Positions 1-64,000 of a stretch of 64,000 nt of DNA are shown here, piece after piece (positions within the stretch are counted from its first letter, which is position 1; each line of letters begins with the position of its first letter). The DNA comes from Dyadobacter fanqingshengii (GTDB taxonomy: Bacteria > Bacteroidota > Bacteroidia > Cytophagales > Spirosomataceae), in the NCBI RefSeq assembly GCF_023822005.2, contig NZ_CP098806.1, forward strand, positions 4,464,001 through 4,528,000, in the 5' to 3' direction. The notes under the pieces are model-generated. The model did no database searches. It had not been told where the DNA came from and saw nothing but the letters and a program-made list of their open reading frames with translations. Both the position numbers and the translations under genes were made by a program.

Positions 1-1
1 T

Positions 2-571
2 GTTAAGTCAGTTACGTTGGAAATCGACGGCGAATATGCTTACGGAAATTTGAAATCGGAAAACGGCGTTCACAGGCTGGTCCGCATTTCACCTTTTGAT
101 TCCAATGCAAGAAGGCATACTTCGTTTACCTCTGTTTATGTGTATCCGCTGGCCGACGACAACATTGAAATTGACGTTAACCTGGCAGACATTACCTGGG
201 ACACTTATCGTTCAGGGGGAGCAGGTGGCCAGAATGTGAACAAGGTAGAAACGGCGGTGCGTTTGCACCATAAGCCCTCGGGAATTGTCATCGCCTGTCA
301 GCAGGAACGTTCACAATTAATGAATAAAGAAGTGGCGATCAGGCTTTTGAAGTCGCGACTTTACCAGATTGAGTTGGAAAAACGGAATTCTGCTCGCGCA
401 GAAGTGGAAGCATCCAAACGAAAAATCGAATGGGGCTCACAGATCCGCAGTTACGTGCTCGATGACCGCCGCGTCAAAGACCACAGAACCGATCACCAGA
501 CCTCCAACACAGATGCCGTTTTAAATGGTGAAATCAATGATTTTATCAAGGCATATTTGATGGAATCCTAA
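2..571 (+). CDS. prfB: Peptide chain release factor 2, C-terminal part (cut by window edge)
   Basis: RF2 recognises UGA and UAA stop codons in the ribosomal A site and triggers peptide release. The visible 189 residues contain the universally conserved GGQ hydrolysis motif within [18 protein letters not shown], followed by the basic C-terminal region usual for class I release factors. The reading frame is open to the left edge, so the N-terminal half, including the SPF-type recognition motif and any programmed frameshift site, lies outside the window. RF2 is preferred over RF1 because of the sequence around GGQ and the C-terminal tail; this is a family judgement by eye. Confidence 0.9.
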
Positions 572-585
572 TCATTTCCATGCGC

Positions 586-638
586 AAAAAACCTCCTGGC
601 AACGTCCACATTATTGGATTCGCTTGGAGGTTTTTTTT
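586..638 (+). terminator. Rho-independent terminator after prfB
   Basis: AAAACCTCC pairs with GGAGGTTTT across a loop of about 30 nt and is followed by a run of eight T. It lies 15 nt after the prfB stop codon and separates prfB from the antitoxin gene. Confidence 0.75.
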
Positions 639-672
639 ATTTTTGATAACTTACTGTGAAATGTGAAGAAGT

Positions 673-885
673 ATGACCGAAACAGAACTAATGAAAAAAG
701 TATCAGTACTTCCTGAAAATTTAAAAGAGGAAGTTTCTGATTATGTTGATTTTTTAATCAGCAAATATCTCCATAACGAAGGTTCGCCAAAAACACCCTT
801 AAAATTTGGTATGATGAAAGGCACTTTTAAAATGAGTCCTGATTTCGATGAGCCTTTGGACGACTTTAAAGAATATATGCCTTGA
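673..885 (+). CDS. DUF2281/VapB-like antitoxin
   Basis: A 70-residue acidic protein. Its N-terminal helix (LPENLKEEVSDYVDFLISK) and C-terminal GTFKMSPDFDEPLDDF segment are typical of DUF2281 antitoxins that pair with PIN-domain toxins. The last helix and tail probably wrap the toxin active site, as in VapBC. The stop codon overlaps the start of the downstream PIN gene (TTGA), as expected for a translationally coupled toxin-antitoxin pair. The pairing is seen in the sequence; neutralisation is inferred. Confidence 0.75.
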   Translation: MTETELMKKVSVLPENLKEEVSDYVDFLISKYLHNEGSPKTPLKFGMMKGTFKMSPDFDEPLDDFKEYMP

Positions 886-1268
886 ATATAATTTTAGATA
901 CACACACACTAATCTGGTTTTTTGAAGGCGACGCGAACTTGTCCGCAAAGGCGTTGCAAGCAATCGAAAATACAGAAAATAAAAAATATGTGAGCATTGC
1001 CTCTTTATGGGAAATGGCGATTAAAATCAGCTTAGGTAAATTATATCTTCAAAAACCGCTAGATATATTTTTATCAGATCTTATCAAATCCGATATCGAA
1101 GTCCTTCAAATTTCAATTGCACACGTTTTACAAGTAAGTCAGTTAGAATTCTTTCATAAAGATCCCTTTGATCGCATCATTGTAGCGCAAGCAATAACGG
1201 AGCAATTTTGGATTGTGACGAAAGATCCGAACTTCCCGCTATATCACCCCTTTAATGTTCTTTGGTAA
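882..1268 (+). CDS. VapC-type PIN domain ribonuclease toxin
   Basis: This 128-residue PIN protein would cleave RNA with metal ions bound by conserved acidic residues. It begins MNIILDTHTLIWFFEGD with the first catalytic Asp at residue 6, and carries SIASLWEMAIKISLGKL and the C-terminal DPFDRIIVAQA motif with further acidic residues. The start is a TTG that overlaps the antitoxin stop; no ATG is better placed. The family usually has 120-140 residues, so this gene is full length and looks intact. Confidence 0.8.
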   Translation: MNIILDTHTLIWFFEGDANLSAKALQAIENTENKKYVSIASLWEMAIKISLGKLYLQKPLDIFLSDLIKSDIEVLQISIAHVLQVSQLEFFHKDPFDRIIVAQAITEQFWIVTKDPNFPLYHPFNVLW

Positions 1269-2056
1269 TGCGGGCTTCAAACAACCTTCATTACCAAAAA
1301 CTCGGACATGGCCCGAAAACTTTATTGGCTTTTCATGGAATAGGCCAGAATGGAGTTGATTGTTTCCAGCCTTTCGAAGCCCATTTGAGTGAGCATTATA
1401 CCATTTATGCATTTGATTTATTTTTTCATGGAAAAAGTAATTTCCTACCGAACGAGTTGGTGACCAAAGAACTTTGGCGAAGCATTATCCTCGATTTTAT
1501 TGCGCAAAATCACATTGAAAAATTCGATGTCGCCGGTTTCAGTATGGGTGGGCGATTTGCTTTGGCTACATTGGAATTGTTTGCTGATAGCATTGAAAAC
1601 GCCTTCCTAATCGCTCCTGACGGCGTTTCAGAACATCCACTTTATGGCTTTGCGACACGGTTTTGGCTTACCAGGCGGCTTTTTCAATGGTCTATGCAAA
1701 AGCCTGAACCATTTTTCATTGTTGCAAATGCATTAAAACAGGCTGGCCTGATCCATTCCAGCTTGCACAGATTCGTCCAGCAAGTGCTCAATACGCCTGA
1801 GAAGAGGCAAACGATTTACGATTCCTGGGTCAATTTCCGCAATCTTCGTTTTGACATTCCTGCTTTACACCGGCTGGCATTGGCTAGCAACATTAAAATT
1901 TATCTCTTTGTTGGTGAATTTGATACGTTGCTGAAACCGGTGAGCGTCAGGAAATTGGCGGCACTTCTTCCTGCACATCAGTATATTACATTGAAAAGCG
2001 GCCATACGAAGCTCGTGGAGCATGCGGCATCGTGGATTTGTGCTTTATTTAAGTAA
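1268..2056 (+). CDS. Alpha/beta hydrolase
   Basis: A 262-residue soluble alpha/beta-hydrolase. The oxyanion-hole segment FHGIGQNG, the nucleophile elbow GFSMGG (Ser about residue 92), an acid in VGEFDTLL and the catalytic His in KSGHTKLVEH form a complete triad. No signal peptide is seen, so it acts in the cytoplasm. The substrate cannot be told from the sequence; esterase or lipase-like roles are possible. The ATG overlaps the toxin stop (TAATG), so it may be co-transcribed with the toxin-antitoxin pair. Confidence 0.8.
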   Translation: MRASNNLHYQKLGHGPKTLLAFHGIGQNGVDCFQPFEAHLSEHYTIYAFDLFFHGKSNFLPNELVTKELWRSIILDFIAQNHIEKFDVAGFSMGGRFALATLELFADSIENAFLIAPDGVSEHPLYGFATRFWLTRRLFQWSMQKPEPFFIVANALKQAGLIHSSLHRFVQQVLNTPEKRQTIYDSWVNFRNLRFDIPALHRLALASNIKIYLFVGEFDTLLKPVSVRKLAALLPAHQYITLKSGHTKLVEHAASWICALFK

Positions 2057-2079
2057 ATTGAGCAGTCTAAATCCGTTAT

Positions 2080-3369
2080 ATGCAGCAAGTTTTACCAAAA
2101 AATGATACGAACTGGCGCCTCAGGGCCATTATGGGAGGTTCAGCCGGAAATTTAGTTGAATGGTACGACTGGTACGCATACTCCGCATTCTCCCTTTATT
2201 TTGCCAACACATTTTTCCCGGATTCCAACCCAACTGTCCAACTCATTAACACAGCCGGAATATTCGCCGTAGGTTTTCTAATGCGCCCGATCGGCGGGTA
2301 TATTTTTGGCAAACTGGCCGATACAAAAGGACGGAAAGAAGCCATGACCTTGTCCGTTCTATTAATGTCGTTCGGCTCGCTGCTCATTGCATTTCTGCCC
2401 GGTTACAACAGCATTGGCATTGCCGCTCCTATTTTCCTTCTTATTGCCCGACTTTTACAAGGCCTCAGCGTGGGCGGGGAATATGGCACATCTGCCACGT
2501 ATTTGAGCGAGGTTGCCACCAAGGAGAGACGCGGTTTCTATTCAAGCTTTCAATATGTAACATTAATCGGCGGCCAGTTGCTTGCATTAGGTTTGCAATT
2601 GATCCTGCAAAATATTTTTCTGACCGATCAGCAAATGCATGATTGGGGATGGCGGATTCCGTTTGTTTTCGGAGCCATGTTATCGCTCGTCGCCCTTTAT
2701 CTAAGAACGCATTTAAATGAAACAGAGGCCTTTATTGCAAAAGATTCAGCTGTAAGGAAAGAGGGCTCGATGAAAGAACTTCTGAAACATCCGAGAGCGA
2801 TCATGGTCGTGATCGGGTTAACAATGGGAGGCACACTCGCATTCTACACGTACACAACGTACATGCAGAAATTTCTGGTCAACACGGTGGGTTTGACAAA
2901 ATACCAATCTACGATCCTGACATTCTGCTCGTTACTGATCTTCGCTTGCTTGCAACCCGTCTTTGGCGCCATCAGTGATAAAGTGGGCCGGAGACCATTG
3001 CTCATTGCCTTTGGTGTGCTCGGAACCATTTTTACTTATCCACTTTTAAGCACATTAAGTCATACTACGAACATGTGGGCGGCATTTGGGCTTCTTATGG
3101 CGGCGCTGATCATTGTCAGCGGTTACACTTCCATCAATGCTGTTGTGAAAGCAGAGCTCTTTCCGGTTGAAGTTCGGGCGCTTGGCGTGGGACTTCCCTA
3201 CTCTATTACGGTTGCCATATTTGGTGGGACGGCTGAATATCTAGCGCTGTGGGCCAAGAACCTGGGTCACGAAAGTTATTATTACTGGTATGTGACAGCC
3301 TGTATCTTTATCTCCCTGATTATTTATTTCAAAATGAAGGATACAAAACACACATCATTGATTGATTAG
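2080..3369 (+). CDS. MFS transporter, metabolite:H+ symporter (KgtP-like) family
   Basis: A 429-residue twelve-helix inner-membrane transporter. GNLVEWYDWYAYSAFSLYFA near the N-terminus and LLQGLSVGGEYGTSATYLSE are hallmarks of the MHS branch of the MFS, close to alpha-ketoglutarate permease KgtP, and the length matches KgtP. The cytoplasmic loop GKLADTKGRKEA is the MFS loop 2-3 motif, and it recurs as GAISDKVGRRPL. Proton-coupled uptake of a dicarboxylate or similar metabolite is likely, but the substrate is inferred. It begins 23 nt after the hydrolase. Confidence 0.8.
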   Translation: MQQVLPKNDTNWRLRAIMGGSAGNLVEWYDWYAYSAFSLYFANTFFPDSNPTVQLINTAGIFAVGFLMRPIGGYIFGKLADTKGRKEAMTLSVLLMSFGSLLIAFLPGYNSIGIAAPIFLLIARLLQGLSVGGEYGTSATYLSEVATKERRGFYSSFQYVTLIGGQLLALGLQLILQNIFLTDQQMHDWGWRIPFVFGAMLSLVALYLRTHLNETEAFIAKDSAVRKEGSMKELLKHPRAIMVVIGLTMGGTLAFYTYTTYMQKFLVNTVGLTKYQSTILTFCSLLIFACLQPVFGAISDKVGRRPLLIAFGVLGTIFTYPLLSTLSHTTNMWAAFGLLMAALIIVSGYTSINAVVKAELFPVEVRALGVGLPYSITVAIFGGTAEYLALWAKNLGHESYYYWYVTACIFISLIIYFKMKDTKHTSLID

Positions 3370-3394
3370 GGTCTTGGAAAAGATAAATTATCTC

Positions 3395-3425
3395 TTGACA
3401 TAATCCATTCAAATGTATAACTTTC
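3395..3425 (+). promoter_or_regulatory. Putative Bacteroidota promoter upstream of the DoxX gene
   Basis: TTG(ACA) at 3395 is followed after 20 nt by TAACTTTC (3418-3425), one mismatch from the TAnnTTTG -7 element. The start codon lies 25 nt downstream. Confidence 0.4.
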
Positions 3426-3449
3426 TGAAAACCAAAACTTTTAGAAGTT

Positions 3450-3884
3450 ATGAACATGATGAATCGAATCGAGCATTGGGGCGATACGCATCATCCGGCC
3501 TGGCTGGATATAGTTCGCATTGCTTTGGGAGTGTTTCTATTTGTTAAAGGCATCAGCTTTATCAGCGACACCACGCGCTTATCAAAGCTGGTAACCGGGC
3601 TTGATCTTCATTTGTATACGGTTGCCTCGGTGCATTACGTAGCTTTCGCACATATTTTCGGAGGATTTCTGATTGCGCTCGGGTGCCTTACGCGCATTTC
3701 CGCGATCATCCAAATTCCAATATTGCTTGTCGCCGTATTTTTTGTCAATTTTCGCACAGGCTTCTCCTATCTGAACTCCGAACTTTGGCTTTCGATGATC
3801 ACATTGATCCTGGTCGTCACTTTCGCCATTGTAGGTTCCGGCCGGTTTTCAATGGATGAATGGATGAAAAATCACGACAATTAA
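3450..3884 (+). CDS. DoxX family membrane protein
   Basis: A 144-residue protein with four predicted membrane helices (about residues 20-38, 60-80, 85-105 and 112-132). The first segment, IVRIALGVFLFVKGISFI, is typical of DoxX-like quinone-interacting membrane proteins. The biochemical role of the family is poorly defined; links to terminal oxidase and redox stress are known for some members. It ends four bases from the convergent AraC regulator gene. Confidence 0.7.
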   Translation: MNMMNRIEHWGDTHHPAWLDIVRIALGVFLFVKGISFISDTTRLSKLVTGLDLHLYTVASVHYVAFAHIFGGFLIALGCLTRISAIIQIPILLVAVFFVNFRTGFSYLNSELWLSMITLILVVTFAIVGSGRFSMDEWMKNHDN

Positions 3885-3887
3885 ACC

Positions 3888-4763
3888 TCAGATCAGCTCG
3901 GGTGCGGTTTTATACAAATATCTTCTTTTGTATTCCAATGGCGTCATGTCGGTAACCTTTTTGAAATGCCGGTAAAAATTGGAAACATTGTTGAAACCGC
4001 ACTCAAAGCAAATCACCTCCGTCGCTAGTTTATCTTCAATTAAAAACCGGCAAGCCTGGCTAATGCGGATTTCCACAAGAAAGTCGTTGTAGGTTTTCTT
4101 TGTCATCAGCTTAAAATACCGGCAAAAGGAGGTTATACCAAGATTTGCAATGGACGCCACGTCTTGCAATGAAATGTCGTTTCGGTAATTCGATAGTGTG
4201 TAAGCGTAGATTTTATTCAATCGAAGCGTTTCCGAATCATTGGATTTGTAGAATGCATGTGCCGACGCAATGGTTTCCAAATCACTGGCTTCTGCCAGAA
4301 TCTTCAAAATAGAAAGTAATGCAATTAACCGGTCGAGGTTTTGCGCATTCACTGCTGCTTTCATTAATGGAATAATTCCTTCTTTGGCTTTTCCATTGAT
4401 CAGCAGTCCGCGTCTAGCTTTTTCATACAATTTGGGAATTTGATAGGCTTCCGGCAAAAGCAGCAACTCACTTCCCAGGCAATTGGGCAAAAAGTGAATG
4501 ATGATCACTTCCACGGCCGTATTACTCATGCCTTCTTCAACGCGCCACGTATGCGGCAGATTTTCACCCAATAAGATCAACTCCCCATCCGAAAAGTTGC
4601 TGATATTATCACCAATAAACCGCACTCCGGTCCCTTTGATCAGATAATGAAGTTCTAATTCGGGATGGTAATGCCATACTGTGCCGAAGCCGGAGTCCTT
4701 ATCGTGACGGATACTGAAAGACGTCCGGGATGCAATCGGAACCTTGTGAAAATGCGGTTTCAT
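3888..4763 (-). CDS. AraC family transcriptional regulator with cupin sensor domain
   Basis: A 291-residue regulator. The N-terminal cupin-like half shows VWHYHPELELHYLIKGTG and GELILLGENLPHTW. The C-terminal half has two helix-turn-helix segments, ISLQDVASIANLGITSFCRYF and ATEVICFECGFNNVSNFYRHF, which is the AraC/XylS DNA-binding domain. A sugar or small-acid ligand is expected in the cupin. Its neighbours on the same strand are a truncated sigma gene and an aldolase/sodium symporter pair, which are plausible targets; that link is inference. Confidence 0.85.
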   Translation of the reverse strand: MKPHFHKVPIASRTSFSIRHDKDSGFGTVWHYHPELELHYLIKGTGVRFIGDNISNFSDGELILLGENLPHTWRVEEGMSNTAVEVIIIHFLPNCLGSELLLLPEAYQIPKLYEKARRGLLINGKAKEGIIPLMKAAVNAQNLDRLIALLSILKILAEASDLETIASAHAFYKSNDSETLRLNKIYAYTLSNYRNDISLQDVASIANLGITSFCRYFKLMTKKTYNDFLVEIRISQACRFLIEDKLATEVICFECGFNNVSNFYRHFKKVTDMTPLEYKRRYLYKTAPELI

Positions 4764-4919
4764 TTTTAAATATCATTTCGACAACTTTTAATTGCCAACG
4801 TTCCATTTAAAAAGAGAATTACTGAAATATCTATCTACGTTTATCCCAAAAACTTTGAAATAGTTATATGAAATCCAGCAATCGTTTAAGTTTATCAAAA
4901 GTTACTTTTCAGTTGAACC

Positions 4920-5252
4920 TCAAAGGCGTTGACTATCGCTAAATGAATGGATCTTGTTTAAAAACATTTCCTTGGATGCCGGATCTTTGTATCGGTTCAT
5001 CTGCCCAAAAATCTCGCTTTTCAGATTCATGAATAGGTAAGTCTGAAAATTGTCTTCCGTTTCAATGTCAACGCGCTCATCCCAGATTTTAGCAAAAACG
5101 CTCTCCGTAATCGTTTCAGCCTCTTTCTCATCTTTCAAAAGCACCGCGCAGAACTTCACAGCGGGAAAATAAAAGTATGAGCAAAGTTGCGTGAAAGCAG
5201 CCTCATCTCCTTGTTTGATTTGATAAAGAATTTGTTGATTTGGAAAATTCAT
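4920..5252 (-). CDS. Short sigma-70-like (ECF region 2) protein lacking region 4
   Basis: This 110-residue protein resembles region 2 of ECF sigma factors: QIKQGDEAAFTQLCSYFYFP at the start and a core helix with acidic ESVFAKIWDERVDI. A complete ECF sigma has about 170-200 residues with a region 4 HTH, which is absent here; the frame ends in SFSDSQRL. It is either a remnant or a shortened sigma-like protein. It lies 29 bases downstream of the aldolase gene on the same strand and may be read from that operon. Confidence 0.5.
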   Translation of the reverse strand: MNFPNQQILYQIKQGDEAAFTQLCSYFYFPAVKFCAVLLKDEKEAETITESVFAKIWDERVDIETEDNFQTYLFMNLKSEIFGQMNRYKDPASKEMFLNKIHSFSDSQRL

Positions 5253-5281
5253 AGCTTTAATCGTAAGGGTAGAAATGGCTT

Positions 5282-6253
5282 TTACTTAACCAGATTCTTT
5301 CTAAAAATGCTCGTAATGCCCAATTCCGTCTGGATCCGGTCAACATCTTCCAGCAGCTGGTCCATTTGGTCCTGCAATTCCGGGGTTAACGTGTCTACTT
5401 CTCTTCTTGTGTAAGTAGAGATCGGGAAACCGCGACGTCGAAGGCTGTACTTGGCAATTGTCGGATAAGCTGAATGGATGATTTCCATGGAGTCTTCGAG
5501 AAACTGCTGCACCTCAGCAAGCTCATTTTCAACCTTGGGATCATTGTAATGATCACAGATCCAAACCACAAGCTCAGGAAAAATATTCCCCTGAATGCAG
5601 GACAAACCAGCCGCCCCGGCCCGAAGCGATGACACCGCATTAACCATATATGCATCGTAAAGCCCAAACTTGTGCCCATCCGCCACTGCGATGCGGCGCT
5701 TCACTTCTTCCAGGTCAAGACTCGTATCCTTATGATAAACAATCCGGCCTGTTGCCATCAAAGTTTGCAGTATCTCACTATTAATGAGCCTTTTGTATGG
5801 AATCGGACATTCATATAACCCCAAAGGAACGCCTTCGGTGAGCGATATCAATTCTAGGACGCGGTCTGTAAAAACTTCATCTGTTTCTGTTTCCCCGGCC
5901 ATAAGACCGGTGATCACAATAACAGCCTGCACACCGGTCTCGAATATACGTTTTGTAAATGCTGCCTGCTCTGTCACACTGCCTGGAAATGTTCCGGTCG
6001 CAACCACGGGCACACGGCCAGCAACCTGGTCCACAACCGTCTGCGTCACATCTAACCGCTCCTGCTCGGATAGTTCGAACATTTCGCTGGACAAACAATT
6101 GGCAAACAAGCCGGTCGCGCCTGCTTCCAGGTAAAAGTCGGTTAATGCTCTTAATCCAACATAATCCACCGCTCCTGATTTCAGAAACGGGGTTAACATA
6201 ACGGGAATAAATCCCTGGGGTAAAGAGTTAGAGGAGGGTGTTGCGTAGTTCAT
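5282..6253 (-). CDS. Dihydrodipicolinate synthase/N-acetylneuraminate lyase family aldolase
   Basis: A 323-residue class I aldolase of the DapA superfamily (TIM barrel). The Schiff-base lysine is in IVYHKDTS (about K175) and the catalytic tyrosine in LYECPIPYKR (about Y147). FIPVMLTPF at the N-terminus replaces the usual TALVTPF. The variant sequence and the neighbouring sodium:solute symporter point to cleavage of an imported keto-sugar acid or related compound rather than lysine biosynthesis; the substrate is inferred. The symporter gene precedes it by 21 bases on the same strand, so the two are probably co-transcribed. Confidence 0.8.
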   Translation of the reverse strand: MNYATPSSNSLPQGFIPVMLTPFLKSGAVDYVGLRALTDFYLEAGATGLFANCLSSEMFELSEQERLDVTQTVVDQVAGRVPVVATGTFPGSVTEQAAFTKRIFETGVQAVIVITGLMAGETETDEVFTDRVLELISLTEGVPLGLYECPIPYKRLINSEILQTLMATGRIVYHKDTSLDLEEVKRRIAVADGHKFGLYDAYMVNAVSSLRAGAAGLSCIQGNIFPELVVWICDHYNDPKVENELAEVQQFLEDSMEIIHSAYPTIAKYSLRRRGFPISTYTRREVDTLTPELQDQMDQLLEDVDRIQTELGITSIFRKNLVK

Positions 6254-6274
6254 ATGGGTTGTGTCAGAATGGTG

Positions 6275-7858
6275 TTAGTGTTTGTTTGCCAAAACTTCTT
6301 CTTCCGGCTGCGTTTTGCCTTTTAACTTCGTCAAGAGCATTCCCGTCAAAAAAATCGTAAGCGTGCCTACGACCATGATCATGTTCTGGTGTAGCGGATT
6401 GCGCAGATATTCGTATTTGTCCGGGAGTTGCGAAGAAAAGGTCATCCAGATAATGACCACAATCCCGATCAATGTGGCAGTAAGCGCTTCGGTATTTTTA
6501 GTTGACCTTGAAACAATGCCCAGCAAAAATAACCCCAGCATTCCGCCCGCGAAAATCCCCGAAAGCATCCACCACACATCCAGCACACTTTTCACCCCGA
6601 TCATGGCGATTCCTGTGATCATTCCCAGCAGTCCGAAAACCGTCGTAGCAATGTATAGCAGCCTTAATGACTCCTTCTGTGAAAGATTTGATTTGATATA
6701 TTTTTGATAAATATCCACAGAGAAAACCGTTGCCGAAGCATTCATCCCAGAACTGATCGTACTCATTGCGGCAGACATAATCGCAGCAATAATGAGCCCA
6801 AGCAACCCCACGGGGACTTTTGTAACCATAAAATGCGGCATCACTTTATCTCCATAATCGGCTGGCGTCAATGTGGAAGCCAATTGGGCAATAGCCTGGG
6901 ATGAGCCGTTTGGCAATCTTTCCGTTGCCACCTGCATCCTTACAATGTTAAGCAGCTCGGGATTGCTTTGATAATAAGCGTAAAGACAGGAACCGAGTAA
7001 AAAGAATATCAGCGAAACAGGCAAATAAAGATAAACGCAGAGCCAAACAGAGCTGGCTGCCTCTTTGATCGACGAGGTTGTATGATATCGCTGAACGTAA
7101 TTCTGGTCCATGCCAAAATTGTTCAGGTTCATAAAAAATCCGTATAGCAACACCACCCAAAACGACGCTTGCGTAAAATCGGGAGCGAAACTGCCCAAGC
7201 TGAATTTATCATTTGCCTTACCGATTTCCATGATTTTTGGTAATCCGCCTTCCATCCCGGAAACCACCAGATAAAGAATGACGAATGCGCCAACTGTTTT
7301 GATCACCCCCTGCACAACCTCCGTCCAGATAACCGCCTCCATTCCGCCCATCACCGTATAAAGCACAATGCAAATGCCGACAACGATCATGATCGTCGAC
7401 ATAGGGTAACCTGTAAGTGCTTGGAGACTTAATGCGATCCCAAAAAAGATGGAACCCATTCGGGCCAATTGTGTAAGCAGAAAGCAAACGACGGCATAAG
7501 TTCGTGCCCATGGCCCAAAACGCTCTTCCAAATGCGTGTAAGCAGAAACCGCACCTGTGTTTCGATAAAAAGGAATAAAAAACTTGGTCGCGACCCAAGC
7601 CGCAAATGGCATGGACAAGCTGAAAACGAATGAATTCCAATTGCTTCCATAAGCCTTTCCGGGAACGCCCAGGAATGTGTTACTGCTTAAAAAAGTGGCA
7701 TAAATGGAAATCCCGATCGCCCAGCCCGGAATTTTTCCCGAAGCCTTCGTAAACTGATCCGCACTGGTGTTATTTCTTGAAAAATAAATGCCAACACCAA
7801 CCATCCCGACCAGATAGGCAATAACAATAACCAGATCGATGAATGGTAAGGATTTCAT
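6275..7858 (-). CDS. Sodium:solute symporter (SSS family)
   Basis: A 527-residue polytopic protein with about 13 membrane helices. The segments IDLVIVIAYLVGMVGVGIYF, YTVMGGMEAVIWTEVVQGV and AIMSAAMSTISSGMNASATV are characteristic of the SSS/SGLT family; the last holds the conserved Ser-rich sodium-site region. It would import a sugar, sugar acid or amino-sugar with Na+. The downstream aldolase suggests the substrate is the aldolase's precursor, as in sialate-type loci; no other sialate genes are seen here. Confidence 0.85.
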   Translation of the reverse strand: MKSLPFIDLVIVIAYLVGMVGVGIYFSRNNTSADQFTKASGKIPGWAIGISIYATFLSSNTFLGVPGKAYGSNWNSFVFSLSMPFAAWVATKFFIPFYRNTGAVSAYTHLEERFGPWARTYAVVCFLLTQLARMGSIFFGIALSLQALTGYPMSTIMIVVGICIVLYTVMGGMEAVIWTEVVQGVIKTVGAFVILYLVVSGMEGGLPKIMEIGKANDKFSLGSFAPDFTQASFWVVLLYGFFMNLNNFGMDQNYVQRYHTTSSIKEAASSVWLCVYLYLPVSLIFFLLGSCLYAYYQSNPELLNIVRMQVATERLPNGSSQAIAQLASTLTPADYGDKVMPHFMVTKVPVGLLGLIIAAIMSAAMSTISSGMNASATVFSVDIYQKYIKSNLSQKESLRLLYIATTVFGLLGMITGIAMIGVKSVLDVWWMLSGIFAGGMLGLFLLGIVSRSTKNTEALTATLIGIVVIIWMTFSSQLPDKYEYLRNPLHQNMIMVVGTLTIFLTGMLLTKLKGKTQPEEEVLANKH

Positions 7859-7986
7859 TAAACTTTTCGGACAATTATAACTTTACCACAAAGAAACAGG
7901 ATCAAACCGCTGCTTTTATATGGTTTTATACCCTATTATTGTACGATATTACCAAAGGAGTCCGACTATTGAAATTCAGGATGTGA

Positions 7987-8670
7987 TTATTCTACTATCT
8001 TTTTGTCCTTGAAGAAATAGCCGATGCCGATCGTTGAGACGATAATGAGCAGGATCAAGATGATTTTAGTCGCCAAACCTTCATTGGGGTGTTCCAACAA
8101 ATAACGAATGTCGCGGGCTTCACGACCTGCCCAAACGGCCAAAACCGTCCGGGGAATCATTCCTAATGTTCCGCCAGCCAGCACTTGTTTGAACCGAGCA
8201 CCAGCCATCGCGAAAAAAAGATTGGTGATGGCGAACGGCAAAACGGGTGAGAGTTTGGCAAAAAATATCAGCCTTAATTCATTTTGGTAAAATCTGCGCA
8301 ACAAAGTGTTCACCTGCGGGTAAACCTGGATCAGATAGCCGCGAATAGAAGATGCGTGCAAAAAATTGGCTGAAACGTAAATGATGGCAATGGCCCCCAA
8401 ATTCAGTCCAAAAAGCAATGGCAATGCGGTCCAGCCCAGAAAATATCCGTAAACCAATGCAAGAAATGTGGGGGGTGTTAGGGCAACAGATGAGGCCAAT
8501 GTTAATATCAGCGTAGCCACAACCCACCATTCAAAAGGCCAGCTGCGTAACTGGCTTTCGTGACCAACTGCCCACGCAGTAACGATGGAAGTCGTAACAA
8601 GCGGAACCACAGTCAGTAAAATGCTTACGACGACGGGTAATGATAACTTTTTGGGGGAGGAAGTCTCCAA
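7987..8670 (-). CDS. TVP38/TMEM64 (DedA-superfamily) membrane protein
   Basis: A 227-residue protein with about five hydrophobic segments. The middle region FARIFY-free core FFAKLSPVLPFAITNLFFAM and ARFKQVLAGGTLGMIPRT match the SNARE-associated/TVP38 signature (F..R..P..P....N...G). Members help lipid or undecaprenyl carrier transport across membranes. The start is a TTG at 8670: no in-frame ATG lies between it and an upstream stop. A divergent gene for cystathionine gamma-synthase starts 86 bases away. Confidence 0.7.
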   Translation of the reverse strand: METSSPKKLSLPVVVSILLTVVPLVTTSIVTAWAVGHESQLRSWPFEWWVVATLILTLASSVALTPPTFLALVYGYFLGWTALPLLFGLNLGAIAIIYVSANFLHASSIRGYLIQVYPQVNTLLRRFYQNELRLIFFAKLSPVLPFAITNLFFAMAGARFKQVLAGGTLGMIPRTVLAVWAGREARDIRYLLEHPNEGLATKIILILLIIVSTIGIGYFFKDKKIVE

Positions 8671-8756
8671 TGTTTTTACGTTTAAAATTTTACTTCATTC
8701 CGCGTAAAGTGATAACGACTTGTTTGGTTAAAAGGTTTTTCCTAATCTTGATCAAT

Positions 8757-9896
8757 ATGAAATTCGCAACGAAAGCTATACATGCCGGCGTGGAGCCGGA
8801 CCCGACCACCGGCGCTATCATGACGCCCATTTACCAAACGTCCACCTACGTGCAGGAAAGCCCGGGCAAGCACAAGGGTTATGAATATTCCCGAACGCAT
8901 AATCCCACGCGAACCGCATTGCAAAAAGCATTGGCAGCATTGGAAAATGGCAAACACGGCATTTGCTATGCTTCCGGACTAGCAGCCACCGACGCAGTTC
9001 TGAAACTTTACAAGCCCGGCGACGAAATTATAGCAACCAACGACATTTACGGAGGCACTTACCGCATTATGAAGCGGATTTACGAGCCATTTGGAATGGT
9101 TTTCAAGTTTGTGGATATGAGTGATCTGGCCAATGTTGAAGCTGCGATTTCCCAGAAAACCAAAATGATCTGGATCGAAACGCCTACTAATCCGCTGCTG
9201 AAAATTGTTGATATCAGGGCCATTACAAGCATTTGCAAGGAAAAGGGCATTCATAGCATTGTAGATAACACATTTGCATCGCCCTATTTGCAAAATCCAT
9301 TGGATATCGGTGCGGATGTTGTGATGCATTCGGTGACGAAATATCTAGGCGGACATTCAGACACAGTTATGGGCGCGCTAATAACCAACGATGATGAACT
9401 CGCAAAGCAATTGGCATTCATTCAAAATGCTAGCGGCGCGGTTCCGGGTCCGCAGGATTGTTTTTTAGTTTTGCGAGGGATAAAAACATTGCATATCCGC
9501 ATGCAAAGACATTGCGAGAATGCGCTGGAAGTGGCCAAATGGCTCGAAGCGCATCCAAAAGTTGCGAAAGTTTATTATCCCGGCCTGCCTTCTCACCCGT
9601 CTTTCGAACTTGCCGGCAGGCAAATGCGTGGTTATGGCGGCATGTTATCTTTTGAATTAAAAGGCGATGTTTACGAAGAAGCCGTGCGTGTGATGGAAAA
9701 TCTGGAAGTTTTTTCTCTGGGCGAATCCCTAGGCGGCGTCGAATCACTTTGTACGCATCCTGCGAGCATGACGCACGCGAGTATTCCAAAAGAAGAAAGG
9801 CTCAAAACAGGCCTGAAAGACACATTAATACGTCTTAGCGTAGGAATTGAAGACGTGGAAGACCTGATCGCCGATCTGGAACAGGCCATTGGATAG
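8757..9896 (+). CDS. Cystathionine gamma-synthase / PLP-dependent trans-sulfuration enzyme
   Basis: A 379-residue PLP enzyme of the Cys/Met metabolism family. It carries the YSRTHNPTR cofactor-phosphate motif, YASGLAATDAVL, DNTFASPYLQNPLDIGADVV and the PLP lysine in SVTKYLGGHSD (about residue 198). It forms or cleaves cystathionine between homoserine esters and cysteine. Gamma-synthase and gamma-lyase cannot be firmly separated by eye. Upstream in-frame codons are not conserved in character, so the ATG at 8757 is chosen, giving the family's usual length of about 380 residues. Confidence 0.85.
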   Translation: MKFATKAIHAGVEPDPTTGAIMTPIYQTSTYVQESPGKHKGYEYSRTHNPTRTALQKALAALENGKHGICYASGLAATDAVLKLYKPGDEIIATNDIYGGTYRIMKRIYEPFGMVFKFVDMSDLANVEAAISQKTKMIWIETPTNPLLKIVDIRAITSICKEKGIHSIVDNTFASPYLQNPLDIGADVVMHSVTKYLGGHSDTVMGALITNDDELAKQLAFIQNASGAVPGPQDCFLVLRGIKTLHIRMQRHCENALEVAKWLEAHPKVAKVYYPGLPSHPSFELAGRQMRGYGGMLSFELKGDVYEEAVRVMENLEVFSLGESLGGVESLCTHPASMTHASIPKEERLKTGLKDTLIRLSVGIEDVEDLIADLEQAIG

Positions 9897-9908
9897 GTTT
9901 CGGTTTGC

Positions 9909-9940
9909 TTTGCAATCAAGGTTCAAAAACCTTACTTTTG
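9909..9940 (+). promoter_or_regulatory. Bacteroidota-type promoter for the DUF3127 gene
   Basis: TTTG (9909-9912), a 20-nt spacer and an exact TAnnTTTG element, TACTTTTG (9933-9940), lie 37 nt upstream of the start codon. Confidence 0.65.
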
Positions 9941-9977
9941 ACATCACATTTTTTTCAGGCACTAAAATATAATTGTA

Positions 9978-10331
9978 ATGGAATTAACAGGAACGGTCAT
10001 CGCTTTGCTTCCCGAAGTAACAGGCCAGGGCAAGAACGGGGCTTGGCGCAAGCAGGAATTCATTCTTGAAATCCCTTCGCAATATCCAAAAAAGGTTTGT
10101 ATAGCGCTTTGGGGCGATAAAATTGATCAGACCAATCTCCAGATAAACGATTCGGTGACTGCATCCATTGACGTAGAAAGCCGCGAATACAATTCCCGCT
10201 GGTATACTGAAGTGAAAGCATGGAAAATCGATAAAGCAGGAACCGGCAATCCAAGCTCAAACTCAGGAGGGCAGCCATTGCCACCGGTTACAACATTCAG
10301 CGAGGACGAGTCGGACGATCTTCCTTTCTAA
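9978..10331 (+). CDS. DUF3127 protein with an SSB-like C-terminal tip
   Basis: A 117-residue protein. The first 90 residues (MELTGTVIALLPEVTGQGKN... AWKI) match the DUF3127 family, a compact beta-barrel, OB-like domain common in Bacteroidota. A low-complexity Gly/Ser/Pro linker follows, and the protein ends EDESDDLPF. That end is the same kind of acidic tail with terminal Pro-Phe by which single-stranded DNA-binding protein recruits repair and replication partners. The DUF3127 call is family knowledge; a role on single-stranded DNA or in SSB-partner binding is inference. Confidence 0.75.
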   Translation: MELTGTVIALLPEVTGQGKNGAWRKQEFILEIPSQYPKKVCIALWGDKIDQTNLQINDSVTASIDVESREYNSRWYTEVKAWKIDKAGTGNPSSNSGGQPLPPVTTFSEDESDDLPF

Positions 10332-10341
10332 TTGACATGAT

Positions 10342-10406
10342 AATTCCCGGCTTAGCGAATTCTGTTTCACACAAAACACACGCAGAGCCGGGAATTTCTA
10401 TTTTTT
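10342..10406 (+). terminator. Bidirectional-looking terminator between convergent genes
   Basis: AATTCCCGGCT (10342-10352) and AGCCGGGAATT (10386-10396) are perfect complements around a 33-nt loop, followed by TTCTATTTTTT. The site lies between the convergent DUF3127 and AlbA_2 genes. Confidence 0.7.
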
Positions 10407-10409
10407 AAG

Positions 10410-11063
10410 CTAATTGGATTGATAGGCCATCGACATTGTAAACTTGTCGATCATTTCCTGTGGGTGCACTTCCAAAATTCGTGCAAGCACCATTACTACA
10501 AGTGTATTGGAGGCTATTTTGCGAGGGATGCCGGCAAATGTTGCAAAAAGATCGACGGTAATTGATTCTTTCTCATCCAAAAGCTTCATTAATTTCTGCT
10601 CCTTATCGCCATACTGAAAGCGAATGTCGCGCTCGCCTCTTCCCCGGCGCATAATTTCCTTCATTTCCCTGCTCGCCTGGATTGACTTGTCATCCACACG
10701 AATGTAAGCCTGGCGGTTTCCGGTGTCGTCCACCACATAATGTGGCTTGTCAATGCTTCTGTTAATGGTTAGCACCAACACATCGCGGTCCGGACTTACC
10801 GGGATCCTTTCTTTTCTGTAACTGATTTTGGGATAAATGTATTTGTCGATGGCCTTCGTGAGCGTGTACTCATCTTCCTCCGCATCTTTGAGGCCTTTTA
10901 TCGTTTTGTCGTCTCCCACCCCGACGAAGAGTTTTCCACCACCGGAGTTGGCAAATGCGACAACTTCACGGACAATCTTTTCTGGGTGATTGGACTTCAA
11001 TTTGAATTCCACATGTTCACCCTCACCTTTCTTAACCAACTCTTTCAACAATCGAAGCTCCAT
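10410..11063 (-). CDS. AlbA_2 (Schlafen-type) domain DNA-binding protein
   Basis: A 217-residue protein with an N-terminal AlbA_2 domain: GEHVEFKLKSNHPEKIVREV, then AFANSGGGKLFVGVGDD, the usual signature of this putative nucleic-acid-binding fold. The C-terminal part (from about residue 150) is helical and ends with a winged-helix-like segment, ITVDLFATFAGIPRKIASN. Family members are often transcription regulators or parts of defence systems. Nothing in the neighbourhood fixes its role. Confidence 0.75.
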   Translation of the reverse strand: MELRLLKELVKKGEGEHVEFKLKSNHPEKIVREVVAFANSGGGKLFVGVGDDKTIKGLKDAEEDEYTLTKAIDKYIYPKISYRKERIPVSPDRDVLVLTINRSIDKPHYVVDDTGNRQAYIRVDDKSIQASREMKEIMRRGRGERDIRFQYGDKEQKLMKLLDEKESITVDLFATFAGIPRKIASNTLVVMVLARILEVHPQEMIDKFTMSMAYQSN

Positions 11064-11175
11064 CGGTTGGAATGGATAGATATCTGAACTATGATAACGC
11101 TAACAATTTACATTCCTTTTGTCAGATTAAAAAAATAATATGCGCCGGATTTCGTAAATATTTCACTCATAATCA

Positions 11176-11204
11176 TAAAAAAAACGGCACTGGTAAGGTG
11201 CCGT
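11176..11204 (-). terminator. Rho-independent terminator after the DUF2795 gene
   Basis: Read on the minus strand, ACGGCAC and GTGCCGT form a 7-bp stem with a 7-nt loop, followed by eight T. It lies 9 nt past the stop codon of the minus-strand gene. Confidence 0.8.
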
Positions 11205-11213
11205 CTTCTTTAT

Positions 11214-11435
11214 CTAGTATTCATCTTCGTTGAAAAAGAAATCATCTTTTGTGGGATAATCGGGCCAAATTTCTTCAATGCTTTCATAAGGCTGACCATC
11301 ATCTTCAAGCTCCTGTAGGTTTTCAACTACTTCTAACGGAGCGCCTGTTCTGATTGCAAAGTCAATTAGCTCGTCTTTGGTAGCTGGCCAGGGAGCATCT
11401 TCAAGATACGACGCGAGTTCAAGAGTCCAGTACAT
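11214..11435 (-). CDS. DUF2795 small acidic protein
   Basis: A 73-residue acidic protein, MYWTLELASYLEDAPWPATK..., matching the DUF2795 family found widely in Bacteroidota and other bacteria. The segment ATKDELIDFAIRTGAPLEVVENL resembles the small helical repeat of that family. The tail is strongly acidic and aromatic (PTKDDFFFNEDEY). The function is not known. A dedicated terminator follows, so it is probably a single-gene transcript. Confidence 0.75.
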   Translation of the reverse strand: MYWTLELASYLEDAPWPATKDELIDFAIRTGAPLEVVENLQELEDDGQPYESIEEIWPDYPTKDDFFFNEDEY

Positions 11436-11594
11436 AATATTTTCGCCTATTAATAGTTACTTACTTTTCTGCAAAAGTAAAAAATTTGACATCTTTTAAA
11501 AGCTTAAAGCGAAAAAAAAGAAAAATAATTGCTTCCCCCAAAATATAATTTCACCCACTGAAATAATAGCCTAAATGTCAGCCGGTTACAATAT

Positions 11595-11972
11595 TCACGA
11601 AGCCAATAAAGTTGCAGCCGATATGCCGAGACCTTTATGTATTCTACGAATCATTTCCAAGGTTAGCGGCCTTTTGCGGTTTAACACTTCGGACACCCGA
11701 CTTGCACTTCCAAAATAGTCCACCAAATCTTTTTTCTTCAACCCGTTCTCTTCCATTTTTAGCTTGATGGCCTCAACCGGGTCGGGAGGCTCAATCGCGA
11801 AGTGAACAGACTCATAATCCTCCACTATAATGGAGATCAATTCTAACAATTCTTCCTCAGGGCTGTTTTCTTCACAGTCAACCAACGAATCTATGACTTT
11901 GAGATAAACCTTATAATCCTCATCCGAATGAATCGGTTTTAGCTCGGACTTAATTTGTTGTATTGATTTCAT
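11595..11972 (-). CDS. higA: HigA-type antitoxin (HTH)
   Basis: A 125-residue protein whose C-terminal half is an XRE-like HTH: PVEAIKLKMEENGLKKKDLVDYFGSASRVSEVLNRKRPLTLEMIRRI. The first half is acidic, as in HigA proteins encoded downstream of their toxin. The toxin-first gene order is typical of higBA and the gap to the toxin gene is 5 bases. HigA binds the toxin and represses the operon promoter; this is family knowledge. Confidence 0.8.
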   Translation of the reverse strand: MKSIQQIKSELKPIHSDEDYKVYLKVIDSLVDCEENSPEEELLELISIIVEDYESVHFAIEPPDPVEAIKLKMEENGLKKKDLVDYFGSASRVSEVLNRKRPLTLEMIRRIHKGLGISAATLLAS

Positions 11973-11977
11973 GAACG

Positions 11978-12274
11978 TTAAATATTTTTAATATCATTAA
12001 TCTGATCGTATTCCTTATGCGTGCCGAGAAAGCGTATAAACGCCCATTGCAAATTATATCTAAATAATACGATCAGTCTGTATTTGTTATGGCAGATGTT
12101 GAATACGATCCTATTATTTCCCACCGTATCGCTCTTTGGATTTTCAGCAATCACCTCATTTGGTGAAGAATAGCTTGCGTTCCTTATCTTTTCATGCCAA
12201 TATTTAAGTTCTTGCTCCGCGTCCGGATATTTCTCCCAAAACACTCTCAATGTTCCTTTTGTAATAATTCTCAC
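11978..12274 (-). CDS. higB: HigB-type mRNA interferase toxin
   Basis: About 98 residues in the HigB/RelE fold: RIITKGTLRVFWEKYPDAEQ at the start, NICHNKYRLIVLFRYN in the middle and WAFIRFLGTHKEYDQI at the end. It would cleave mRNA at the ribosome. The GTG at 12274 gives the usual family start; an in-frame TTG 42 bases upstream would add a poorly conserved extension. It is intact and coupled to higA. Confidence 0.8.
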   Translation of the reverse strand: MRIITKGTLRVFWEKYPDAEQELKYWHEKIRNASYSSPNEVIAENPKSDTVGNNRIVFNICHNKYRLIVLFRYNLQWAFIRFLGTHKEYDQINDIKNI

Positions 12275-12406
12275 AGGCACACCATTAAAATTCCCAAATT
12301 GGTAATAACTATACAAATATGGTAATATTTATGGTCAAGACAAATTCTGGTCCTTCAATCCTGAAAACCTTTTTGTAATTTTCACGATCATTATAAAAGC
12401 AGGGAC

Positions 12407-13135
12407 ATGACTATTGAAGTTTGCGCTTATTCGTTGGAATCTTGTATCAATGCACAGGCCGGCGGCGCGGGGAGGATTGAATTATGCGGCGGACTGGGCG
12501 AAGGCGGAACTACGCCAAGCGCAGGTTTGATTGAAGTAGTCAGACAACATATAGACATTGATCTTTTCGTCATGATCCGTCCTCGGGGCGGAGATTTTGT
12601 TTACGATGTTTTTGAAGAAGAAATCATGCGCAAAGATATTGATCTGGCCAAAAAATTGGGCGCAAATGGTGTTGTACTAGGCATTTTGACCAGTGATGGC
12701 CAGGTTGATATCGCCCGTACGAAGGCACTCGTAGAATATGCTTACCCCATGAAAGTAACTTTCCACCGCGCGTTCGACCTTACGCCTGACCCAATCAAAG
12801 CGTTAAAAGCAGTGATCGAAACAGGCGCAGAACGCATCCTGACTTCCGGCCAGAAGCCTGCAGCGGTTGAGGGCATTACGTTATTGGAGCAACTTTCAAA
12901 AGAAGCGGGCGATTCCATTGAGATCATGGCTGGCGGCGGCGTTAACCATAATAATGCGGCCCAATTGGCAGCAGCTGGCGTGCATTCACTGCATTTGACT
13001 GCCAAAGCATTCCGTCCGGGCAGACAAAAATATTTCCCGGCAGACATTTCGATGGCCGGAGGCGTGCCCGACGAACATTCCGTGATGTATGCTGATCTGG
13101 CACTGGTTGAGGCTATTGTGCAAGTAGTTTCGTGA
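12407..13135 (+). CDS. cutC: CutC family protein
   Basis: A 242-residue TIM-barrel protein of the CutC family, starting MTIEVCAYSLESC and carrying GAGRIELCGGLGEGGTTPS, MIRPRGGDFVY and TFHRAFDLTPDP, all family signatures. CutC was first linked to copper tolerance in E. coli, but its direct role in copper handling is disputed. Length and motifs are complete. It lies 42 bases upstream of a penicillin acylase gene on the same strand. Confidence 0.85.
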   Translation: MTIEVCAYSLESCINAQAGGAGRIELCGGLGEGGTTPSAGLIEVVRQHIDIDLFVMIRPRGGDFVYDVFEEEIMRKDIDLAKKLGANGVVLGILTSDGQVDIARTKALVEYAYPMKVTFHRAFDLTPDPIKALKAVIETGAERILTSGQKPAAVEGITLLEQLSKEAGDSIEIMAGGGVNHNNAAQLAAAGVHSLHLTAKAFRPGRQKYFPADISMAGGVPDEHSVMYADLALVEAIVQVVS

Positions 13136-13177
13136 TGGCGCGCGGCTTTTAAAATTGCGTCACCCAACTCTCCTTTT

Positions 13178-15625
13178 ATGAAGTATTTTAAAGCTTTTGT
13201 TTCACTCGCTGCAACAATTTGCCTTGTTTATTTCCTTAGTAGGCCGCTCGGCCCGGCCCCGGCGTTGGGCCCGTTTTTAAGTCCGTTTACGGGATTTGGA
13301 CAAAATGGCGACAAAGTCATTGAAAAAGATGGTGAAACAATTCTCAAACTCAACGGACTAAAAGAAGAGATCACAATCCGGTTCGATGACGTGGGTGTTC
13401 CGCATATTTTTGCCAAAAACGACTTTGACCTTTTTTACGCGCAGGGCTTCGTAACGGCAAAAGACAGGCTTTGGCAAATGGATTTACAGATTCGTGCCGC
13501 GTCAGGGCGACTTTCCGAAGTGCTGGGTGAAGCAACATTGCAGCTGGACCAGCAGAGTCGCCGCTTAGGAATGGGCTATGGTGCCGAAGCCAACATAAAA
13601 GTAGCGATGCAAGACCCACATTCTCGCGAAGCACTGCTCGGCTACACCGCAGGCATTAATGCATATATAGATCAGCTTTCGCCAAAAGATTATCCGATAG
13701 AATTCAAATTGCTGGGTTACAAACCGGAAGCATGGCAGCCGATCAACACCATGTACATGCTGGAACAGATGACATTAACATTGGCCGGGCGATCTAATGA
13801 GCTCAATATGAGCAATGTTCTGAAAACCTATGGCGAAAAAGTAGTCAATGACCTGTTCCCGGATTATCCCATGTTCCAGGAAAGCCCGGTGATCCCTGCT
13901 GGCACGGATTGGGATTTTAAGCCATTGGCAATCCCTAAGCGCCCCAAAACACTAAAGACCGGAGACAGTTTAGCATATTTAAAAAAAACGCCGGCCGCAC
14001 TAATGCAAAGAGAGCCCAAACCGGAAGGAATCGGCAGCAATAACTGGGCAGTAAGCGCTGAAAAATCAATTACCGGCTATCCTATTCTCGCCAATGACCC
14101 GCACCTTGAACTGACGCTGCCGTCCATTTGGTATCAAGTTCAGCTACATTCCCCTTCCATGAATGTGTATGGCGTTTCGCTTCCAGGCATTCCGAGTGTG
14201 ATTATTGGCTTTAACCAGCACGTGGCCTGGGGTGTTACCAATACGGACGCTGACGTTTTTGACCTATATAAAATCAAATTCAAAGACGAATCCAGAACGC
14301 AGTATTGGCATGATAATCAATGGAAACCGACGAAAAAACGCATTGAAAGTATCATTGTTAAGGGACAAAAAGATCCCAACCAGGAAGAGGTCATCTACAC
14401 ACACCACGGGCCGGTTACGGAAACGGATAACAGCTCCGGAAAATATCCTGAATTAGCAGTAAAATGGATCGGGCACGAGGCTGGAAACAGCTTCCTGACA
14501 TTCCATGCGCTGAATAAGGCCAAAAATTATGAGGATTACCGAAAGGCCCTTACCTATTATGTTGGCCCGGCGCAAAACTTCGTCTTTGCAGATAACAGCA
14601 AGAACATTGCGCTTACAGTCAATGGCAAACTGCCTTTGAAATATAAGGGTCAGGGGAAATTTGTCCTGGATGGCACGAAAGCGGCGGATGACTGGCAAGG
14701 CTGGATCCCCGCTGCGCAAAATCCTTATGTTAAGAACCCGAAAAGAGGTTTTGTCAGCAGTGCCAATCAGTCTTCCACCGATCCTTCCTATCCTTATTTT
14801 ATCAACTGGGTTTTTGCGCCCACGGAACGCGGCGTGCGCATCAATGAGCGCCTCACGTCCATGAACCGTGCAAATGCTGATAGTTTGAGAATGTTACAAA
14901 ACGACAATTTCAGTGTTTTGGCAAGAAACATTTTGCCCAAATTATTGGAAACATTAAAATCGACAACATTAACGCCTGCTCAAAAAGCCGCTGCCATTAC
15001 GTTGGCCAACTGGAACTACCAGAATACATCTGAATCAGTCGCCACCTCCATTTTTGAAGAATGGATGCCTTTATTGCAGGCAAAGATCTGGAATGATGAG
15101 TTTGGCGAAAACATGGAATTTCCCACGCGCGACCGAACGTTGTATATGATTTTGAATCAGCCAAATAAAAAATGGTTCGATAATGTTACCACACCGGAAA
15201 AAGAAACGCTGGCCGACCTCACCGCAGCCAGTTTCAAAGCCGCACTTGATACATTAACCACCCGGCACGGGCCAATGAGCCAGTCGTGGCAATGGGCACA
15301 AGTGAAGGGAACCGAAATCAGGCATCTGAGCAGGAGCCTGAAACCGTTCAATGCGCCAGCTTTGAAAGTGGGGGGCGGCCGGAGCATTGTCAACGCTATT
15401 ACCAAGCGAAACGGGCCTTCCTGGCGTATGGTGGTTGAACTGGGGCCGGTGCCAAGAGCCTACGGCATTTATCCGGGCGGGCAATCGGGAAACCCGGGGA
15501 GTCCTTACTACCTGAATTTGTTAAAAAAATGGGAAAACGGGGAGCTTAATGAGCTTGTTTACCTGCTCGAACCAGCCCAAAAGCACCCGCGCATGACATC
15601 CAGTGTGAAGCTCCAAAAACCTTAA
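13178..15625 (+). CDS. Penicillin acylase family N-terminal nucleophile hydrolase
   Basis: An 815-residue precursor with an N-terminal hydrophobic segment (about residues 5-22) for export or anchoring. The self-processing site and nucleophile Ser are in GIGSNNWAVSAEKS (Ser about residue 286), where cleavage would yield alpha and beta subunits. ILANDPHLELTLPSIWYQ follows, as in this family. It would hydrolyse amide bonds of N-acyl compounds such as acyl-homoserine lactones, beta-lactams or lipopeptides in the periplasm; the natural substrate is unknown. The full family length is present. Confidence 0.85.
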   Translation: MKYFKAFVSLAATICLVYFLSRPLGPAPALGPFLSPFTGFGQNGDKVIEKDGETILKLNGLKEEITIRFDDVGVPHIFAKNDFDLFYAQGFVTAKDRLWQMDLQIRAASGRLSEVLGEATLQLDQQSRRLGMGYGAEANIKVAMQDPHSREALLGYTAGINAYIDQLSPKDYPIEFKLLGYKPEAWQPINTMYMLEQMTLTLAGRSNELNMSNVLKTYGEKVVNDLFPDYPMFQESPVIPAGTDWDFKPLAIPKRPKTLKTGDSLAYLKKTPAALMQREPKPEGIGSNNWAVSAEKSITGYPILANDPHLELTLPSIWYQVQLHSPSMNVYGVSLPGIPSVIIGFNQHVAWGVTNTDADVFDLYKIKFKDESRTQYWHDNQWKPTKKRIESIIVKGQKDPNQEEVIYTHHGPVTETDNSSGKYPELAVKWIGHEAGNSFLTFHALNKAKNYEDYRKALTYYVGPAQNFVFADNSKNIALTVNGKLPLKYKGQGKFVLDGTKAADDWQGWIPAAQNPYVKNPKRGFVSSANQSSTDPSYPYFINWVFAPTERGVRINERLTSMNRANADSLRMLQNDNFSVLARNILPKLLETLKSTTLTPAQKAAAITLANWNYQNTSESVATSIFEEWMPLLQAKIWNDEFGENMEFPTRDRTLYMILNQPNKKWFDNVTTPEKETLADLTAASFKAALDTLTTRHGPMSQSWQWAQVKGTEIRHLSRSLKPFNAPALKVGGGRSIVNAITKRNGPSWRMVVELGPVPRAYGIYPGGQSGNPGSPYYLNLLKKWENGELNELVYLLEPAQKHPRMTSSVKLQKP

Positions 15626-15636
15626 CATTCGCAATA

Positions 15637-15996
15637 ATGAATTTCCTTATCATATTACTGATCACCGCATTACTGCAAATAGTCGCCCCGTGGTGGGTTG
15701 TCGCCATCGTTCCGTTTCTGGTTTTTCTGATCAGGCAAACCAACGCATCCAATGCGTTTTGGACTGGTTTTGCCGCAATCGCACTGCTCTGGATGGCCTA
15801 CGGCTTTTATCTTCATTTTCTTTCCGATGGAGCGATGTCCGACCGGATTGCGGGAATATTTTCTTTGCCAAATGGCATTGTCCTCTTGTTGATTTCCGCA
15901 TTAGTGGGCGGTTTAACGGGCGGATTAGCGGGATTATCCGGGCTGTTGGTCCGCAGGATATTCATTTCGGCTCCGCCAAGAGGCATATCATTATAA
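15637..15996 (+). CDS. Small integral membrane protein
   Basis: A 119-residue protein with four hydrophobic segments (about residues 2-35, 42-60, 72-92 and 88-108). It includes a glycine-rich last helix, LISALVGGLTGGLAGLSGLL. It starts 11 bases after the penicillin acylase and may be co-transcribed. I do not recognise a family. Confidence 0.6.
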   Translation: MNFLIILLITALLQIVAPWWVVAIVPFLVFLIRQTNASNAFWTGFAAIALLWMAYGFYLHFLSDGAMSDRIAGIFSLPNGIVLLLISALVGGLTGGLAGLSGLLVRRIFISAPPRGISL

Positions 15997-16032
15997 AACT
16001 TGGTGTAAATGTCACACAGGGCCTGATATTCA

Positions 16033-16061
16033 TTGTACTTAAACACAAATTATTATCTTTG
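16033..16061 (+). promoter_or_regulatory. Bacteroidota-type promoter for the OmpH-like gene
   Basis: TTG at 16033, an 18-nt spacer and an exact TAnnTTTG element, TATCTTTG (16054-16061), lie 31 nt upstream of the GTG start. Confidence 0.65.
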
Positions 16062-16092
16062 CGGCTCGTTAAAAAAACAAAACTCAAAAAAC

Positions 16093-16713
16093 GTGAACAA
16101 CAATACTTCGTTAATTTGGAACATCGTGCTTTCACTGGCTGTGGCGGTGTTATTCTTTTTACATTTTTCAGGTAAGCCTTCGGGAGATGCAGGTGTAGCA
16201 GCAGATGGTGGCGTAGTGGCAGGTCGTAAAACCGTATATGTTCAGGTTGATTCTTTGTTGAAAAACTACGAATTCTTTAAAGACACAAGAAAAGAGCTGG
16301 AAAATAAAAACTTCCAACTTGAAAATGAGTTGAATACAAAAGGCCGTTCATTGCAAAATGAAGTTCAGTTTTTTCAACAAAGAGCACAAACAATGACGCC
16401 CGAGCAAGCACGTTCCACAGAGGCACAATTGATGAAAAAACAGCAGGATCTGGTTGCTTACCGCGATCAGTCTGCACAGGCTTTGGGCCAGGAAGAGGCT
16501 AAGAAAAACGAGGAGCTTTACAAAAACATCCGTTCTTACATTGAGAAATATAACAAAGAGAATGGTTTTGAATATGTTCTGGGTTACTCATTAGGCGGCG
16601 GAATTTTGTTTGCTAATCCATCATTGGATGTAACACAAAAAATCCTTGACGGCTTGAACAAAGAATATAAAGGAAGCAATACATCGAAAGCTGATTCTAC
16701 TAAAAAGAAGTAA
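16093..16713 (+). CDS. OmpH/Skp-like periplasmic chaperone
   Basis: About 206 residues. A single N-terminal hydrophobic segment (IWNIVLSLAVAVLFFLHF) anchors or exports the protein. Then come VYVQVDSLLKNYEFFKDTRKEL and a long coiled coil rich in Glu, Gln and Lys (residues about 55-150), as in OmpH/Skp chaperones that carry outer-membrane proteins. The tail IRSYIEKYNKENGFEYVLGY is also typical. The GTG at 16093 is preferred to an upstream TTG at 16033, which lies inside the promoter. Confidence 0.75.
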   Translation: MNNNTSLIWNIVLSLAVAVLFFLHFSGKPSGDAGVAADGGVVAGRKTVYVQVDSLLKNYEFFKDTRKELENKNFQLENELNTKGRSLQNEVQFFQQRAQTMTPEQARSTEAQLMKKQQDLVAYRDQSAQALGQEEAKKNEELYKNIRSYIEKYNKENGFEYVLGYSLGGGILFANPSLDVTQKILDGLNKEYKGSNTSKADSTKKK

Positions 16714-16736
16714 GCGATATTGAGGCATAAATGAAA

Positions 16737-16770
16737 GCAGGCCGCTAAACATTTAGCGGCCTGCTTTTTT
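16737..16770 (+). terminator. Strong rho-independent terminator after the OmpH-like gene
   Basis: GCAGGCCGCTAAA (16737-16749) and TTTAGCGGCCTGC (16752-16764) form a 13-bp perfect stem with a two-nucleotide centre (effectively a tetraloop), followed by six T. Confidence 0.9.
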
Positions 16771-16873
16771 ATGTCCCTTAGGCTAATTCAAACCCGCCCA
16801 TTAATAATCGGAATTGACTTCGACCATGCCATTTTGATAAATAGCATTTTCCCTTCGCTATAAATTAAAGGTA

Positions 16874-18526
16874 ATGTCCGCAATTCTAAAAAATCCCCGG
16901 CTGATCTGGCTTTTGGTTGCTATTTGTTGTGCAGCAACGTTGTCATTTTTCATATTCGAAGCGGCACTCGACATTCCATTTATTGACGACTACAATGCAT
17001 TGCTGGATTTCATAATCCAATATCTGAGAACCGATTCAACAGAAGAAAAGATACATTTCATTTTCCGCCAGCACAATGAACATCGGATCGTGTACGCTCG
17101 GCTCATCCTTTTGCTCGATTATTATGTGTTTGGATGCACCAATCTCCGTCACCTCATTTTCTTAGGAAGCATAAGCCTGTTTTTGATCACGGTTATCTTT
17201 TGCGTTGAAGCTTATAAATACAGTAAAAACACGCTGTCCATTGTCCCGGTGATTCTCTTGTCTCTTCATTTTCAGCATATGGGCAGCTTGCTTTGGGCCA
17301 CCAGCGCGCTTCAGAACATAGGAGTAACGTCACTTGCCTGCCTGGCCATCTGGCTCCTGACAAGGCATGGCGTTTTCTGGCAATGTATGGGGATCATTTT
17401 CGCTTTCATAACAACATTTGCCAGCGGCACCGGACCATTTATATGGGTTGTTCTATTATTGATCGCTTTAATCGGCCGTAATGTGGTCCAATGCGTGGTT
17501 ATCACTGTGCTGGGGACAGGCTCCATTTTACTCTTTTTTCATTCTTACCGTTTCCCGATCGCCGAAAATACCAGCATTACGGGAAGGCTGGCAGCGATGC
17601 CCGAAGTTATCCTGGGAGTAATTGGCGGCACATTTGATATTCATGAAAAAGGCGCCTCACTTATTCCGGTCGTTGCGGGTGTCCTGCTCGTTCTGATATT
17701 CACTTTTTGTATTGCAAGAACCGGATTAGCAGCACTTAGAAAAGATCCAGCCTGTCAGTTCCTGCTTGGCGTGTTTCTTTTTGGAATTTTGTCGGCCATT
17801 GCCATTAGCCTGGGTCGTGGCTCTTATGTTGAAAACAGGTATAAGGTTATATCAACATTGTGCGTCCTTGCCACCTATAATATGGTGCTCCTGCAATTGT
17901 CCCGCAAGCGGCTGAAAATTTGGTTTCATGTCGCCGGTATTGCTTGTTTAGGCTTGTGGTTACTTTTTTTCTGGCGCTACTATCCGGAAATGCTGGAATA
18001 CGAGTCGGTCAGAACGGCCGATCATTTGTCTTTACTAAATAGCCCGCAAACCACACATTCGCCATTTCAACAGAGAATAAATGCTTTGAAAGAACTGGGC
18101 ATTAAGTCACCGGACGACGCACTGATCCAGCAAACTTTTATTTCAAGTAATTATAAGAATGACATGGGCCTTCCATCGCTGAAAATTCTCAAAAAGAAGA
18201 ATAAGTATGCGATAAAATGGCGCGATAGTCTGGGTTTATTCAAGGAATGTTATCTGGTGCTCAAATCAGATCGTAGGAGTTTCGTATTTCCCGTCCGAAA
18301 GAAGAGGAATCTGCTTTCCGATTTTTTTCGATCTGGCGGGCAGTTTTACACTGCCGAGAGAGAGGTTTGTATTTCGTATGATTGGATACAAAAAGGGAGA
18401 TACACCATTTCAGTATATCTCCCTGATCAAACTTGTTTTATTTCCATTCAAGACACCATTGTTATAGAGAAGAATGTAAGGCCGTGGCTTTCTTCTCGAT
18501 GGTTTAATGATGCTTATGCCCCTTAA
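16874..18526 (+). CDS. Polytopic membrane protein of unknown function
   Basis: A 550-residue protein with about ten membrane helices in the first 370 residues and a soluble C-terminal part of about 150 residues. The first external loop (ALDIPFIDDYNALLDFIIQY) holds paired acidic residues and is followed by RQHNEHRIVYARLILLLDY. This topology recalls membrane glycosyltransferase-like proteins, but I see no definite family motif. It is flanked by a terminator upstream and the convergent sdhB gene downstream. Confidence 0.6.
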   Translation: MSAILKNPRLIWLLVAICCAATLSFFIFEAALDIPFIDDYNALLDFIIQYLRTDSTEEKIHFIFRQHNEHRIVYARLILLLDYYVFGCTNLRHLIFLGSISLFLITVIFCVEAYKYSKNTLSIVPVILLSLHFQHMGSLLWATSALQNIGVTSLACLAIWLLTRHGVFWQCMGIIFAFITTFASGTGPFIWVVLLLIALIGRNVVQCVVITVLGTGSILLFFHSYRFPIAENTSITGRLAAMPEVILGVIGGTFDIHEKGASLIPVVAGVLLVLIFTFCIARTGLAALRKDPACQFLLGVFLFGILSAIAISLGRGSYVENRYKVISTLCVLATYNMVLLQLSRKRLKIWFHVAGIACLGLWLLFFWRYYPEMLEYESVRTADHLSLLNSPQTTHSPFQQRINALKELGIKSPDDALIQQTFISSNYKNDMGLPSLKILKKKNKYAIKWRDSLGLFKECYLVLKSDRRSFVFPVRKKRNLLSDFFRSGGQFYTAEREVCISYDWIQKGRYTISVYLPDQTCFISIQDTIVIEKNVRPWLSSRWFNDAYAP

Positions 18527-18528
18527 TG

Positions 18529-19296
18529 TTACACTGCTGTTGAAGAAAGCTTAGCGCCGATATATTCACGGTTCATCCGCGCAATGTTCTCTTGCCCGAT
18601 CTCTTTGGGACATTCTGCAGAGCACGCACCGGTGTTCGTACAGTTTCCAAATCCTTCTGCATCCATTTGTGCAACCATTTTCTCTGCACGGATGGTTCTC
18701 TCAGCTTGTCCCTGCGGAAGCAATGCCAATTGCGAGATTTTTGCCGATACAAAAAGCATTGCAGATGCGTTCTTACAGGCAGCAACACAAGCGCCGCAAG
18801 CGATACACGCTGCTGCTGCAAACGCCTCGTCCGCAGCTACTTTCGGAATAGGAAGGCTATTCGCATCCTGTGCGTTACCCGTGTTTACCGAAACAAAACC
18901 TCCCGCAGAGATCACCCTGTCGAAAGCATCACGGTCAACAACAAGGTCCTTGATCACCGGGAACGCCTGAGCTCTCCACGGCTCTACAACGATCGTATCT
19001 CCATCACTGAACGAACGCATGTGTAACTGACAGGTCGTAACGCCTTTTAGCGGTCCGTGTGCCCTCCCGTTGATATACATGGAACACATTCCGCAAATGC
19101 CTTCGCGGCAATCGTGGTCAAATGCTACCGGCTCTTTGCCCTCCTCGATCAGTTGCTCGTTCAGGACATCAAACATTTCCAGAAAAGACATATCCGGAGA
19201 AACGTTGTCCAGACTGTAATTTTCGAAATCTCCTTTTGTATTGCTATTGCTTTGTCTCCAGACTTTAAGCTTAATATGCATGTTACCTGCACTCAT
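18529..19296 (-). CDS. sdhB: Succinate dehydrogenase/fumarate reductase iron-sulfur subunit
   Basis: A 255-residue electron-transfer subunit of complex II. The [2Fe-2S] ligands are in CREGICGMC and the later Cys of TTCQLH. The [4Fe-4S] and [3Fe-4S] ligands are in [13 protein letters not shown] and [14 protein letters not shown]. It passes electrons from the FAD of SdhA to quinone at SdhC. It is the last gene of the sdhCAB operon on the minus strand, 100 bases after sdhA. Confidence 0.95.
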
Positions 19297-19396
19297 TGTT
19301 GTAATAGTTAACGGTTAATAATTAACCAATAATATTGAAACAAGCTGATAGCCAGCTGCAAACAGCCAATGGCCGAATGCCGACAGCCAACGGCTA

Positions 19397-21385
19397 TTAT
19401 TTATAACTTCTTTGGGCAATTTTGATATTCTCATAAATCAGCTCCTCTTTGTGAAGCTCCCATTCCTCCTGCGCTTTATGTTCCCACGCAGACACAAACA
19501 TGAAGTTTTCATCATCACGTAATGCTTCTCCCTCTTCCGTCTGGTGTTCTTCGCGGAAGTGGCCACCGCATGATTCTGCACGGGTAAGTGCATCGATGCA
19601 CATTAACTCACCAAGTTCAATAAAATCGGCAACGCGCCCTGCTTTGTCCAGTTCCGGGTTAAACTCGTTCGTGTTGCCCATCACTTTCACATCTCTCCAG
19701 AATTCTTTACGAAGTTCCCGTATTTCAATGATCGCTTCTTTCAAACCCTGCTCATTGCGCGCCATTCCGCATTTATCCCACATGATCTTACCCAGGCGGC
19801 GATGGAACAATTCAGGAGATGTTTTCCCCTGGATCGACATCAAGGTGTCGATACGATTCTTCACTTCTTTTTCAACCCTTACAAATTCCGGATGATCAGT
19901 TGGTATTTTACCTGTGCCAATTTCCTTGGATAGGTAAGACCCGATTGTATAAGGAATTACAAAATATCCGTCAGCAAGTCCCTGCATTAGCGCAGAAGCG
20001 CCGAGGCGGTTTGCACCGTGATCAGAGAAATTAGCTTCTCCCAAAGCATACAAGCCTGGTACTGTGGTCATTAAATTATAATCAACCCAAAGTCCTCCCA
20101 TAGTGTAATGCACCGCAGGATAGATACGCATAGGCACCTCATACGGATCTTCGCCCGTGATTTGCTTATACATATCGAAAAGGTTGCCATATTTTTCTTT
20201 TACAACAGCTTTACCCCAAATCGTAATGTCTTCTTTAGAAGCATTTACAATGTTGTTTTTATTGGCTTCTCCTCTTCCATAACGTTCCACCGCAGCGGCG
20301 AAGTCAAGGAAAACCGCCAGTTTAGACGATCCCACACCATATCCGGCATCGCATCTTTCTTTGGCAGCACGGGAAGCGATATCACGGGGAACCAGGTTAC
20401 CGAATGCAGGGTAACGACGTTCCAGGTAGTAATCTCTTTCTTCCTCAGGGATTTCATTCCCCGGACGCGTATCATTTTTTGCTTTCGGCACCCATATCCG
20501 GCCGTCATTACGAAGTGATTCGGACATCAAAGTCAGCTTCGACTGGTGCTCGCCCGAAACAGGGATACAGGTCGGGTGAATTTGTGTAAAACAAGGGTTA
20601 CCAAAATATGCGCCGCGTTTGTGCGCTTTCCATGCAGCGGTGACGTTGCTGCCCATTGCATTGGTCGACAGGTAAAATACGTTTCCATAACCACCTGTAC
20701 AAAGCAACACTGCATGACCGCCGTGACGTTCTATTTCGCCTGTAATAAGATTTCTCGCAATAATACCGCGGCATTTGCCATCGATATTCACCACATCAAG
20801 CATTTCGTGACGGTTGTACATCTTCACCGTTCCCATTCCCACCTGACGCTGCAATCCTGAGTATGCACCCAGCAGCAATTGCTGGCCAGTTTGTCCCGCA
20901 GCATAAAAAGTACGCTGCACCTGCGTTCCCCCGAAAGACCGGTTGGAAAGCAAACCACCATATTCACGTGCAAAAGGAACCCCTGCTGCAACACATTGAT
21001 CTATAATGTTACCGGAAACCTCCGCAAGACGGTGTACATTCCCCTCTCTCGAACGGTAATCACCTCCTTTAATCGTATCGTAGAAAAGACGGTAAATCGA
21101 ATCCCCATCATTCTGATAATTTTTTGCAGCATTAATCCCTCCCTGGGCGGCAATAGAGTGCGCACGGCGTGGGGAATCCTGAAAACAGAATGCTTTGACC
21201 TTATAACCCATTTCAGCAAGCGTTGCAGCAGCCGAAGCGCCTGCAAGACCTGTTCCTACTACAATAATTTCAAGACTACGTTTATTGGCAGGGTTTACAA
21301 GCGGAACCGAAGACTTGTATTTACTCCATTTTGTTTCAATCGGCCCCTGTGGTATTTTGGCATCCAGACTAGATGAAGTTGCCAT
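19397..21385 (-). CDS. sdhA: Succinate dehydrogenase/fumarate reductase flavoprotein subunit
   Basis: A 662-residue flavoprotein. The FAD-binding dinucleotide fold reads [20 protein letters not shown]. The His for covalent FAD attachment is in [15 protein letters not shown], and active-site segments include [18 protein letters not shown] and [20 protein letters not shown]. It oxidises succinate to fumarate in the TCA cycle, or the reverse under low oxygen. Length and sequence fit the long SdhA/FrdA form that pairs with a five-helix cytochrome b. Confidence 0.95.
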
Positions 21386-21446
21386 ATATTGAATGTTATT
21401 TAAATCAAAAAGTTAAATTGAAAACAGCTGCGGCCATTTGCAGCAT

Positions 21447-22118
21447 TTAGTTGACCCATCCCAGATAAATCGAGATCGGCATGAGTGCGAATAGAATTGG
21501 GATAACAATTGAAAAAGCCGTTCCCAGGAAATTGATCGCACCATTGTATTTGATGTGATTCAAACCCAATGTCTGGAACGCACTTTTAAAACCATGCAAC
21601 AAATGCCAGAACAGCGAAATACAACCCAAAACGTAAATTAGTACCACGATCGGGTTCTGGAAAATATCCAGCATCATCTGATACAGATTTAGCTCTTCGC
21701 CTGTGGCAAACTGGTTGGAACGGTTAGGAATCCAGAAATGGGAAGTGTGAATAACCAGGAAAATCAGCAACAACGTACCAAGCAACCCCATACTCCTGGA
21801 ATACCACGTGCTGTTCGCAGATGGATTGTTAACAGCATACTTGATGGGACGAGCCTCTGTATTGTTTTTCCAAAGAATCAAACCATCCGCAATGTGAAGA
21901 ATAAATCCGGCGACCAACCCGATCTCAAGTGTACGAATAATAGGGTTTGTACCCATAAAATGCCCCCAATGTGTAAAGGTCTCCCCTCCATCATTATAAA
22001 AAATCATGGCATTAATTGTGGCATGAATCACCAGAAAGCTTATCAAAAATAATCCGGTAAGAGCCATCAGAAGTTTCTTACCAATGGAGCTCGTTAACGT
22101 TTGTGAAAACCACGACAT
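21447..22118 (-). CDS. sdhC: Succinate dehydrogenase cytochrome b subunit
   Basis: A 223-residue membrane subunit with five predicted helices. The start is SSIGKKLLMALTGLFLISFLV, and His residues in FLVIHATINAMI, FILHIADGLILW, VIHTSHFW and FWHLLHGFKSA could ligate two haems. It anchors SdhAB and reduces menaquinone. It is the first gene of sdhCAB, with an exact Bacteroidota promoter about 50 nt upstream. Confidence 0.9.
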   Translation of the reverse strand: MSWFSQTLTSSIGKKLLMALTGLFLISFLVIHATINAMIFYNDGGETFTHWGHFMGTNPIIRTLEIGLVAGFILHIADGLILWKNNTEARPIKYAVNNPSANSTWYSRSMGLLGTLLLIFLVIHTSHFWIPNRSNQFATGEELNLYQMMLDIFQNPIVVLIYVLGCISLFWHLLHGFKSAFQTLGLNHIKYNGAINFLGTAFSIVIPILFALMPISIYLGWVN

Positions 22119-22170
22119 ATCAAAAACGAATCGTTTTAGTGCGAAAAAATTAGGTATATTTAGAACCTTT

Positions 22171-22202
22171 CAAAGGTATGTCACAAACCCATGCAAGGCA
22201 AA
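22171..22202 (-). promoter_or_regulatory. Bacteroidota-type promoter for sdhCAB
   Basis: On the minus strand, TTTG (22199-22202), a 20-nt spacer and an exact TAnnTTTG element, TACCTTTG (22171-22178), precede the sdhC start by 52 nt. Confidence 0.7.
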
Positions 22203-22404
22203 AAAACCTGTCCATTTTTGTAAAGCGGCTTATTATTTATAATCATTATGAAGAATTAGTTAGTCACAAGAGTGCCAGATGCTGCAGAGCCTGGCAACAT
22301 TATAAAATTTTACCCCAAACTGACCGCTGTCTGTCAAAAACGTACACATTTTTGGTAGAATTTTTCGTTCACATTTTATAACGGCGATCAATTAAAATAC
22401 TTGT

Positions 22405-25290
22405 ATGCGTCCTTCTTTACGACTTCTCCCGATCATTGCACTTTTATTCTTGCTATTTTCTGCTTTCAATGCGCATGCAACGCACTTTCGTGCGGGAGAG
22501 ATTACGGCCAGAAGGATTTCATCCCTTACTTACGAGATCCGTTTATCAGCCTATTTCGACGTTTCGCCGGCTGGCATACAAGCCGCAGAAGCAGCCAACG
22601 ACATTAATTTTTATTTTGGCAGTGAAGGCCCCAGAAAAGTGGAACGGGTGCGGGCGACCATACGGAACATTGGGAATAACACGACGTTCAACGAGTACGT
22701 TACGATATTCACTTTTCCGGCCGCCGGAAGTTACGAGATCTCCGTAGAAATGGATAACCGGAATGCCAAGACACTCAATTTACGGGATGGCATACAAACG
22801 GACGGGATCAATTTCTTTGTACATACGACACTGGAAATCAACACGGCCATTGGAACAAACCAGACGCCGGTCCTGTTAAACGCACCCATCGACCTGGCAG
22901 CCGTTGGACAGCGATATATTCATAATCCCAATGCATTCGATGCGGATGGGGACAGCTTGTCTTTCAAGCTTTTTACGCCTCAAAGTGGTGACGGCAGAGG
23001 AAATGGTCTGAATATCCCCTACAAAGATCCTAATATGGTGACTCCTCCGGGCAGCACCGAAGCCGGCGCAACGCCTGCTACATTTAGCATTAATGCGATT
23101 ACGGGAGATTTGATCTGGGATGCGCCTGTAACCAAAGGCCAGTATAATGTTGCATTCGTGGTGGAAGAATGGCGCGATGGTGTGCGGATCGGTCAGATTG
23201 TGCGTGATATGCAGATCCTGGTGGAAGATGCCCGCAACGCAAGGCCGACGATTGATCCCCTGGACCCCCTTTGCGTAGAAGCAGGGACGCGCATAAATCA
23301 GCAGATTAAAGCCGTTGACAAAGATGGAAATCCGCTGGTTCTTACGAGTACAGGGGGTGTTTATCAAAGTTCGCTCATTAAACCCGCATTGGCTACTTTC
23401 ACTGTTCCTTCACAGGCAACGGGCCAGGTTACCGGACAGTTTGTATGGCAAACCGGCTGTGACCATATCCGTCTGGAACCCTATGATGTGCTTTTCAAAA
23501 TCGAAGACGCGCCTTCGCCCGGCACCAATCCAAACCTTTTCAGAAAGCTGACGGACATGACCACGCTTAGCATTAAGGTTTACGGCCCTAAACCGCTTGG
23601 ATTAAGGGCCGTGGCGGCTACGGACCCGGCGGGGACGGCTTACCGGCTCAACTGGACTGCCTATAAATGTCCGGTTCCTGGCGCAAGAATGGTCATTTAC
23701 CGGAGAGAAGGCTGTGCTGACATTCCTGAGGATGTTTGCTTGACGGGCATTCCGGCTGGTTCTGGTTATGAAGAAATTGGAAGAGTTGCTATTGATCAAA
23801 CTACATATTTAGACAATAACAACGGCGACGGACTCCGTGCAGGCATTTCGTACAGTTATCGCATTGTTGTTGAATTCCCTCGTCCCGGCACAAATGTGAA
23901 TGAGCCGGGAAGCCTGATCGGTGGTGGCGAAAGTATCGCTTCTGACGAGTTCTGCCTGAACCTGCCTATGTTAGCGCCGGTTATTACCAATGTTACTGTT
24001 GATTCAACCAGCGAAACAAGAGGGGTTATTACTGTGAAATGGACAAAACCTGCTGCTTCATCCGGACTTCCTGCACAATATCGCCTCTTCAGGGCAGTGG
24101 GACAGAATGGAACGGCTTTCACACAGATCGCTACCATTAATACAAACCTTACCCCAGGCGCCGCTGACACTATTTTTATAGACCGCGGCCTCAACACACT
24201 GGTTAACCCATATAATTACAAGCTCGAATATTACGCAACGCAGGGCGGGCAGCTCGTTAAAATGGACGACATTAAAACAGCCAGCTCGGTAAGGTTGGAA
24301 CAAGGTGCCGCAGAACCCAACCGCATCCGCCTAAACTGGTCGGCGCTGGTGCCCTGGGACAACGGCAACCGCACCCACAGGGTTTACCGTGAAGACAAAA
24401 CAAGGCCCGGAACATTCAACCGCATTGCAGATGTGCCCGTGCAAGGCACGCAATCCTTTTTCTATCTCGATGATGGATCTGATAAATATGCAGCTGACGG
24501 AACAGTGAACACGACCATTGTCAGCGATTCAACTTATTGTTACAAAGTAGAAACGGTGGGCTCCTACAACAACAGCCAGATCAAGCCATCCATACTTTAC
24601 AACTTCTCACAGATCTTATGTGTTTCGTCCTCTGACACAACCAAGCCTTGCCCGCCTGTGCTGGCCATTGATCAGCTCAATTGTGATTCGTTGCGTGCTC
24701 ATCCCGAAGCTTTCTGCGGACCAACCGGTTTGACCAATCATCTTTCATGGACTTACCCGCAATCTGTTGATGGAAAAGAATGCGACCCCAATGTTTCAGC
24801 TTACCGCATTTACTATGCCCGTTACGAAGGCGATACGCCCGCTTTGATCGCTACCATCACCACGCCGCCATCGCCTTTGGCCACCACATTCAACCACGAA
24901 GGGCTTACTACTTTTGCAGGTTGTTACTATGTGACGGCAGTGAACCGGTTCGGGGCTGAGAGCGCGCCAAGCAACATTGTATGCAAGGACAATTGCCCCA
25001 TGTATGTTTTGCCCAATGTATTTACCCCAAATGCAGATGGTAAAAACGACGTGTTCCAGCCTTACGAATGCCCTGCTTTTGTGCAGTCGCTCGAATTCAA
25101 AGCATTCAACAGATGGGGCGCCCAGGTGTTCAAAACCAATGATGTTAACATCAACTGGAACGGTAAAACCAATGCCGGAAAGGACCTGGCAGCAGGACAA
25201 TATTATTATGAAGTAACCATCTTCTTTGAATCTTCCAAAAGAGAAAGCACCCCTACCACAATGAAAGGCTGGGTGCAGATCATCAGATAA
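22405..25290 (+). CDS. Secreted gliding-motility-type protein with CHU_C C-terminal sorting domain (copy 1)
   Basis: A 961-residue protein with a signal peptide (LRLLPIIALLFLLFSAFNA). The N-terminal ~390 residues form beta-rich adhesin-like repeats (THFRAGEITAR... DADGDSL...). The middle carries fibronectin-III-like modules around GLRAVAATDPAG and NRIRLNWSAL. The last ~90 residues are the gliding-motility-associated C-terminal domain (LPNVFTPNADGKNDVF... FNRWGAQVF), a type B signal for type IX secretion. It is probably a cell-surface or extracellular adhesin. The 3' ~1.7 kb is almost identical to the next gene. Confidence 0.85.
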   Translation: MRPSLRLLPIIALLFLLFSAFNAHATHFRAGEITARRISSLTYEIRLSAYFDVSPAGIQAAEAANDINFYFGSEGPRKVERVRATIRNIGNNTTFNEYVTIFTFPAAGSYEISVEMDNRNAKTLNLRDGIQTDGINFFVHTTLEINTAIGTNQTPVLLNAPIDLAAVGQRYIHNPNAFDADGDSLSFKLFTPQSGDGRGNGLNIPYKDPNMVTPPGSTEAGATPATFSINAITGDLIWDAPVTKGQYNVAFVVEEWRDGVRIGQIVRDMQILVEDARNARPTIDPLDPLCVEAGTRINQQIKAVDKDGNPLVLTSTGGVYQSSLIKPALATFTVPSQATGQVTGQFVWQTGCDHIRLEPYDVLFKIEDAPSPGTNPNLFRKLTDMTTLSIKVYGPKPLGLRAVAATDPAGTAYRLNWTAYKCPVPGARMVIYRREGCADIPEDVCLTGIPAGSGYEEIGRVAIDQTTYLDNNNGDGLRAGISYSYRIVVEFPRPGTNVNEPGSLIGGGESIASDEFCLNLPMLAPVITNVTVDSTSETRGVITVKWTKPAASSGLPAQYRLFRAVGQNGTAFTQIATINTNLTPGAADTIFIDRGLNTLVNPYNYKLEYYATQGGQLVKMDDIKTASSVRLEQGAAEPNRIRLNWSALVPWDNGNRTHRVYREDKTRPGTFNRIADVPVQGTQSFFYLDDGSDKYAADGTVNTTIVSDSTYCYKVETVGSYNNSQIKPSILYNFSQILCVSSSDTTKPCPPVLAIDQLNCDSLRAHPEAFCGPTGLTNHLSWTYPQSVDGKECDPNVSAYRIYYARYEGDTPALIATITTPPSPLATTFNHEGLTTFAGCYYVTAVNRFGAESAPSNIVCKDNCPMYVLPNVFTPNADGKNDVFQPYECPAFVQSLEFKAFNRWGAQVFKTNDVNINWNGKTNAGKDLAAGQYYYEVTIFFESSKRESTPTTMKGWVQIIR
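23590..25290 (+). repeat. Near-identical 1.7-kb direct repeat, copy 1
   Basis: This stretch matches 26691-28391 at a constant offset of 3101. I see a few substitutions in the first ~170 bases, none between about 23760 and 25215, and one near 25218. The N-terminal coding parts of the two genes differ widely, so the sharp onset of identity suggests recent gene conversion. Confidence 0.9.
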
Positions 25291-25315
25291 GCCAAATCCC
25301 GTATAACCTTGCAGC

Positions 25316-25346
25316 GTATTGCCATAGCACTTGTTTATGGCAATAC
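25316..25346 (+). terminator. Hairpin after the first CHU_C gene
   Basis: GTATTGCCATA and TATGGCAATAC form a perfect 11-bp stem with a 9-nt loop, 25 nt after the stop codon. No T-run follows, so it may stabilise the mRNA end rather than act as a classical terminator. Confidence 0.5.
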
Positions 25347-25505
25347 ATATATGAATTATAAACTTGTTTTGTAAGTTTACGATAGCACCTATTATATTAC
25401 CTTCACGGGTACACAGTTTTATTTAAATTTTCGTTGAATTAATAGTTTGGCAGATGCATTTTCTGCCCTGACCTCTATCTAAAAAAGCTCGACTCTTATA
25501 TATTT

Positions 25506-28391
25506 ATGCGATCTGCTTTACCGTTATTATTATTTTCCTTTCTTCTGACATTGCTGGGCACTGGCTTTGATGCTATGGCAACGCACATTCGTGCGGGTGA
25601 GATTACGGCAAAACGGGTTTCCGCAACCTCCCTCACTTACGAAATCAGGCTGACTGCATATTTCGACATGCAAAATGGGGAAGGCGCTGCGAACGCACAG
25701 AATTTCGTGCAGTTTTATGTGGGCAGTAACGGCCCTATTGAAGCCCCCAGGATTTTACCGATTATCAACATTGGCAACAACACAACACAGAACGTCTACA
25801 TTGTCAGGTACACTTTCCCTTCTGCCGGTAAGTTCAGGATATCATTTGAAGAAGATAATAGGAACAACGGGATCCTGAACATTGGGCCGCCTCCGACACA
25901 AAATCTTAACTTTTATGTAAGCACCATTCTGGAAATCAACGCCAGTTTCGGCTTGAACCAGACTCCCGTGCTCCTGAACGCCCCTATCGACCTTGCAGCC
26001 ATTGGGCAACGCTACATTCACAACCCAAATGCATTTGATGCAGATGGCGACAGTCTTGCATATCGCTTGTATACGCCGCAACGGGGAACTTCAAATGGTG
26101 CAGGTGTTAATTTACAATATGTTAACCCCAACCAAATCAATGCTCCGGGAAAGACTGAAACCGGTGCATCGCCAGCCACTTTTGGCATGAACCGCCTCAC
26201 GGGTGATTTAACCTGGGATTCGCCTACAACCAAAGGATATTATAATGTTGCTTTCGTGGTTGAAGAATGGCGGGATGGCGTGCTTATCGGCGAAATTGTG
26301 CGGGATATGCAGATTATTGTTGAAGACGCCAACAATGCCAGGCCGCTCATTGAACCGCTCCCGGATATTTGCGTAGAAGCCGGAACACTCATTAATCAGC
26401 AAATTAAGGCCACGGACAAAAACGGAGATAAGCTTAACCTGACTTCTACGGGCGGTGTGTACGAGCGAACACTGGTCAGTCCCGAATTGGGCCGGTTCAC
26501 CATTCCGCAGCAAACCGGAATTGGCACGATCACTGGCCAATTCACATGGCAAACGTCTTGTAACCACGTTCGTCTGGAGCCTTATGATGTGTTATTCAAA
26601 GTTGAAGATGCCCCCGGCACGAACACCAATCCCAATCTTTTCCGCAAGCTCGTGGATATGACCACGCTTAGCATCAAGGTTTACGGCCCCAAACCGCTTG
26701 GATTAAGGGCCGTGGCGGCTACGGACCCGGCGGGGACGGCTTACCGCCTCAACTGGACTGCCTATAAATGTCCGGTTCCTGGCGCAAGGATGGTCATTTA
26801 CAGGAGAGAAGGCTGTGCTGACATTCCTGAGGATGTTTGCTTGACGGGCATTCCGGCCGGTTCTGGTTATGAAGAAATTGGAAGAGTTGCTATTGATCAA
26901 ACTACATATTTAGACAATAACAACGGCGACGGACTCCGTGCAGGCATTTCGTACAGTTATCGCATTGTTGTTGAATTCCCTCGTCCCGGCACAAATGTGA
27001 ATGAGCCGGGAAGCCTGATCGGTGGTGGCGAAAGTATCGCTTCTGACGAGTTCTGCCTGAACCTGCCTATGTTAGCGCCGGTTATTACCAATGTTACTGT
27101 TGATTCAACCAGCGAAACAAGAGGGGTTATTACTGTGAAATGGACAAAACCTGCTGCTTCATCCGGACTTCCTGCACAATATCGCCTCTTCAGGGCAGTG
27201 GGACAGAATGGAACGGCTTTCACACAGATCGCTACCATTAATACAAACCTTACCCCAGGCGCCGCTGACACTATTTTTATAGACCGCGGCCTCAACACAC
27301 TGGTTAACCCATATAATTACAAGCTCGAATATTACGCAACGCAGGGCGGGCAGCTCGTTAAAATGGACGACATTAAAACAGCCAGCTCGGTAAGGTTGGA
27401 ACAAGGTGCCGCAGAACCCAACCGCATCCGCCTAAACTGGTCGGCGCTGGTGCCCTGGGACAACGGCAACCGCACCCACAGGGTTTACCGTGAAGACAAA
27501 ACAAGGCCCGGAACATTCAACCGCATTGCAGATGTGCCCGTGCAAGGCACGCAATCCTTTTTCTATCTCGATGATGGATCTGATAAATATGCAGCTGACG
27601 GAACAGTGAACACGACCATTGTCAGCGATTCAACTTATTGTTACAAAGTAGAAACGGTGGGCTCCTACAACAACAGCCAGATCAAGCCATCCATACTTTA
27701 CAACTTCTCACAGATCTTATGTGTTTCGTCCTCTGACACAACCAAGCCTTGCCCGCCTGTGCTGGCCATTGATCAGCTCAATTGTGATTCGTTGCGTGCT
27801 CATCCCGAAGCTTTCTGCGGACCAACCGGTTTGACCAATCATCTTTCATGGACTTACCCGCAATCTGTTGATGGAAAAGAATGCGACCCCAATGTTTCAG
27901 CTTACCGCATTTACTATGCCCGTTACGAAGGCGATACGCCCGCTTTGATCGCTACCATCACCACGCCGCCATCGCCTTTGGCCACCACATTCAACCACGA
28001 AGGGCTTACTACTTTTGCAGGTTGTTACTATGTGACGGCAGTGAACCGGTTCGGGGCTGAGAGCGCGCCAAGCAACATTGTATGCAAGGACAATTGCCCC
28101 ATGTATGTTTTGCCCAATGTATTTACCCCAAATGCAGATGGTAAAAACGACGTGTTCCAGCCTTACGAATGCCCTGCTTTTGTGCAGTCGCTCGAATTCA
28201 AAGCATTCAACAGATGGGGCGCCCAGGTGTTCAAAACCAATGATGTTAACATCAACTGGAACGGTAAAACCAATGCCGGAAAGGACCTGGCAGCAGGACA
28301 ATATTATTATGAAGTAACAATCTTCTTTGAATCTTCCAAAAGAGAAAGCACCCCTACCACAATGAAAGGCTGGGTGCAGATCATCAGATAA
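25506..28391 (+). CDS. Secreted gliding-motility-type protein with CHU_C C-terminal sorting domain (copy 2)
   Basis: A paralog of the preceding gene with the same length of 961 residues: signal peptide (ALPLLLFSFLLTLLGTGFDA), the same N-terminal domain type (THIRAGEITAKRVS), fibronectin-III-like modules and the CHU_C sorting domain. From LGLRAVAATDPAG to the end the protein is identical to copy 1. It arose by tandem duplication. The two N-terminal domains have diverged, which suggests different ligands presented on one conserved stalk and export signal; that is inference. Confidence 0.85.
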   Translation: MRSALPLLLFSFLLTLLGTGFDAMATHIRAGEITAKRVSATSLTYEIRLTAYFDMQNGEGAANAQNFVQFYVGSNGPIEAPRILPIINIGNNTTQNVYIVRYTFPSAGKFRISFEEDNRNNGILNIGPPPTQNLNFYVSTILEINASFGLNQTPVLLNAPIDLAAIGQRYIHNPNAFDADGDSLAYRLYTPQRGTSNGAGVNLQYVNPNQINAPGKTETGASPATFGMNRLTGDLTWDSPTTKGYYNVAFVVEEWRDGVLIGEIVRDMQIIVEDANNARPLIEPLPDICVEAGTLINQQIKATDKNGDKLNLTSTGGVYERTLVSPELGRFTIPQQTGIGTITGQFTWQTSCNHVRLEPYDVLFKVEDAPGTNTNPNLFRKLVDMTTLSIKVYGPKPLGLRAVAATDPAGTAYRLNWTAYKCPVPGARMVIYRREGCADIPEDVCLTGIPAGSGYEEIGRVAIDQTTYLDNNNGDGLRAGISYSYRIVVEFPRPGTNVNEPGSLIGGGESIASDEFCLNLPMLAPVITNVTVDSTSETRGVITVKWTKPAASSGLPAQYRLFRAVGQNGTAFTQIATINTNLTPGAADTIFIDRGLNTLVNPYNYKLEYYATQGGQLVKMDDIKTASSVRLEQGAAEPNRIRLNWSALVPWDNGNRTHRVYREDKTRPGTFNRIADVPVQGTQSFFYLDDGSDKYAADGTVNTTIVSDSTYCYKVETVGSYNNSQIKPSILYNFSQILCVSSSDTTKPCPPVLAIDQLNCDSLRAHPEAFCGPTGLTNHLSWTYPQSVDGKECDPNVSAYRIYYARYEGDTPALIATITTPPSPLATTFNHEGLTTFAGCYYVTAVNRFGAESAPSNIVCKDNCPMYVLPNVFTPNADGKNDVFQPYECPAFVQSLEFKAFNRWGAQVFKTNDVNINWNGKTNAGKDLAAGQYYYEVTIFFESSKRESTPTTMKGWVQIIR
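26691..28391 (+). repeat. Near-identical 1.7-kb direct repeat, copy 2
   Basis: The partner of 23590-25290. Differences cluster at its 5' boundary (for example CGG/CCC-type changes near 26741 and 26789-26801) and vanish further in, as expected for the edge of a conversion tract. Confidence 0.9.
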
Positions 28392-28430
28392 GCACGCCTT
28401 TTTTCTTTGACATCGAAGTATTTCCTTTGT

Positions 28431-28459
28431 AGCCCGGTCGGAATGACCGGGCTTTTTTA
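28431..28459 (+). terminator. Rho-independent terminator between CHU_C copy 2 and fabD
   Basis: AGCCCGGTC (28431-28439) and GACCGGGCT (28445-28453) pair perfectly with a 5-nt loop and are followed by TTTTTT. Confidence 0.9.
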
Positions 28460-28487
28460 TTCAAATCCCCAAACGAAAACGATCATT

Positions 28488-29366
28488 ATGAAAAGTGCAT
28501 ACATCTTTCCCGGACAAGGTTCTCAGTTCAAAGGAATGGGACTTGATCTTTATCAGTCCTCAGATTCTGCAAAAACGCTTTTTGATCAGGCCAACAGCAT
28601 CCTTGGTTTTGATATAACCAAAATAATGTTCGAAGGCACTGACGAGGAACTGAAACAGACGAATGTAACTCAGCCCGCTATTTTCATACACTCAGTCATA
28701 CTCGCAAAAATCAGCGCCGATTTTGACCCGAATATGGTCGCGGGCCATTCCCTGGGCGAATTTTCTGCACTGGTGGCTGCGGGCACCCTATCATTCGAAG
28801 ACGGATTGAAACTTGTAGCAAAACGCGCGGATGCTATGCAGAAAGCCTGTGAGATCCGCCCTTCGACGATGGCCGCAATCCTGGGACTGGCTGATAACAT
28901 CATTGAAGAAGTTTGCGCGGGCATTACAGACGAAATCGTGGTTCCTGCGAATTATAACTGTCCCGGCCAAGTCGTAATATCAGGCACAATTGAAGGCGTT
29001 GAAAAAGCTTGTGAGCTTTTGAAAGCTGCCGGAGCAAAAAGAGCGTTGATTTTGCCCGTCGGCGGCGCATTTCACTCGCCTTTGATGGAACCGGCTAAGG
29101 AAGAACTGGCAGCGGCAATCCACGCGGCAGAATTTCAGCCACCGATTTGCGCTGTTTATCAAAATGTAAATGCCAAACCAGCAACCGAAGTAAATGTGAT
29201 CAAAGAAAACCTGATTTCGCAATTGACAGCACCCGTAAGGTGGACGCAATCCATTGAGCAGATGGTCAATGACGGCGCAGAAACCTTTATTGAGTGCGGT
29301 CCCGGAAAAGTGCTCCAAGGGTTAGTGAAGAAAATCGCTTCCAACGTTGAAATAAAAAGCATTTAA
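28488..29366 (+). CDS. fabD: Malonyl-CoA:ACP transacylase
   Basis: A 292-residue enzyme that transfers malonyl from CoA to acyl carrier protein to start fatty acid elongation. YIFPGQGSQFKGMG is the usual N-terminus. The nucleophile is in VAGHSLGEFSAL (Ser about residue 88) and the partner His in GGAFHSPLM. The ATG at 28488 follows the terminator by 28 nt and gives the normal family length; in-frame codons further upstream would run into the terminator. Confidence 0.93.
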   Translation: MKSAYIFPGQGSQFKGMGLDLYQSSDSAKTLFDQANSILGFDITKIMFEGTDEELKQTNVTQPAIFIHSVILAKISADFDPNMVAGHSLGEFSALVAAGTLSFEDGLKLVAKRADAMQKACEIRPSTMAAILGLADNIIEEVCAGITDEIVVPANYNCPGQVVISGTIEGVEKACELLKAAGAKRALILPVGGAFHSPLMEPAKEELAAAIHAAEFQPPICAVYQNVNAKPATEVNVIKENLISQLTAPVRWTQSIEQMVNDGAETFIECGPGKVLQGLVKKIASNVEIKSI

Positions 29367-29383
29367 TTTTTTTCTATAAAAAC

Positions 29384-29414
29384 TTGACATCCTGAATTAG
29401 CCGCATTACTTTTG
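29384..29414 (+). promoter_or_regulatory. Promoter of the tRNA-Gln gene
   Basis: TTG(ACA) at 29384, a 20-nt spacer and an exact TAnnTTTG element, TACTTTTG (29407-29414), end 18 nt before the mature tRNA. Confidence 0.65.
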
Positions 29415-29432
29415 CACCACTGTTTACGGTTT

Positions 29433-29503
29433 TGGCCGATGGTGTAATGGTAACACAGGACATTTTGGTTGTCTTATTCAGGGTTCGAGTCCTTGTCGGC
29501 CAA
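29433..29503 (+). tRNA. tRNA-Gln (anticodon TTG)
   Basis: A complete cloverleaf can be drawn. The acceptor stem TGGCCGA pairs with TCGGCCA, a D arm lies around GGTGTAATGGTAACAC, the anticodon stem-loop has TTTTGGT as its loop (anticodon TTG), and a T arm contains GGTTCGAGTCC. CCA is not encoded. The ordinary chromosome ends here and accessory genes follow, so its 3' end is a candidate integration site. Confidence 0.95.
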
Positions 29504-29516
29504 CAGTTTTAGAGTT

Positions 29517-29552
29517 AAACCGCTGTAAGTTAACCCCTTACAGCGGTTTTTA
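29517..29552 (+). terminator. Terminator of tRNA-Gln
   Basis: AAACCGCTGTAAG and CTTACAGCGGTTT are complementary with a short loop and are followed by TTTATTTTT. The terminator lies 13 nt after the tRNA. About 260 nt of AT-rich DNA with no recognised feature follow, up to the first island gene. Confidence 0.85.
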
Positions 29553-29814
29553 TTTTTAGGGGTCGAGATAGGGGACGAACTTGCTATATTAAGGTTACTT
29601 TATATTCCTCTCATTTGTCAATATTATCTCAGAAAGTAAGTTGATGAAAAGCAGGTTTACTTTCGTCAGCGGGCGCCATTCCTCGGTTTAGTTCCGTAGT
29701 TAAAACGTTCACACTGTCATCTCACTACCGTTAAGTAACGATTTGTATAACTATTTTAACTTTTAAGTAGTATACTGTGCTACAACGCTTTTTGCCATAA
29801 ACGTATCCTGCCTA

Positions 29815-30885
29815 ATGGTTAATTTTAATAATATCAGCATTCGTCGACTTATAATGCATACGGTTCTGCCCAAACCAAAGAATATAAGAGATGCAAGTGC
29901 GTCGGTAGTCGCCAGACAAGTCCTTAGCAACATCGACTCCAATGTTGAACAGATTATTAAGGATCGACTAATCGAATCATCGGGGAGACGTGGCAAAGCG
30001 TTCAAGCTTCAAATACAGCAAGAAGGCGCCGGATCCTTTGTCGACCTTTGTCAAGAACTAAAAAAGTTAGATGATCCCGAATTTATTGTACAGTCTGTAA
30101 AAATTGCTCAGCTGCTAGCAGATGCTCAGACAAGCACTCAATATCCTGGTGGATTTCTTTTAATCATTGAAGCGGTAAACGACAATTCCGGGCTGTTTCT
30201 TTATTTAGTAATCAAGGCTGAACCTCATCAGGCGCTAGTCTCAAGGGTAAATCAAATTGAAATATTAAATGAAATTTTTTTAAGCCCATCTCAGAAGCTG
30301 TTTAAGATTGGTATTATTGAGGAAAGAACGCCAGAAGCAACTCATATGAATCAGCGATTTGACTGCTTTTTATTTGATGACCAATTTAACAGCGATGGCC
30401 TTCCAGCCGCATATTTCTACAACGACTTCCTTGGTTTCTCAATTCAGGCCAACAGCGAGCTTCAATCTTTAAGGTTTTACCGTATAACAGAAGACTTTAT
30501 AACCAATGCCCCGGATATTTCATCAGATGGTAAGGGACCGGTCTTAGATGCGCTTAAACAACAATTCACAGCTAATAAGAATCAATCTGTTGACCCCTCT
30601 GCTTTTGGTAGAACATATTTTAAAGAAGAGAAAGTCCTCGGTCGGTATTTAGAAGCAATATCTTCACTGCCAAGTATCTTTGTGAAAAATACAACTCTAA
30701 TTGATAGCAGGCTTAAGACAAAAAAAATCGACTTCCCATCTAAAATAAAAATTGCTGGCCCAGATGCGCACTTCGATGACAAAGTGAAAATCATCGACAG
30801 TCAAGAAGAGTTAAATAATTTGATCGCCAAAAGCCAAGAGTACACTATTGTTGTTATTCATGGACATCCATTCGAAAATGAATAG
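29815..30885 (+). CDS. Possible NdpA/YejK-like (NA37) protein, partner of the RelA/SpoT-type gene
   Basis: A 356-residue protein with no signal peptide. The start (NNISIRRLIMHTVLPKPKN) resembles the opening of 37-kDa nucleoid-associated proteins, and a later segment (FDCFLFDDQFNSDGLPAAYF, then YNDFLGFSI) recalls their core. This family match is weak and by eye only. The gene overlaps the start of the RelA/SpoT-domain gene by 8 bases, so the two are translationally coupled. As the first gene of the accessory region it could be an antitoxin, sensor or partner of that enzyme; I cannot decide which. Confidence 0.45.
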   Translation: MVNFNNISIRRLIMHTVLPKPKNIRDASASVVARQVLSNIDSNVEQIIKDRLIESSGRRGKAFKLQIQQEGAGSFVDLCQELKKLDDPEFIVQSVKIAQLLADAQTSTQYPGGFLLIIEAVNDNSGLFLYLVIKAEPHQALVSRVNQIEILNEIFLSPSQKLFKIGIIEERTPEATHMNQRFDCFLFDDQFNSDGLPAAYFYNDFLGFSIQANSELQSLRFYRITEDFITNAPDISSDGKGPVLDALKQQFTANKNQSVDPSAFGRTYFKEEKVLGRYLEAISSLPSIFVKNTTLIDSRLKTKKIDFPSKIKIAGPDAHFDDKVKIIDSQEELNNLIAKSQEYTIVVIHGHPFENE

Positions 30886-31885
30886 TCTGCTATCACTTTC
30901 AGATCAGGAACAGAAAAACCTTGCCGAGTTTGAGGAGGTTCGCCAGATTTTGACTGAGTGGGGCGATTTCGTGGATAAGCGTCTGCATGAGCTCACGCAA
31001 TTATTAGATGATAGTACCAGAATCAAGCTTCCACCGAAAAGCAGAATAAAAACTAATTATTCTTATATACGAAAAGCGATTTACCGTGACAAAACGTATG
31101 AAAACCCGATAGTAGATATTGAAGATAAAATTGCTACAAGGGTTGTTTTAATGACAAGCAAAGATGTTCATGAATTCAAGCGGCTTGTAGAAAATGATAA
31201 TAACTGGAACTATAAAGTTTCTCGCGACTATAACGAGGAGATCCTCAACAAACCAGCTGAATTTGCATACCAATCTGTACACATCGTCGTTTCTCCATTG
31301 ACAAGCTATCCAATTGATCAAATACACCTTCAGAAAGTAACATGTGAAATCCAAATAAGGTCGTATCTTCAACATGCTTTTTCAGAAGTTAGTCACGACA
31401 CTACTTATAAAGGCCCATTTAAGAATGATAAGAAAATTCTAAGGCTATTGTCTACCTCAATGGCCTTTATGGAGGCAACGGATGACTATTTTTGTAAAAT
31501 ATTTGATCTAATGCTGGACACTCAAAGGAAGCATACTCTATTTCTAGCCGAGCTTACAAAGATGTATGCAGGATTGAGAAATGGCTTTGATCCAGAAAGC
31601 ACTGATGTTGAAATTGCTGATAACGTATTATCGCTATTGAATGCCGAGGATGTGAGCATTGACGATCTTCACGATTTTCTGAAAAAGAAGGGTGAGGAGA
31701 TCACTGAAACCATTCTACCGAAAAATGGAATTCTTTTTCAACAGCCTGTGATAATTTTGATAGCATACTTCCTATACAACTTGGAAGGGTCACTGAGAGA
31801 TCATTGGCCACTTTCAAATGATGCCTTGAATGGTGTTTACCGTTCTTTTGGTATATCAACTAACTCAATGAGATTTACCAATTAA
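30878..31885 (+). CDS. RelA/SpoT-type nucleotidyltransferase domain protein
   Basis: A 335-residue protein. Residues about 55-180 carry the (p)ppGpp-synthetase signature: RIKTNYSYIRK (substrate loop), DIEDKIATR (Asp at 83 with Arg at 88), AYQSVH and EIQIRSYLQHAFSEVSHD (Glu at about 157). The HD hydrolase and TGS/ACT domains of full RelA are absent, so it is a small-alarmone-synthetase type. The C-terminal ~150 residues are helical and of unknown role. Such solitary domains make (p)ppGpp or ppApp, or modify tRNA as toxins in toxSAS/CapRel systems. The ATG at 30878 is chosen because it overlaps the upstream stop; 30860 is possible. Confidence 0.8.
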   Translation: MNSLLSLSDQEQKNLAEFEEVRQILTEWGDFVDKRLHELTQLLDDSTRIKLPPKSRIKTNYSYIRKAIYRDKTYENPIVDIEDKIATRVVLMTSKDVHEFKRLVENDNNWNYKVSRDYNEEILNKPAEFAYQSVHIVVSPLTSYPIDQIHLQKVTCEIQIRSYLQHAFSEVSHDTTYKGPFKNDKKILRLLSTSMAFMEATDDYFCKIFDLMLDTQRKHTLFLAELTKMYAGLRNGFDPESTDVEIADNVLSLLNAEDVSIDDLHDFLKKKGEEITETILPKNGILFQQPVIILIAYFLYNLEGSLRDHWPLSNDALNGVYRSFGISTNSMRFTN

Positions 31886-31919
31886 AAATTTGTGTATGCC
31901 TGCGCATGCGAGTCAAATT

Positions 31920-32939
31920 TCATTGTCGTCCTAATAGAACGTTCACTCTTTGGATCTCTGACAAGTTCTGATCCCCCTGCTCAGAGATAAGTAGATTCTC
32001 TTCACGGTGCTCATTTCGGATATAAATATTATTATTAATAATATCAGTGGAAAGGCGATAAGATGACACTTTCAATGGGCTTTGCTTACCTGCAAAGTAT
32101 AACTGGAATCTAATTGCGTTTCCCGACCCCCTCATCTGAGAGTATGGTAAGTGTAGAAAGACTGTCCGAACAAAAGGTTCATTGTAATATAGAATCTCCC
32201 TTGCTAAGGAGCAACGAAGTCCTCCACCATTGAGTATCAGCTCTGTTGCTGATGATACTTCTCTGTCGGGGAACATTCCAGGATCAGCGATAAGCCTAAA
32301 TCCCAAATCATATTCGTTTTGCAGCTTTGATAAGTTAAAAATCATAATAGTAATTTCTAACATTGGGTCTGAATCCCCGTAAGGCTGTCGAGTATCAAAC
32401 TTTAAATACCCCTCCAAGTTTGGATAAGTCACCCGACGGAACAGTGCCTCAATATAATGATGTGGTGCAGCTCTCGTCTGCCCGTCAATACGCATAAAAT
32501 ATGTATTCCTATATTGATGAGGAGAATAAGGGCTTTGCTCGACATCGAAAAGATAAACATATCCAGTCGGCCCTTGCAATTCAATCATTTGAATTCGATG
32601 GGGCGTTGGCGTTATTAAATCGCTTATCCTATTTTGAAATCGATCCTTTCCAATCGATTCTGGAAGCGGTGTCAAATCTCCAAAAAATTTATCACCAGCT
32701 CCTGATTCCGATTGACTTGGAGCCCCCCATATAATGATTCCCCCAGATGAATTTAGCATTGCGCAGAGGGTTCTTATAATACCATCTTCACGTTCAGTAG
32801 GACTGTTTTTACCTAATGACACATAAGCCTTGAATTCAATTTTGTCAGATTCAGGCTGTGGCGTTTGAAAATAATTTGCTATGTCATCGTACACAAGTTT
32901 ATTGGGTTCTTTTCCGAAAAATGCAGATGAATAGCTCAT
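31920..32939 (-). CDS. AlbA_2 (Schlafen-type) domain protein
   Basis: A 339-residue protein. The N-terminal half has the AlbA_2 signature: SDKIEFKAYVS, then TLCAMLNSSGGIIIWGAP and YFMRIDGQTRAAPHHYIEALF. The C-terminal half (residues ~180-339) is beta-rich with no recognised motif. AlbA_2 proteins bind nucleic acids and occur often near defence genes. It lies convergent to the RelA/SpoT-type gene, 34 bases away, inside the accessory region. A defence role is inference. Confidence 0.7.
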   Translation of the reverse strand: MSYSSAFFGKEPNKLVYDDIANYFQTPQPESDKIEFKAYVSLGKNSPTEREDGIIRTLCAMLNSSGGIIIWGAPSQSESGAGDKFFGDLTPLPESIGKDRFQNRISDLITPTPHRIQMIELQGPTGYVYLFDVEQSPYSPHQYRNTYFMRIDGQTRAAPHHYIEALFRRVTYPNLEGYLKFDTRQPYGDSDPMLEITIMIFNLSKLQNEYDLGFRLIADPGMFPDREVSSATELILNGGGLRCSLAREILYYNEPFVRTVFLHLPYSQMRGSGNAIRFQLYFAGKQSPLKVSSYRLSTDIINNNIYIRNEHREENLLISEQGDQNLSEIQRVNVLLGRQ

Positions 32940-33088
32940 GATTGCTTATGATTGTTAAAATATTGAGTTAGCATTTTTTTCTGCCAGTACCTATTGAACA
33001 GCTGTTCTTTTTCACGCAATTGATCAATTTGAGTGAACATTATAACTTGTTTAGTCGGGATATGGTTACCAATGACCGCCCACAATAT

Positions 33089-33423
33089 TTAACCCGTTTT
33101 AGTTGGTCCAATCCTCTTAGACCGCCCATATTCGATCACTGCTTCTATCCGTCTATTAACACTCGACGCACTGGCGTACATCTCGCTGGTTCCGATAACC
33201 CGGCCTTTGAAGGCTTTCAGTACAAAGTAATGCTGGCCGTTAATCGCCCGCTTCCCTTCATATCGGCTTAACAGGTGAGAGTTCGCACCCACGGAAGTAA
33301 TTCCTATTATGCAAGAGTTCTTTTGCTCATACCCCTCACTTATTAAAATCACTTCACCATCACCAGCTAACAGATTGAACTGGTAGTCACCGTGCTGCGC
33401 TTTTCGATTATGAATTTGCCCAT
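33089..33423 (-). pseudogene. Frameshifted YegP/DUF1508 gene
   Basis: Two DUF1508 repeats are readable. The first (GDYQFNLLAGDGEVILISEGY) and second (HYFVLKAFKGRVIGTSEMY) both match the pattern of this family. The start, MGKFIIEKR at 33423, is in a different frame from the rest: a one-base loss near 33391-33395 breaks the gene, and the original frame soon meets a stop. The C-terminus (IGPTKTG) also departs from the family end. DUF1508 function is unclear. A sequencing error is possible but two neighbours are broken as well. Confidence 0.7.
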
Positions 33424-33433
33424 GGACGATATT

Positions 33434-33655
33434 TCAAACACTGAACTGTTTATTCCGCGCCTGGATTCCAGGATATGTTAATCCTGTTTCTATAGGCCGA
33501 ATATCTTCATTTGAATAGTGGTTTTTAACAAACCCTATTCGTTCTAAATGAATCAATAACGGCGTAATTCGTACTTGATCCGGCAACGGTAGATTCATCA
33601 CATTGATGTCATTCACGTTTTCGAATAATTTCAAACCTTCGATTGTTTTGTCCAT
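33434..33655 (-). CDS. Hypothetical small protein
   Basis: A 73-residue frame, MDKTIEGLKLFENVNDINVM..., with a possible small helix-turn-helix or winged-helix shape around RITPLLIHLERIGFVKNHY. I do not recognise a family. It sits 10 bases upstream of the broken YegP-like gene on the same strand. Confidence 0.35.
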   Translation of the reverse strand: MDKTIEGLKLFENVNDINVMNLPLPDQVRITPLLIHLERIGFVKNHYSNEDIRPIETGLTYPGIQARNKQFSV

Positions 33656-33701
33656 TTTGTAATTTGTTAGCTTGGTTCAATCTTTCAGCCCGAAGTCCGC
33701 T

Positions 33702-33906
33702 TTAACTTTTACACTCACTCCTGTCAACGTACGTTTTGTTGCCATTTGAATTAATATAATAGCACCCACCTTTGGAGCTCGTATGCAACTGGTTTCCGCT
33801 ATGAGTACGACAGGGACTACTCCTGACGAGTTCGATGAGTCGGAAGAGCAGGAATAAGGGCAAAAAGGAAAAGTGCAACCAGGGTAGCGTAAATGTGTTT
33901 TTTCAT
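33702..33906 (-). pseudogene. Frameshifted small secreted protein with a GG-YYINSNGNKTY domain
   Basis: The start at 33906 encodes a clear signal peptide (MKKHIYATLVALFLFALIPA) and then hits a stop at residue 30. A second frame carries CRTHSGNQLHTSSKGG followed by CYYINSNGNKTYVDRSECKS and a stop at 33702. The two parts make one sensible protein if a frameshift lies about 70-80 bases after the start. The second part resembles the PBCV-type basic adaptor motif also present in the lipoprotein at 35027-35584. Confidence 0.65.
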
Positions 33907-33965
33907 ATTTTGAAAAAGGGATGTATTTGGTTCAAATCTTGAAGTCCGAGCCGCTTGGAGGTTAA

Positions 33966-34700
33966 TTAGCTGATAACATCCCAACCATGTTCACATTTTT
34001 TACATTTATAAAAGCGGTGGTAAACCTTTTTCGAATAAGTATATGGCTCATCGACTTCAACATATCCTCCCGAGCCCCCCTGAACATCCTTCCTTACCGT
34101 CCTTGTGCCCTGATAGGTATTAGTACCTGCATAAACTGATTTAAGCTTAACTCTACTCCACCTCTGGTTACATTTAGGACACGATCTCTTTCCCCCAAGT
34201 AGAAAATAAATTGCAAATACTGCTATTGCTAGTCCTAACAGACTCAGCATTACATTCTTCCTAAATTCCGCGGCCTCGATTGGTTTTCGATACAGCACTC
34301 CTTCATAGCCAGAAACTAAGTTATCTTTGGCATTGTCATTGAACGTTTCTCGAGAGAAGTCTGATCGATTTAACCTTTTGCCTAATTCATTTTCAGGTAT
34401 ATACAATTCATATACGCCCGATTTAGGACCTTCTAAATTATCTACAAGTGCCATACCCCAGTCGCCACTATAACCGTTGTATGACCCAGTGTAAAAAGAA
34501 GTGACACTAATGACTTCGTCTTGTCCAATTAAAACTTCTTTCCCTAATTGATCAAAAACCTTTGCGCCTTTCCTCAACTCGAAATATCCAGTCTGCTTTG
34601 ATGAAGGCCGAAAACCCGGATCTGCCCAAGGACCAAGAAGTACTTGTGCTGATAAATTAGTGGCAAGAAATAATAAACAACAGAGTAAAAAGTATCTCAT
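33966..34700 (-). CDS. Secreted/membrane protein with cytoplasmic zinc ribbon
   Basis: A 244-residue protein. A signal peptide (MRYFLLCCLLFLATNLSA) is followed by a ~130-residue extracytoplasmic domain, a membrane helix (VMLSLLGLAIAVFAIYFLLGG, about 150-170) and a C-terminal domain with two Cys pairs, CPKCNQRW and CKKCEHGW, spaced like a zinc ribbon. The topology puts the putative ribbon inside the cell. The function is unknown, and it belongs to a run of minus-strand envelope genes. Confidence 0.6.
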   Translation of the reverse strand: MRYFLLCCLLFLATNLSAQVLLGPWADPGFRPSSKQTGYFELRKGAKVFDQLGKEVLIGQDEVISVTSFYTGSYNGYSGDWGMALVDNLEGPKSGVYELYIPENELGKRLNRSDFSRETFNDNAKDNLVSGYEGVLYRKPIEAAEFRKNVMLSLLGLAIAVFAIYFLLGGKRSCPKCNQRWSRVKLKSVYAGTNTYQGTRTVRKDVQGGSGGYVEVDEPYTYSKKVYHRFYKCKKCEHGWDVIS

Positions 34701-34730
34701 TTCTATAGTATGAATTGTGAATAGTGTTAT

Positions 34731-34991
34731 TTAAATTCTGGTTATCGGAAATCTAAGAATAGATTTTGCAATAACTACGGCAGCCATGGCCCCAACTAAC
34801 GGGACCAAAATAGCCATGCAGCCAACTGTAGTTTTGTTGTATACCTTATTGTAGGCAGCTTTCTTAGGATTGGTCAGCCATCCAATACCTTTGGGAGCCT
34901 TTAACCCTAAGCTATGGCGAACCATTCGCTTGACTGAGATCCTTGCCCCAATCCGTTTGCTTAAAGAAGGCTTTCTGAATCCAAATTTCAT
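34731..34991 (-). CDS. Small basic protein with one membrane helix
   Basis: An 86-residue protein. A very basic N-terminal half (FGFRKPSLSKRIGARISVKR, then HSLGLKAPKGIGWLTNPKKA) is followed by a hydrophobic helix (MAILVPLVGAMAAVVIAKSIL). The motif SLKKRI.AR.S.KR with NPKKAAYNKVYNKTT is one I recall from small conserved mobile-element proteins in several phyla, but the function is unknown. Confidence 0.55.
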   Translation of the reverse strand: MKFGFRKPSLSKRIGARISVKRMVRHSLGLKAPKGIGWLTNPKKAAYNKVYNKTTVGCMAILVPLVGAMAAVVIAKSILRFPITRI

Positions 34992-35026
34992 AGTTGGGTG
35001 CTATCTATCTCTTGTTAAATAAGCAG

Positions 35027-35584
35027 TTACTTTCTTCTGTACGAAGAACTCGAAGAAGATTTACGATATGTCGATCCACTTGAAGGACGAGATGTTCCAC
35101 TTTTAAGATAAGTTTTGTTACCGTTAGAATTAATATAATAGCGCCCTCCTCTAGGCCCGGTATGAATTGTTGCTCCGGTAGACGGCGTGTTGCCATATGA
35201 AGTTGACGACTTTGATGTTGAGTATGTGGAGGCTGGATAAAGATCGTCACCAACTGAATTTTTAGTGGCATATTCAGGTCCGAAGTTGGAGGCCAGGTAA
35301 TTTTTTTTAGTGATTCGTTTCCTTGACAATACCTTGGTTTTGTACGATACCCCAGTCGCCCAAACCTTTTGGGAGTGGTGCACAACTTGCATGGCGTTGT
35401 CTAGTTCCTCAGATTTCTCTGTATAGACGATTAGTGTGTCGCCGGGTGGAATTGTCCCGATACTTTTTGTCATGACGCCGCCGTCGCCGTATAGTGGCAT
35501 CTTTTCAACTACGATCAGATTATATTGAGTAACGGAGCAGCTTGACAAAAATAAGATGAGAATAAATAGTAGATATTTAATCAT
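35027..35584 (-). CDS. Lipoprotein with C-terminal GPRGGRYYINSNGNKTY domain
   Basis: A 185-residue protein. The lipobox LFLSSC (Cys about 16) predicts a lipoprotein. An SH3-like beta segment (KMPLYGDGGVMTKSIGTIPPGDTL) covers about residues 28-80. The C-terminal half is Ser/Thr/Tyr-rich low complexity around IHTGPRGGRYYINSNGNK, a PBCV-type basic adaptor-like motif, and ends in a run of Ser and basic residues. The function is unknown. Its motif is shared with the broken gene at 33702-33906. Confidence 0.6.
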   Translation of the reverse strand: MIKYLLFILILFLSSCSVTQYNLIVVEKMPLYGDGGVMTKSIGTIPPGDTLIVYTEKSEELDNAMQVVHHSQKVWATGVSYKTKVLSRKRITKKNYLASNFGPEYATKNSVGDDLYPASTYSTSKSSTSYGNTPSTGATIHTGPRGGRYYINSNGNKTYLKSGTSRPSSGSTYRKSSSSSSYRRK

Positions 35585-35599
35585 AAGCTTCGTTTGAGG

Positions 35600-36099
35600 T
35601 TAGTTGTAAGCGTCAATTAATCCGTCATTATTATTGTCGTAAGCAGAACGGCGTACATCCACTCCAGCGCCATTGCCAATGAACGCCTTGTCCGCAGTTA
35701 AAGAGATTCGCTTGCCCTGGTTTACCTCTTAGATATTTCAACATGTCAAACGACATCCCGTCCATACATCACCGCTAGCTAGTTTCTCGTAATCCTATTT
35801 TGACCATTCAGGATGCTTCTTCCAAATCTTGCCGACAACAGTTTTATAAAATCCTTTGTTCTCCTCTTCAATGCGCTTTTCCTCGACTTCAAATTGGATT
35901 AGCCTTTTGGCAATCTTTTCTTTGCTGCAAGGCGGAGTCAATCCGACTTTTTCGTAGGAGTCATTTCCTAGTCCGAGTGAATAGCTGAGTCTCCTTTGGG
36001 AGCCGAAATGAGCATATACGTTATGAAGAATAAGGGTTCTGCTACTGACATTCCAATCGCAAAGACCGGTATCTTCTTCTTACCTGAATCTGGGGGCAT
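35600..36099 (-). pseudogene. Disrupted membrane protein gene with several frameshifts
   Basis: From 36099, MPPDSGKKKIPVFAIGMSVA and a hydrophobic segment FFITYMLISAP are readable until a stop. A second frame then gives GNDSYEKVGLTPPCSKEKIA... IWKKHPEWSK to a stop at 35795. Beyond that come DYEKLASGDVWTG, GMSFDMLKYLRGKPG and, in yet another frame, an EF-hand-like DNNNDGLIDAYN ending at 35600. These pieces line up in order on one strand, so a single gene with at least two frameshifts and one stop is the simplest reading; the 3' piece could instead belong to another gene. Confidence 0.5.
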
Positions 36100-36321
36100 T
36101 ATGTTGAAGGGCTAACATTAAAAGACCAATCAGAAATACTGAATATAAGTATTTTTCAAAAAAGTTGAATAAAAGTAATACTACAAAACATAAGGAACAG
36201 CACAAAAACAATTTATTAAACGGTTGACGTTAGATTCAGTAGTTGATAATACACGCGATCGGCTCGATCAATCACTTTACAACTCGGCCACTATCGCTCA
36301 CTTTCAGCCGCAATCAAATAT

Positions 36322-36481
36322 GATCCGCCCGCAACTCCGCAACTACTAATAGATCCTATTAGGTATTTCCTTATCCATTACAAAGTACATTGCATCATCG
36401 TTGCACTGTTGAAGTATACTAGGAGCAGTCTTAGGCCATATGCCTACTATTATCTGTAGTAATCTTCAACATGGGCCAACC
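36322..36481. repeat. Structured ~160-nt element, unit A (most diverged)
   Basis: 160 nt. It shares with units B-D the blocks GCAACTCC.YAACTACT near the left end, TAGGT..TTCC, TACATT and TCGTTGC in the middle, and CATGGGCC at the right end. The terminal complementarity is weak in this copy (GATCCGCCC against GGGCCAACC). No open reading frame fits. About 147 nt separate it from unit B. Confidence 0.65.
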
Positions 36482-36628
36482 AATAGTTTATTATAACGAA
36501 AGTTTTCATTTCTGCGAAACATGAAAGTGCTTACGAAATAGCTATTCTAGGGCCATCTTGTGTTCAATGAGGAAGTGACCAGCCCGGTAAGGATACAAGG
36601 TGAGCGGAATTTTGAATTGAAAAATAAA

Positions 36629-36786
36629 GGCGGCCCCGCAACTCCATAATTATCGGAAAAGAAAATAGGTCTTTCCTTTTTTTCTCGATGATACATTACC
36701 TCTTCATTGCAATGTTCAAGTAAGCTTAAAAACCTGATAGGTCATCAACCTTGAACGGCGCATAGCAACCCTAAACATAGGCCGCC
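36629..36786. repeat. Structured ~160-nt element, unit B
   Basis: 158 nt. The ends are exact complements: GGCGGCC (36629-36635) and GGCCGCC (36780-36786). Internal blocks: GCAACTCC, AATAGGTCTTTCC, ATACATTACCTCTTCATTGC, TTCAAGTAA and GCGCATAG. It lies 86 nt before unit C. Confidence 0.75.
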
Positions 36787-36872
36787 ATAATCTTTCAACA
36801 ATCCGGAAAGCGAGCGACATTCTAACAGATAAGATGCCCGTTTCAAGAATAGGAAATTGTAGCGAAAAAAAA

Positions 36873-37032
36873 GGCGGCCTGCAGCTCCGTAACTACTTTT
36901 AACTGGAATGGGTCGTTTCCCTCTTTTCCTCCTTAGTACATTATAACATCGCTACTCGGTTTAAGTAAAACCCTAAAGTCAGACAGGTCTTTCTCCTTCT
37001 ACGGCGCATAGTACTCTTGAACTTGGGCCGCC
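36873..37032. repeat. Structured ~160-nt element, unit C
   Basis: 160 nt. The ends GGCGGCC (36873-36879) and GGCCGCC (37026-37032) are exact complements. It shares CTCCGTAACTACTT, TACATTATAACATCG, TTTAAGTAAA and GCGCATAGTACTC with its siblings. It is followed by about 180 nt of unrelated DNA before unit D. Confidence 0.75.
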
Positions 37033-37211
37033 AGTATCTTCTGGCAAGTTACTGAGGCGATTAAATAACGTGCTGGCGGCTACGGGCTCTTCTGTACCGC
37101 CTGGCTTGTAATTAAGTCAAAATTACAGCTGTCTATCAACCTTTTCGGACGAGATGCGAGTTTCATGGGTAATGCCCTGATACTTTAATGCACCTATATT
37201 GTGCAGTACAT

Positions 37212-37375
37212 GGATGGTCGGCTGGCAACTCCGTAACTACTTAAACCTTAAATGGTCTTTCCTTTTGTCGATCTTAGCATATTACATCTTCGTTGCGCTG
37301 CCCAAGTAAACTGCAACGTACCTTAGGTCTTGCCTTGTCGCAAAAATAGTAATCTCGAACATCAGCCGCCCATCC
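37212..37375. repeat. Structured ~160-nt element, unit D, overlapping the transposase 3' end
   Basis: 164 nt. The ends are GGATGGTCGGCTG (37212-37224) and CAGCCGCCCATCC (37363-37375), complementary at 12 of 13 positions. Internal blocks GCAACTCCGTAACTACTT, TGGTCTTTCC, ATTACATCTTCGTTGC and CAAGTAAAC match the other units. Its right end overlaps the last codons and stop of the IS110 transposase. Relative to B and C, a C-G pair in the terminal stem has become T-A, a compensatory change. Confidence 0.75.
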
Positions 37376-38360
37376 TTATTGATTTGTAAACGCTGTTATT
37401 TTTAACGCATGCAAAAATGCGATGGACCAATTTATTGCGCATTGCATTGATAATCGCCATGTTGTTTTTCCCCTCTTTTTGCTTTCGTAGGTAGTAATTG
37501 CCGAGTTCGCTCCCCTTCTGACGGATACATCCCATTGCTGCCAAATGCAGGCTTGCTTTAATCTCTTTGTTTGCAATGTGGGAAACTTTAGATCTACCTT
37601 TCAAACTGGTGCCTGATGTCCAGTCAAATGGAGCAATTCCGCAGTAACTAGCAAACTTCTTTGCCGAACTTATATTTTTAAACTCGTTGGTATGGATAAT
37701 AATCTGAGTAGCGATGACCTTACCGATACATGGCACTGATGTTATAATCAATACAAGTGAGCTGAGCCTTTCATCACCCTCTATAATCAATTGCATCTCA
37801 CGGCGAAGTGCGTCAAGATCTTCGTTTATAGCTAACAAACTCTTCTCAAAAAGCTTATCAAATGCATATCTTTCGTCTGCTCGCAGGAAATGCGACCGAA
37901 CTTTACCGTCGTTTGTCAGCATCGGTCGAATTTTAACCAATCTCTTCCTGAGTGCTTCGAGCAGTTGCAGCCGTTGGATGCACTCCCTAGGAGGCTCCCA
38001 AAACTTCAATGCAGAATAGTGCTTTTTGGCGTACTCAGCAATCCTTACGGCATCCAACTTATCGCTTTTCCCCCTGGTGATGCCCAGCGAGCGCTTAATC
38101 TGCAGAGGCGATTCCAAACACAATGGGATGTTTTTCAGCGACCTAATGAGGAAGTTACAGTACATTCCCATGTTCTCAGCACAAAACACAATTTCATGCT
38201 TTTTGAAGCGATATTCCTCCTTAAGCATCTTAAGGCATGTGCGAACTGAATCCTCCGTGTTATCAATTTTTAATGAACGTATTGGATGGTTTGACGTCAG
38301 GATCGCCAAATCCATAGTAAGTTTTGAAATGTCTACACCGACAAAAATTTTAGGCTCCAT
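37362..38360 (-). mobile_element. IS110-family transposase (DEDD recombinase)
   Basis: A 332-residue transposase. The N-terminal RuvC-like domain has the four acidic residues of the IS110 DEDD set: D10 in FVGVDISK, E62 in FCAENMG, and D100 and D103 in KSDKLDAVRIAEYA. The C-terminal Transposase_20 domain has SVPCIGKVIATQII, FASYCGIAPFDWTSG with the candidate catalytic Ser (about 249), and GRSKVSHIANKEIKASL. IS110 enzymes are guided by a bridge RNA encoded in the element's non-coding end. About 140 nt precede the start codon and structured repeats follow the stop; the element ends were not determined. Confidence 0.9.
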
Positions 38361-38500
38361 GACGACATTGCATTAGCGGTGTTGACTAGTTCAGGAAAAC
38401 AAATCTATCCCGGTCTTCACTACATGCCTTATTCACTTAAAGCAGTCAAATATCAACGGATCGACTGCAAAAGATATGCCAGATCATGATCATAAGGCCT

Positions 38501-38719
38501 TTACTTGCACGCTTCGAGCCATTCCTTGAATTCGATTAATCTGAGTCGGCAGGAATTGACTGATTTATGACAGGGATTATTATTCAAAATGTAAAGATCC
38601 GCTTCAACAAAAGCCTTTGGGTCAACAATCGTACTAAACTTGTTGGCTTTGACGGGACCAGTTGGCGTCTCGAAATCCTTGAAATATGCTTCCAATTCCT
38701 CGATACTGAAGATCTTCAT
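38501..38719 (-). CDS. DUF6965-like small protein
   Basis: A 72-residue protein, IEELEAYFKDFETPTGPVKAN..., followed by a helical half ending RLRLIEFKEWLEACK. The pattern (F....LP.GP..... T.I.D...FV..HL..L) fits the DUF6965 family of Bacteroidota small proteins as I recall it. The function is unknown. The 140 nt to the transposase hold no gene. Confidence 0.5.
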   Translation of the reverse strand: MKIFSIEELEAYFKDFETPTGPVKANKFSTIVDPKAFVEADLYILNNNPCHKSVNSCRLRLIEFKEWLEACK

Positions 38720-38798
38720 TTACAGTTATTTAAATATTTGGTTGAGTTCAATGCATGGCACAGTTGTTGTGATAACACTGGGCCATTCTCATAGTTAT

Positions 38799-39092
38799 AT
38801 GCGCGATGAATTCCACTTCACCCAACAACAGTTGGAGCTCGGCCTTAAGGCCAATCAGCGGGCTGCATTTGAGTATTTCTATGACCTTCACTCACCTGCA
38901 TTGTATGGAATCATCTGTAAAATTGTCCCGGACCGAGAAAAAGCGTCCGAAATTTTACAGGAGGCATTTATTGAGTTCTGGCAAAAGATACGCTTGTATG
39001 ATGCCAAGAGTGGGACGATATTTAGGTGGGCGCTTCACATTGCCAGACGGATAGCGATGGAGAGGGCTAAGGATAAATTGCCCGTTACATAA
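38799..39092 (+). CDS. Truncated ECF sigma factor (region 2 only)
   Basis: About 97 residues from the ATG at 38799: LELGLKANQRAAFEYFYDLH, then EILQEAFIEFWQKIRLYDAK and IFRWALHIARRIAMERAK. These are regions 2.1-2.4 of an ECF sigma factor. The frame ends at KDKLPVT just where the linker to region 4 should begin, and I see no region 4 helix-turn-helix in any frame downstream. It is probably a remnant cut by rearrangement near the IS110 element. It could still bind core polymerase or -10 DNA. Confidence 0.6.
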   Translation: MRDEFHFTQQQLELGLKANQRAAFEYFYDLHSPALYGIICKIVPDREKASEILQEAFIEFWQKIRLYDAKSGTIFRWALHIARRIAMERAKDKLPVT

Positions 39093-39451
39093 CAACATTT
39101 GGAAATTGCCAAGTAGAAGCCCGAAAACATGCACATGAGGTAAGCGCGGAATACCCCTCGTGGCATTGTGCTGGTCGTTACGGCACGAATGAATATGCCA
39201 TCGCTTGAATGATGTCAGGGATGCGTTTACTCTAACATGCATTTCCGATGACGAAGGTGGCGGGGATATGACGCTCCACATAAGACAACTAGTTTGGTTG
39301 AGCTTAAATTTTATCACCATAAACCACATAATTATAGCCAGTTACATTCTCGAAAAACCGTTTACTCAATTGTATAAGATAAGCAATTCCCTGGTGTTAG
39401 ATTTTCATTCCACTTTGCTTTTTGCTAATTATACACCTTCCTATTAATCTT
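39093..39451. other. Gene-free stretch, nothing recognised
   Basis: About 360 nt between the truncated sigma gene and the next membrane protein gene. No long open frame, repeat or promoter of the TAnnTTTG type is evident. It may hold remains of the lost sigma region 4. Confidence 0.5.
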
Positions 39452-40462
39452 ATGCATCGGATTTCTGTATTTAAGCGAAAAACAGCAGAAGTTTGGCGAC
39501 GCTTCAAACCCCTTTTCGTTGTTTATTTTCTTTTTGTAATCGGGTGGTTTGCATCTGAGGTTTATCGAATGGATCTTATCCAAATTGTGGATTTTCAATT
39601 GGGCCTGGGGGATGGCTTTGTCTTATCCTGGCAATCGTCACTATTTCAAGATCTCATTTTCTTTGGAACGACCGGATTTTTAGGCCTAGTTTTAAGTACA
39701 AGACTGCCCCATGAGGAAAATTTCGATACGAGATCTAATGTGCTGGCAAATGCCTTAAATGTCGGAGCAGAGGCTAAAAGATTCGTTCGTGAGGCGCTAG
39801 GGGACTTAATGGTCTATAATGAGTCCGCAATTATTACTATTCATATCGAAAAATACTGGCCAGATCACAACAAGGTATCAGTTTTTTGCATTCACGAAAA
39901 CAATTTACGTAATATGTGCTCAGATCAGCCGTTCAAGTTCCCGGTTAACGCGTATGTTATGCCTGGGCCAGAACTAGATGGTGGCTACGGTTATTTGTCA
40001 CGGTTAGCGTTTGAAGACAAAAGCAATGTAAACAACAACATTTTCGTACACGATGGAGGAGTTAGAAATATCGATAAGTCTGGTTTTGAATATGTAAATA
40101 GGCTGGAGATTGCACCTGACGGCATTGTAGTACAAAGGTTGGAGTACTTAATATATTGTAATACAGATAATGACACGCAAAATCCAGATAGCAGATTGTT
40201 TTTTAAGAGCCTCATGTTTACCGAAAACTTAAATGTTCGATTAGTCAACAAGTCTGGCATCGACTTAAAATATGAATTTTCTTATCCTGATAGGCGAAAA
40301 GATCATAACGAAACGCAGTTACGCATCATCGCGGGAAGGGGGAAGGTTCTTAATCAAAAAGCTTCGTATAAGCGAAGTATGAGAAACGAGGGACCGCACG
40401 TTGTGATTAAAAATAAATACATGTATCGTCAAGACAGATTCGAACTTTCGATCTTTGTTTGA
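39452..40462 (+). CDS. Two-helix membrane protein with large cytoplasmic domain, unknown
   Basis: About 336 residues from the ATG at 39452. Two membrane helices (FVVYFLFVIGWFASEVY, then LIFFGTTGFLGLVL) lie within the first ~85 residues. The soluble part has no motif I know; it contains RFVREALGDLMVYNESAIIT and many Asn/Asp-rich turns. A two-helix anchor plus soluble domain is a layout shared by membrane-acting defence effectors, but no sensor gene is adjacent, so this is only a possibility. A TTG 30 bases upstream is an alternative start. Confidence 0.5.
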   Translation: MHRISVFKRKTAEVWRRFKPLFVVYFLFVIGWFASEVYRMDLIQIVDFQLGLGDGFVLSWQSSLFQDLIFFGTTGFLGLVLSTRLPHEENFDTRSNVLANALNVGAEAKRFVREALGDLMVYNESAIITIHIEKYWPDHNKVSVFCIHENNLRNMCSDQPFKFPVNAYVMPGPELDGGYGYLSRLAFEDKSNVNNNIFVHDGGVRNIDKSGFEYVNRLEIAPDGIVVQRLEYLIYCNTDNDTQNPDSRLFFKSLMFTENLNVRLVNKSGIDLKYEFSYPDRRKDHNETQLRIIAGRGKVLNQKASYKRSMRNEGPHVVIKNKYMYRQDRFELSIFV

Positions 40463-40823
40463 AATTTACCGATTACTAAACTCTGTATTACAATGCTTGA
40501 GTTTGTAATTACATTCACTTAACTTTGAGTATTAATGAAACTAGCAAAAATAATGGGAGGCGGAGGTAATTGAATTTTAGCGCAAAAGTGGGAATATATC
40601 ACTAAGGCGTGATGATAATTGTCTAAACACGGATGTTTATCTAGACTCCGCTCAGACGCGTAAAGATATCCTATGTCAAATGGTATAGAGGATTTCTCCT
40701 CATATCTATCCTATTCGTTTGTACACTAGTAGGACATCCCAGAAAAATGACCCTCGATTTTTGGGAATCCCATGTATTTGGATGAAATAATTTTGAGTCC
40801 TAAGAATACTTAGAATTAATTGA
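40463..40823. other. Gene-free stretch, nothing recognised
   Basis: About 360 AT-rich nt between convergent genes. Short hairpins such as GAGGATTTCTCCTC (near 40688) and GGGAATCCC (near 40760) occur, without a T-run; no gene is supported. Confidence 0.5.
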
Positions 40824-41546
40824 TTATAGTTGGTCAGCCCTACTGTCCACCCAAATTTTCTTGAGGCTTTTATAGATATGTCGATGCGCAGATGATGCCC
40901 CACCCTCTTCTCGTGCTGAGGTCAATATCGCCGACAGACCTTCCTTAATCTCTTCCTCACTTAGATCAATTTCATCAATGAACTGAGCACTTTTCGGAGT
41001 AGAGAGCTTGTATTCAAACCAGGTCGAAAGATCAATCACTTCCTGCAAAGTATACTTTTTCCTGCTCTTGGCCTTTTCCGATTTGAATGGAATATCCAAT
41101 ACAGTAAACAATATCTTACGCATCAACTTGGCCTTTTTTATTGCTAATCCAAGGCTGGGAGCCCAAAAGACTCCTCCGATTCCCCACATTTTATCAGGAT
41201 CTGCTAGCTCTGCTGCCCGCATAGCAACAACGTGCTCATAATGCTCTTCAATCGTAAGCTCGTCCAGATTATTGCCTAGTAAATCGGCAGGGTCGAACAA
41301 ATGTCCGTCGCGATGCAAGCTTATGTCATATGGCACTAAACCAATTTCTACCAGGAAAGCATATTTATCTACTGGTAAAAGATTTTCTTCAGCACGCACC
41401 TGTTTCAATGAAACCCCACCTTCGATAAACGTCCGCAGTCTATCAATCAGAGCATCAATTGTGTCTTTATCACTAAAAACTGCCACGGGGGCTTCTGTGC
41501 CTTCCATTCCAGGGCATAGCTGGTAAACTATATCGTTTTCTCCCAT
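40824..41546 (-). CDS. Hypothetical protein, paralog 1 of the XRE-led operon
   Basis: About 240 residues from the ATG at 41546. The middle part, DKYAFLVEIGLVPYDISLHRDG, then GVFWAPSLGLAIKKAKLMRK, shares its layout with the two proteins encoded upstream (DKY..LV..G..PY.I.L..G and G.FW.....A...A). The C-terminal ~80 residues are an extra charged helical extension. No family is recognised. It is the last gene of the operon and follows a possible attenuating hairpin. Confidence 0.55.
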   Translation of the reverse strand: MGENDIVYQLCPGMEGTEAPVAVFSDKDTIDALIDRLRTFIEGGVSLKQVRAEENLLPVDKYAFLVEIGLVPYDISLHRDGHLFDPADLLGNNLDELTIEEHYEHVVAMRAAELADPDKMWGIGGVFWAPSLGLAIKKAKLMRKILFTVLDIPFKSEKAKSRKKYTLQEVIDLSTWFEYKLSTPKSAQFIDEIDLSEEEIKEGLSAILTSAREEGGASSAHRHIYKSLKKIWVDSRADQL

Positions 41547-41610
41547 TAAACTGAATTTAATATTCTGTGGCAACTGGTATTATTTGCATGATTATGCAAT
41601 CACACGATAA

Positions 41611-41646
41611 ACATAAAACACCTGCCTCACATAGCAAGACAGGTGT
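41611..41646 (-). terminator. Possible terminator or attenuator inside the XRE-led operon
   Basis: On the minus strand ACACCTG and CAGGTGT pair around a 15-nt loop and are followed by TTTATGTTTAT. The stem is short and the T-run imperfect, so read-through into the last paralog gene is likely. Confidence 0.4.
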
Positions 41647-41725
41647 GCAGATTATTCTTCATCAAGCCTGCTATGCAGGCATGTACTTTATGTTACCTCA
41701 AATCTTATTCCAGATCAACTACTGG

Positions 41726-42109
41726 TCATTCTCTTTCGACTTTGGCAACCTCTTCGTCTACCAATGCAACGAACTTTGAACGTGAAGAAGTAATCTCGGC
41801 ATCTTTGAGATCCGACAGGCTAAAGGCTCCCGTCTTTTCTGGTTGATCAAGTAAATAGAACTCAAAATGATGCACAGCCTCTTTACCGCGCTCTAACGTT
41901 TCCCGTTTGTAGGATTTTAAATAAGCTCCTGCATCCAAAAAGATATTCTTTTGGAACGGACTTGATAGATAGTCCGAAGGACCAAACTTAAAATAAAATG
42001 CTTGGCTGACCTGATGAATTTTTTCGTCAGTAAGCGCCGGAAATTCTGAAAGTTCATCTTTCAAAAAACCATTAAACTGTTTCGGCGGTATTGCTTTGAT
42101 CAGGCTCAT
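41726..42109 (-). CDS. Hypothetical protein of the XRE-led operon
   Basis: A 127-residue protein, MSLIKAIPPKQFNGFLKDEL..., with helical content and a charged C-terminus (VALVDEEVAKVERE). Its start overlaps the preceding gene by 38 bases, so it is probably translationally coupled. No family is recognised. Unlike its neighbours it does not show the shared GTFW/PY-L-G pattern. Confidence 0.5.
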   Translation of the reverse strand: MSLIKAIPPKQFNGFLKDELSEFPALTDEKIHQVSQAFYFKFGPSDYLSSPFQKNIFLDAGAYLKSYKRETLERGKEAVHHFEFYLLDQPEKTGAFSLSDLKDAEITSSRSKFVALVDEEVAKVERE

Positions 42110-42647
42110 TTATAAATTTAAATTGTCCTTTTGCGTTCAATTCTTTCCAAAGTCTCTGTGCTTCTTCCACTGCTTCGCCATGAGTCCATCCCCAGAAGGT
42201 TCCTCCCAGAGATAAGCGCTCTCTGCCAACCGTAGGCTCGTCAATTGTTGGTATTCCATCTTGCGGGCCCCACGAGTCAAACACTTCCCCATTTTCCAGC
42301 AAAATAATATTATAGGGCATTTTCCCAAAACTAACCAACTCTTTATATTTATCAACCTGAAATCCCATTTCTGCTAGTTCGGTGCGTTCCATCAAAATCG
42401 GATCCAATGCTCCATCCATATGACAAGCTAGGATTTCGGCGTACTCCCTATTCGTAAATGCTGCCTGTGGTTCCTGTGTCACAATCCCAGAATACACTAC
42501 CCAAGCATGGTCCGGATAAACCACCGGTTCCAGCTGCATTGCAACTTCATCGCGCCATGCCGTGTATTGGCCTGCTAAAAGTACTTTAATCGCGTCTGTG
42601 CTGAAATCTTCCTGATCCTCAGCTTCAATGTTTTGTTCGTTTTTCAT
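42072..42647 (-). CDS. Hypothetical protein, paralog 2 of the XRE-led operon
   Basis: About 191 residues from the ATG at 42647. AWVVYSGIVTQEPQAAFTNR, DKYKELVSFGKMPYNIILLENG and GGTFWGWTHGEAVEEAQRLW align with the corresponding parts of the genes on either side. The shared segments suggest a small repeated domain rather than an enzyme with obvious catalytic residues. Longer starts would overlap the upstream gene. Confidence 0.55.
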   Translation of the reverse strand: MKNEQNIEAEDQEDFSTDAIKVLLAGQYTAWRDEVAMQLEPVVYPDHAWVVYSGIVTQEPQAAFTNREYAEILACHMDGALDPILMERTELAEMGFQVDKYKELVSFGKMPYNIILLENGEVFDSWGPQDGIPTIDEPTVGRERLSLGGTFWGWTHGEAVEEAQRLWKELNAKGQFKFINEPDQSNTAETV

Positions 42648-42681
42648 GATGAAGTTATTAATTTTGAAATCATATTCTACA

Positions 42682-43203
42682 TTAAGTCCTTTTATATTCC
42701 CGCCACATCCATTGAGCTTTTTCAATGGCTAAGTGCCTCCTCACTTCCCAAAATGTGCCCTTGATTACTTTTTCTTGCATGTCGACCGTTACTTTACAAA
42801 CAGAAAGCACTTTGTCGGTAGCCTCTGGACCGTACGCCTCGACAGGCATTCCATCACGCAGAAAGACATAATAAGGCTTTTTCGCGCGTATTAGATCTTC
42901 TTTAAATTCGTCGATTTGACCGTTCACGTCCGAGCGCAACGCCTTTACCGGCCGAGGAGCGCCTTGTAGATAGAAAACCAGCATATTGGCCACAACTTCG
43001 GCGGAAAAACATGCAAGCACTCCTGGTGTGTGACCATCTGATCTATAAATGATCCAAACGTTCTCCGTTTCTTGCATACCTTCCAGCTTTGCACATACAT
43101 GCTCATATACTGCTTGCGAATGATATTGCGCTGACATCCTTTCAACGGGCTTGATCTGAATAAACCCGTCGTCTCCAAAAACATCTTGCTCTGCACGGAT
43201 CAT
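42682..43203 (-). CDS. Hypothetical protein, paralog 3 of the XRE-led operon
   Basis: A 173-residue protein. VWIIYRSDGHTPGVLACFSA, AKKPYYVFLRDGMPVEAYG and IKGTFWEVRRHLAIEKAQWM share order and spacing with paralogs 1 and 2. Its ATG overlaps the stop of the XRE regulator gene (ATGA), a sign of translational coupling. The function is unknown; the position next to a divergent DNA polymerase gene suggests a role in the same stress response. Confidence 0.55.
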   Translation of the reverse strand: MIRAEQDVFGDDGFIQIKPVERMSAQYHSQAVYEHVCAKLEGMQETENVWIIYRSDGHTPGVLACFSAEVVANMLVFYLQGAPRPVKALRSDVNGQIDEFKEDLIRAKKPYYVFLRDGMPVEAYGPEATDKVLSVCKVTVDMQEKVIKGTFWEVRRHLAIEKAQWMWREYKRT

Positions 43204-43511
43204 ACCTGGTCATTACTATCATTTTTCACTATTCCAATCATCTGTTGCTGTGCTGCCTCGAAAGCCCGGATTTTCAATTCGCCTAATTTGCTTACCTCTA
43301 CGGTTAATAGGATGTCTGTTGGCACCCTGAAATACCGGGAAATGTGCACTACATCGGAAAGTCCCGGGTTGACCGTCTTCCCAGTTTCAATAGCCTTCAA
43401 CTTCTCTCTGCTCATGCCCAGATCTGATGAAAGCCCTTCCTGCGTCAGTTTCCGCCTTTGACGCAAAAACTTCAAATTTTCTTTCAAAAACACTTGAGCC
43501 GGACCATTCAT
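43200..43511 (-). CDS. XRE-family transcriptional regulator
   Basis: A 103-residue protein with an XRE helix-turn-helix at residues 10-65: LKFLRQRRKLTQEGLSSDLG, then REKLKAIETGKTVNPGLSDV. The C-terminal tail is helical. It heads a minus-strand operon and sits divergent to the DnaE-type gene. A 17-bp palindrome overlaps its -7 element, so autorepression and control of the polymerase gene are likely (inference). No LexA-type protease domain is present. Confidence 0.8.
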   Translation of the reverse strand: MNGPAQVFLKENLKFLRQRRKLTQEGLSSDLGMSREKLKAIETGKTVNPGLSDVVHISRYFRVPTDILLTVEVSKLGELKIRAFEAAQQQMIGIVKNDSNDQV

Positions 43512-43536
43512 TTCGATACTATTGAAATCATTAATA

Positions 43537-43553
43537 TGGTATTAATAATACCA
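43537..43553. promoter_or_regulatory. Palindromic operator in the XRE-dnaE divergent promoter
   Basis: TGGTATTAATAATACCA is a perfect palindrome of two 8-bp arms around one base. It overlaps the last two bases of the minus-strand -7 element and lies about 45 nt upstream of the dnaE start, so one bound repressor dimer could control both directions. Confidence 0.65.
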
Positions 43554-43581
43554 AAGTTAATAAAACCAAATGAAAACCAAA
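43552..43581 (-). promoter_or_regulatory. Promoter of the XRE-led operon
   Basis: On the minus strand, TTTG (43578-43581), an 18-nt spacer and an exact TAnnTTTG element, TAACTTTG (43552-43559), lie 40 nt upstream of the XRE start codon and touch the palindromic operator. Confidence 0.65.
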
Positions 43582-43597
43582 CTAAAAGGATAAAAAA

Positions 43598-46500
43598 ATG
43601 CTGATCAATTGCCACTCCTATTTTAGCCTTCGATATGGCACACTTTCAACCGAAGATTTGACCGATATGCTGGCCCAAAACGAGTATGATGTGGCTGTTT
43701 TAACGGACATTAACAACTCATCGGGAGTGTTTCCATTTGTCCAGAGTTGCAGGGATAAAGGCATCACGCCGATTGTAGGAATGGAGTACCGGACGGGCGA
43801 CAGGTTACTCTATATTGGAATCGCAAAAAATGAAGCGGGCTTTGGGGAATTGAACCAACTGGTTAGCACGGCAAATTTGTCGAAGGCACCTCTCCCCGAC
43901 TTCCCTCCATCGTTCAATAATGCATTTGTTGTTTATCCTTACGGCACCCGTCCAATTAACCGGCTACGCGAAAATGAGTACATAGGTGTAAAGCCAAGCG
44001 ATCTTCCACAAATCGTGATGGAGCCACGATCAAATTACGACCGATACGTGATTCTGTGGCCAGTAACCGTAAAGGGACCCAAAGATTTCGTCTTGCATCA
44101 GCAGCTTCGCGCAGTAGACCATAATACAATTTTCTCAAAGCTAACGACCGAGATGTACGCCAAACTTGATGATGTTATGCCATCCAGGGCAAAACTCATC
44201 AATACCTATCAAATGTATCCTGAGATAATTCAAGGTACAGAAAAGCTATTAGCCCAGTGCTCATTTAATTTTGACTTTGAGATTGTCAGAAATAAGAAAT
44301 TTTTTACCGGCAACGGGCATGATGATCGTATCCTTTTGGAGCGTTACACGATGACCGGGCTTGAACGCAGATATGGCAAAAAGAATAAGGAAGCGTTAGG
44401 ACGTGTTCAAAAGGAGCTTCGGATTATTGATGACTTGAATTTTAGTTCTTACTTCCTGATCACACATGACATCGTGCGTTATGCAGCATCCCGTGATTTT
44501 CAGTATGTAGGGCGGGGATCAGGGGCCAATAGTATCGTTGCTTATTGCCTGGGAATAACTGACGTCTGCCCTATTGAATTGGATCTCTATTTTGAACGGT
44601 TTCTAAACCCTAAACGGAAAACACCCCCGGACTTCGATGTCGACTTTTCATGGCGTGACCGTGATGAAATATTTGAATATATCTTCAATAGATACCAAAC
44701 TAAGCATACCGCGCTCATGGGTGCTATGTCCACATTCAAGGACAGGTCAGTAATCCGGGAGCTAGGCAAGGTCTACGGCTTACCGAAAGAAGACATTGAT
44801 TTGTTGATAAAGAACCCTGGGATGGCTCAAAACTACCCTGATGTGGTGGAGAAAATAATCGAAGCCTATGAGCAGCTTGCGGATTACCCTAACCAAAGAA
44901 CAATTCACGCCTGCGGTGTGCTAATATCAGAGGATCCAATCACAAATTACACAGCGCTGGACTTGCCACCAAAAGGTTTTCCGACAGCCCACATTGATAT
45001 GCATGTGGCCGAACAAATTCATTTTGAAAAATTTGACATCCTCAGCCAGCGCGGGCTTGGGCACATAAAAGATTGCATCCAAATCATCAAGGATAACCGC
45101 GGGGAAGCTGTTGATATTTCCAATCCAAAAAAGCTGTTTTTCGACCCGAAAATTCAAAAAGAACTTAGGGAAGCAAACACTCTGGGCTGCTTCTACATTG
45201 AGTCTCCTGCTATGCGCCAATTACTGACCAAGCTCCGATGCGACACTTACCTGGTACTGGTCGCTGCCAGCTCCGTTATAAGGCCTGGTGTTGCCAGTTC
45301 TGGGATGATGAAGGCCTATATCGAAAGGCACCGTGACCCTGCAATAACAGAATATCTCCACCCGATCATGGAGCAGCAGCTGAAAGAAACTTACGGTGTG
45401 ATGGTTTACCAGGAAGACGTTATCAAAATTGGGCATTACTTCGGCGGCCTTGATTTAGCAGATGCAGATGTACTCCGTCGAATGATGTCCGGCAAAACCC
45501 GAAGCGCAAAACATATGGCTGAAATCAGAGACAAGTACTTCAACCATTGCCAGCAAGTTGGGCACCCGGAAGATGTTGCAAAGGAAGTTTGGCGGCAGAT
45601 GGAAAGTTTTGCAGGTTATTCTTTTTCGAAAGCGCACTCGGCCAGTTTCGCAGTAGAAAGCTTCCAATCGCTCTATCTCAAAGCCTATTATCCGATTGAA
45701 TTCATGGTTAGCGTTGTCAACAATTACGGAGGTTTTTATGACAGACGAACGTATCTGCATGAAGCAACCAAAGCAGGCGCAATCGTCCATGTCCCATGCG
45801 TAAACAAGAGCTTCATGCAGACAACCCTCGAAGGCATTGACATCTACCTCGGGTTCGATTACATGAAAGACCTCGAATCCCATACGGTAGAAACACTTCT
45901 CAGCGTAAGGGAAACACAGGGTAAATTCATAAGTCTTGAGGATTTCGTGCTGAGGACAGGGATATCAATTCAGCAAGTAAAGATCTTAATCCGTGCCGGG
46001 GCATTTAGCTTTACGGGTAAGGTTAAAACAAACCTTATGTGGGAAGCGCACTGGGTTTGCGCCTCTGTGGAGAGATCAACCCCACCGCAACTGTTTGGCA
46101 CACAAGTTACATTTCCAAAGCTCCCGGTATTTGAATATTCCCTGGTTGAACATCTATATGACGAGATTGAAATTCTCTCTGTGCCGGTATCGGGCACATA
46201 TTTCGACTTCCTGAAAACGGATTTTCGTGGCGATGTGATGGCGGCTGACCTGGGCAAATATGTTGGGAAGGTGGTTCGAATGGTAGGGGAATATGTGAAT
46301 TACAAGCCTGTAAAAACTAAGCAGGGGCAGATCATGATGTTCTTCACCTTTTTAGATGTTAACAAAAACTTTTTTGACACAGTGCATTTCCCTGATTCGC
46401 TTGCTAATTGGACGTTCCAAGGTGCCGGAGTGTACCTCGTTGAAGGAACAGTCACAGAAGAATTTGAATGCTACTCACTAACCGTTAAGCGGTTTGCAAA

Positions 46501-46603
46501 GATACCTATCAAACAGAACCCGAAAAATATCACTACCAATGAGAAAGAACTACTCAATCTCCGCCCACGCGCTACACAGCAGATTGCAAATGATTCGAAA
46601 TAA
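43598..46603 (+). CDS. DNA polymerase III alpha-subunit-like, error-prone DnaE2/ImuC type
   Basis: A 1001-residue C-family polymerase. It begins with a PHP domain (LINCHSYFSLRYGTLSTEDL) whose metal-ligand motif is degenerate (LTDINNSSG instead of LTDHGN...). The palm has GRGSGANSIVAYCLGIT and the catalytic PDFDVDF (about residue 345). The fingers/HhH part and a short OB-like end (GKVVRMVGEYVNYK) follow. The length is shorter than a replicative DnaE (over 1150 residues), which fits the damage-tolerance type usually found with SOS genes. No ImuB/DinB gene is visible here. It is probably under the divergent XRE repressor. Confidence 0.8.
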   Translation: MLINCHSYFSLRYGTLSTEDLTDMLAQNEYDVAVLTDINNSSGVFPFVQSCRDKGITPIVGMEYRTGDRLLYIGIAKNEAGFGELNQLVSTANLSKAPLPDFPPSFNNAFVVYPYGTRPINRLRENEYIGVKPSDLPQIVMEPRSNYDRYVILWPVTVKGPKDFVLHQQLRAVDHNTIFSKLTTEMYAKLDDVMPSRAKLINTYQMYPEIIQGTEKLLAQCSFNFDFEIVRNKKFFTGNGHDDRILLERYTMTGLERRYGKKNKEALGRVQKELRIIDDLNFSSYFLITHDIVRYAASRDFQYVGRGSGANSIVAYCLGITDVCPIELDLYFERFLNPKRKTPPDFDVDFSWRDRDEIFEYIFNRYQTKHTALMGAMSTFKDRSVIRELGKVYGLPKEDIDLLIKNPGMAQNYPDVVEKIIEAYEQLADYPNQRTIHACGVLISEDPITNYTALDLPPKGFPTAHIDMHVAEQIHFEKFDILSQRGLGHIKDCIQIIKDNRGEAVDISNPKKLFFDPKIQKELREANTLGCFYIESPAMRQLLTKLRCDTYLVLVAASSVIRPGVASSGMMKAYIERHRDPAITEYLHPIMEQQLKETYGVMVYQEDVIKIGHYFGGLDLADADVLRRMMSGKTRSAKHMAEIRDKYFNHCQQVGHPEDVAKEVWRQMESFAGYSFSKAHSASFAVESFQSLYLKAYYPIEFMVSVVNNYGGFYDRRTYLHEATKAGAIVHVPCVNKSFMQTTLEGIDIYLGFDYMKDLESHTVETLLSVRETQGKFISLEDFVLRTGISIQQVKILIRAGAFSFTGKVKTNLMWEAHWVCASVERSTPPQLFGTQVTFPKLPVFEYSLVEHLYDEIEILSVPVSGTYFDFLKTDFRGDVMAADLGKYVGKVVRMVGEYVNYKPVKTKQGQIMMFFTFLDVNKNFFDTVHFPDSLANWTFQGAGVYLVEGTVTEEFECYSLTVKRFAKIPIKQNPKNITTNEKELLNLRPRATQQIANDSK

Positions 46604-47176
46604 GCTTGATTGCAATGCACATATGTCTCCTTCTGATGTTGTTGTGCGCAATCAGAAGTATTTTGAGAAAGCCGGGATATCAGTCAACCAGCAGCATGAA
46701 TGCCGATGCGGGAGAAGTGAGTATCATGAAGCGGCTGAGATGCTCCTTTTTACATTTAAAGCCGAAGGATCTGATCCAGGGAATTTGCCGATGTGGAAAA
46801 AGAGCCCGGGAAAAACCAGCTAAAATTCCAAAGCAATAAATTTAGGGAGGCAAACCAGTAGGTAAGCGATGGTATAAATAAACATCTTATTTGATGGTTA
46901 TTTGACAATCTTTCCTCTAAATTGACAATCGGGAGTTTGCAAACGCAAACGTTCCAAATTCATTAAAGCCGAGTGTTCATTAGCAGGGAGGTCTTTCAAG
47001 TCGAGCATCCTATGTCCTATTAACAAATGTGTGAATGGGGAAATTTTGTTAGTGGGTTTGCACGTAATCTAGATTCCCTGCAAATAGTTAGCCTAAATGA
47101 CCTATACTCTCCAATTTGTGGCACAAATTTTTTTGTTCACAATTTGGCAACCAGAACGACCCTAATCCAGAAAGTT
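46604..47176. other. Mostly non-coding stretch after dnaE
   Basis: About 570 nt. An open frame starting at ATG 46623 and ending at 46823 would encode 66 residues (MSPSDVVVRNQKYFEKAG..., with CRCGRSEYHEAAEMLLFTF) but has no recognised relative. The rest is AT-rich without repeats I can support. Confidence 0.4.
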
Positions 47177-47362
47177 ATGTCAAACACATTGTTTAAACTT
47201 TACGGCCATAAGGAGTTAGATGAAAAATGGGCTATGCTGGAAGAGTCTCTAAATCTCCTTATTGAGGTTAGCGACGAAAACACCAGACAAAAACTTCAAG
47301 ATCGTTTAGATAAAATCAAAACAAAAAGGGAAGAAGCCCTGCGCACAAGGATAGTTAGGTGA
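47177..47362 (+). CDS. Hypothetical small helical protein
   Basis: 61 residues from the ATG at 47177: MSNTLFKLYGHKELDEKWAM..., then a predicted amphipathic coiled segment, ENTRQKLQDRLDKIKTKREE. An upstream start would add 50 residues of unlikely composition. The function is unknown. Confidence 0.4.
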   Translation: MSNTLFKLYGHKELDEKWAMLEESLNLLIEVSDENTRQKLQDRLDKIKTKREEALRTRIVR

Positions 47363-47390
47363 GCATTGGAAAAAAGAGACGCTTAGCCAA

Positions 47391-47816
47391 CTAGTCAAAA
47401 TTATTAGGAGAAGCGCACCTCTTCCAGTATTCTATTATAATCCTAATCGTAGCTGTTAACTCCAAAACTGAAGAAGGCTTAACAAAAAAACCTTGGACAG
47501 ACATACTGTAAGCATCAATAACCATTTCCTGACTTAGTGCAGTCGAGAAGAAAAGATACGGAATGCATTTTAAGTTTATGTCAGCATCAGTTTTGAGCTT
47601 TTCCCTTAGCTCAAAGCCGTTCAGAAGCGGCATGTTTATGTCAGAGAGAACAAGAAATGGAACCGTAGTCGAGAGGTGTAAGTAGTCCAACGCGGCATCT
47701 CCGTCATTAAAATAAACGCGCTTGTTTGGGTAATCAAGCTCTTTAAACACTTCTTCAAATAAAAATTGATCGTCTTTGTCGTCCTCTATTATTACAATAT
47801 CTCCGTTTCTGTTCAT
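47391..47816 (-). CDS. Single-domain response regulator (CheY-like)
   Basis: About 141 residues comprising one receiver domain. Acidic pocket E11-D12-D13 in IVIIEDDKDD, phospho-acceptor D59 in LVLSDINMPLLNG, switch Ser/Thr in FFSTA (about 91) and K113 in GFFVKPSS are all present. It lacks an output domain, as in the many stand-alone Bacteroidota regulators that pair with hybrid kinases. No kinase gene is nearby. The ATG at 47816 is used; an in-frame start 27 bases upstream would add nine residues. Confidence 0.85.
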   Translation of the reverse strand: MNRNGDIVIIEDDKDDQFLFEEVFKELDYPNKRVYFNDGDAALDYLHLSTTVPFLVLSDINMPLLNGFELREKLKTDADINLKCIPYLFFSTALSQEMVIDAYSMSVQGFFVKPSSVLELTATIRIIIEYWKRCASPNNFD

Positions 47817-48146
47817 AAAAACTTGGTGTTGAGTATGCAGCAATCGTCACAAAAACCAAGCCAGTCTTGTCCCAACTGCAATATAATCGCCGTTGCCAAT
47901 GCATTCTTATTACTATTTCACCACTGCCGTGAATCACCAAGCATTCATCAGTGCTTAAAGCACCTCAGCCCAAGGCATCATCGTAAAAACACCAACCGTT
48001 GCTGAGGTAATAAAACCGTTACAGGATCATGCTATACTTGAAAACTCGCTCCGCGCAGAAGAATTTAAGGGATCGAATTTGTAGTAACATAATTTGCCGG
48101 TAATAAAATATTCTCATACCTTGACTGCACAGAAAATGATCTCAAA
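47817..48146. other. Gene-free divergent region
   Basis: About 330 nt between the divergent response regulator and SRAP genes. No clear TAnnTTTG promoter, repeat or RNA structure is recognised. Confidence 0.5.
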
Positions 48147-48887
48147 ATGTGTTACCACGTTTCGCAACAAAAAACAGTCGAGCAGATTAAGATTGCCTTT
48201 CATAAACCCATAGACAATCGGGAATTATATCGGCAAGCCTACCATGTTAACGCTTTTGAAGACCCATTCCAACCTGTTATATCAAACTGGGATGCCGCAA
48301 AGATTGACATGTACCGGTGGAGGCTTATCCCCTCAGACAAAACGGAAGCAAATTTCAAAGCGAACACGCGTAATGCAAAATCGGAGACTTTGTTTTCGCT
48401 CAGCTCCTTTAAAGATTATTGGTTTAACCGCTGCTTGATTATCTGTACAGGTTTTTTTGAGCCTCATTTGGTGGATCCTAAGAAGCCAACACACAGCTAT
48501 TATATAAAGCCAAAAGAAAAAGAGTTCATCACGCTGGGCGGTATTTTTAGCCCTTGGAATGGGATTAAAACTTACACGGTCATCACGACGCCGGCCACTC
48601 CTTTGTTGAGCGAAATTCATAATGAAGGGAAACGGATGCCACTTGTGCTTGAAGGAGAAAAGGCAGAAGAATGGATGGCACCACCTAAAAGTATGTCTCA
48701 ACAGCGCATGGCTGAGCTTATGGCTCCATATGAAAACGATGACGACTGGATGGCCTTCCGTACGATCAATGGAATCACTAATTCATATACCGATACAAAT
48801 GTCCCGGAGGTGCTGTGGCCATACGAAGAAAAGGCCCTCCCCTACACGGATTTACCATTGTTCCGTGATCTGGAAGGTTCGAAATAA
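48147..48887 (+). CDS. SOS response-associated peptidase (SRAP/HMCES/YedK)
   Basis: A 246-residue SRAP protein that forms a covalent link to abasic sites in single-stranded DNA through Cys2, protecting them from strand breakage. The features are the N-terminal MCYHVSQQ with Cys2, NAKSETLFS, the TGFFEPH segment with the catalytic Glu, and IHNEGKRMPLVL with the active His. SRAP genes often accompany translesion polymerases; here the DnaE-type gene is 1.5 kb upstream and glycosylase genes follow. It is full length. Confidence 0.9.
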   Translation: MCYHVSQQKTVEQIKIAFHKPIDNRELYRQAYHVNAFEDPFQPVISNWDAAKIDMYRWRLIPSDKTEANFKANTRNAKSETLFSLSSFKDYWFNRCLIICTGFFEPHLVDPKKPTHSYYIKPKEKEFITLGGIFSPWNGIKTYTVITTPATPLLSEIHNEGKRMPLVLEGEKAEEWMAPPKSMSQQRMAELMAPYENDDDWMAFRTINGITNSYTDTNVPEVLWPYEEKALPYTDLPLFRDLEGSK

Positions 48888-48892
48888 TGGAG

Positions 48893-49240
48893 TTAGCGGA
48901 TGGCCGAGAGCTTCGGAAACTCCTGGGCAGGGTAAAAGAAATCTTCGTTGACAAGGGAGGCAATTCCAATAATAAAATCACCTTCAATAGCAACCTTTAA
49001 AAGATGTCCTTCCAAATCCCTAGTCTTATCAACAGCTGAAACCTGAAAGCATCGTTGGATAAAATGGCCAACCAGATCTACACCTGAATTAGGAATTGAC
49101 GAGAACAAATTCTGCCCCCCAAATATCACATATTCATCATTGACCTTTATTTCCATGCTCGCCGATAAGGCTTCGCCTTCCAGGAGATGCACCTCAAAGT
49201 CGATTATCTCTCCAATACTTGTATAAATATCCTTACTCAT
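48893..49240 (-). CDS. Hypothetical protein, paralog of 53180-53569
   Basis: About 115 residues from the ATG at 49240. EIIDFEVHLLEGEALSASME, then YVIFGGQNLFSSIPNSGVDL, GHFIQRCFQV and EDFFYPAQEF recur in the same order in the minus-strand gene at 53180-53569. It looks like a compact beta-rich domain with an FGG turn. The family is unknown. The gene lies convergent to SRAP with a 5-nt gap and divergent from the glycosylase gene. Confidence 0.55.
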   Translation of the reverse strand: MSKDIYTSIGEIIDFEVHLLEGEALSASMEIKVNDEYVIFGGQNLFSSIPNSGVDLVGHFIQRCFQVSAVDKTRDLEGHLLKVAIEGDFIIGIASLVNEDFFYPAQEFPKLSAIR

Positions 49241-49327
49241 GAAAGCAGATTTGGCCCGAAAGTAATCAAAAAAGTTACATGACCTTCTTACATTTGAAAA
49301 TCTGAAACCCAAAATACAACATTAGCC

Positions 49328-50110
49328 ATGCCAGAAGTACCAGAACTGAACATTGTAGGCCTAACATTGCAAAAGCATTTCAAAGGCCAGAAATTCAAAC
49401 ACATTGAAGTCCTTTGGAAAAAACGAGTAAAGGCCAGTGAAGAGGAATTTAATGAAGCCCTTGAAGGCGGAAAACTTGTTTCTGTCGGACGCAACGGTAA
49501 GGAACTGCACCTCAAATTCGATAATGGAGCCGTTCTAGGTATTCATATGATGTTGACAGGGAAAATGGTACTATTGCCTACCGAGCAGAATCTTAAAAAC
49601 CCAATCTTCGAACTGACATTCGAAAATGGTGCGGGAATCATGGTTTTGGATGGCTTAGGTCAGGCAAAACCTATCCTTAATCCGGAAATACCGCCCATTC
49701 CGGATATTATGGGTGACGATTTCACAGAAGAATACTTAACAAAAATCCTGGCCAAAACAGGCGGTAAAATAAAGGAAGTCATTCAAAAACAGGAATGGAT
49801 CCGTGGAATAGGGAGTGCATATGCAGATGAGATTTTATGGTCTGCCAAGATTTCGCCCTACTCAGTTGCTAAAAATATCCCAACAGACAAGGTGAAGGAT
49901 CTATATAATGCAATTAGGAACGTAACAGTTGAGGCAACCGCTGAGCTGGAAAAGCGAAAAACATCCGATGATGTTTTCGAAATGGAAAACAAAGACCATC
50001 GATTTGTTCACAATCCTAAAAAGACGCACTCTCCAGAGGGAGAAGAAATAATTGTGGGCAAACTGGGAAGTGGGAGGACTTATTATACTGAGAGCCAAAC
50101 CTTATACTAA
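49328..50110 (+). CDS. Fpg/Nei-family DNA glycosylase, zincless (copy 1)
   Basis: A 260-residue bifunctional glycosylase/AP lyase. The N-terminus MPEVPEL has the Pro2 nucleophile and Glu3, and the lysine of the beta-hairpin is in GRNGKELHL (about K58). The H2TH motif reads WIRGIGSAYADEILWSAKIS. The four Cys of the usual C-terminal zinc finger are missing: HRFVHNPKKTHSPEGEEIIV has the finger shape without Cys, recalling the zincless finger of NEIL1. It excises oxidised bases and leaves abasic sites or nicks. It is followed after 7 nt by a paralog. Confidence 0.85.
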   Translation: MPEVPELNIVGLTLQKHFKGQKFKHIEVLWKKRVKASEEEFNEALEGGKLVSVGRNGKELHLKFDNGAVLGIHMMLTGKMVLLPTEQNLKNPIFELTFENGAGIMVLDGLGQAKPILNPEIPPIPDIMGDDFTEEYLTKILAKTGGKIKEVIQKQEWIRGIGSAYADEILWSAKISPYSVAKNIPTDKVKDLYNAIRNVTVEATAELEKRKTSDDVFEMENKDHRFVHNPKKTHSPEGEEIIVGKLGSGRTYYTESQTLY

Positions 50111-50117
50111 CTGAAAT

Positions 50118-50933
50118 ATGCCAGAAGTTCCGGAATTGTTGACATTGAGACACAACCTTTTAACACGTTTCAAGAATAGGAAGATAACGTATTTCGAAAT
50201 TAAGTGGGACAAGAAGCTAAAATCACCTAAACAGGATATCGTTTCTGCGGTTAAAGGGGCAACTTTGACGGGCATTGAGAGATCCGGAAAAACGCTGGAA
50301 CTGCACTTAAACAACGATCAAAAACTCGGTTTTCACTTAATGCAAGCCGGTCGTCCCTATCTACGACCATCTGATAACGAAATCAAATGGCCAGTTTGGG
50401 AGATGTTTTTTGAAAACGGAATGGGGTTTGGAATACAAGATCCAACACTGCAAACTAGTTTGGCACTTAACCCTATTACCCCAAATGTCCCCGACGTATT
50501 AACAGAGAGTTTAACAGTTGAATATTTGAAAGCAATCTTTAAGAAAAGTTGCGAGCAACTAATAAAGCCATTGCTTACCAATCCGAGATATATAAGAGGG
50601 TTAGGTAATGCATACGTCGATGAGATTTTATGGCAAATCAAGGTTTCGCCAGCATCCATTGCCAGCCTTATCCCGGAAGAGAAAATTCATGAGCTGCATG
50701 GAGCGATTGAAGCGGTTTTGACTAATGCGGAAATAGAGATAAGGAAGATCACCGGCTCGGACGCTTTGATGATCGAAAAGAGGGACTTTATGAACGTACA
50801 TAATAGCAAAAGAACAAAAGACCCTTATGGCGATGAAATTCATAAAGGTGAGGTTGGAAAAGCAAAAACGTATTGGACGAAAAGCCAGGTATTGTATGAG
50901 CACAAGCATCAGGTTTTCGGAAAAAGCTTATAA
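50118..50933 (+). CDS. Fpg/Nei-family DNA glycosylase, zincless (copy 2)
   Basis: A 271-residue paralog of the preceding enzyme: MPEVPELLTLRHNL with Pro2 and Glu3, RSGKTLELHL with the conserved lysine and the H2TH motif YIRGLGNAYVDEILWQIKVS. The C-terminal finger again lacks Cys (NVHNSKRTKDPYGDEI). The two genes form a tandem pair and probably differ in lesion preference; that is inference. Transcription continues into a set of small paralogous proteins. Confidence 0.85.
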   Translation: MPEVPELLTLRHNLLTRFKNRKITYFEIKWDKKLKSPKQDIVSAVKGATLTGIERSGKTLELHLNNDQKLGFHLMQAGRPYLRPSDNEIKWPVWEMFFENGMGFGIQDPTLQTSLALNPITPNVPDVLTESLTVEYLKAIFKKSCEQLIKPLLTNPRYIRGLGNAYVDEILWQIKVSPASIASLIPEEKIHELHGAIEAVLTNAEIEIRKITGSDALMIEKRDFMNVHNSKRTKDPYGDEIHKGEVGKAKTYWTKSQVLYEHKHQVFGKSL

Positions 50934-50954
50934 ACCTTTCAATTTAATCGGTTC

Positions 50955-51413
50955 ATGAAAATGGATTATTTCGTTGTTACTACTGACTCAAAATTGTCCG
51001 AGAAGGATGATGAGCTGTTATCGTTAATGACAGTCGCTGAAATATCAAAATATGGATTGCTTGTTTCGACGGATATCGACAAGTTTGAAAATGATATGCT
51101 TATCTTGTTGACGACAATTTCGATTGGAAAAGTCGCTGATCCAGTTACCAAGAGGGCTGAACCAAAAAAGTTATTGGTTTTTTTATCAAAAACGGCTTTT
51201 AACCTCCAAAATGGCAAGCTTTTCAAGTCTGGAGTAACGGATGCAGCAGTTACTGCATTTGAAACGATGATTACGGTCGCTCAGGCCCATGGATATGGTG
51301 CATTCAACCAAACTATCAGACAGATGCAACTACCGTTATTGCCAATGGAAATCAGCCCAATTGACTCATATCTAGAGGGGATTACCGAGTTACTTGCTAC
51401 AATCGAAGAGTAA
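50955..51413 (+). CDS. Hypothetical 150-residue protein, tandem paralog 1
   Basis: A 152-residue protein. MLILLTTISIGKV about residue 50 and TVAQAHGYGAFNQTIRQMQLPLLP toward the end (here cut to the key blocks AQAHGYG and LPLLP) recur in the next two genes. All are helical and of similar length. No enzymatic motif or membrane helix is seen. The gene follows the second glycosylase by 21 nt and could be part of its transcript. Confidence 0.5.
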   Translation: MKMDYFVVTTDSKLSEKDDELLSLMTVAEISKYGLLVSTDIDKFENDMLILLTTISIGKVADPVTKRAEPKKLLVFLSKTAFNLQNGKLFKSGVTDAAVTAFETMITVAQAHGYGAFNQTIRQMQLPLLPMEISPIDSYLEGITELLATIEE

Positions 51414-51518
51414 TCGGTAGCTCAAATGGAAACAATCCTAAAATGAATCTTGCTATTGGCAAGCTACAAGGTTTCCATCAGTTGAACTCAATAACAAATA
51501 CTTACATAAATACTTGAA

Positions 51519-51971
51519 ATGAGTTTTGTAATTCTCTCTGCTTCGTGCAGCCGCTATGACGTAGATCAATCCCTCGTTAAAGGGATTATCATGGGCGGAC
51601 TTGGTAAACCTGCTCTATCCATAGCGTCTGAATATCTCTCATACCATGACAAGATTTTATCAATTGTTACAGAAATTACCTTTGGTGGGATTACAGCGAA
51701 CGCTTTTCATGAAGCAGTTCACACTAGTTATTACTCAACATTCGAAATAGAAAACGAATTTCTTTTTGCAGACGAAAATTACGAGGCGGCAGTCGCCATG
51801 TTAATGAAGTGCCACGAACTTGCCCAGGCGCATGCTTATTCCATATACTTATTGCAGTGTGAAGAACATTCAGTACCTCAGACCGGAATGGATAAAACGC
51901 CTCAATTAAAATTCAATTATAAGGCAGGGAGCTTCCTAGACGAAATAAAGTTAACTGATACCGAAAAGTAA
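51519..51971 (+). CDS. Hypothetical 150-residue protein, tandem paralog 2
   Basis: A 150-residue protein sharing with its neighbours a hydrophobic core helix (HDKILSIVTEITFGGI), the spacing to CHELAQAHAYSIYLLQCEEH, and the length. It is slightly Cys-rich compared with the other two. The gap to the next gene is 2 nt, indicating co-translation. The function is unknown. Confidence 0.5.
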   Translation: MSFVILSASCSRYDVDQSLVKGIIMGGLGKPALSIASEYLSYHDKILSIVTEITFGGITANAFHEAVHTSYYSTFEIENEFLFADENYEAAVAMLMKCHELAQAHAYSIYLLQCEEHSVPQTGMDKTPQLKFNYKAGSFLDEIKLTDTEK

Positions 51972-51973
51972 TT

Positions 51974-52429
51974 ATGGCATTTCATATTCATGGCGTGGCT
52001 TCTGGCCAGATGGAATTCAATGATCAGAGACTAGGGCTTTATACACTAGGCGAGCTGGGAACTGAAGATGGATTAAAGGTTGAAACCATTCTACTAGATT
52101 ATAAGCACGGGATTTTACGTATAATGACTAAGCTAATGGTCTTCTTAGAACATAATGAAGAAATAAATTGGCTAGCAAAATGCACCTACATTTCAATTTT
52201 CGAGATGGATGAGCCGGAGATATTCAAAAGAGGGGCATCCAAGAAGGCCATTGGGACGTTGAAAGAATGTTGTGATCTCAATCAAGCCCATGCATATGGC
52301 CAATTTTACCATATGTTAGAAAAGAATGATTTACCACTAATTCCCTCCCGATTACAACCAATAGAAGGTTTCCAATCTGCGTTTCAGGACTTCCTTGCAA
52401 AACATAATGATCTAAAAAAGAGGAAGTGA
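51974..52429 (+). CDS. Hypothetical 150-residue protein, tandem paralog 3
   Basis: A 151-residue protein with the common blocks YKHGILRIMTKLMVFLEH and DLNQAHAYGQFYHM followed by LPLIPSRLQPIEGF, aligning with LPLLPMEISPIDSY in paralog 1. Three such genes in a row with diverged sequences suggest an old tandem expansion. No family is recognised. Confidence 0.5.
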   Translation: MAFHIHGVASGQMEFNDQRLGLYTLGELGTEDGLKVETILLDYKHGILRIMTKLMVFLEHNEEINWLAKCTYISIFEMDEPEIFKRGASKKAIGTLKECCDLNQAHAYGQFYHMLEKNDLPLIPSRLQPIEGFQSAFQDFLAKHNDLKKRK

Positions 52430-52597
52430 ACAATAGCTATTTTACTGTCAAGGTCATTTTAAGGGTCAAAAAATAGAGTTGCTTCCAAAATCCCCTATAT
52501 TTAGCACGCTGTACAAGTAATTTTAACATTCTGTACAACTCATTTGCGATAGGCTAGCTTGTTGGCGGCACTATGTTTTCACGAACACCTTCTCGGC

Positions 52598-53179
52598 ATG
52601 ACTGATGTTTCTACTTTGATAGTTGCAATACCAATTCCACCCAAGGTTCGAGAAGAATTGATAAGGCACCCGACCGTTTTGCGGTATCATGATCCATTGG
52701 CAATCGCAGAGAAACTCCGAATCGCGATTGGTAGAATTTCGGTTCACGAAACGATTGATGTCATCATCGCGAAAATCACCGACGCTCATCTGCCGTTTTT
52801 TAAATCTACAATTGGTGGCGAAATTATTGGTTATATAGAAGGAGTAAAGGAACCCACGGTGCTTTTGAGTGCTCAGAATTCGATAGATCGTTATATGCGT
52901 AAAACAATATTAGAGGAAGGGCTTGGGATTGTCCCATTTCCAGCCTTAACTTTATCACTTTTGGGCGAGCTGCATTCAGAGGGGGTAAGTTTTCGAAGTC
53001 GAAATGATCATACAGTAAGCATACCTTTTCTGGTAGAAGAGTTAGAATTGATATTGACAAACCCTCAGACCGGACAAATTCAATCAATTCACAATATCGC
53101 ATTGGAAGATAATTTGCCGCTGTTTCGTGAGAGCCTTTGGCCTTCAGTGATTTCTGTTAGAAATCGCAGGCTACGATAA
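52598..53179 (+). CDS. LigT-like (2H phosphoesterase-fold) protein with degenerate motifs
   Basis: About 193 residues from the ATG at 52598. The opening TLIVAIPIPPKVREELIRHP resembles the start of LigT/2'-5' RNA ligase-like proteins. Two later segments, KLRIAIGRISVHETIDVI and VPFPALTLSLLGELH, sit where the two catalytic HxT/S motifs should be, but neither has the His. So the fold may be kept without phosphodiesterase activity. The match is by eye. It ends one base before a convergent gene. Confidence 0.45.
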   Translation: MTDVSTLIVAIPIPPKVREELIRHPTVLRYHDPLAIAEKLRIAIGRISVHETIDVIIAKITDAHLPFFKSTIGGEIIGYIEGVKEPTVLLSAQNSIDRYMRKTILEEGLGIVPFPALTLSLLGELHSEGVSFRSRNDHTVSIPFLVEELELILTNPQTGQIQSIHNIALEDNLPLFRESLWPSVISVRNRRLR

Positions 53180-53569
53180 TTACTCTTCGGCTTCCTCTTT
53201 CCCTTTTTCCAAAATTTCAAATTCAGCGCCTGGATAAAAAAATTGGTCACCATCAATTGATGAAATAGCAGTCACCTTCCCGTTGGCAAAAATTGCCTTG
53301 ATTACCAAACCCTCCATTTCTTTGGTACTCTTAACGCCCAGGACTTGGAAGCACCGCATCACAAAATGCCCGAAAAAGTCAGATCCATCATTTGGCATTG
53401 AAAAAAACACGGACGGACCACCGAAAACGTGATAATGCTCGCCAATCTTGACCTCTATCGAAGCAGACAAAGCGCGGCCCGAGGGAAACAAAGAGGAATT
53501 AAGGTCTCCAATACCATGTATTTCAAAATCTACTATTTCCGCGGCGATGGCAACTTGTGGGTCTGGCAT
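53180..53569 (-). CDS. Hypothetical protein, paralog of 48893-49240
   Basis: About 129 residues from the ATG at 53569. EIVDFEIHGIG, ALSASIEVKIGEHYHVFGG, SMPNDGSDFFGHFVMRCFQV and QFFYPGAEFEI match the other copy in order. The C-terminus is acidic (LEKGKEEAEE). The two copies flank the glycosylase/150-residue/LigT-like block and both lie on the opposite strand to it. The function is unknown. Confidence 0.55.
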   Translation of the reverse strand: MPDPQVAIAAEIVDFEIHGIGDLNSSLFPSGRALSASIEVKIGEHYHVFGGPSVFFSMPNDGSDFFGHFVMRCFQVLGVKSTKEMEGLVIKAIFANGKVTAISSIDGDQFFYPGAEFEILEKGKEEAEE

Positions 53570-53665
53570 GTTGAAAATATTACGATGTAAAACCTTTCGT
53601 ATAAAAGAATCTTGCCGGACCGATCTATACAAAACAACCACCAACTGTTTAAAATCTACATTTAG

Positions 53666-55207
53666 CTAGTCACCAAATATTTCTGCATATTTCAATTCTA
53701 TCGTTTGTACTTCTTCTTTCGTCAACTTGCCTAGATCCGTTTTATTTGCATGCCCCCCAAGCTTGCCTTGACCTTGGTCCAACAACCTTATCAACGTACC
53801 AACCAACTGGTCCGGCATTTCAAAATAGTCATCCAGGAATTGCTTCATACGATCGTATTTATCAAGATAGTCTACCTCTTTTGGGAATTTCACATTTAAG
53901 GTTTCATCTACGCAGCCGTACAAAAATTCTGCATAAGATGTAGCGTCGAAATATCGGTAAAGGTCGATCGTCTCACTATCGATGTTAAAGTGATGGTTTG
54001 AGGTTGGCTTCCAGTCAATTATTGAAATCCGCGGGTAGGAAAAATGTTGAAGAATTTCTTGGTATTCAAGCGCTTTATCTAGTATCGTTGCAGAAATAGG
54101 GAATGTTATGCCCTTGGGAACAAAACCTTTACGAGATAACAAATTATGAAGTAAGTACCGGTGTATCCTACCATTTCCATCGCTGAATGGATGAATAAAC
54201 ACGAAACCAAAGGAGACGATTGCAGTTGCTAAAACAGCGTCGAAAGCCTCGTCCCCTTCAAGTCGTCGCGCAGTTTCTATAAGCCCATTCATCAATAGAT
54301 CAATATCTTGGGCTTTGGCAGGTAAATGCGTAAGTAACAATGTCCCATGTCGTATATCCTGTTCGCCAACAAAACCTTCCTTCTCTCTAAACCCTAGTTT
54401 AATAAATCTTGGATTTTCAATTAACTTTTCTTGCAGCCTTAAAAGCTCCTGGTTTGAAATTGAAAATTCACCCGAATGTCTTAATACCCGCGCCCAACGA
54501 TCCGCACGTGTACTTTGTTCTACGCCCTTTTCAATATCATAGGATGCTTTAGCTTCTTGAAAGGGCAGCAATGTTGCTAATCGTGCCTTTACAGTCGGAT
54601 TTGTTTTCGAAACTATGCCTTTGGCCATTTTCGAAAGATCTAAGCCAATAAAGCGCGTTAGTAACGTTGTCCTCCGTAACATGGGACAGAAGTCCCTTAC
54701 ACCGGGTAGGTTATTCCGAATTCTATGCCGCTTCGAATTTTCAGCATTGCTCGTTGGAAATTGCAAAGTATCATCGACCAGATCAACATAATTACTAATG
54801 GTGAGATCAGGAATTTCAAGCTTGTGATCCATCAGCCATTCGTATAGAAACCATATTTTCCTACTATACTGCCCATTAGGTTCCTTTAACACTTCACGAG
54901 TGATATCTGCTGCTGGTACAGTTTGAAAAAGAGCCTTTAGGACACCCAGCTCAATCCCCTCGTATTTCATGGCAAATGTTAAATGCCCCAATAATGTATC
55001 TGGTGGTGTGTGCCTCGTAGTTAATACCCGCCAATGTTTTGTTTCATATCTCACATGCTTCAAGCTAATGATAGCCAGAACCTCAGGAATAGGTACTTTA
55101 AGGTTGTATCCGCTTATGATCGCCGCATATCCAGCGAGATACCCAGGCTCCGGCGTAGCCATTTCTTGAAAATTTACCGTTAATCGGGTTAACCCTTGAC
55201 TTTTCAT
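53666..55207 (-). CDS. Fic domain protein (putative AMPylase)
   Basis: A 513-residue Fic protein. The active-site loop HPFSDGNGRIHR (residues 339-350) is a perfect HPFx(D/E)GNGRxxR motif with the catalytic His, so AMP transfer to a protein hydroxyl is expected. An inhibitory-helix-like ASYDIEKG (about 221-228) has the Glu but Lys in place of the following Gly/Asn. The long N-terminal domain (1-200) is helical and a C-terminal winged-helix-like end follows. No antitoxin gene is adjacent. Such Fic proteins can modify topoisomerases, or act in regulation or defence. Confidence 0.85.
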   Translation of the reverse strand: MKSQGLTRLTVNFQEMATPEPGYLAGYAAIISGYNLKVPIPEVLAIISLKHVRYETKHWRVLTTRHTPPDTLLGHLTFAMKYEGIELGVLKALFQTVPAADITREVLKEPNGQYSRKIWFLYEWLMDHKLEIPDLTISNYVDLVDDTLQFPTSNAENSKRHRIRNNLPGVRDFCPMLRRTTLLTRFIGLDLSKMAKGIVSKTNPTVKARLATLLPFQEAKASYDIEKGVEQSTRADRWARVLRHSGEFSISNQELLRLQEKLIENPRFIKLGFREKEGFVGEQDIRHGTLLLTHLPAKAQDIDLLMNGLIETARRLEGDEAFDAVLATAIVSFGFVFIHPFSDGNGRIHRYLLHNLLSRKGFVPKGITFPISATILDKALEYQEILQHFSYPRISIIDWKPTSNHHFNIDSETIDLYRYFDATSYAEFLYGCVDETLNVKFPKEVDYLDKYDRMKQFLDDYFEMPDQLVGTLIRLLDQGQGKLGGHANKTDLGKLTKEEVQTIELKYAEIFGD

Positions 55208-55408
55208 TAGATAGCGTAGACGATTTTCACAAAAAGATTAAATTCCATGAATACTTATTACAAATACTCCAAAAGTACGAATATTACCTAGATATAAGAC
55301 ATGCACATTCTATGCAAACGAATACCTGCAAATAACTCAATCCTACCGCTTATTCATTTCTTCGTGATTCAACGTGCCCTGCATGCTATAATGCCTTAAA
55401 AAAAGGAT

Positions 55409-55672
55409 ATGATACTTGAAGGATACCATTTTACAAGAGAAATTGAGAGGTTTAACACTGACTCTTATATTGCGCACCTTGGATGGGTCGCAACTAACAT
55501 CACCACCTTCAAAATCTATTCAAAATTCGACTCCCCGTACTTTTACCTGCATGATGAAGTACAGGACAGGCTATTTGAATTTTTAGCAGGCGACCCTAAA
55601 AATTTGAAGTCCAAAGAAGAATATGACGAAGTAATTGCAGCTTTTTTGGTATACCAAAATGGCCTATCGTAA
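55409..55672 (+). CDS. Hypothetical small protein
   Basis: An 87-residue acidic, aromatic-rich protein (ILEGYHFTREIERFNTDSYI, later FDSPYFYLHDEVQDRLFEFL). It has the look of a small immunity or antitoxin protein but no family is recognised. The 200 nt upstream, shared with the divergent Fic gene, hold no clear signal. Confidence 0.4.
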   Translation: MILEGYHFTREIERFNTDSYIAHLGWVATNITTFKIYSKFDSPYFYLHDEVQDRLFEFLAGDPKNLKSKEEYDEVIAAFLVYQNGLS

Positions 55673-55738
55673 AGCTTTATAACCATAAAAGCGACAGAAG
55701 TATTCCTGACTAGCCGCAAAATAAGTTTAATTGCGTTG

Positions 55739-56155
55739 ATGCCTAAAAAACGCGAAATTTCTTATATGGATTTGCGATATCAAACCTATCATTTCAAAAA
55801 AATGGCACTTGTTATAAAGAATGACCAGCTAGGTCAACTTGATAAACAGATTGTTAATGCGAAAATTGAAGAGATATTCCTTGAATATGTCGCAGACATT
55901 CGAGAACACGATATTGTGCTTAGCGATCAAATCTTCAATATGGACAAGAAAAAAAGGTTTAGCATATTTCGTAGTATTTACGACTTAACGACCGATATAT
56001 ATTATCAAAAGGCACTATTAGCCATTATCGTGAGCTCAGGTCTTAATATTTTTGAACAACGAGAATTTAGGTACATATTAGGTCATCAATTTTTAAGTGG
56101 CGATTCAAAAGCTCGCCATATTGTTATATCAAGTTTGTTTTCTCAAAAAGGATAG
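55739..56155 (+). CDS. Hypothetical protein, first gene of a four-gene operon
   Basis: A 138-residue protein rich in helix: ISYMDLRYQTYHFKKMALVI, then QKALLAIIVSSGLNIFEQRE. It ends 4 nt before the next gene. The operon continues with a Gly/Ala-rich membrane-active-looking protein, an acidic protein and a GNAT enzyme. The role is unknown; chaperone or adaptor for the next protein is conceivable. Confidence 0.45.
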   Translation: MPKKREISYMDLRYQTYHFKKMALVIKNDQLGQLDKQIVNAKIEEIFLEYVADIREHDIVLSDQIFNMDKKKRFSIFRSIYDLTTDIYYQKALLAIIVSSGLNIFEQREFRYILGHQFLSGDSKARHIVISSLFSQKG

Positions 56156-56159
56156 TAAT

Positions 56160-56708
56160 ATGGCTGGTTATGGTGCTCTTGCTCCTGCCCTTGCAGGTGG
56201 CCCCCCTGGTTGGGTTATTTGGGCTGTTGGCGGCACCGCGCTAACCATTGGAGCCATTTGGGCAGGGACTGAGTTGCTAGAAAATGAAAGGGAAGTGACG
56301 ATTTCAAGAGCCGAGCCACGAGTAATTCCCAAAGCACGGCAGTGCGCTAAGGGATCGTCGACACAAGACTGCCCAAATAACAAACGATATGGGGCAAGAG
56401 TCCATGCGCAAGGTGTTGATTGTGGGGGAGAATCAGGAAGCACAATCGGTGCTCCAGGTATATCACGTTATGTTTTTCCAGTCACAGTGTTAGAGGGTAT
56501 CACTTTGTCTGATGTGACCTGGGCAATGCTAACAAAAAGCCAAAAGTCAATTAGAGAAATAGCAAAAGCCAAGGCAGATGCATACATTATTACGGGACCC
56601 GCCAGCGGTGGCCGATTAGGAAAAAAAACTTTCCCAGCTGATGACAGGTCTGGTGGAAAACGGTATGACGTTGATACTTTTGGGGACGGACCATCATTCA
56701 TATCATAG
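56160..56708 (+). CDS. Possible small polymorphic-toxin-like protein
   Basis: 182 residues. The first 45 residues form a Gly/Ala/Pro-rich hydrophobic segment (GYGALAPALAGGPPGWVIWA) as seen at the head of secreted or contact-dependent toxins. The middle has a few Cys (RQCAKGSSTQDCPNNKRYGA) and the C-terminal ~90 residues end GGKRYDVDTFGDGPSFIS with no nuclease motif I know. A start at ATG 56160 fits the 4-nt gap to the preceding gene. The toxin idea rests on architecture and neighbours only. Confidence 0.4.
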   Translation: MAGYGALAPALAGGPPGWVIWAVGGTALTIGAIWAGTELLENEREVTISRAEPRVIPKARQCAKGSSTQDCPNNKRYGARVHAQGVDCGGESGSTIGAPGISRYVFPVTVLEGITLSDVTWAMLTKSQKSIREIAKAKADAYIITGPASGGRLGKKTFPADDRSGGKRYDVDTFGDGPSFIS

Positions 56709-56714
56709 CAAAAG

Positions 56715-57212
56715 ATGTCAGACTACACATTGGCGCAGATAAAAGCTCATCCCAATTTTCCATTCAGTGATTTTGAAGACGATGATAGATCATTTTTAAT
56801 GCTTGAGCTTTACTGGGCTCAGTTATTCTATGAGGCTATTAAAGAAAACCGTCAGGACTGGGCTTGCTTGACAAAAGCCGAAATGGATGGCAACCCTATT
56901 TTTACGGCCACTTCACTACTACTAAAACGCCAATTGACAATAATCCAAAAAGTAAACAGGTCGCAAAAACCCGTTTACCCAGGTACGCGTGGAGAGGGCG
57001 CTTTCTATGGTCTTCAGGTATGGAGGAACAATGGTAGCACCATCGATGGTACTACCTCGTTAAACGAATTGGTTTTGTATGCGGATGTAAGTTCGGAAAC
57101 TGAGCAGGAAGCTCTTCGATTTATAAAATTGCATTGCATTGACCTAGAAGATGAGCAAGTCCTTGAAAGAGCTATTATTGCTTATGAAAAGCGTGTAAAT
57201 ATGCCAGAATGA
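56715..57212 (+). CDS. Hypothetical acidic protein, possible immunity partner
   Basis: A 165-residue, net acidic, helical protein (FSDFEDDDRSFLMLELYWAQ; later EDEQVLERAIIAYEKR). It starts 6 nt after the putative toxin gene and its stop overlaps the GNAT start (ATGA). Acidic helical proteins immediately downstream of toxins are typical immunity proteins; this is inference. Confidence 0.4.
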   Translation: MSDYTLAQIKAHPNFPFSDFEDDDRSFLMLELYWAQLFYEAIKENRQDWACLTKAEMDGNPIFTATSLLLKRQLTIIQKVNRSQKPVYPGTRGEGAFYGLQVWRNNGSTIDGTTSLNELVLYADVSSETEQEALRFIKLHCIDLEDEQVLERAIIAYEKRVNMPE

Positions 57213-57622
57213 AGACCTATGTTTTTAGATCAACGGATGAGGCGAAAAATTTCTGCCTAAATATTGGAATCGAACGATCCTTTATTTTTAGTCCGATGCA
57301 TCAAGAGATTAAAAGTAGTGTGGCCATTTTGTGTTTCAAAAAGTCGGGTCAAATTTGTGCAGTAATAATTGTGTATCAGGCGACAAATGAAGTAGGGTTA
57401 TGGGTTCGTCCTGAACATCGAAATAAAGGGCTTGGAAGCAGCGTATTTGCAAAGGGAATGAATCGACTAAATAAAAAACGTCGGATAAAATATGCCTACA
57501 TTGATGACCGAGACGATATAAGTGCTCGTGCAATGCGAAGAATATTATGTCAAAATGAGTTTCTTCCATTAATAGTAGGAGAAGATAATGGAACATGTCA
57601 GCTTTGGAGTCGGCTGCAATAA
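57209..57622 (+). CDS. GNAT-family N-acetyltransferase
   Basis: A 137-residue GNAT protein. The acetyl-CoA pyrophosphate loop is in LWVRPEHRNKGLGSSVF (R/Q-x-x-G-x-G), followed by the helix and YIDDRDDISARAMRRILCQN typical of motif B. It would acetylate an amine on a small molecule, tRNA or protein. Coupling to the preceding gene by a 4-base overlap suggests that it modifies or neutralises a component of the same cassette. Confidence 0.75.
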   Translation: MKTYVFRSTDEAKNFCLNIGIERSFIFSPMHQEIKSSVAILCFKKSGQICAVIIVYQATNEVGLWVRPEHRNKGLGSSVFAKGMNRLNKKRRIKYAYIDDRDDISARAMRRILCQNEFLPLIVGEDNGTCQLWSRLQ

Positions 57623-57766
57623 ATACCCTTATTAAGTAAAGCGATAGCTTTAAGGCACATGGCCTTGCTTTGGAAACTTAATGAATTTGAGAAGTCGTGA
57701 CCGGTGATTTGTTTAACCAGATTGAAGGTCGAGAATTTTTCAATTATAAGATCTGCTAGGTGAGTA

Positions 57767-58273
57767 CTACCTCTGAAACTCGAAGTGAAATGCTTCTGGG
57801 TCCTCCTCCTTTTTGCCAAGAAAACGGTGAAATTTGCCCTCAGCACAAAATTGTCTCGCGACCTTATCGAACTCATCAAGTTTACTGGATGGTACAAAAT
57901 CTTTTGCCAAAGCTGAAATATCAAAAACTAAAAAGTCCTTTTCCCGGTTGACATGCATTAGTTTTTTGTCAATTACAGCTGATGGAAGCTGTTTAACCAA
58001 TTCCTCTTTCATAAGCTGCAATGTATCTGCCTTGCTTAGCCCATCTACTTTCGCTTGGTCGTAGACCTTTAATACCGCTTCGCCTTGCTTAGCATAATTG
58101 ACGTATACACCCTTAATTTTTTTACCATACATGCCCGAAACCTGTTCGTCTGCTGTCCGGTTCGTAGAACTCACTGTAATCTTCGTTACGCCTGCCTTTT
58201 CCATTATTTCCTTTAATACGGACACCGCTGTTGGCAGGTTTAGCAGATATTCTCCCACAATTTCAGTTGCCAT
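57767..58273 (-). CDS. M15-like peptidase-fold protein
   Basis: A 168-residue protein. ITVSSTNRTADEQVSGMYG, the spaced acidic VFDISALAKDFVPSSKLDEF and the terminal EDPEAFHFEF follow the order of D,D-peptidase-like M15 proteins (S..R...EQ, then H/D pair, then H.E). The first metal-ligand His/Asp pair appears only as HVNREKDFLVFDIS, so activity is uncertain. No signal peptide is present, which for a cell-wall enzyme would imply export by lysis or a contractile system. Confidence 0.45.
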   Translation of the reverse strand: MATEIVGEYLLNLPTAVSVLKEIMEKAGVTKITVSSTNRTADEQVSGMYGKKIKGVYVNYAKQGEAVLKVYDQAKVDGLSKADTLQLMKEELVKQLPSAVIDKKLMHVNREKDFLVFDISALAKDFVPSSKLDEFDKVARQFCAEGKFHRFLGKKEEDPEAFHFEFQR

Positions 58274-58539
58274 ATTTTTGGATAATTAAAGTGCCGATCA
58301 ATAGACAACAATATACGCAGCAGTATATTACAGAAAAAAAAAATTGAGTGAGCGGTATTGCAGCACCGATAAAATCGATATCGAATTTATATTTGAACGC
58401 TTTGTTTTACGATGACCTAATTACCATTCGTAGAAACTTTCATTCGTCCGAAGGTAACACACGGATTAGCGAGACTAATAGTTACGGGATTCCGTAACCA
58501 TACTCAATGGCGAATCCGTCATAAGGTTGTATCCTTACT

Positions 58540-58983
58540 TTATGGCTGACTTCTTATGTAAGAATGTTTGTTCCAAAGTAGGCAAGAGTCATATACTAAT
58601 ACCACCGTTGTGAATAAGCCAATTACAAAAATCAATATTCTTGCTGGAATGTATTGTTCCGTATTATATGGAGCTGACATATTCCAAGATCCCACAGTCG
58701 GAAAACAGCCATTAAAAACTATCAATATCAGCAACACATAGTAAGATGCCCTGTTTATTCCGGATATTTTGAAAGCTAGGGGTATTGTGTAGCGTGAGAC
58801 AACCCTCAAAATAAAACAACTTACTGAAATGAATAGCAAAATGCTAATCCATTGCCAGACCTGGGAGAGATCCGAATACAAGTATAATGATGGCCCTATA
58901 ATCAGGACATCCAACACAAAAAGATAAGGCACTAAGACTGATACCAGCAGAAAGAGTCGGGCAACACTATGAAGGACTTGCAT
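58540..58983 (-). CDS. Four-helix membrane protein, unknown
   Basis: 147 residues, with about four membrane helices (LFLLVSVLVPYLFVLDVLII; WISILLFISVSCFILRVV; YYVLLILIVFNGCF; ILIFVIGLFTTVVLVYDSCL). No family is recognised. Its start codon abuts the first arm of a three-arm repeat. Confidence 0.5.
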   Translation of the reverse strand: MQVLHSVARLFLLVSVLVPYLFVLDVLIIGPSLYLYSDLSQVWQWISILLFISVSCFILRVVSRYTIPLAFKISGINRASYYVLLILIVFNGCFPTVGSWNMSAPYNTEQYIPARILIFVIGLFTTVVLVYDSCLLWNKHSYIRSQP

Positions 58984-58986
58984 TAC

Positions 58987-59142
58987 GTGGTAATTTGGAG
59001 TTATGTTGTGACAAAAGATAGGCGCAGCTTATCTAATGCGACTCCAGGCTTACCACGGCCCATCTAACACAAAAGACACGGCTACGCCATTTTGGCGTAT
59101 CGCATCCGACTGTGCTAGACTTAAACTGTGGTAATTTGGAGT
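58987..59142. repeat. Three-arm repeat with nested hairpin
   Basis: GTGGTAATTTGGAGT occurs twice in direct orientation (58987-59001 and 59128-59142). Between them lies the imperfect complement ACTCCAGGCTTACCAC (59041-59056), which can pair with either copy. Inside the second pairing are CTAACACA/TGTGCTAG and a perfect hairpin TACGCCA-ttt-TGGCGTA (59083-59099). No coding frame crosses it. Confidence 0.65.
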
Positions 59143-59776
59143 CTCAGTAGGGGCAATACCAATTTTGTAAGGTCATTTCATTACTGACTAACCTTTCAAC
59201 AAATATATATTATTTTGGTGATTCGTTGATTCGAAGTTAAGGAAGCTGTCCAGCAAAATGGAAATAAATCCTGCGCTTTGGGGTCTATTTGAATGACGAA
59301 CAATTGTCAAGCTTTCTTAGCTTCCAAAAATTTGAAGTTGATGGGATAACAACTATAAGTCAGCTGGTCCTAAAAGTTGTTGGGACAACCTTTAGGACCA
59401 GCCCTAGAAACATTGTATTTCGATAGTATGCTATGGCACAGCGCTTTACTCATTAAGAATCAACTACTCATTTTTTCTATTTTCACCTTATGCAAACCAA
59501 CCAACGGTGTGGCGAACGTGTTCGCTAATCAAAGATGTTTTTAATGACCCTTTGGGTTACTGGGATTCAATTCGATTGTTCTTTACACAATATACTGTTG
59601 CAATTGCTGGTTGAGAGCTGCGGAAGGTATGACTAAATAGAAGTGTCCCAAAACCAATTACCATCCCGCGTTAAATCATGGGAAGTTTGACGAGATGAAA
59701 CGGCTTGGAAATGATTATCAACTTTTTGTGCATTGTAGGGCCGCAGCGAATGGCAACTAAAGAGTTGGCTCAAATA
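59143..59776. other. Gene-free stretch
   Basis: About 630 nt with no supported gene. It is AT-rich; short direct echoes such as AAAGTTGTTGGGACAACCTTTAGGACCAGC-type inverted parts near 59370-59403 (GGTCCTAAAAG / CTTTAGGACC) form one hairpin, and nothing else is recognised. Confidence 0.45.
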
Positions 59777-60280
59777 CTAACTTCTCCGAATCCAATTCCA
59801 CGTCCCGGATTCAATATCGTTTGTTGACTCGCGGTAGCCTGTCCAAATTCCCGCCATTTCAGAACCGGAGACTGCTAATAATAGTTGGAACGATCCGTGG
59901 TACCTTGTCTTGCCGTCCGGATGATACCATGTTCCCGTAACGTATCTATTATCGATCACTATTGCCTTAATTCTGCGTGGTCGTTTAGTTTGAACGGCTT
60001 TAAGCTTGGGATGGTTCTTTAGATCAGGAACATTATTGCCAAAAACAAAACCCATACTTTCCCTAATTTGAACTACTTCACTAAATACTACCTGCTGACC
60101 ATTGTTATTGATACTAAAATGGACATCCCAGGTGCCTTTAAGTTTAGTTTTCCGAGGTAAATCGATCTTTGAGAAAAGTTTCGCAATTCCTTGTAAAATT
60201 GACTCGTTAAATAGTGCAGATATTATGAAAGGAATTAAAGCCGCTAAAATGGCTAAAATGGTTTGAATGGTTTGATTCAT
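59777..60280 (-). CDS. Membrane-anchored beta-barrel-like protein, unknown
   Basis: About 167 residues from the ATG at 60280. An N-terminal helix (TIQTILAILAALIPFIISAL) anchors a cytoplasmic domain with repeated W/G turns: KLKGTWDVHFS, VTGTWYHPDG, YHGSFQLLLAV, AGIWTGYRE and SGTWNWIRR. The pattern looks like a small lipocalin-like or similar beta barrel. Several anti-phage systems have TM plus barrel accessory proteins, but no partner is nearby. Confidence 0.5.
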   Translation of the reverse strand: MNQTIQTILAILAALIPFIISALFNESILQGIAKLFSKIDLPRKTKLKGTWDVHFSINNNGQQVVFSEVVQIRESMGFVFGNNVPDLKNHPKLKAVQTKRPRRIKAIVIDNRYVTGTWYHPDGKTRYHGSFQLLLAVSGSEMAGIWTGYRESTNDIESGTWNWIRRS

Positions 60281-60782
60281 AAGGGTTTGCGTTTGGAATA
60301 AACTAGCCAAATATACAAATCCGCTTCGTATTGCTGAGTGGGTAAAAACAAAAATAGTTTGGAAAGTTGTTGCAGATATGTCTTTTATATTTTATTGTTA
60401 TCAGTTCAATGGTAGTACAATCTGCGCTTGGGCTATCAATTCTACCCCTCTGAGAACTCTCTTAATCATTTTAGTACGCGGTGAAATATAAACCTATTAC
60501 GGTTTATAGTAATTGTGATAATTTTTCAGGTTCCTTGACTTACCATCTTATGGGGGGTGTGAGTGGGGATTCTGTAGAACACAGCCATTTTTTTTATACC
60601 CCCCCGGGCCATAGGAGATCTTCTTCTATTTTTTTCAGATTTGTTTTTTCGAAATGAGCGTCAAATCAATATGAAGTTTACAAGCGTTGGATAGGCTCTT
60701 AATTGCGAATGTCCCGAGAATGGCTTTTTCAAAAATTGTGGTGGTAGCTGACAGCTGGCAAAAACTTCGTGATCGATAGATT
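60281..60782. other. Non-coding stretch with G-run/C-run hairpin, candidate origin or oriT
   Basis: About 500 nt downstream of the replication-like module. GGGGGGT (60552-60558) pairs with ACCCCCC (60598-60604), enclosing a second hairpin CTGT-agaac-ACAG (60572-60584) and a run of T. A tract of this kind next to a replication-initiator-like gene may be a nick site or single-strand origin. No gene is supported. Confidence 0.4.
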
Positions 60783-61055
60783 TTAATGTTGACAATGCTT
60801 AATGGTCAATGTTTGGTCGAGACATGCTACTTTGGTTTTTGACTTTGGCTGTTGAACAAGCATAATTCTATGTTTGGCGGCACTCAGGGCTTGGTTCAAG
60901 GTATTGCTTGGCTGCATAAAGCCGCGAATTTGGCCTTGGATGCCTGAGGGGACGCGTTTAGATCCAATGTCCCAAATTGTCAATACATTTAAAGGGCCAA
61001 TATGGGACAATAGTTGCAAGCAGAGAAACACGAGAATGCAACGTTTAATTACCAA
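60783..61055 (-). CDS. Hypothetical small protein coupled to the Rep-like gene
   Basis: 90 residues from an ATG at 61055 that overlaps the last codons of the Rep-like gene (ATGTTGGTAA). A short N-terminal hydrophobic segment (ILVFLCLQLLSHIGPLNVL) is followed by a basic, Gln-rich region (PSGIQGQIRGFMQPSNTLNQ). The function is unknown. The overlap supports expression by translational coupling. Confidence 0.45.
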   Translation of the reverse strand: MVIKRCILVFLCLQLLSHIGPLNVLTIWDIGSKRVPSGIQGQIRGFMQPSNTLNQALSAAKHRIMLVQQPKSKTKVACLDQTLTIKHCQH

Positions 61056-61999
61056 CATGCGATAATTTGATCCACTATTTTGGTTTGTTCTGCCGAGCAT
61101 AATGTGAGGGCCCTCCACTTAGACCTTATTAAATGATGTAGTTCCGGGATAAACGATGGGGTAAATAGTGCGCGAAACATGTCCTCCTCTCGCTTCAACT
61201 CTTTCCTTTTCCGTTCGTACATCGTGACTGTTTGAAAGTCTTTTTTATTCGGCCGCCGCCAATACTGTTTATTGAACCCTTGAAGATAAAGGTCCTTATG
61301 TTTTCCAGTCAGCTCCCTGGGATTTACATTAAGGTCAATAAACAATATAATATCGAAATAGTCCAGCATCAGATTCTCAATCTTAGAATAATTTGCCTCG
61401 TCTATCAAGTCTGATAAAAAACGTATGTTGATTCCTTTTTTTCTTAGAAAATCCATACTAATGACCTTAATTTCAAATCGCATCACATGCATATTCAGTT
61501 TATACTGGGCACCTTTGTCATAAAGCTTGAGAATGAATTCTTTGGTTTTGCATTGATAGTAATTAGGATTGTCTATTGGACGCTCAAACGAAATGCCTTT
61601 ATATGTTAAAAGGCTATCAAGCACTATTTTGACTGGGAAGTCTAGGATAATGTTTACCCCAAATTCGATCCCATTAAGAATTTCTTTTTTAGGATTAAAA
61701 TTAAGTTCAATACGCAGTTGGTCAATTACTTGCGCAAGTCGAATCCGGGTAAAGTCATTATGGTTATGCCTCCCGTTATTAGAGAACTTATGATAACTTC
61801 CGTTTGCAGCCACTCGGTGCCACTTTTCTCCTAACCTATACGCTGTGAACTGCCAACCCTTGTAATATGCAGAGGACTTTAAACCGGTTGCTACCTCCCC
61901 AGAATTCAAATCATATCTCCCAGAAAAGCTTAACATTGGATTGTTCATTATTATATCAGTTTCCATTGAGAGGCTGATGTGCTTTGCTCCGTCGAACAT
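61049..61999 (-). CDS. Replication-initiator-like protein of a mobile element
   Basis: A 316-residue protein. MFDGAKHISLSME at the start, HNDFTRIRLAQVIDQLRIEL, EFILKLYDKGAQYKLNMHVM and MRFEIKVISMDFLRKKGIN follow the order seen in gene II/X-type (Phage_CRI-like) initiators of small phages, plasmids and integrative elements in Bacteroidota, with the KLYDKG and RFEIK segments most telling. It starts two bases after the HTH gene. A rolling-circle nicking role is inferred; the catalytic Tyr was not identified. Confidence 0.45.
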   Translation of the reverse strand: MFDGAKHISLSMETDIIMNNPMLSFSGRYDLNSGEVATGLKSSAYYKGWQFTAYRLGEKWHRVAANGSYHKFSNNGRHNHNDFTRIRLAQVIDQLRIELNFNPKKEILNGIEFGVNIILDFPVKIVLDSLLTYKGISFERPIDNPNYYQCKTKEFILKLYDKGAQYKLNMHVMRFEIKVISMDFLRKKGINIRFLSDLIDEANYSKIENLMLDYFDIILFIDLNVNPRELTGKHKDLYLQGFNKQYWRRPNKKDFQTVTMYERKRKELKREEDMFRALFTPSFIPELHHLIRSKWRALTLCSAEQTKIVDQIIACW

Positions 62000-62000
62000 G

Positions 62001-62303
62001 TCATCTCCGTTTATAACGTTGAGACTTAATCGCAGTCAAGGCTTTTCTAACCTCAGAATCTTTTATCCTTACCCTTCCACTAATGCGGACAGCTTCGATT
62101 ATGCCCCTCTTGATGTAATCATCAACAGTCGGTAAACTAATACGTAGCAATGTTGCAACTTCCTTCCTCGTGGAGAATTCAGGCAGTTGCAGTTTATTCA
62201 TTTCAGAATGCTGCCAATCCTGCAAAGCGTCAGCAATCGAGTCTTTGATCAAAATGCTCAGTTGTTCCTGATCAAGTGTAGTAAAATGAAATTCTTGTGT
62301 CAT
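62001..62303 (-). CDS. Helix-turn-helix (excisionase/MerR-like) DNA-binding protein
   Basis: A 100-residue protein. Residues 45-95 form an excisionase-type HTH: STRKEVATLLRISLPTVDDY, then IIEAVRISGRVRIKDSEVRK, where the wing follows the recognition helix as in helix_turn_helix_17 proteins next to integrases. It probably directs excision or represses the module. Tandem palindromes lie directly upstream of its start. Confidence 0.8.
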   Translation of the reverse strand: MTQEFHFTTLDQEQLSILIKDSIADALQDWQHSEMNKLQLPEFSTRKEVATLLRISLPTVDDYIKRGIIEAVRISGRVRIKDSEVRKALTAIKSQRYKRR

Positions 62304-62364
62304 GACATAAAGGTTTGTTGTTCTTTACGTCAAAGGAAGAAAATCGAGGATAAATAAAATCTCC

Positions 62365-62398
62365 GGAGAGTCTCAGGAGATAACGAGGAGAGTCTCCT
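62365..62398. promoter_or_regulatory. Tandem operator or Xis site upstream of the HTH gene
   Basis: GGAGAGTCTC occurs at 62365-62374 and again at 62387-62396, spaced 22 bp (two helical turns). The second copy sits in a perfect 13-bp palindrome, AGGAGAGTCTCCT (62386-62398). The site is in the 97-nt gap upstream of the HTH start codon. Confidence 0.55.
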
Positions 62399-62400
62399 AG

Positions 62401-63273
62401 CTATTTGAGGTCCTTTGCAAAGGGTAGCTTTATCTTCGCCTTTTTAATGTCGTTTAACGAATTTGTCTGAGGAGAGATTTCCTTTTTAAATGAATCTAGA
62501 CTTGTAGTCTCACCTAGATCAAAAGCTTCCAAAACCTGCCTAGCTGTATGGGTATAATTCCATTGATTGTTAGCGAGAGGCTCCTCTATATACCCGTTCA
62601 CAACCAGCTCACTAATAATATGTCCAAATACTGATTTTTGACAAAGCACCTTTATTTTCTCACGGCCATGGATTGACGAATCTCTCGGTCGGACGTATAA
62701 TTCGCGTTTATCATCCAATTGTAAGCCAATTTTACCGGCCTCAATTGCAATGTCATTCATAATACTGAGATTCTTGGAAATCCTCTCTTTTAGGACGTTT
62801 CCTACGAATTGAATGATGGTGTAGAAATACGAGACCCATGTGAATGTATCCAGATCGTGATGTTCATTTCGCTTTTCTATTCTTTCAGACAAAGGTGGCT
62901 GTTCAGTTAATAGCAACATTATCTTCACATACATCGGCAAGCGATCTATGACTATCTGAAACTTATATTTCAATTCATAAAGGTACTTTAACCTCTCTAC
63001 CTCATCTGTTTGACGCTGTTGGTTATATGTAATTTCTCTTTCAAATTCCTTTTTAAAATCAAAAGAAATTGGCAGGTTCCATTTTTTTAAGGTACTATGG
63101 ATATAGGCGATTGTAAATTCGGTCGGAATTATCCAGCCTAAGTTCTCAACGATATTTCCTTCTTCGTCAAACTGATAACATAGATCAGAATCAACAATTA
63201 ACGTGTAATGCGTCAAAATGTCGAACACGAAATTTGTCCACCTGTTATCGGCTCCTTCTATTGGGGTATGCAT
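62401..63273 (-). CDS. Hypothetical protein between integrase and HTH gene
   Basis: A 290-residue protein, predicted largely helical with many charged residues: REITYNQQRQTDEVERLKYL, later FTWVSYFYTIIQFVGNVLKE. The final third (SVFGHIISELVVNGYIEEPL, then ARQVLEAFDLG) has a winged-helix look. It lies 24 nt after the integrase on the same strand. Position and size recall mobile-element regulators of the region, but no family is recognised. Confidence 0.5.
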   Translation of the reverse strand: MHTPIEGADNRWTNFVFDILTHYTLIVDSDLCYQFDEEGNIVENLGWIIPTEFTIAYIHSTLKKWNLPISFDFKKEFEREITYNQQRQTDEVERLKYLYELKYKFQIVIDRLPMYVKIMLLLTEQPPLSERIEKRNEHHDLDTFTWVSYFYTIIQFVGNVLKERISKNLSIMNDIAIEAGKIGLQLDDKRELYVRPRDSSIHGREKIKVLCQKSVFGHIISELVVNGYIEEPLANNQWNYTHTARQVLEAFDLGETTSLDSFKKEISPQTNSLNDIKKAKIKLPFAKDLK

Positions 63274-63297
63274 TATTGCTTTGCTTTAATCATTGTG

Positions 63298-64000
63298 CTA
63301 GACTGCAATCTGAAGCGCACTTCGATTGAAATGCTCGTGGTCTCCCATTCTAATCGCCGTTTCCTCACCAGTAATTTTGATATACTTCATAAACGAGGTT
63401 TCCGTTTTATGGCCTGTGATTCTCATTATATCAATGGTCGATAAACCCGCCAGGTATGCATTTGTAGCGAATGATCGCCTCGCAGTATGAGTTGAAATCA
63501 ACTTAGATTTTTCTAGAAATTTAGCGATTCGCTGGCCCCCTTTTGTTATTGAAGTTTCGACTTTATGGTTTAATTCAGCTTTAACAGCAAGTTCTTTAAG
63601 ATATTCATTCATCTTTTGATTACTAATAACACCTGGAATAGAGGGGTGATATTTTTGTAGAATTGCCTTAACCTGAAGATTAATGGGTATGTAAATCTTA
63701 GATTGGGTCTTTTGAGTGGTCACAATCAGTCTTTTACCGTCTTCACTTATGTTTTCAATTTTTAGTTGTGTAAAATCTGAATATCGTAATCCAGTATAAC
63801 ACCCAATTAGGAATAGATCTCGAACTTTGTCAAGCTTTTTGTTATCCGATAAATCCAGTAAATACAGCTTATCCAATTCTGCATTGCTTAAATATATTGC
63901 GCCTGTTTCTTCCTTAGGCTTGATGAATTCGTCACTTTCATAATCCCGGCTGGTATGTAAACCCTCTGTATGCGCCGCTCTCATCCAAGCTTTAATATGT
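63298..64000 (-). CDS. Tyrosine recombinase/phage-type integrase, C-terminal part (cut by window edge)
   Basis: About 234 residues of a tyrosine recombinase. Catalytic residues are visible: Arg in GCYTGLRYSDF, Lys in TTQKTQSKIYIP, HTARR (His and Arg), the last His in MRITGHKTE, and the Tyr nucleophile in SFMKYIK. A full protein would have about 400 residues, so the arm-binding and SAM-like N-terminal domains lie beyond the right edge. It is the integrase of the mobile module at 60.8-64 kb and possibly of the whole accessory region. Confidence 0.9.
   Translation of the reverse strand, partial: HIKAWMRAAHTEGLHTSRDYESDEFIKPKEETGAIYLSNAELDKLYLLDLSDNKKLDKVRDLFLIGCYTGLRYSDFTQLKIENISEDGKRLIVTTQKTQSKIYIPINLQVKAILQKYHPSIPGVISNQKMNEYLKELAVKAELNHKVETSITKGGQRIAKFLEKSKLISTHTARRSFATNAYLAGLSTIDIMRITGHKTETSFMKYIKITGEETAIRMGDHEHFNRSALQIAV

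Follow-up and report, generated by a model that had tools for sequence, protein, structure and literature searches.

A candidate RNA-guided IS110-type recombinase with four bridge-RNA-like units in Dyadobacter fanqingshengii and related guides matching oriT of mobilizable islands

The recombinase and its downstream RNA units

The genome of the soil bacterium Dyadobacter fanqingshengii (6.27 Mb, two contigs) encodes, within the window (the whole 64,000-nucleotide stretch analysed here), an IS110-type recombinase (tnp) that is followed on its 3' side and on the same strand by four candidate bridge-RNA units in the order D-C-B-A, separated by successive gaps of -10, 181, 83, and 146 nt. The features, in window coordinates, were:

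37362..38360, minus: intact IS110-type DEDD recombinase of 332 aa (Pfam domains PF01548 and PF02371; phmmer matches to IS621 and ISCro4)
37215..37371, minus: predicted bridge-RNA unit D, core AC, overlapping the tnp stop (covariance model, 156.9 bits)
37337..37345, minus: unit D hairpin 1, left guide and core (oriT repeat-arm side)
37316..37324, minus: unit D hairpin 1, right guide and core (pairs with the opposite strand, oriT right half)
37265..37273, minus: unit D hairpin 2, left guide
37245..37253, minus: unit D hairpin 2, right guide and core
36871..37033, minus: predicted bridge-RNA unit C, right-strand core AA in both loops (138.2 bits)
36999-37007, 36976-36984, 36924-36932, 36901-36909, minus: unit C guides
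36628..36787, minus: predicted bridge-RNA unit B, right-strand core AA in both loops (150.7 bits)
36753-36761, 36730-36738, 36679-36687, 36658-36666, minus: unit B guides
36321..36481, minus: predicted bridge-RNA unit A, hairpin-1 core AG (144.4 bits)
36447-36455, 36424-36432, 36373-36381, 36352-36360, minus: unit A guides
29433-29503: tRNA
63298-63984: tyrosine integrase

The description of the gene in the initial annotation as an intact DEDD IS110 transposase was borne out by Pfam and phmmer, which detected both the DEDD RuvC-like domain and the Tnp domain with its catalytic serine. Residues D10, E62, D100, and D103 and the SGTS motif at 249-252 matched the IS621 catalytic positions in phmmer, and alignments with the ISCro4 (9t56) and IS621 (8wt6) transposases spanned most of the protein, catalytic positions included. 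Plasmid-borne relatives numbered 562 records, each below 60% identity, and PADLOC-DB held no entry for the recombinase. The surrounding region (29433-63984) is probably an integrated island, with the tRNA at one end, the tyrosine integrase at the other, and AlbA_2, RelA/SpoT-like, DnaE-like, and SRAP genes inside. Beside the cassette lies a sigma-70 region-2 ORF (38640-39092) without the remainder of the sigma factor, and DNA 72-74% identical to it was present in two other genomes (G006 and G008). Several other cassettes have integrases, TraG, or relaxase genes nearby or on the same contig, and by gene content the carriers of the system look like mobile elements (integrative elements or plasmids).

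All four units proposed earlier were recovered on the minus strand by a covariance model built from seven sequences, A-D being four of them, and by nhmmer with unit A alone, which is independent of that model (E-values of 2.7e-10 for D, 1.6e-7 for C, and 3.9e-6 for B); the overlap of unit D with the tnp stop amounted to 10 nt. The predicted fold of the ~160-nt unit is a closing stem around two hairpins, each consisting of a stem, an internal loop with two guide-sized strands of ~12-14 nt, and a short apical AGG..CCU stem. Covariation, on which the earlier reading depended, was found: in an alignment of 20 matches, two of them antisense fragments and all fitted to the covariance model, 94.2% of 713 cells were paired compared to 78.9% after shuffling and at most 49.1% in slid controls, and 31 of 39 pairs showed double-sided changes. 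An unfitted alignment of 16 sequences gave compensatory changes in 18 of 25 predicted pairs, and the changing terminal pair noted previously was real (C-G to U-A in unit B). For unit C taken alone, neither strand folded better than its shuffles (z -0.18 and -0.96), so that the structural evidence is comparative. The RNA strand is predicted to be minus, the strand of tnp, because the pair changes are G-U on minus and A-C on plus. Searches against known RNA families returned one tRNA alone at gathering score, weaker matches being at chance level. These comparisons confirmed A-D as one family of predicted structured RNAs beside an IS110-type recombinase. The suggestion that they might be footprints of repeated insertions gained no support: the gaps between units measure 83-181 nt, A-D retain 35-39 of 39 pairs, and searches around the cassettes turned up no element ends.

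Under strict filters, the model (R1) identified 21 units; of 99 genomes, 11 had units, and all of these belong to Dyadobacter. Locus scans brought to light a further unit in G027 as well as a weak one in G036. The host genome had just five, A-D and one on contig C2 that is also near another IS110 transposase, and the possibility of an interspersed repeat unlinked to IS110 could therefore be ruled out. Related Dyadobacter genomes carry one to three units beside related recombinases. At 14 loci with both tnp and a unit, the first unit lies -37 to +5 nt from the stop in 11 and 123, 177, and 5423 nt from it in the remaining three. Four units were present in the window, three in G036, two in Dyadobacter sp. 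CY326 (G015), which holds the counterpart of unit D, and two on contig C22 of G042, both with hairpin-1 guides almost identical to those of unit B; the other 10 loci have a single unit. Each unit-bearing genome has at most two tnp matches, diverged from each other, and near-identical copies within one genome were absent from the clade.

Some loci were visibly disrupted. In G005 (L086, 4362-10975) an IS66 gene cuts tnp and the unit now lies 5.4 kb away, and this unit nevertheless has guides matching an oriT within the same genome. Locus L087 (5382-5626) of G014 is a deletion relic of the G036 array locus without tnp, in which the tnp start runs into the central part of the third unit, the two overlapping by TA at the joint. 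G024 has an isolated weak unit (L091, 5249-5367; 33.7 bits) missing most of hairpin 1 and no tnp match at E <= 1e-30, and the weakest unit was G036 unit 2 (25.7 bits). In several distant Bacteroidota relatives of the recombinase (35-41% identity), the RNA seemed by eye to lie upstream, as in ordinary IS110, which makes the downstream arrays look derived. Two elements in G035:C1 (L097/L098), 98.8% identical and inserted in REP-like palindromes, serve as a clean positive control for ordinary IS110: their upstream bridge RNA, ends, core TC, and guides for both the REP-like target and their own ends were readable by eye.

Shared core of the guide loops and hairpin-1 matches to oriT

A bridge RNA needs a core common to its two loops because both DNA sites must have the same core. 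The right-hand strands of both loops were therefore compared at all 143 registers in 17 units, after seven of 24 rows (L087, L091, L081, L088:5212, L083:5690, L085, and one antisense row) had been dropped as relic, weak, near-duplicate, or fragment. The best register was identical in both hairpins, at nucleotides 8-9 past the apical stem, where 12 of 17 units had an equal dinucleotide in both loops compared to 5.4 expected (0 of 500 permutations; kinship not controlled). The excess of 6.6 compares to 3.0 at the next best register. The IS621 register copied by eye gave no common core, and positions 8-9 were chosen by the data. Within the array, the cores are AC in D, AA in B and C, and AG in hairpin 1 of A, hairpin 2 of which fits AG only after a one-letter shift. 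Left-hand guide strands match the shared core less often than right-hand ones, and left/right complementarity within single hairpins was not significant (p 0.07 to 0.57). The predicted site of each hairpin was taken as seven left letters, the core, and the right half, tested across 14 nt.

The hairpin-1 site of unit D, common to its CY326 counterpart, occurs exactly once in each of the two genomes and in orthologous places; in the host, a NikA/MobC-like gene lies ~85 nt downstream of the site, with a MobA/VirD2-type relaxase gene behind it. The site of the G005 unit likewise lies directly before a mobA-relaxase pair in G005. Relaxase matches were present in at least 45 of 48 genus genomes, and among the matches listed 144 loci (278 kb) were scanned with the 18 distinct hairpin-1 sites, one of which comes from a relic. 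Three of the 18 matched oriT exactly (14/14), with 20 matches for the unit D/G015 type, 16 for the G005/G036 unit 2 type, and five for G036 unit 1, or 41 in total, compared to 0 exact matches in 20 shuffles per site; one-mismatch matches numbered 14 compared to a shuffled mean of 1.2. All 41 exact matches lie upstream of a mobA-like gene at type-specific distances, namely 85-103 nt (20/20), 15-17 nt (15/16, the other at 219), and 5-6 nt (5/5), respectively. As many of the relaxase loci are related islands, the independent count is three guides, for which ~0.04 were expected by an arithmetic estimate. In the matched oriTs, the left half is an inverted-repeat arm followed by the core, and the right half extends towards the presumed nic, whose position we take by analogy. 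On this sequence identity, unit D and units in G015, G005, and G036 have predicted hairpin-1 sites identical to the oriT of mobilizable islands.

Two further one-mismatch matches were not counted, that of L079 being downstream of the relaxase and that of G036 unit 3 in a G015 region not being before mobA. Unit A had no site among the 144 relaxase loci, and unit B had none at up to one mismatch in the host or G042. Genus-wide, one-mismatch matches numbered 18 for unit B (~9 in backward controls) and 10 for unit C (~13), none near a relaxosome gene. Unit B also gave six exact 15-mers in 390 order-level genomes (control 4) without an adjacent relaxosome gene, and four Spirosoma/Fibrella plasmid regions yielded no match below two mismatches.

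Recombinant islands and hairpin 2

A check of oriTs for interruption at the predicted core identified an island in G032 (L279), the other flagged interrupted anchors being the same palindrome read from the opposite side, and a search with the L279 integrase found a second in G002 (L202). In both, the left half and core of oriT are joined directly to the antisense strand of a tyrosine integrase gene that is broken at two different points: the break follows Y-A-K in L279 and V-S-K in L202. In the intact relative L145, the integrase (3982-5253) is separated by several kb of other genes from oriT (9182), with mobA and then the relaxase following; given this order and the same orientation of the sites, L279 and L202 are the products expected from excision between the sites.

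The oriT guide of the two recombinants is carried in hairpin 1 by two of the 21 units, those of G005 and G036 unit 2, and hairpin 2 of the same two units gave the best fits to the integrase sites, whose left halves were taken from the nearest intact integrases. The L279 site was best fitted by the G005 unit (11/14; next of the 21 units 8) and the L202 site by G036 unit 2 (12/14; next 7). The joint fit of 23/28 was reached in 0 of 200,000 shuffles and the 171 other unit pairs scored at most 15, in a test made after the junctions had been seen. The integrase sites have AT or TT at the positions where oriT has AC. A scan of integrases returned 13/14 for hairpin 2 of G036 unit 2 (at most 12 in 12 shuffles) and a marginal 12 compared to 11 for G036 unit 3, while the remaining units, D included, fitted integrases at shuffle level. 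Elsewhere, hairpin-2 sites were at shuffle level: 0 exact and four one-mismatch matches in the oriT loci (5.25 shuffled), none found in 20-144 kb of carrier DNA, and seven exact matches in 1.49 Mb (8.2 shuffled). Considering both sites together, three of 18 hairpin-1 sites match oriT and two natural junctions match hairpin 2, the rest being unmatched. By eye, the hairpin-2 sites of L079 (G042) and L085 (G011) differ by changes that are silent if read as N-P-S-P, a hint that the second site is protein-coding.

In the genomes with L279 and L202, neither a unit nor a recombinase match at E <= 1e-30 was found, and intact D-type oriTs coexist with the system in the host and in CY326. A narrow motif search of 19 kb around the D-type oriTs found no integrase 3' end, with an N-terminal fragment in the host and none in CY326. 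In the host island with the D-type oriT (L143, 10712-11692), a gene near oriT has been fused to an integrase N-terminus; this is a third rearrangement of the integrase/oriT region, but one away from the core. The oriT islands L145 (G005) and L146 (G046) have defence-like genes coding for an anti-phage-like phosphoesterase and a Drt2-type reverse transcriptase.

Proposed function and relation to known systems

The locus is best explained, with a probability of roughly 70%, as an IS110-derived recombinase that draws on a bank of four bridge RNAs with separate guides and excises the segment between integrase and oriT, thereby crippling islands. The reading in the initial annotation of an array of bridge-RNA-like variants serving one enzyme gained support from the covariation, the shared core, the genus-wide linkage to IS110, and the guide-site matches. 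As unit D overlaps the tnp stop, tnp transcription would run into the array and be processed into single RNAs. The RNA and recombinase would then bind the oriT of an island via hairpin 1 and a second site via hairpin 2, this being the integrase gene in the two decoded cases. Because the two sites are oriented alike, exchange of strands at the core would excise the intervening cargo together with the integrase end and the oriT right half, leaving an immobilised island whose oriT is halved and whose integrase is shortened. Several units per enzyme would put several island types within reach. With carriers that themselves resemble mobile elements, the system would probably serve to compete against other such elements or to protect the host. 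That the whole constitutes RNA-guided immunity or rivalry, in which an IS110 recombinase that does not move itself uses bispecific bridge RNAs, each addressing the oriT and integrase of one island type, to lock that island, is about an even bet, the hostile purpose of the excision being inferred.

The main rival to a hostile purpose is cargo exchange, in which the recombinase would replace one cargo by another between integrase and oriT, the recombinants being intermediates without cargo. L145 indeed has several kb of genes between the two, one anti-phage-like, and these are missing from the recombinants. Since the recombinants have also lost the oriT right half and the integrase end, they are damaged, and with neither a reciprocal circle nor re-inserted cargo seen, we consider exchange rather unlikely. 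Somewhat less probable still is a random or relaxase-driven deletion that made L279 and L202 independently of the RNAs, leaving only the oriT guides as real. Relaxases can join DNA at nic, the recombinant genomes gave no match to the enzyme at E <= 1e-30, and a one-letter junction overlap is possible; against this, both breaks fall at the guide-predicted core, ~6 nt before the nic as presumed by analogy, and the integrase sides match the two right units. If the locus were an ordinary insertion sequence of IS110 type whose bridge RNA had been duplicated, with hairpin 1 addressing an oriT target and hairpin 2 its own ends, this would account for an enzyme and RNA of IS110 kind, and oriT is a plausible insertion niche. 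This interpretation appears improbable as no guide half lies in the expected place at the cassette ends (register 8-9), 20-144 kb of carrier DNA yielded no hairpin-2 site, near-identical copies per genome are missing from the clade, and hairpin 2 in the two recombinants fits the integrase gene and not element ends. Functionless remnants or chance repeats, of which the relics in G014 and G024 are reminiscent, are very improbable given the pairs kept in A-D, the covariation, the shared core, and three distinct guides matching oriT exactly.

The components of the proposed excision system are those of IS110 bridge-RNA systems. Compared to IS621, as presented in parts of Durrant (2024; PMC11208160) and Hiraizumi (2024; PMC11208158), it shares the DEDD catalytic residues, two guide loops, shared core, and 14-nt sites, but has several RNAs per enzyme downstream of tnp with a different loop order, and its decoded sites are the oriT and integrase genes of other islands and not its own ends. 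With IS1111/seekRNA, as outlined in sections of Siddiquee (2024; PMC11187229), it has in common an RNA downstream of tnp, and some IS1111 members insert into sites of other mobile elements (attC) according to a portion of PMC11208160; it differs in its ~160-nt units, of which there are as many as four and whose guides vary in both loops, and no cassette insertion was seen. The system is unlike IS110/IS1111 insertion sequences in three traits, namely own-end guides, a single RNA (two to four units were present in 4 of 14 loci), and near-identical copies at several places, the last being a usual though not strict trait. Piv/MooV invertases, as treated in excerpts of PMC11187229 and PMC11208160, are likewise IS110-related recombinases that rearrange DNA without moving themselves. 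Their target differs from the island oriT and integrase addressed here. To our knowledge, guide arrays are not known for Piv. TIGR-Tas resembles the locus in having guide RNAs arranged in tandem and an RNA-binding domain of Nop type that is related to the one in IS110, as set out in part of PMC12045711. Membership in TIGR-Tas was rejected because the units are ~160 nt and the full IS110 transposase domains are present, in contrast to the short tigRNAs and nuclease or none of that system in the same text, which describes IS110 bridge RNA as a single two-stem unit, unlike this locus. In the portions of the literature searched, no description was found of bridge-RNA arrays, oriT-directed bridge RNAs, or IS110 at oriT; 'multiple bridge' was absent from the text covered of Durrant (PMC11208160) and 'tandem' from that of the seekRNA paper (PMC11187229).

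Bridge RNAs are otherwise described as single and moving their own element, whereas here one enzyme would be served by several natural RNAs with differing guides and cores, forming a structural parallel to TIGR arrays. The decoded guides aim at other elements, which would represent natural multiplexing and natural reprogramming of both loops, and the predicted sites and recombinant junctions make the system directly testable. It may be a programmable weapon against mobile islands and, if the anti-mobility role is true, the whole system would be of a new kind.
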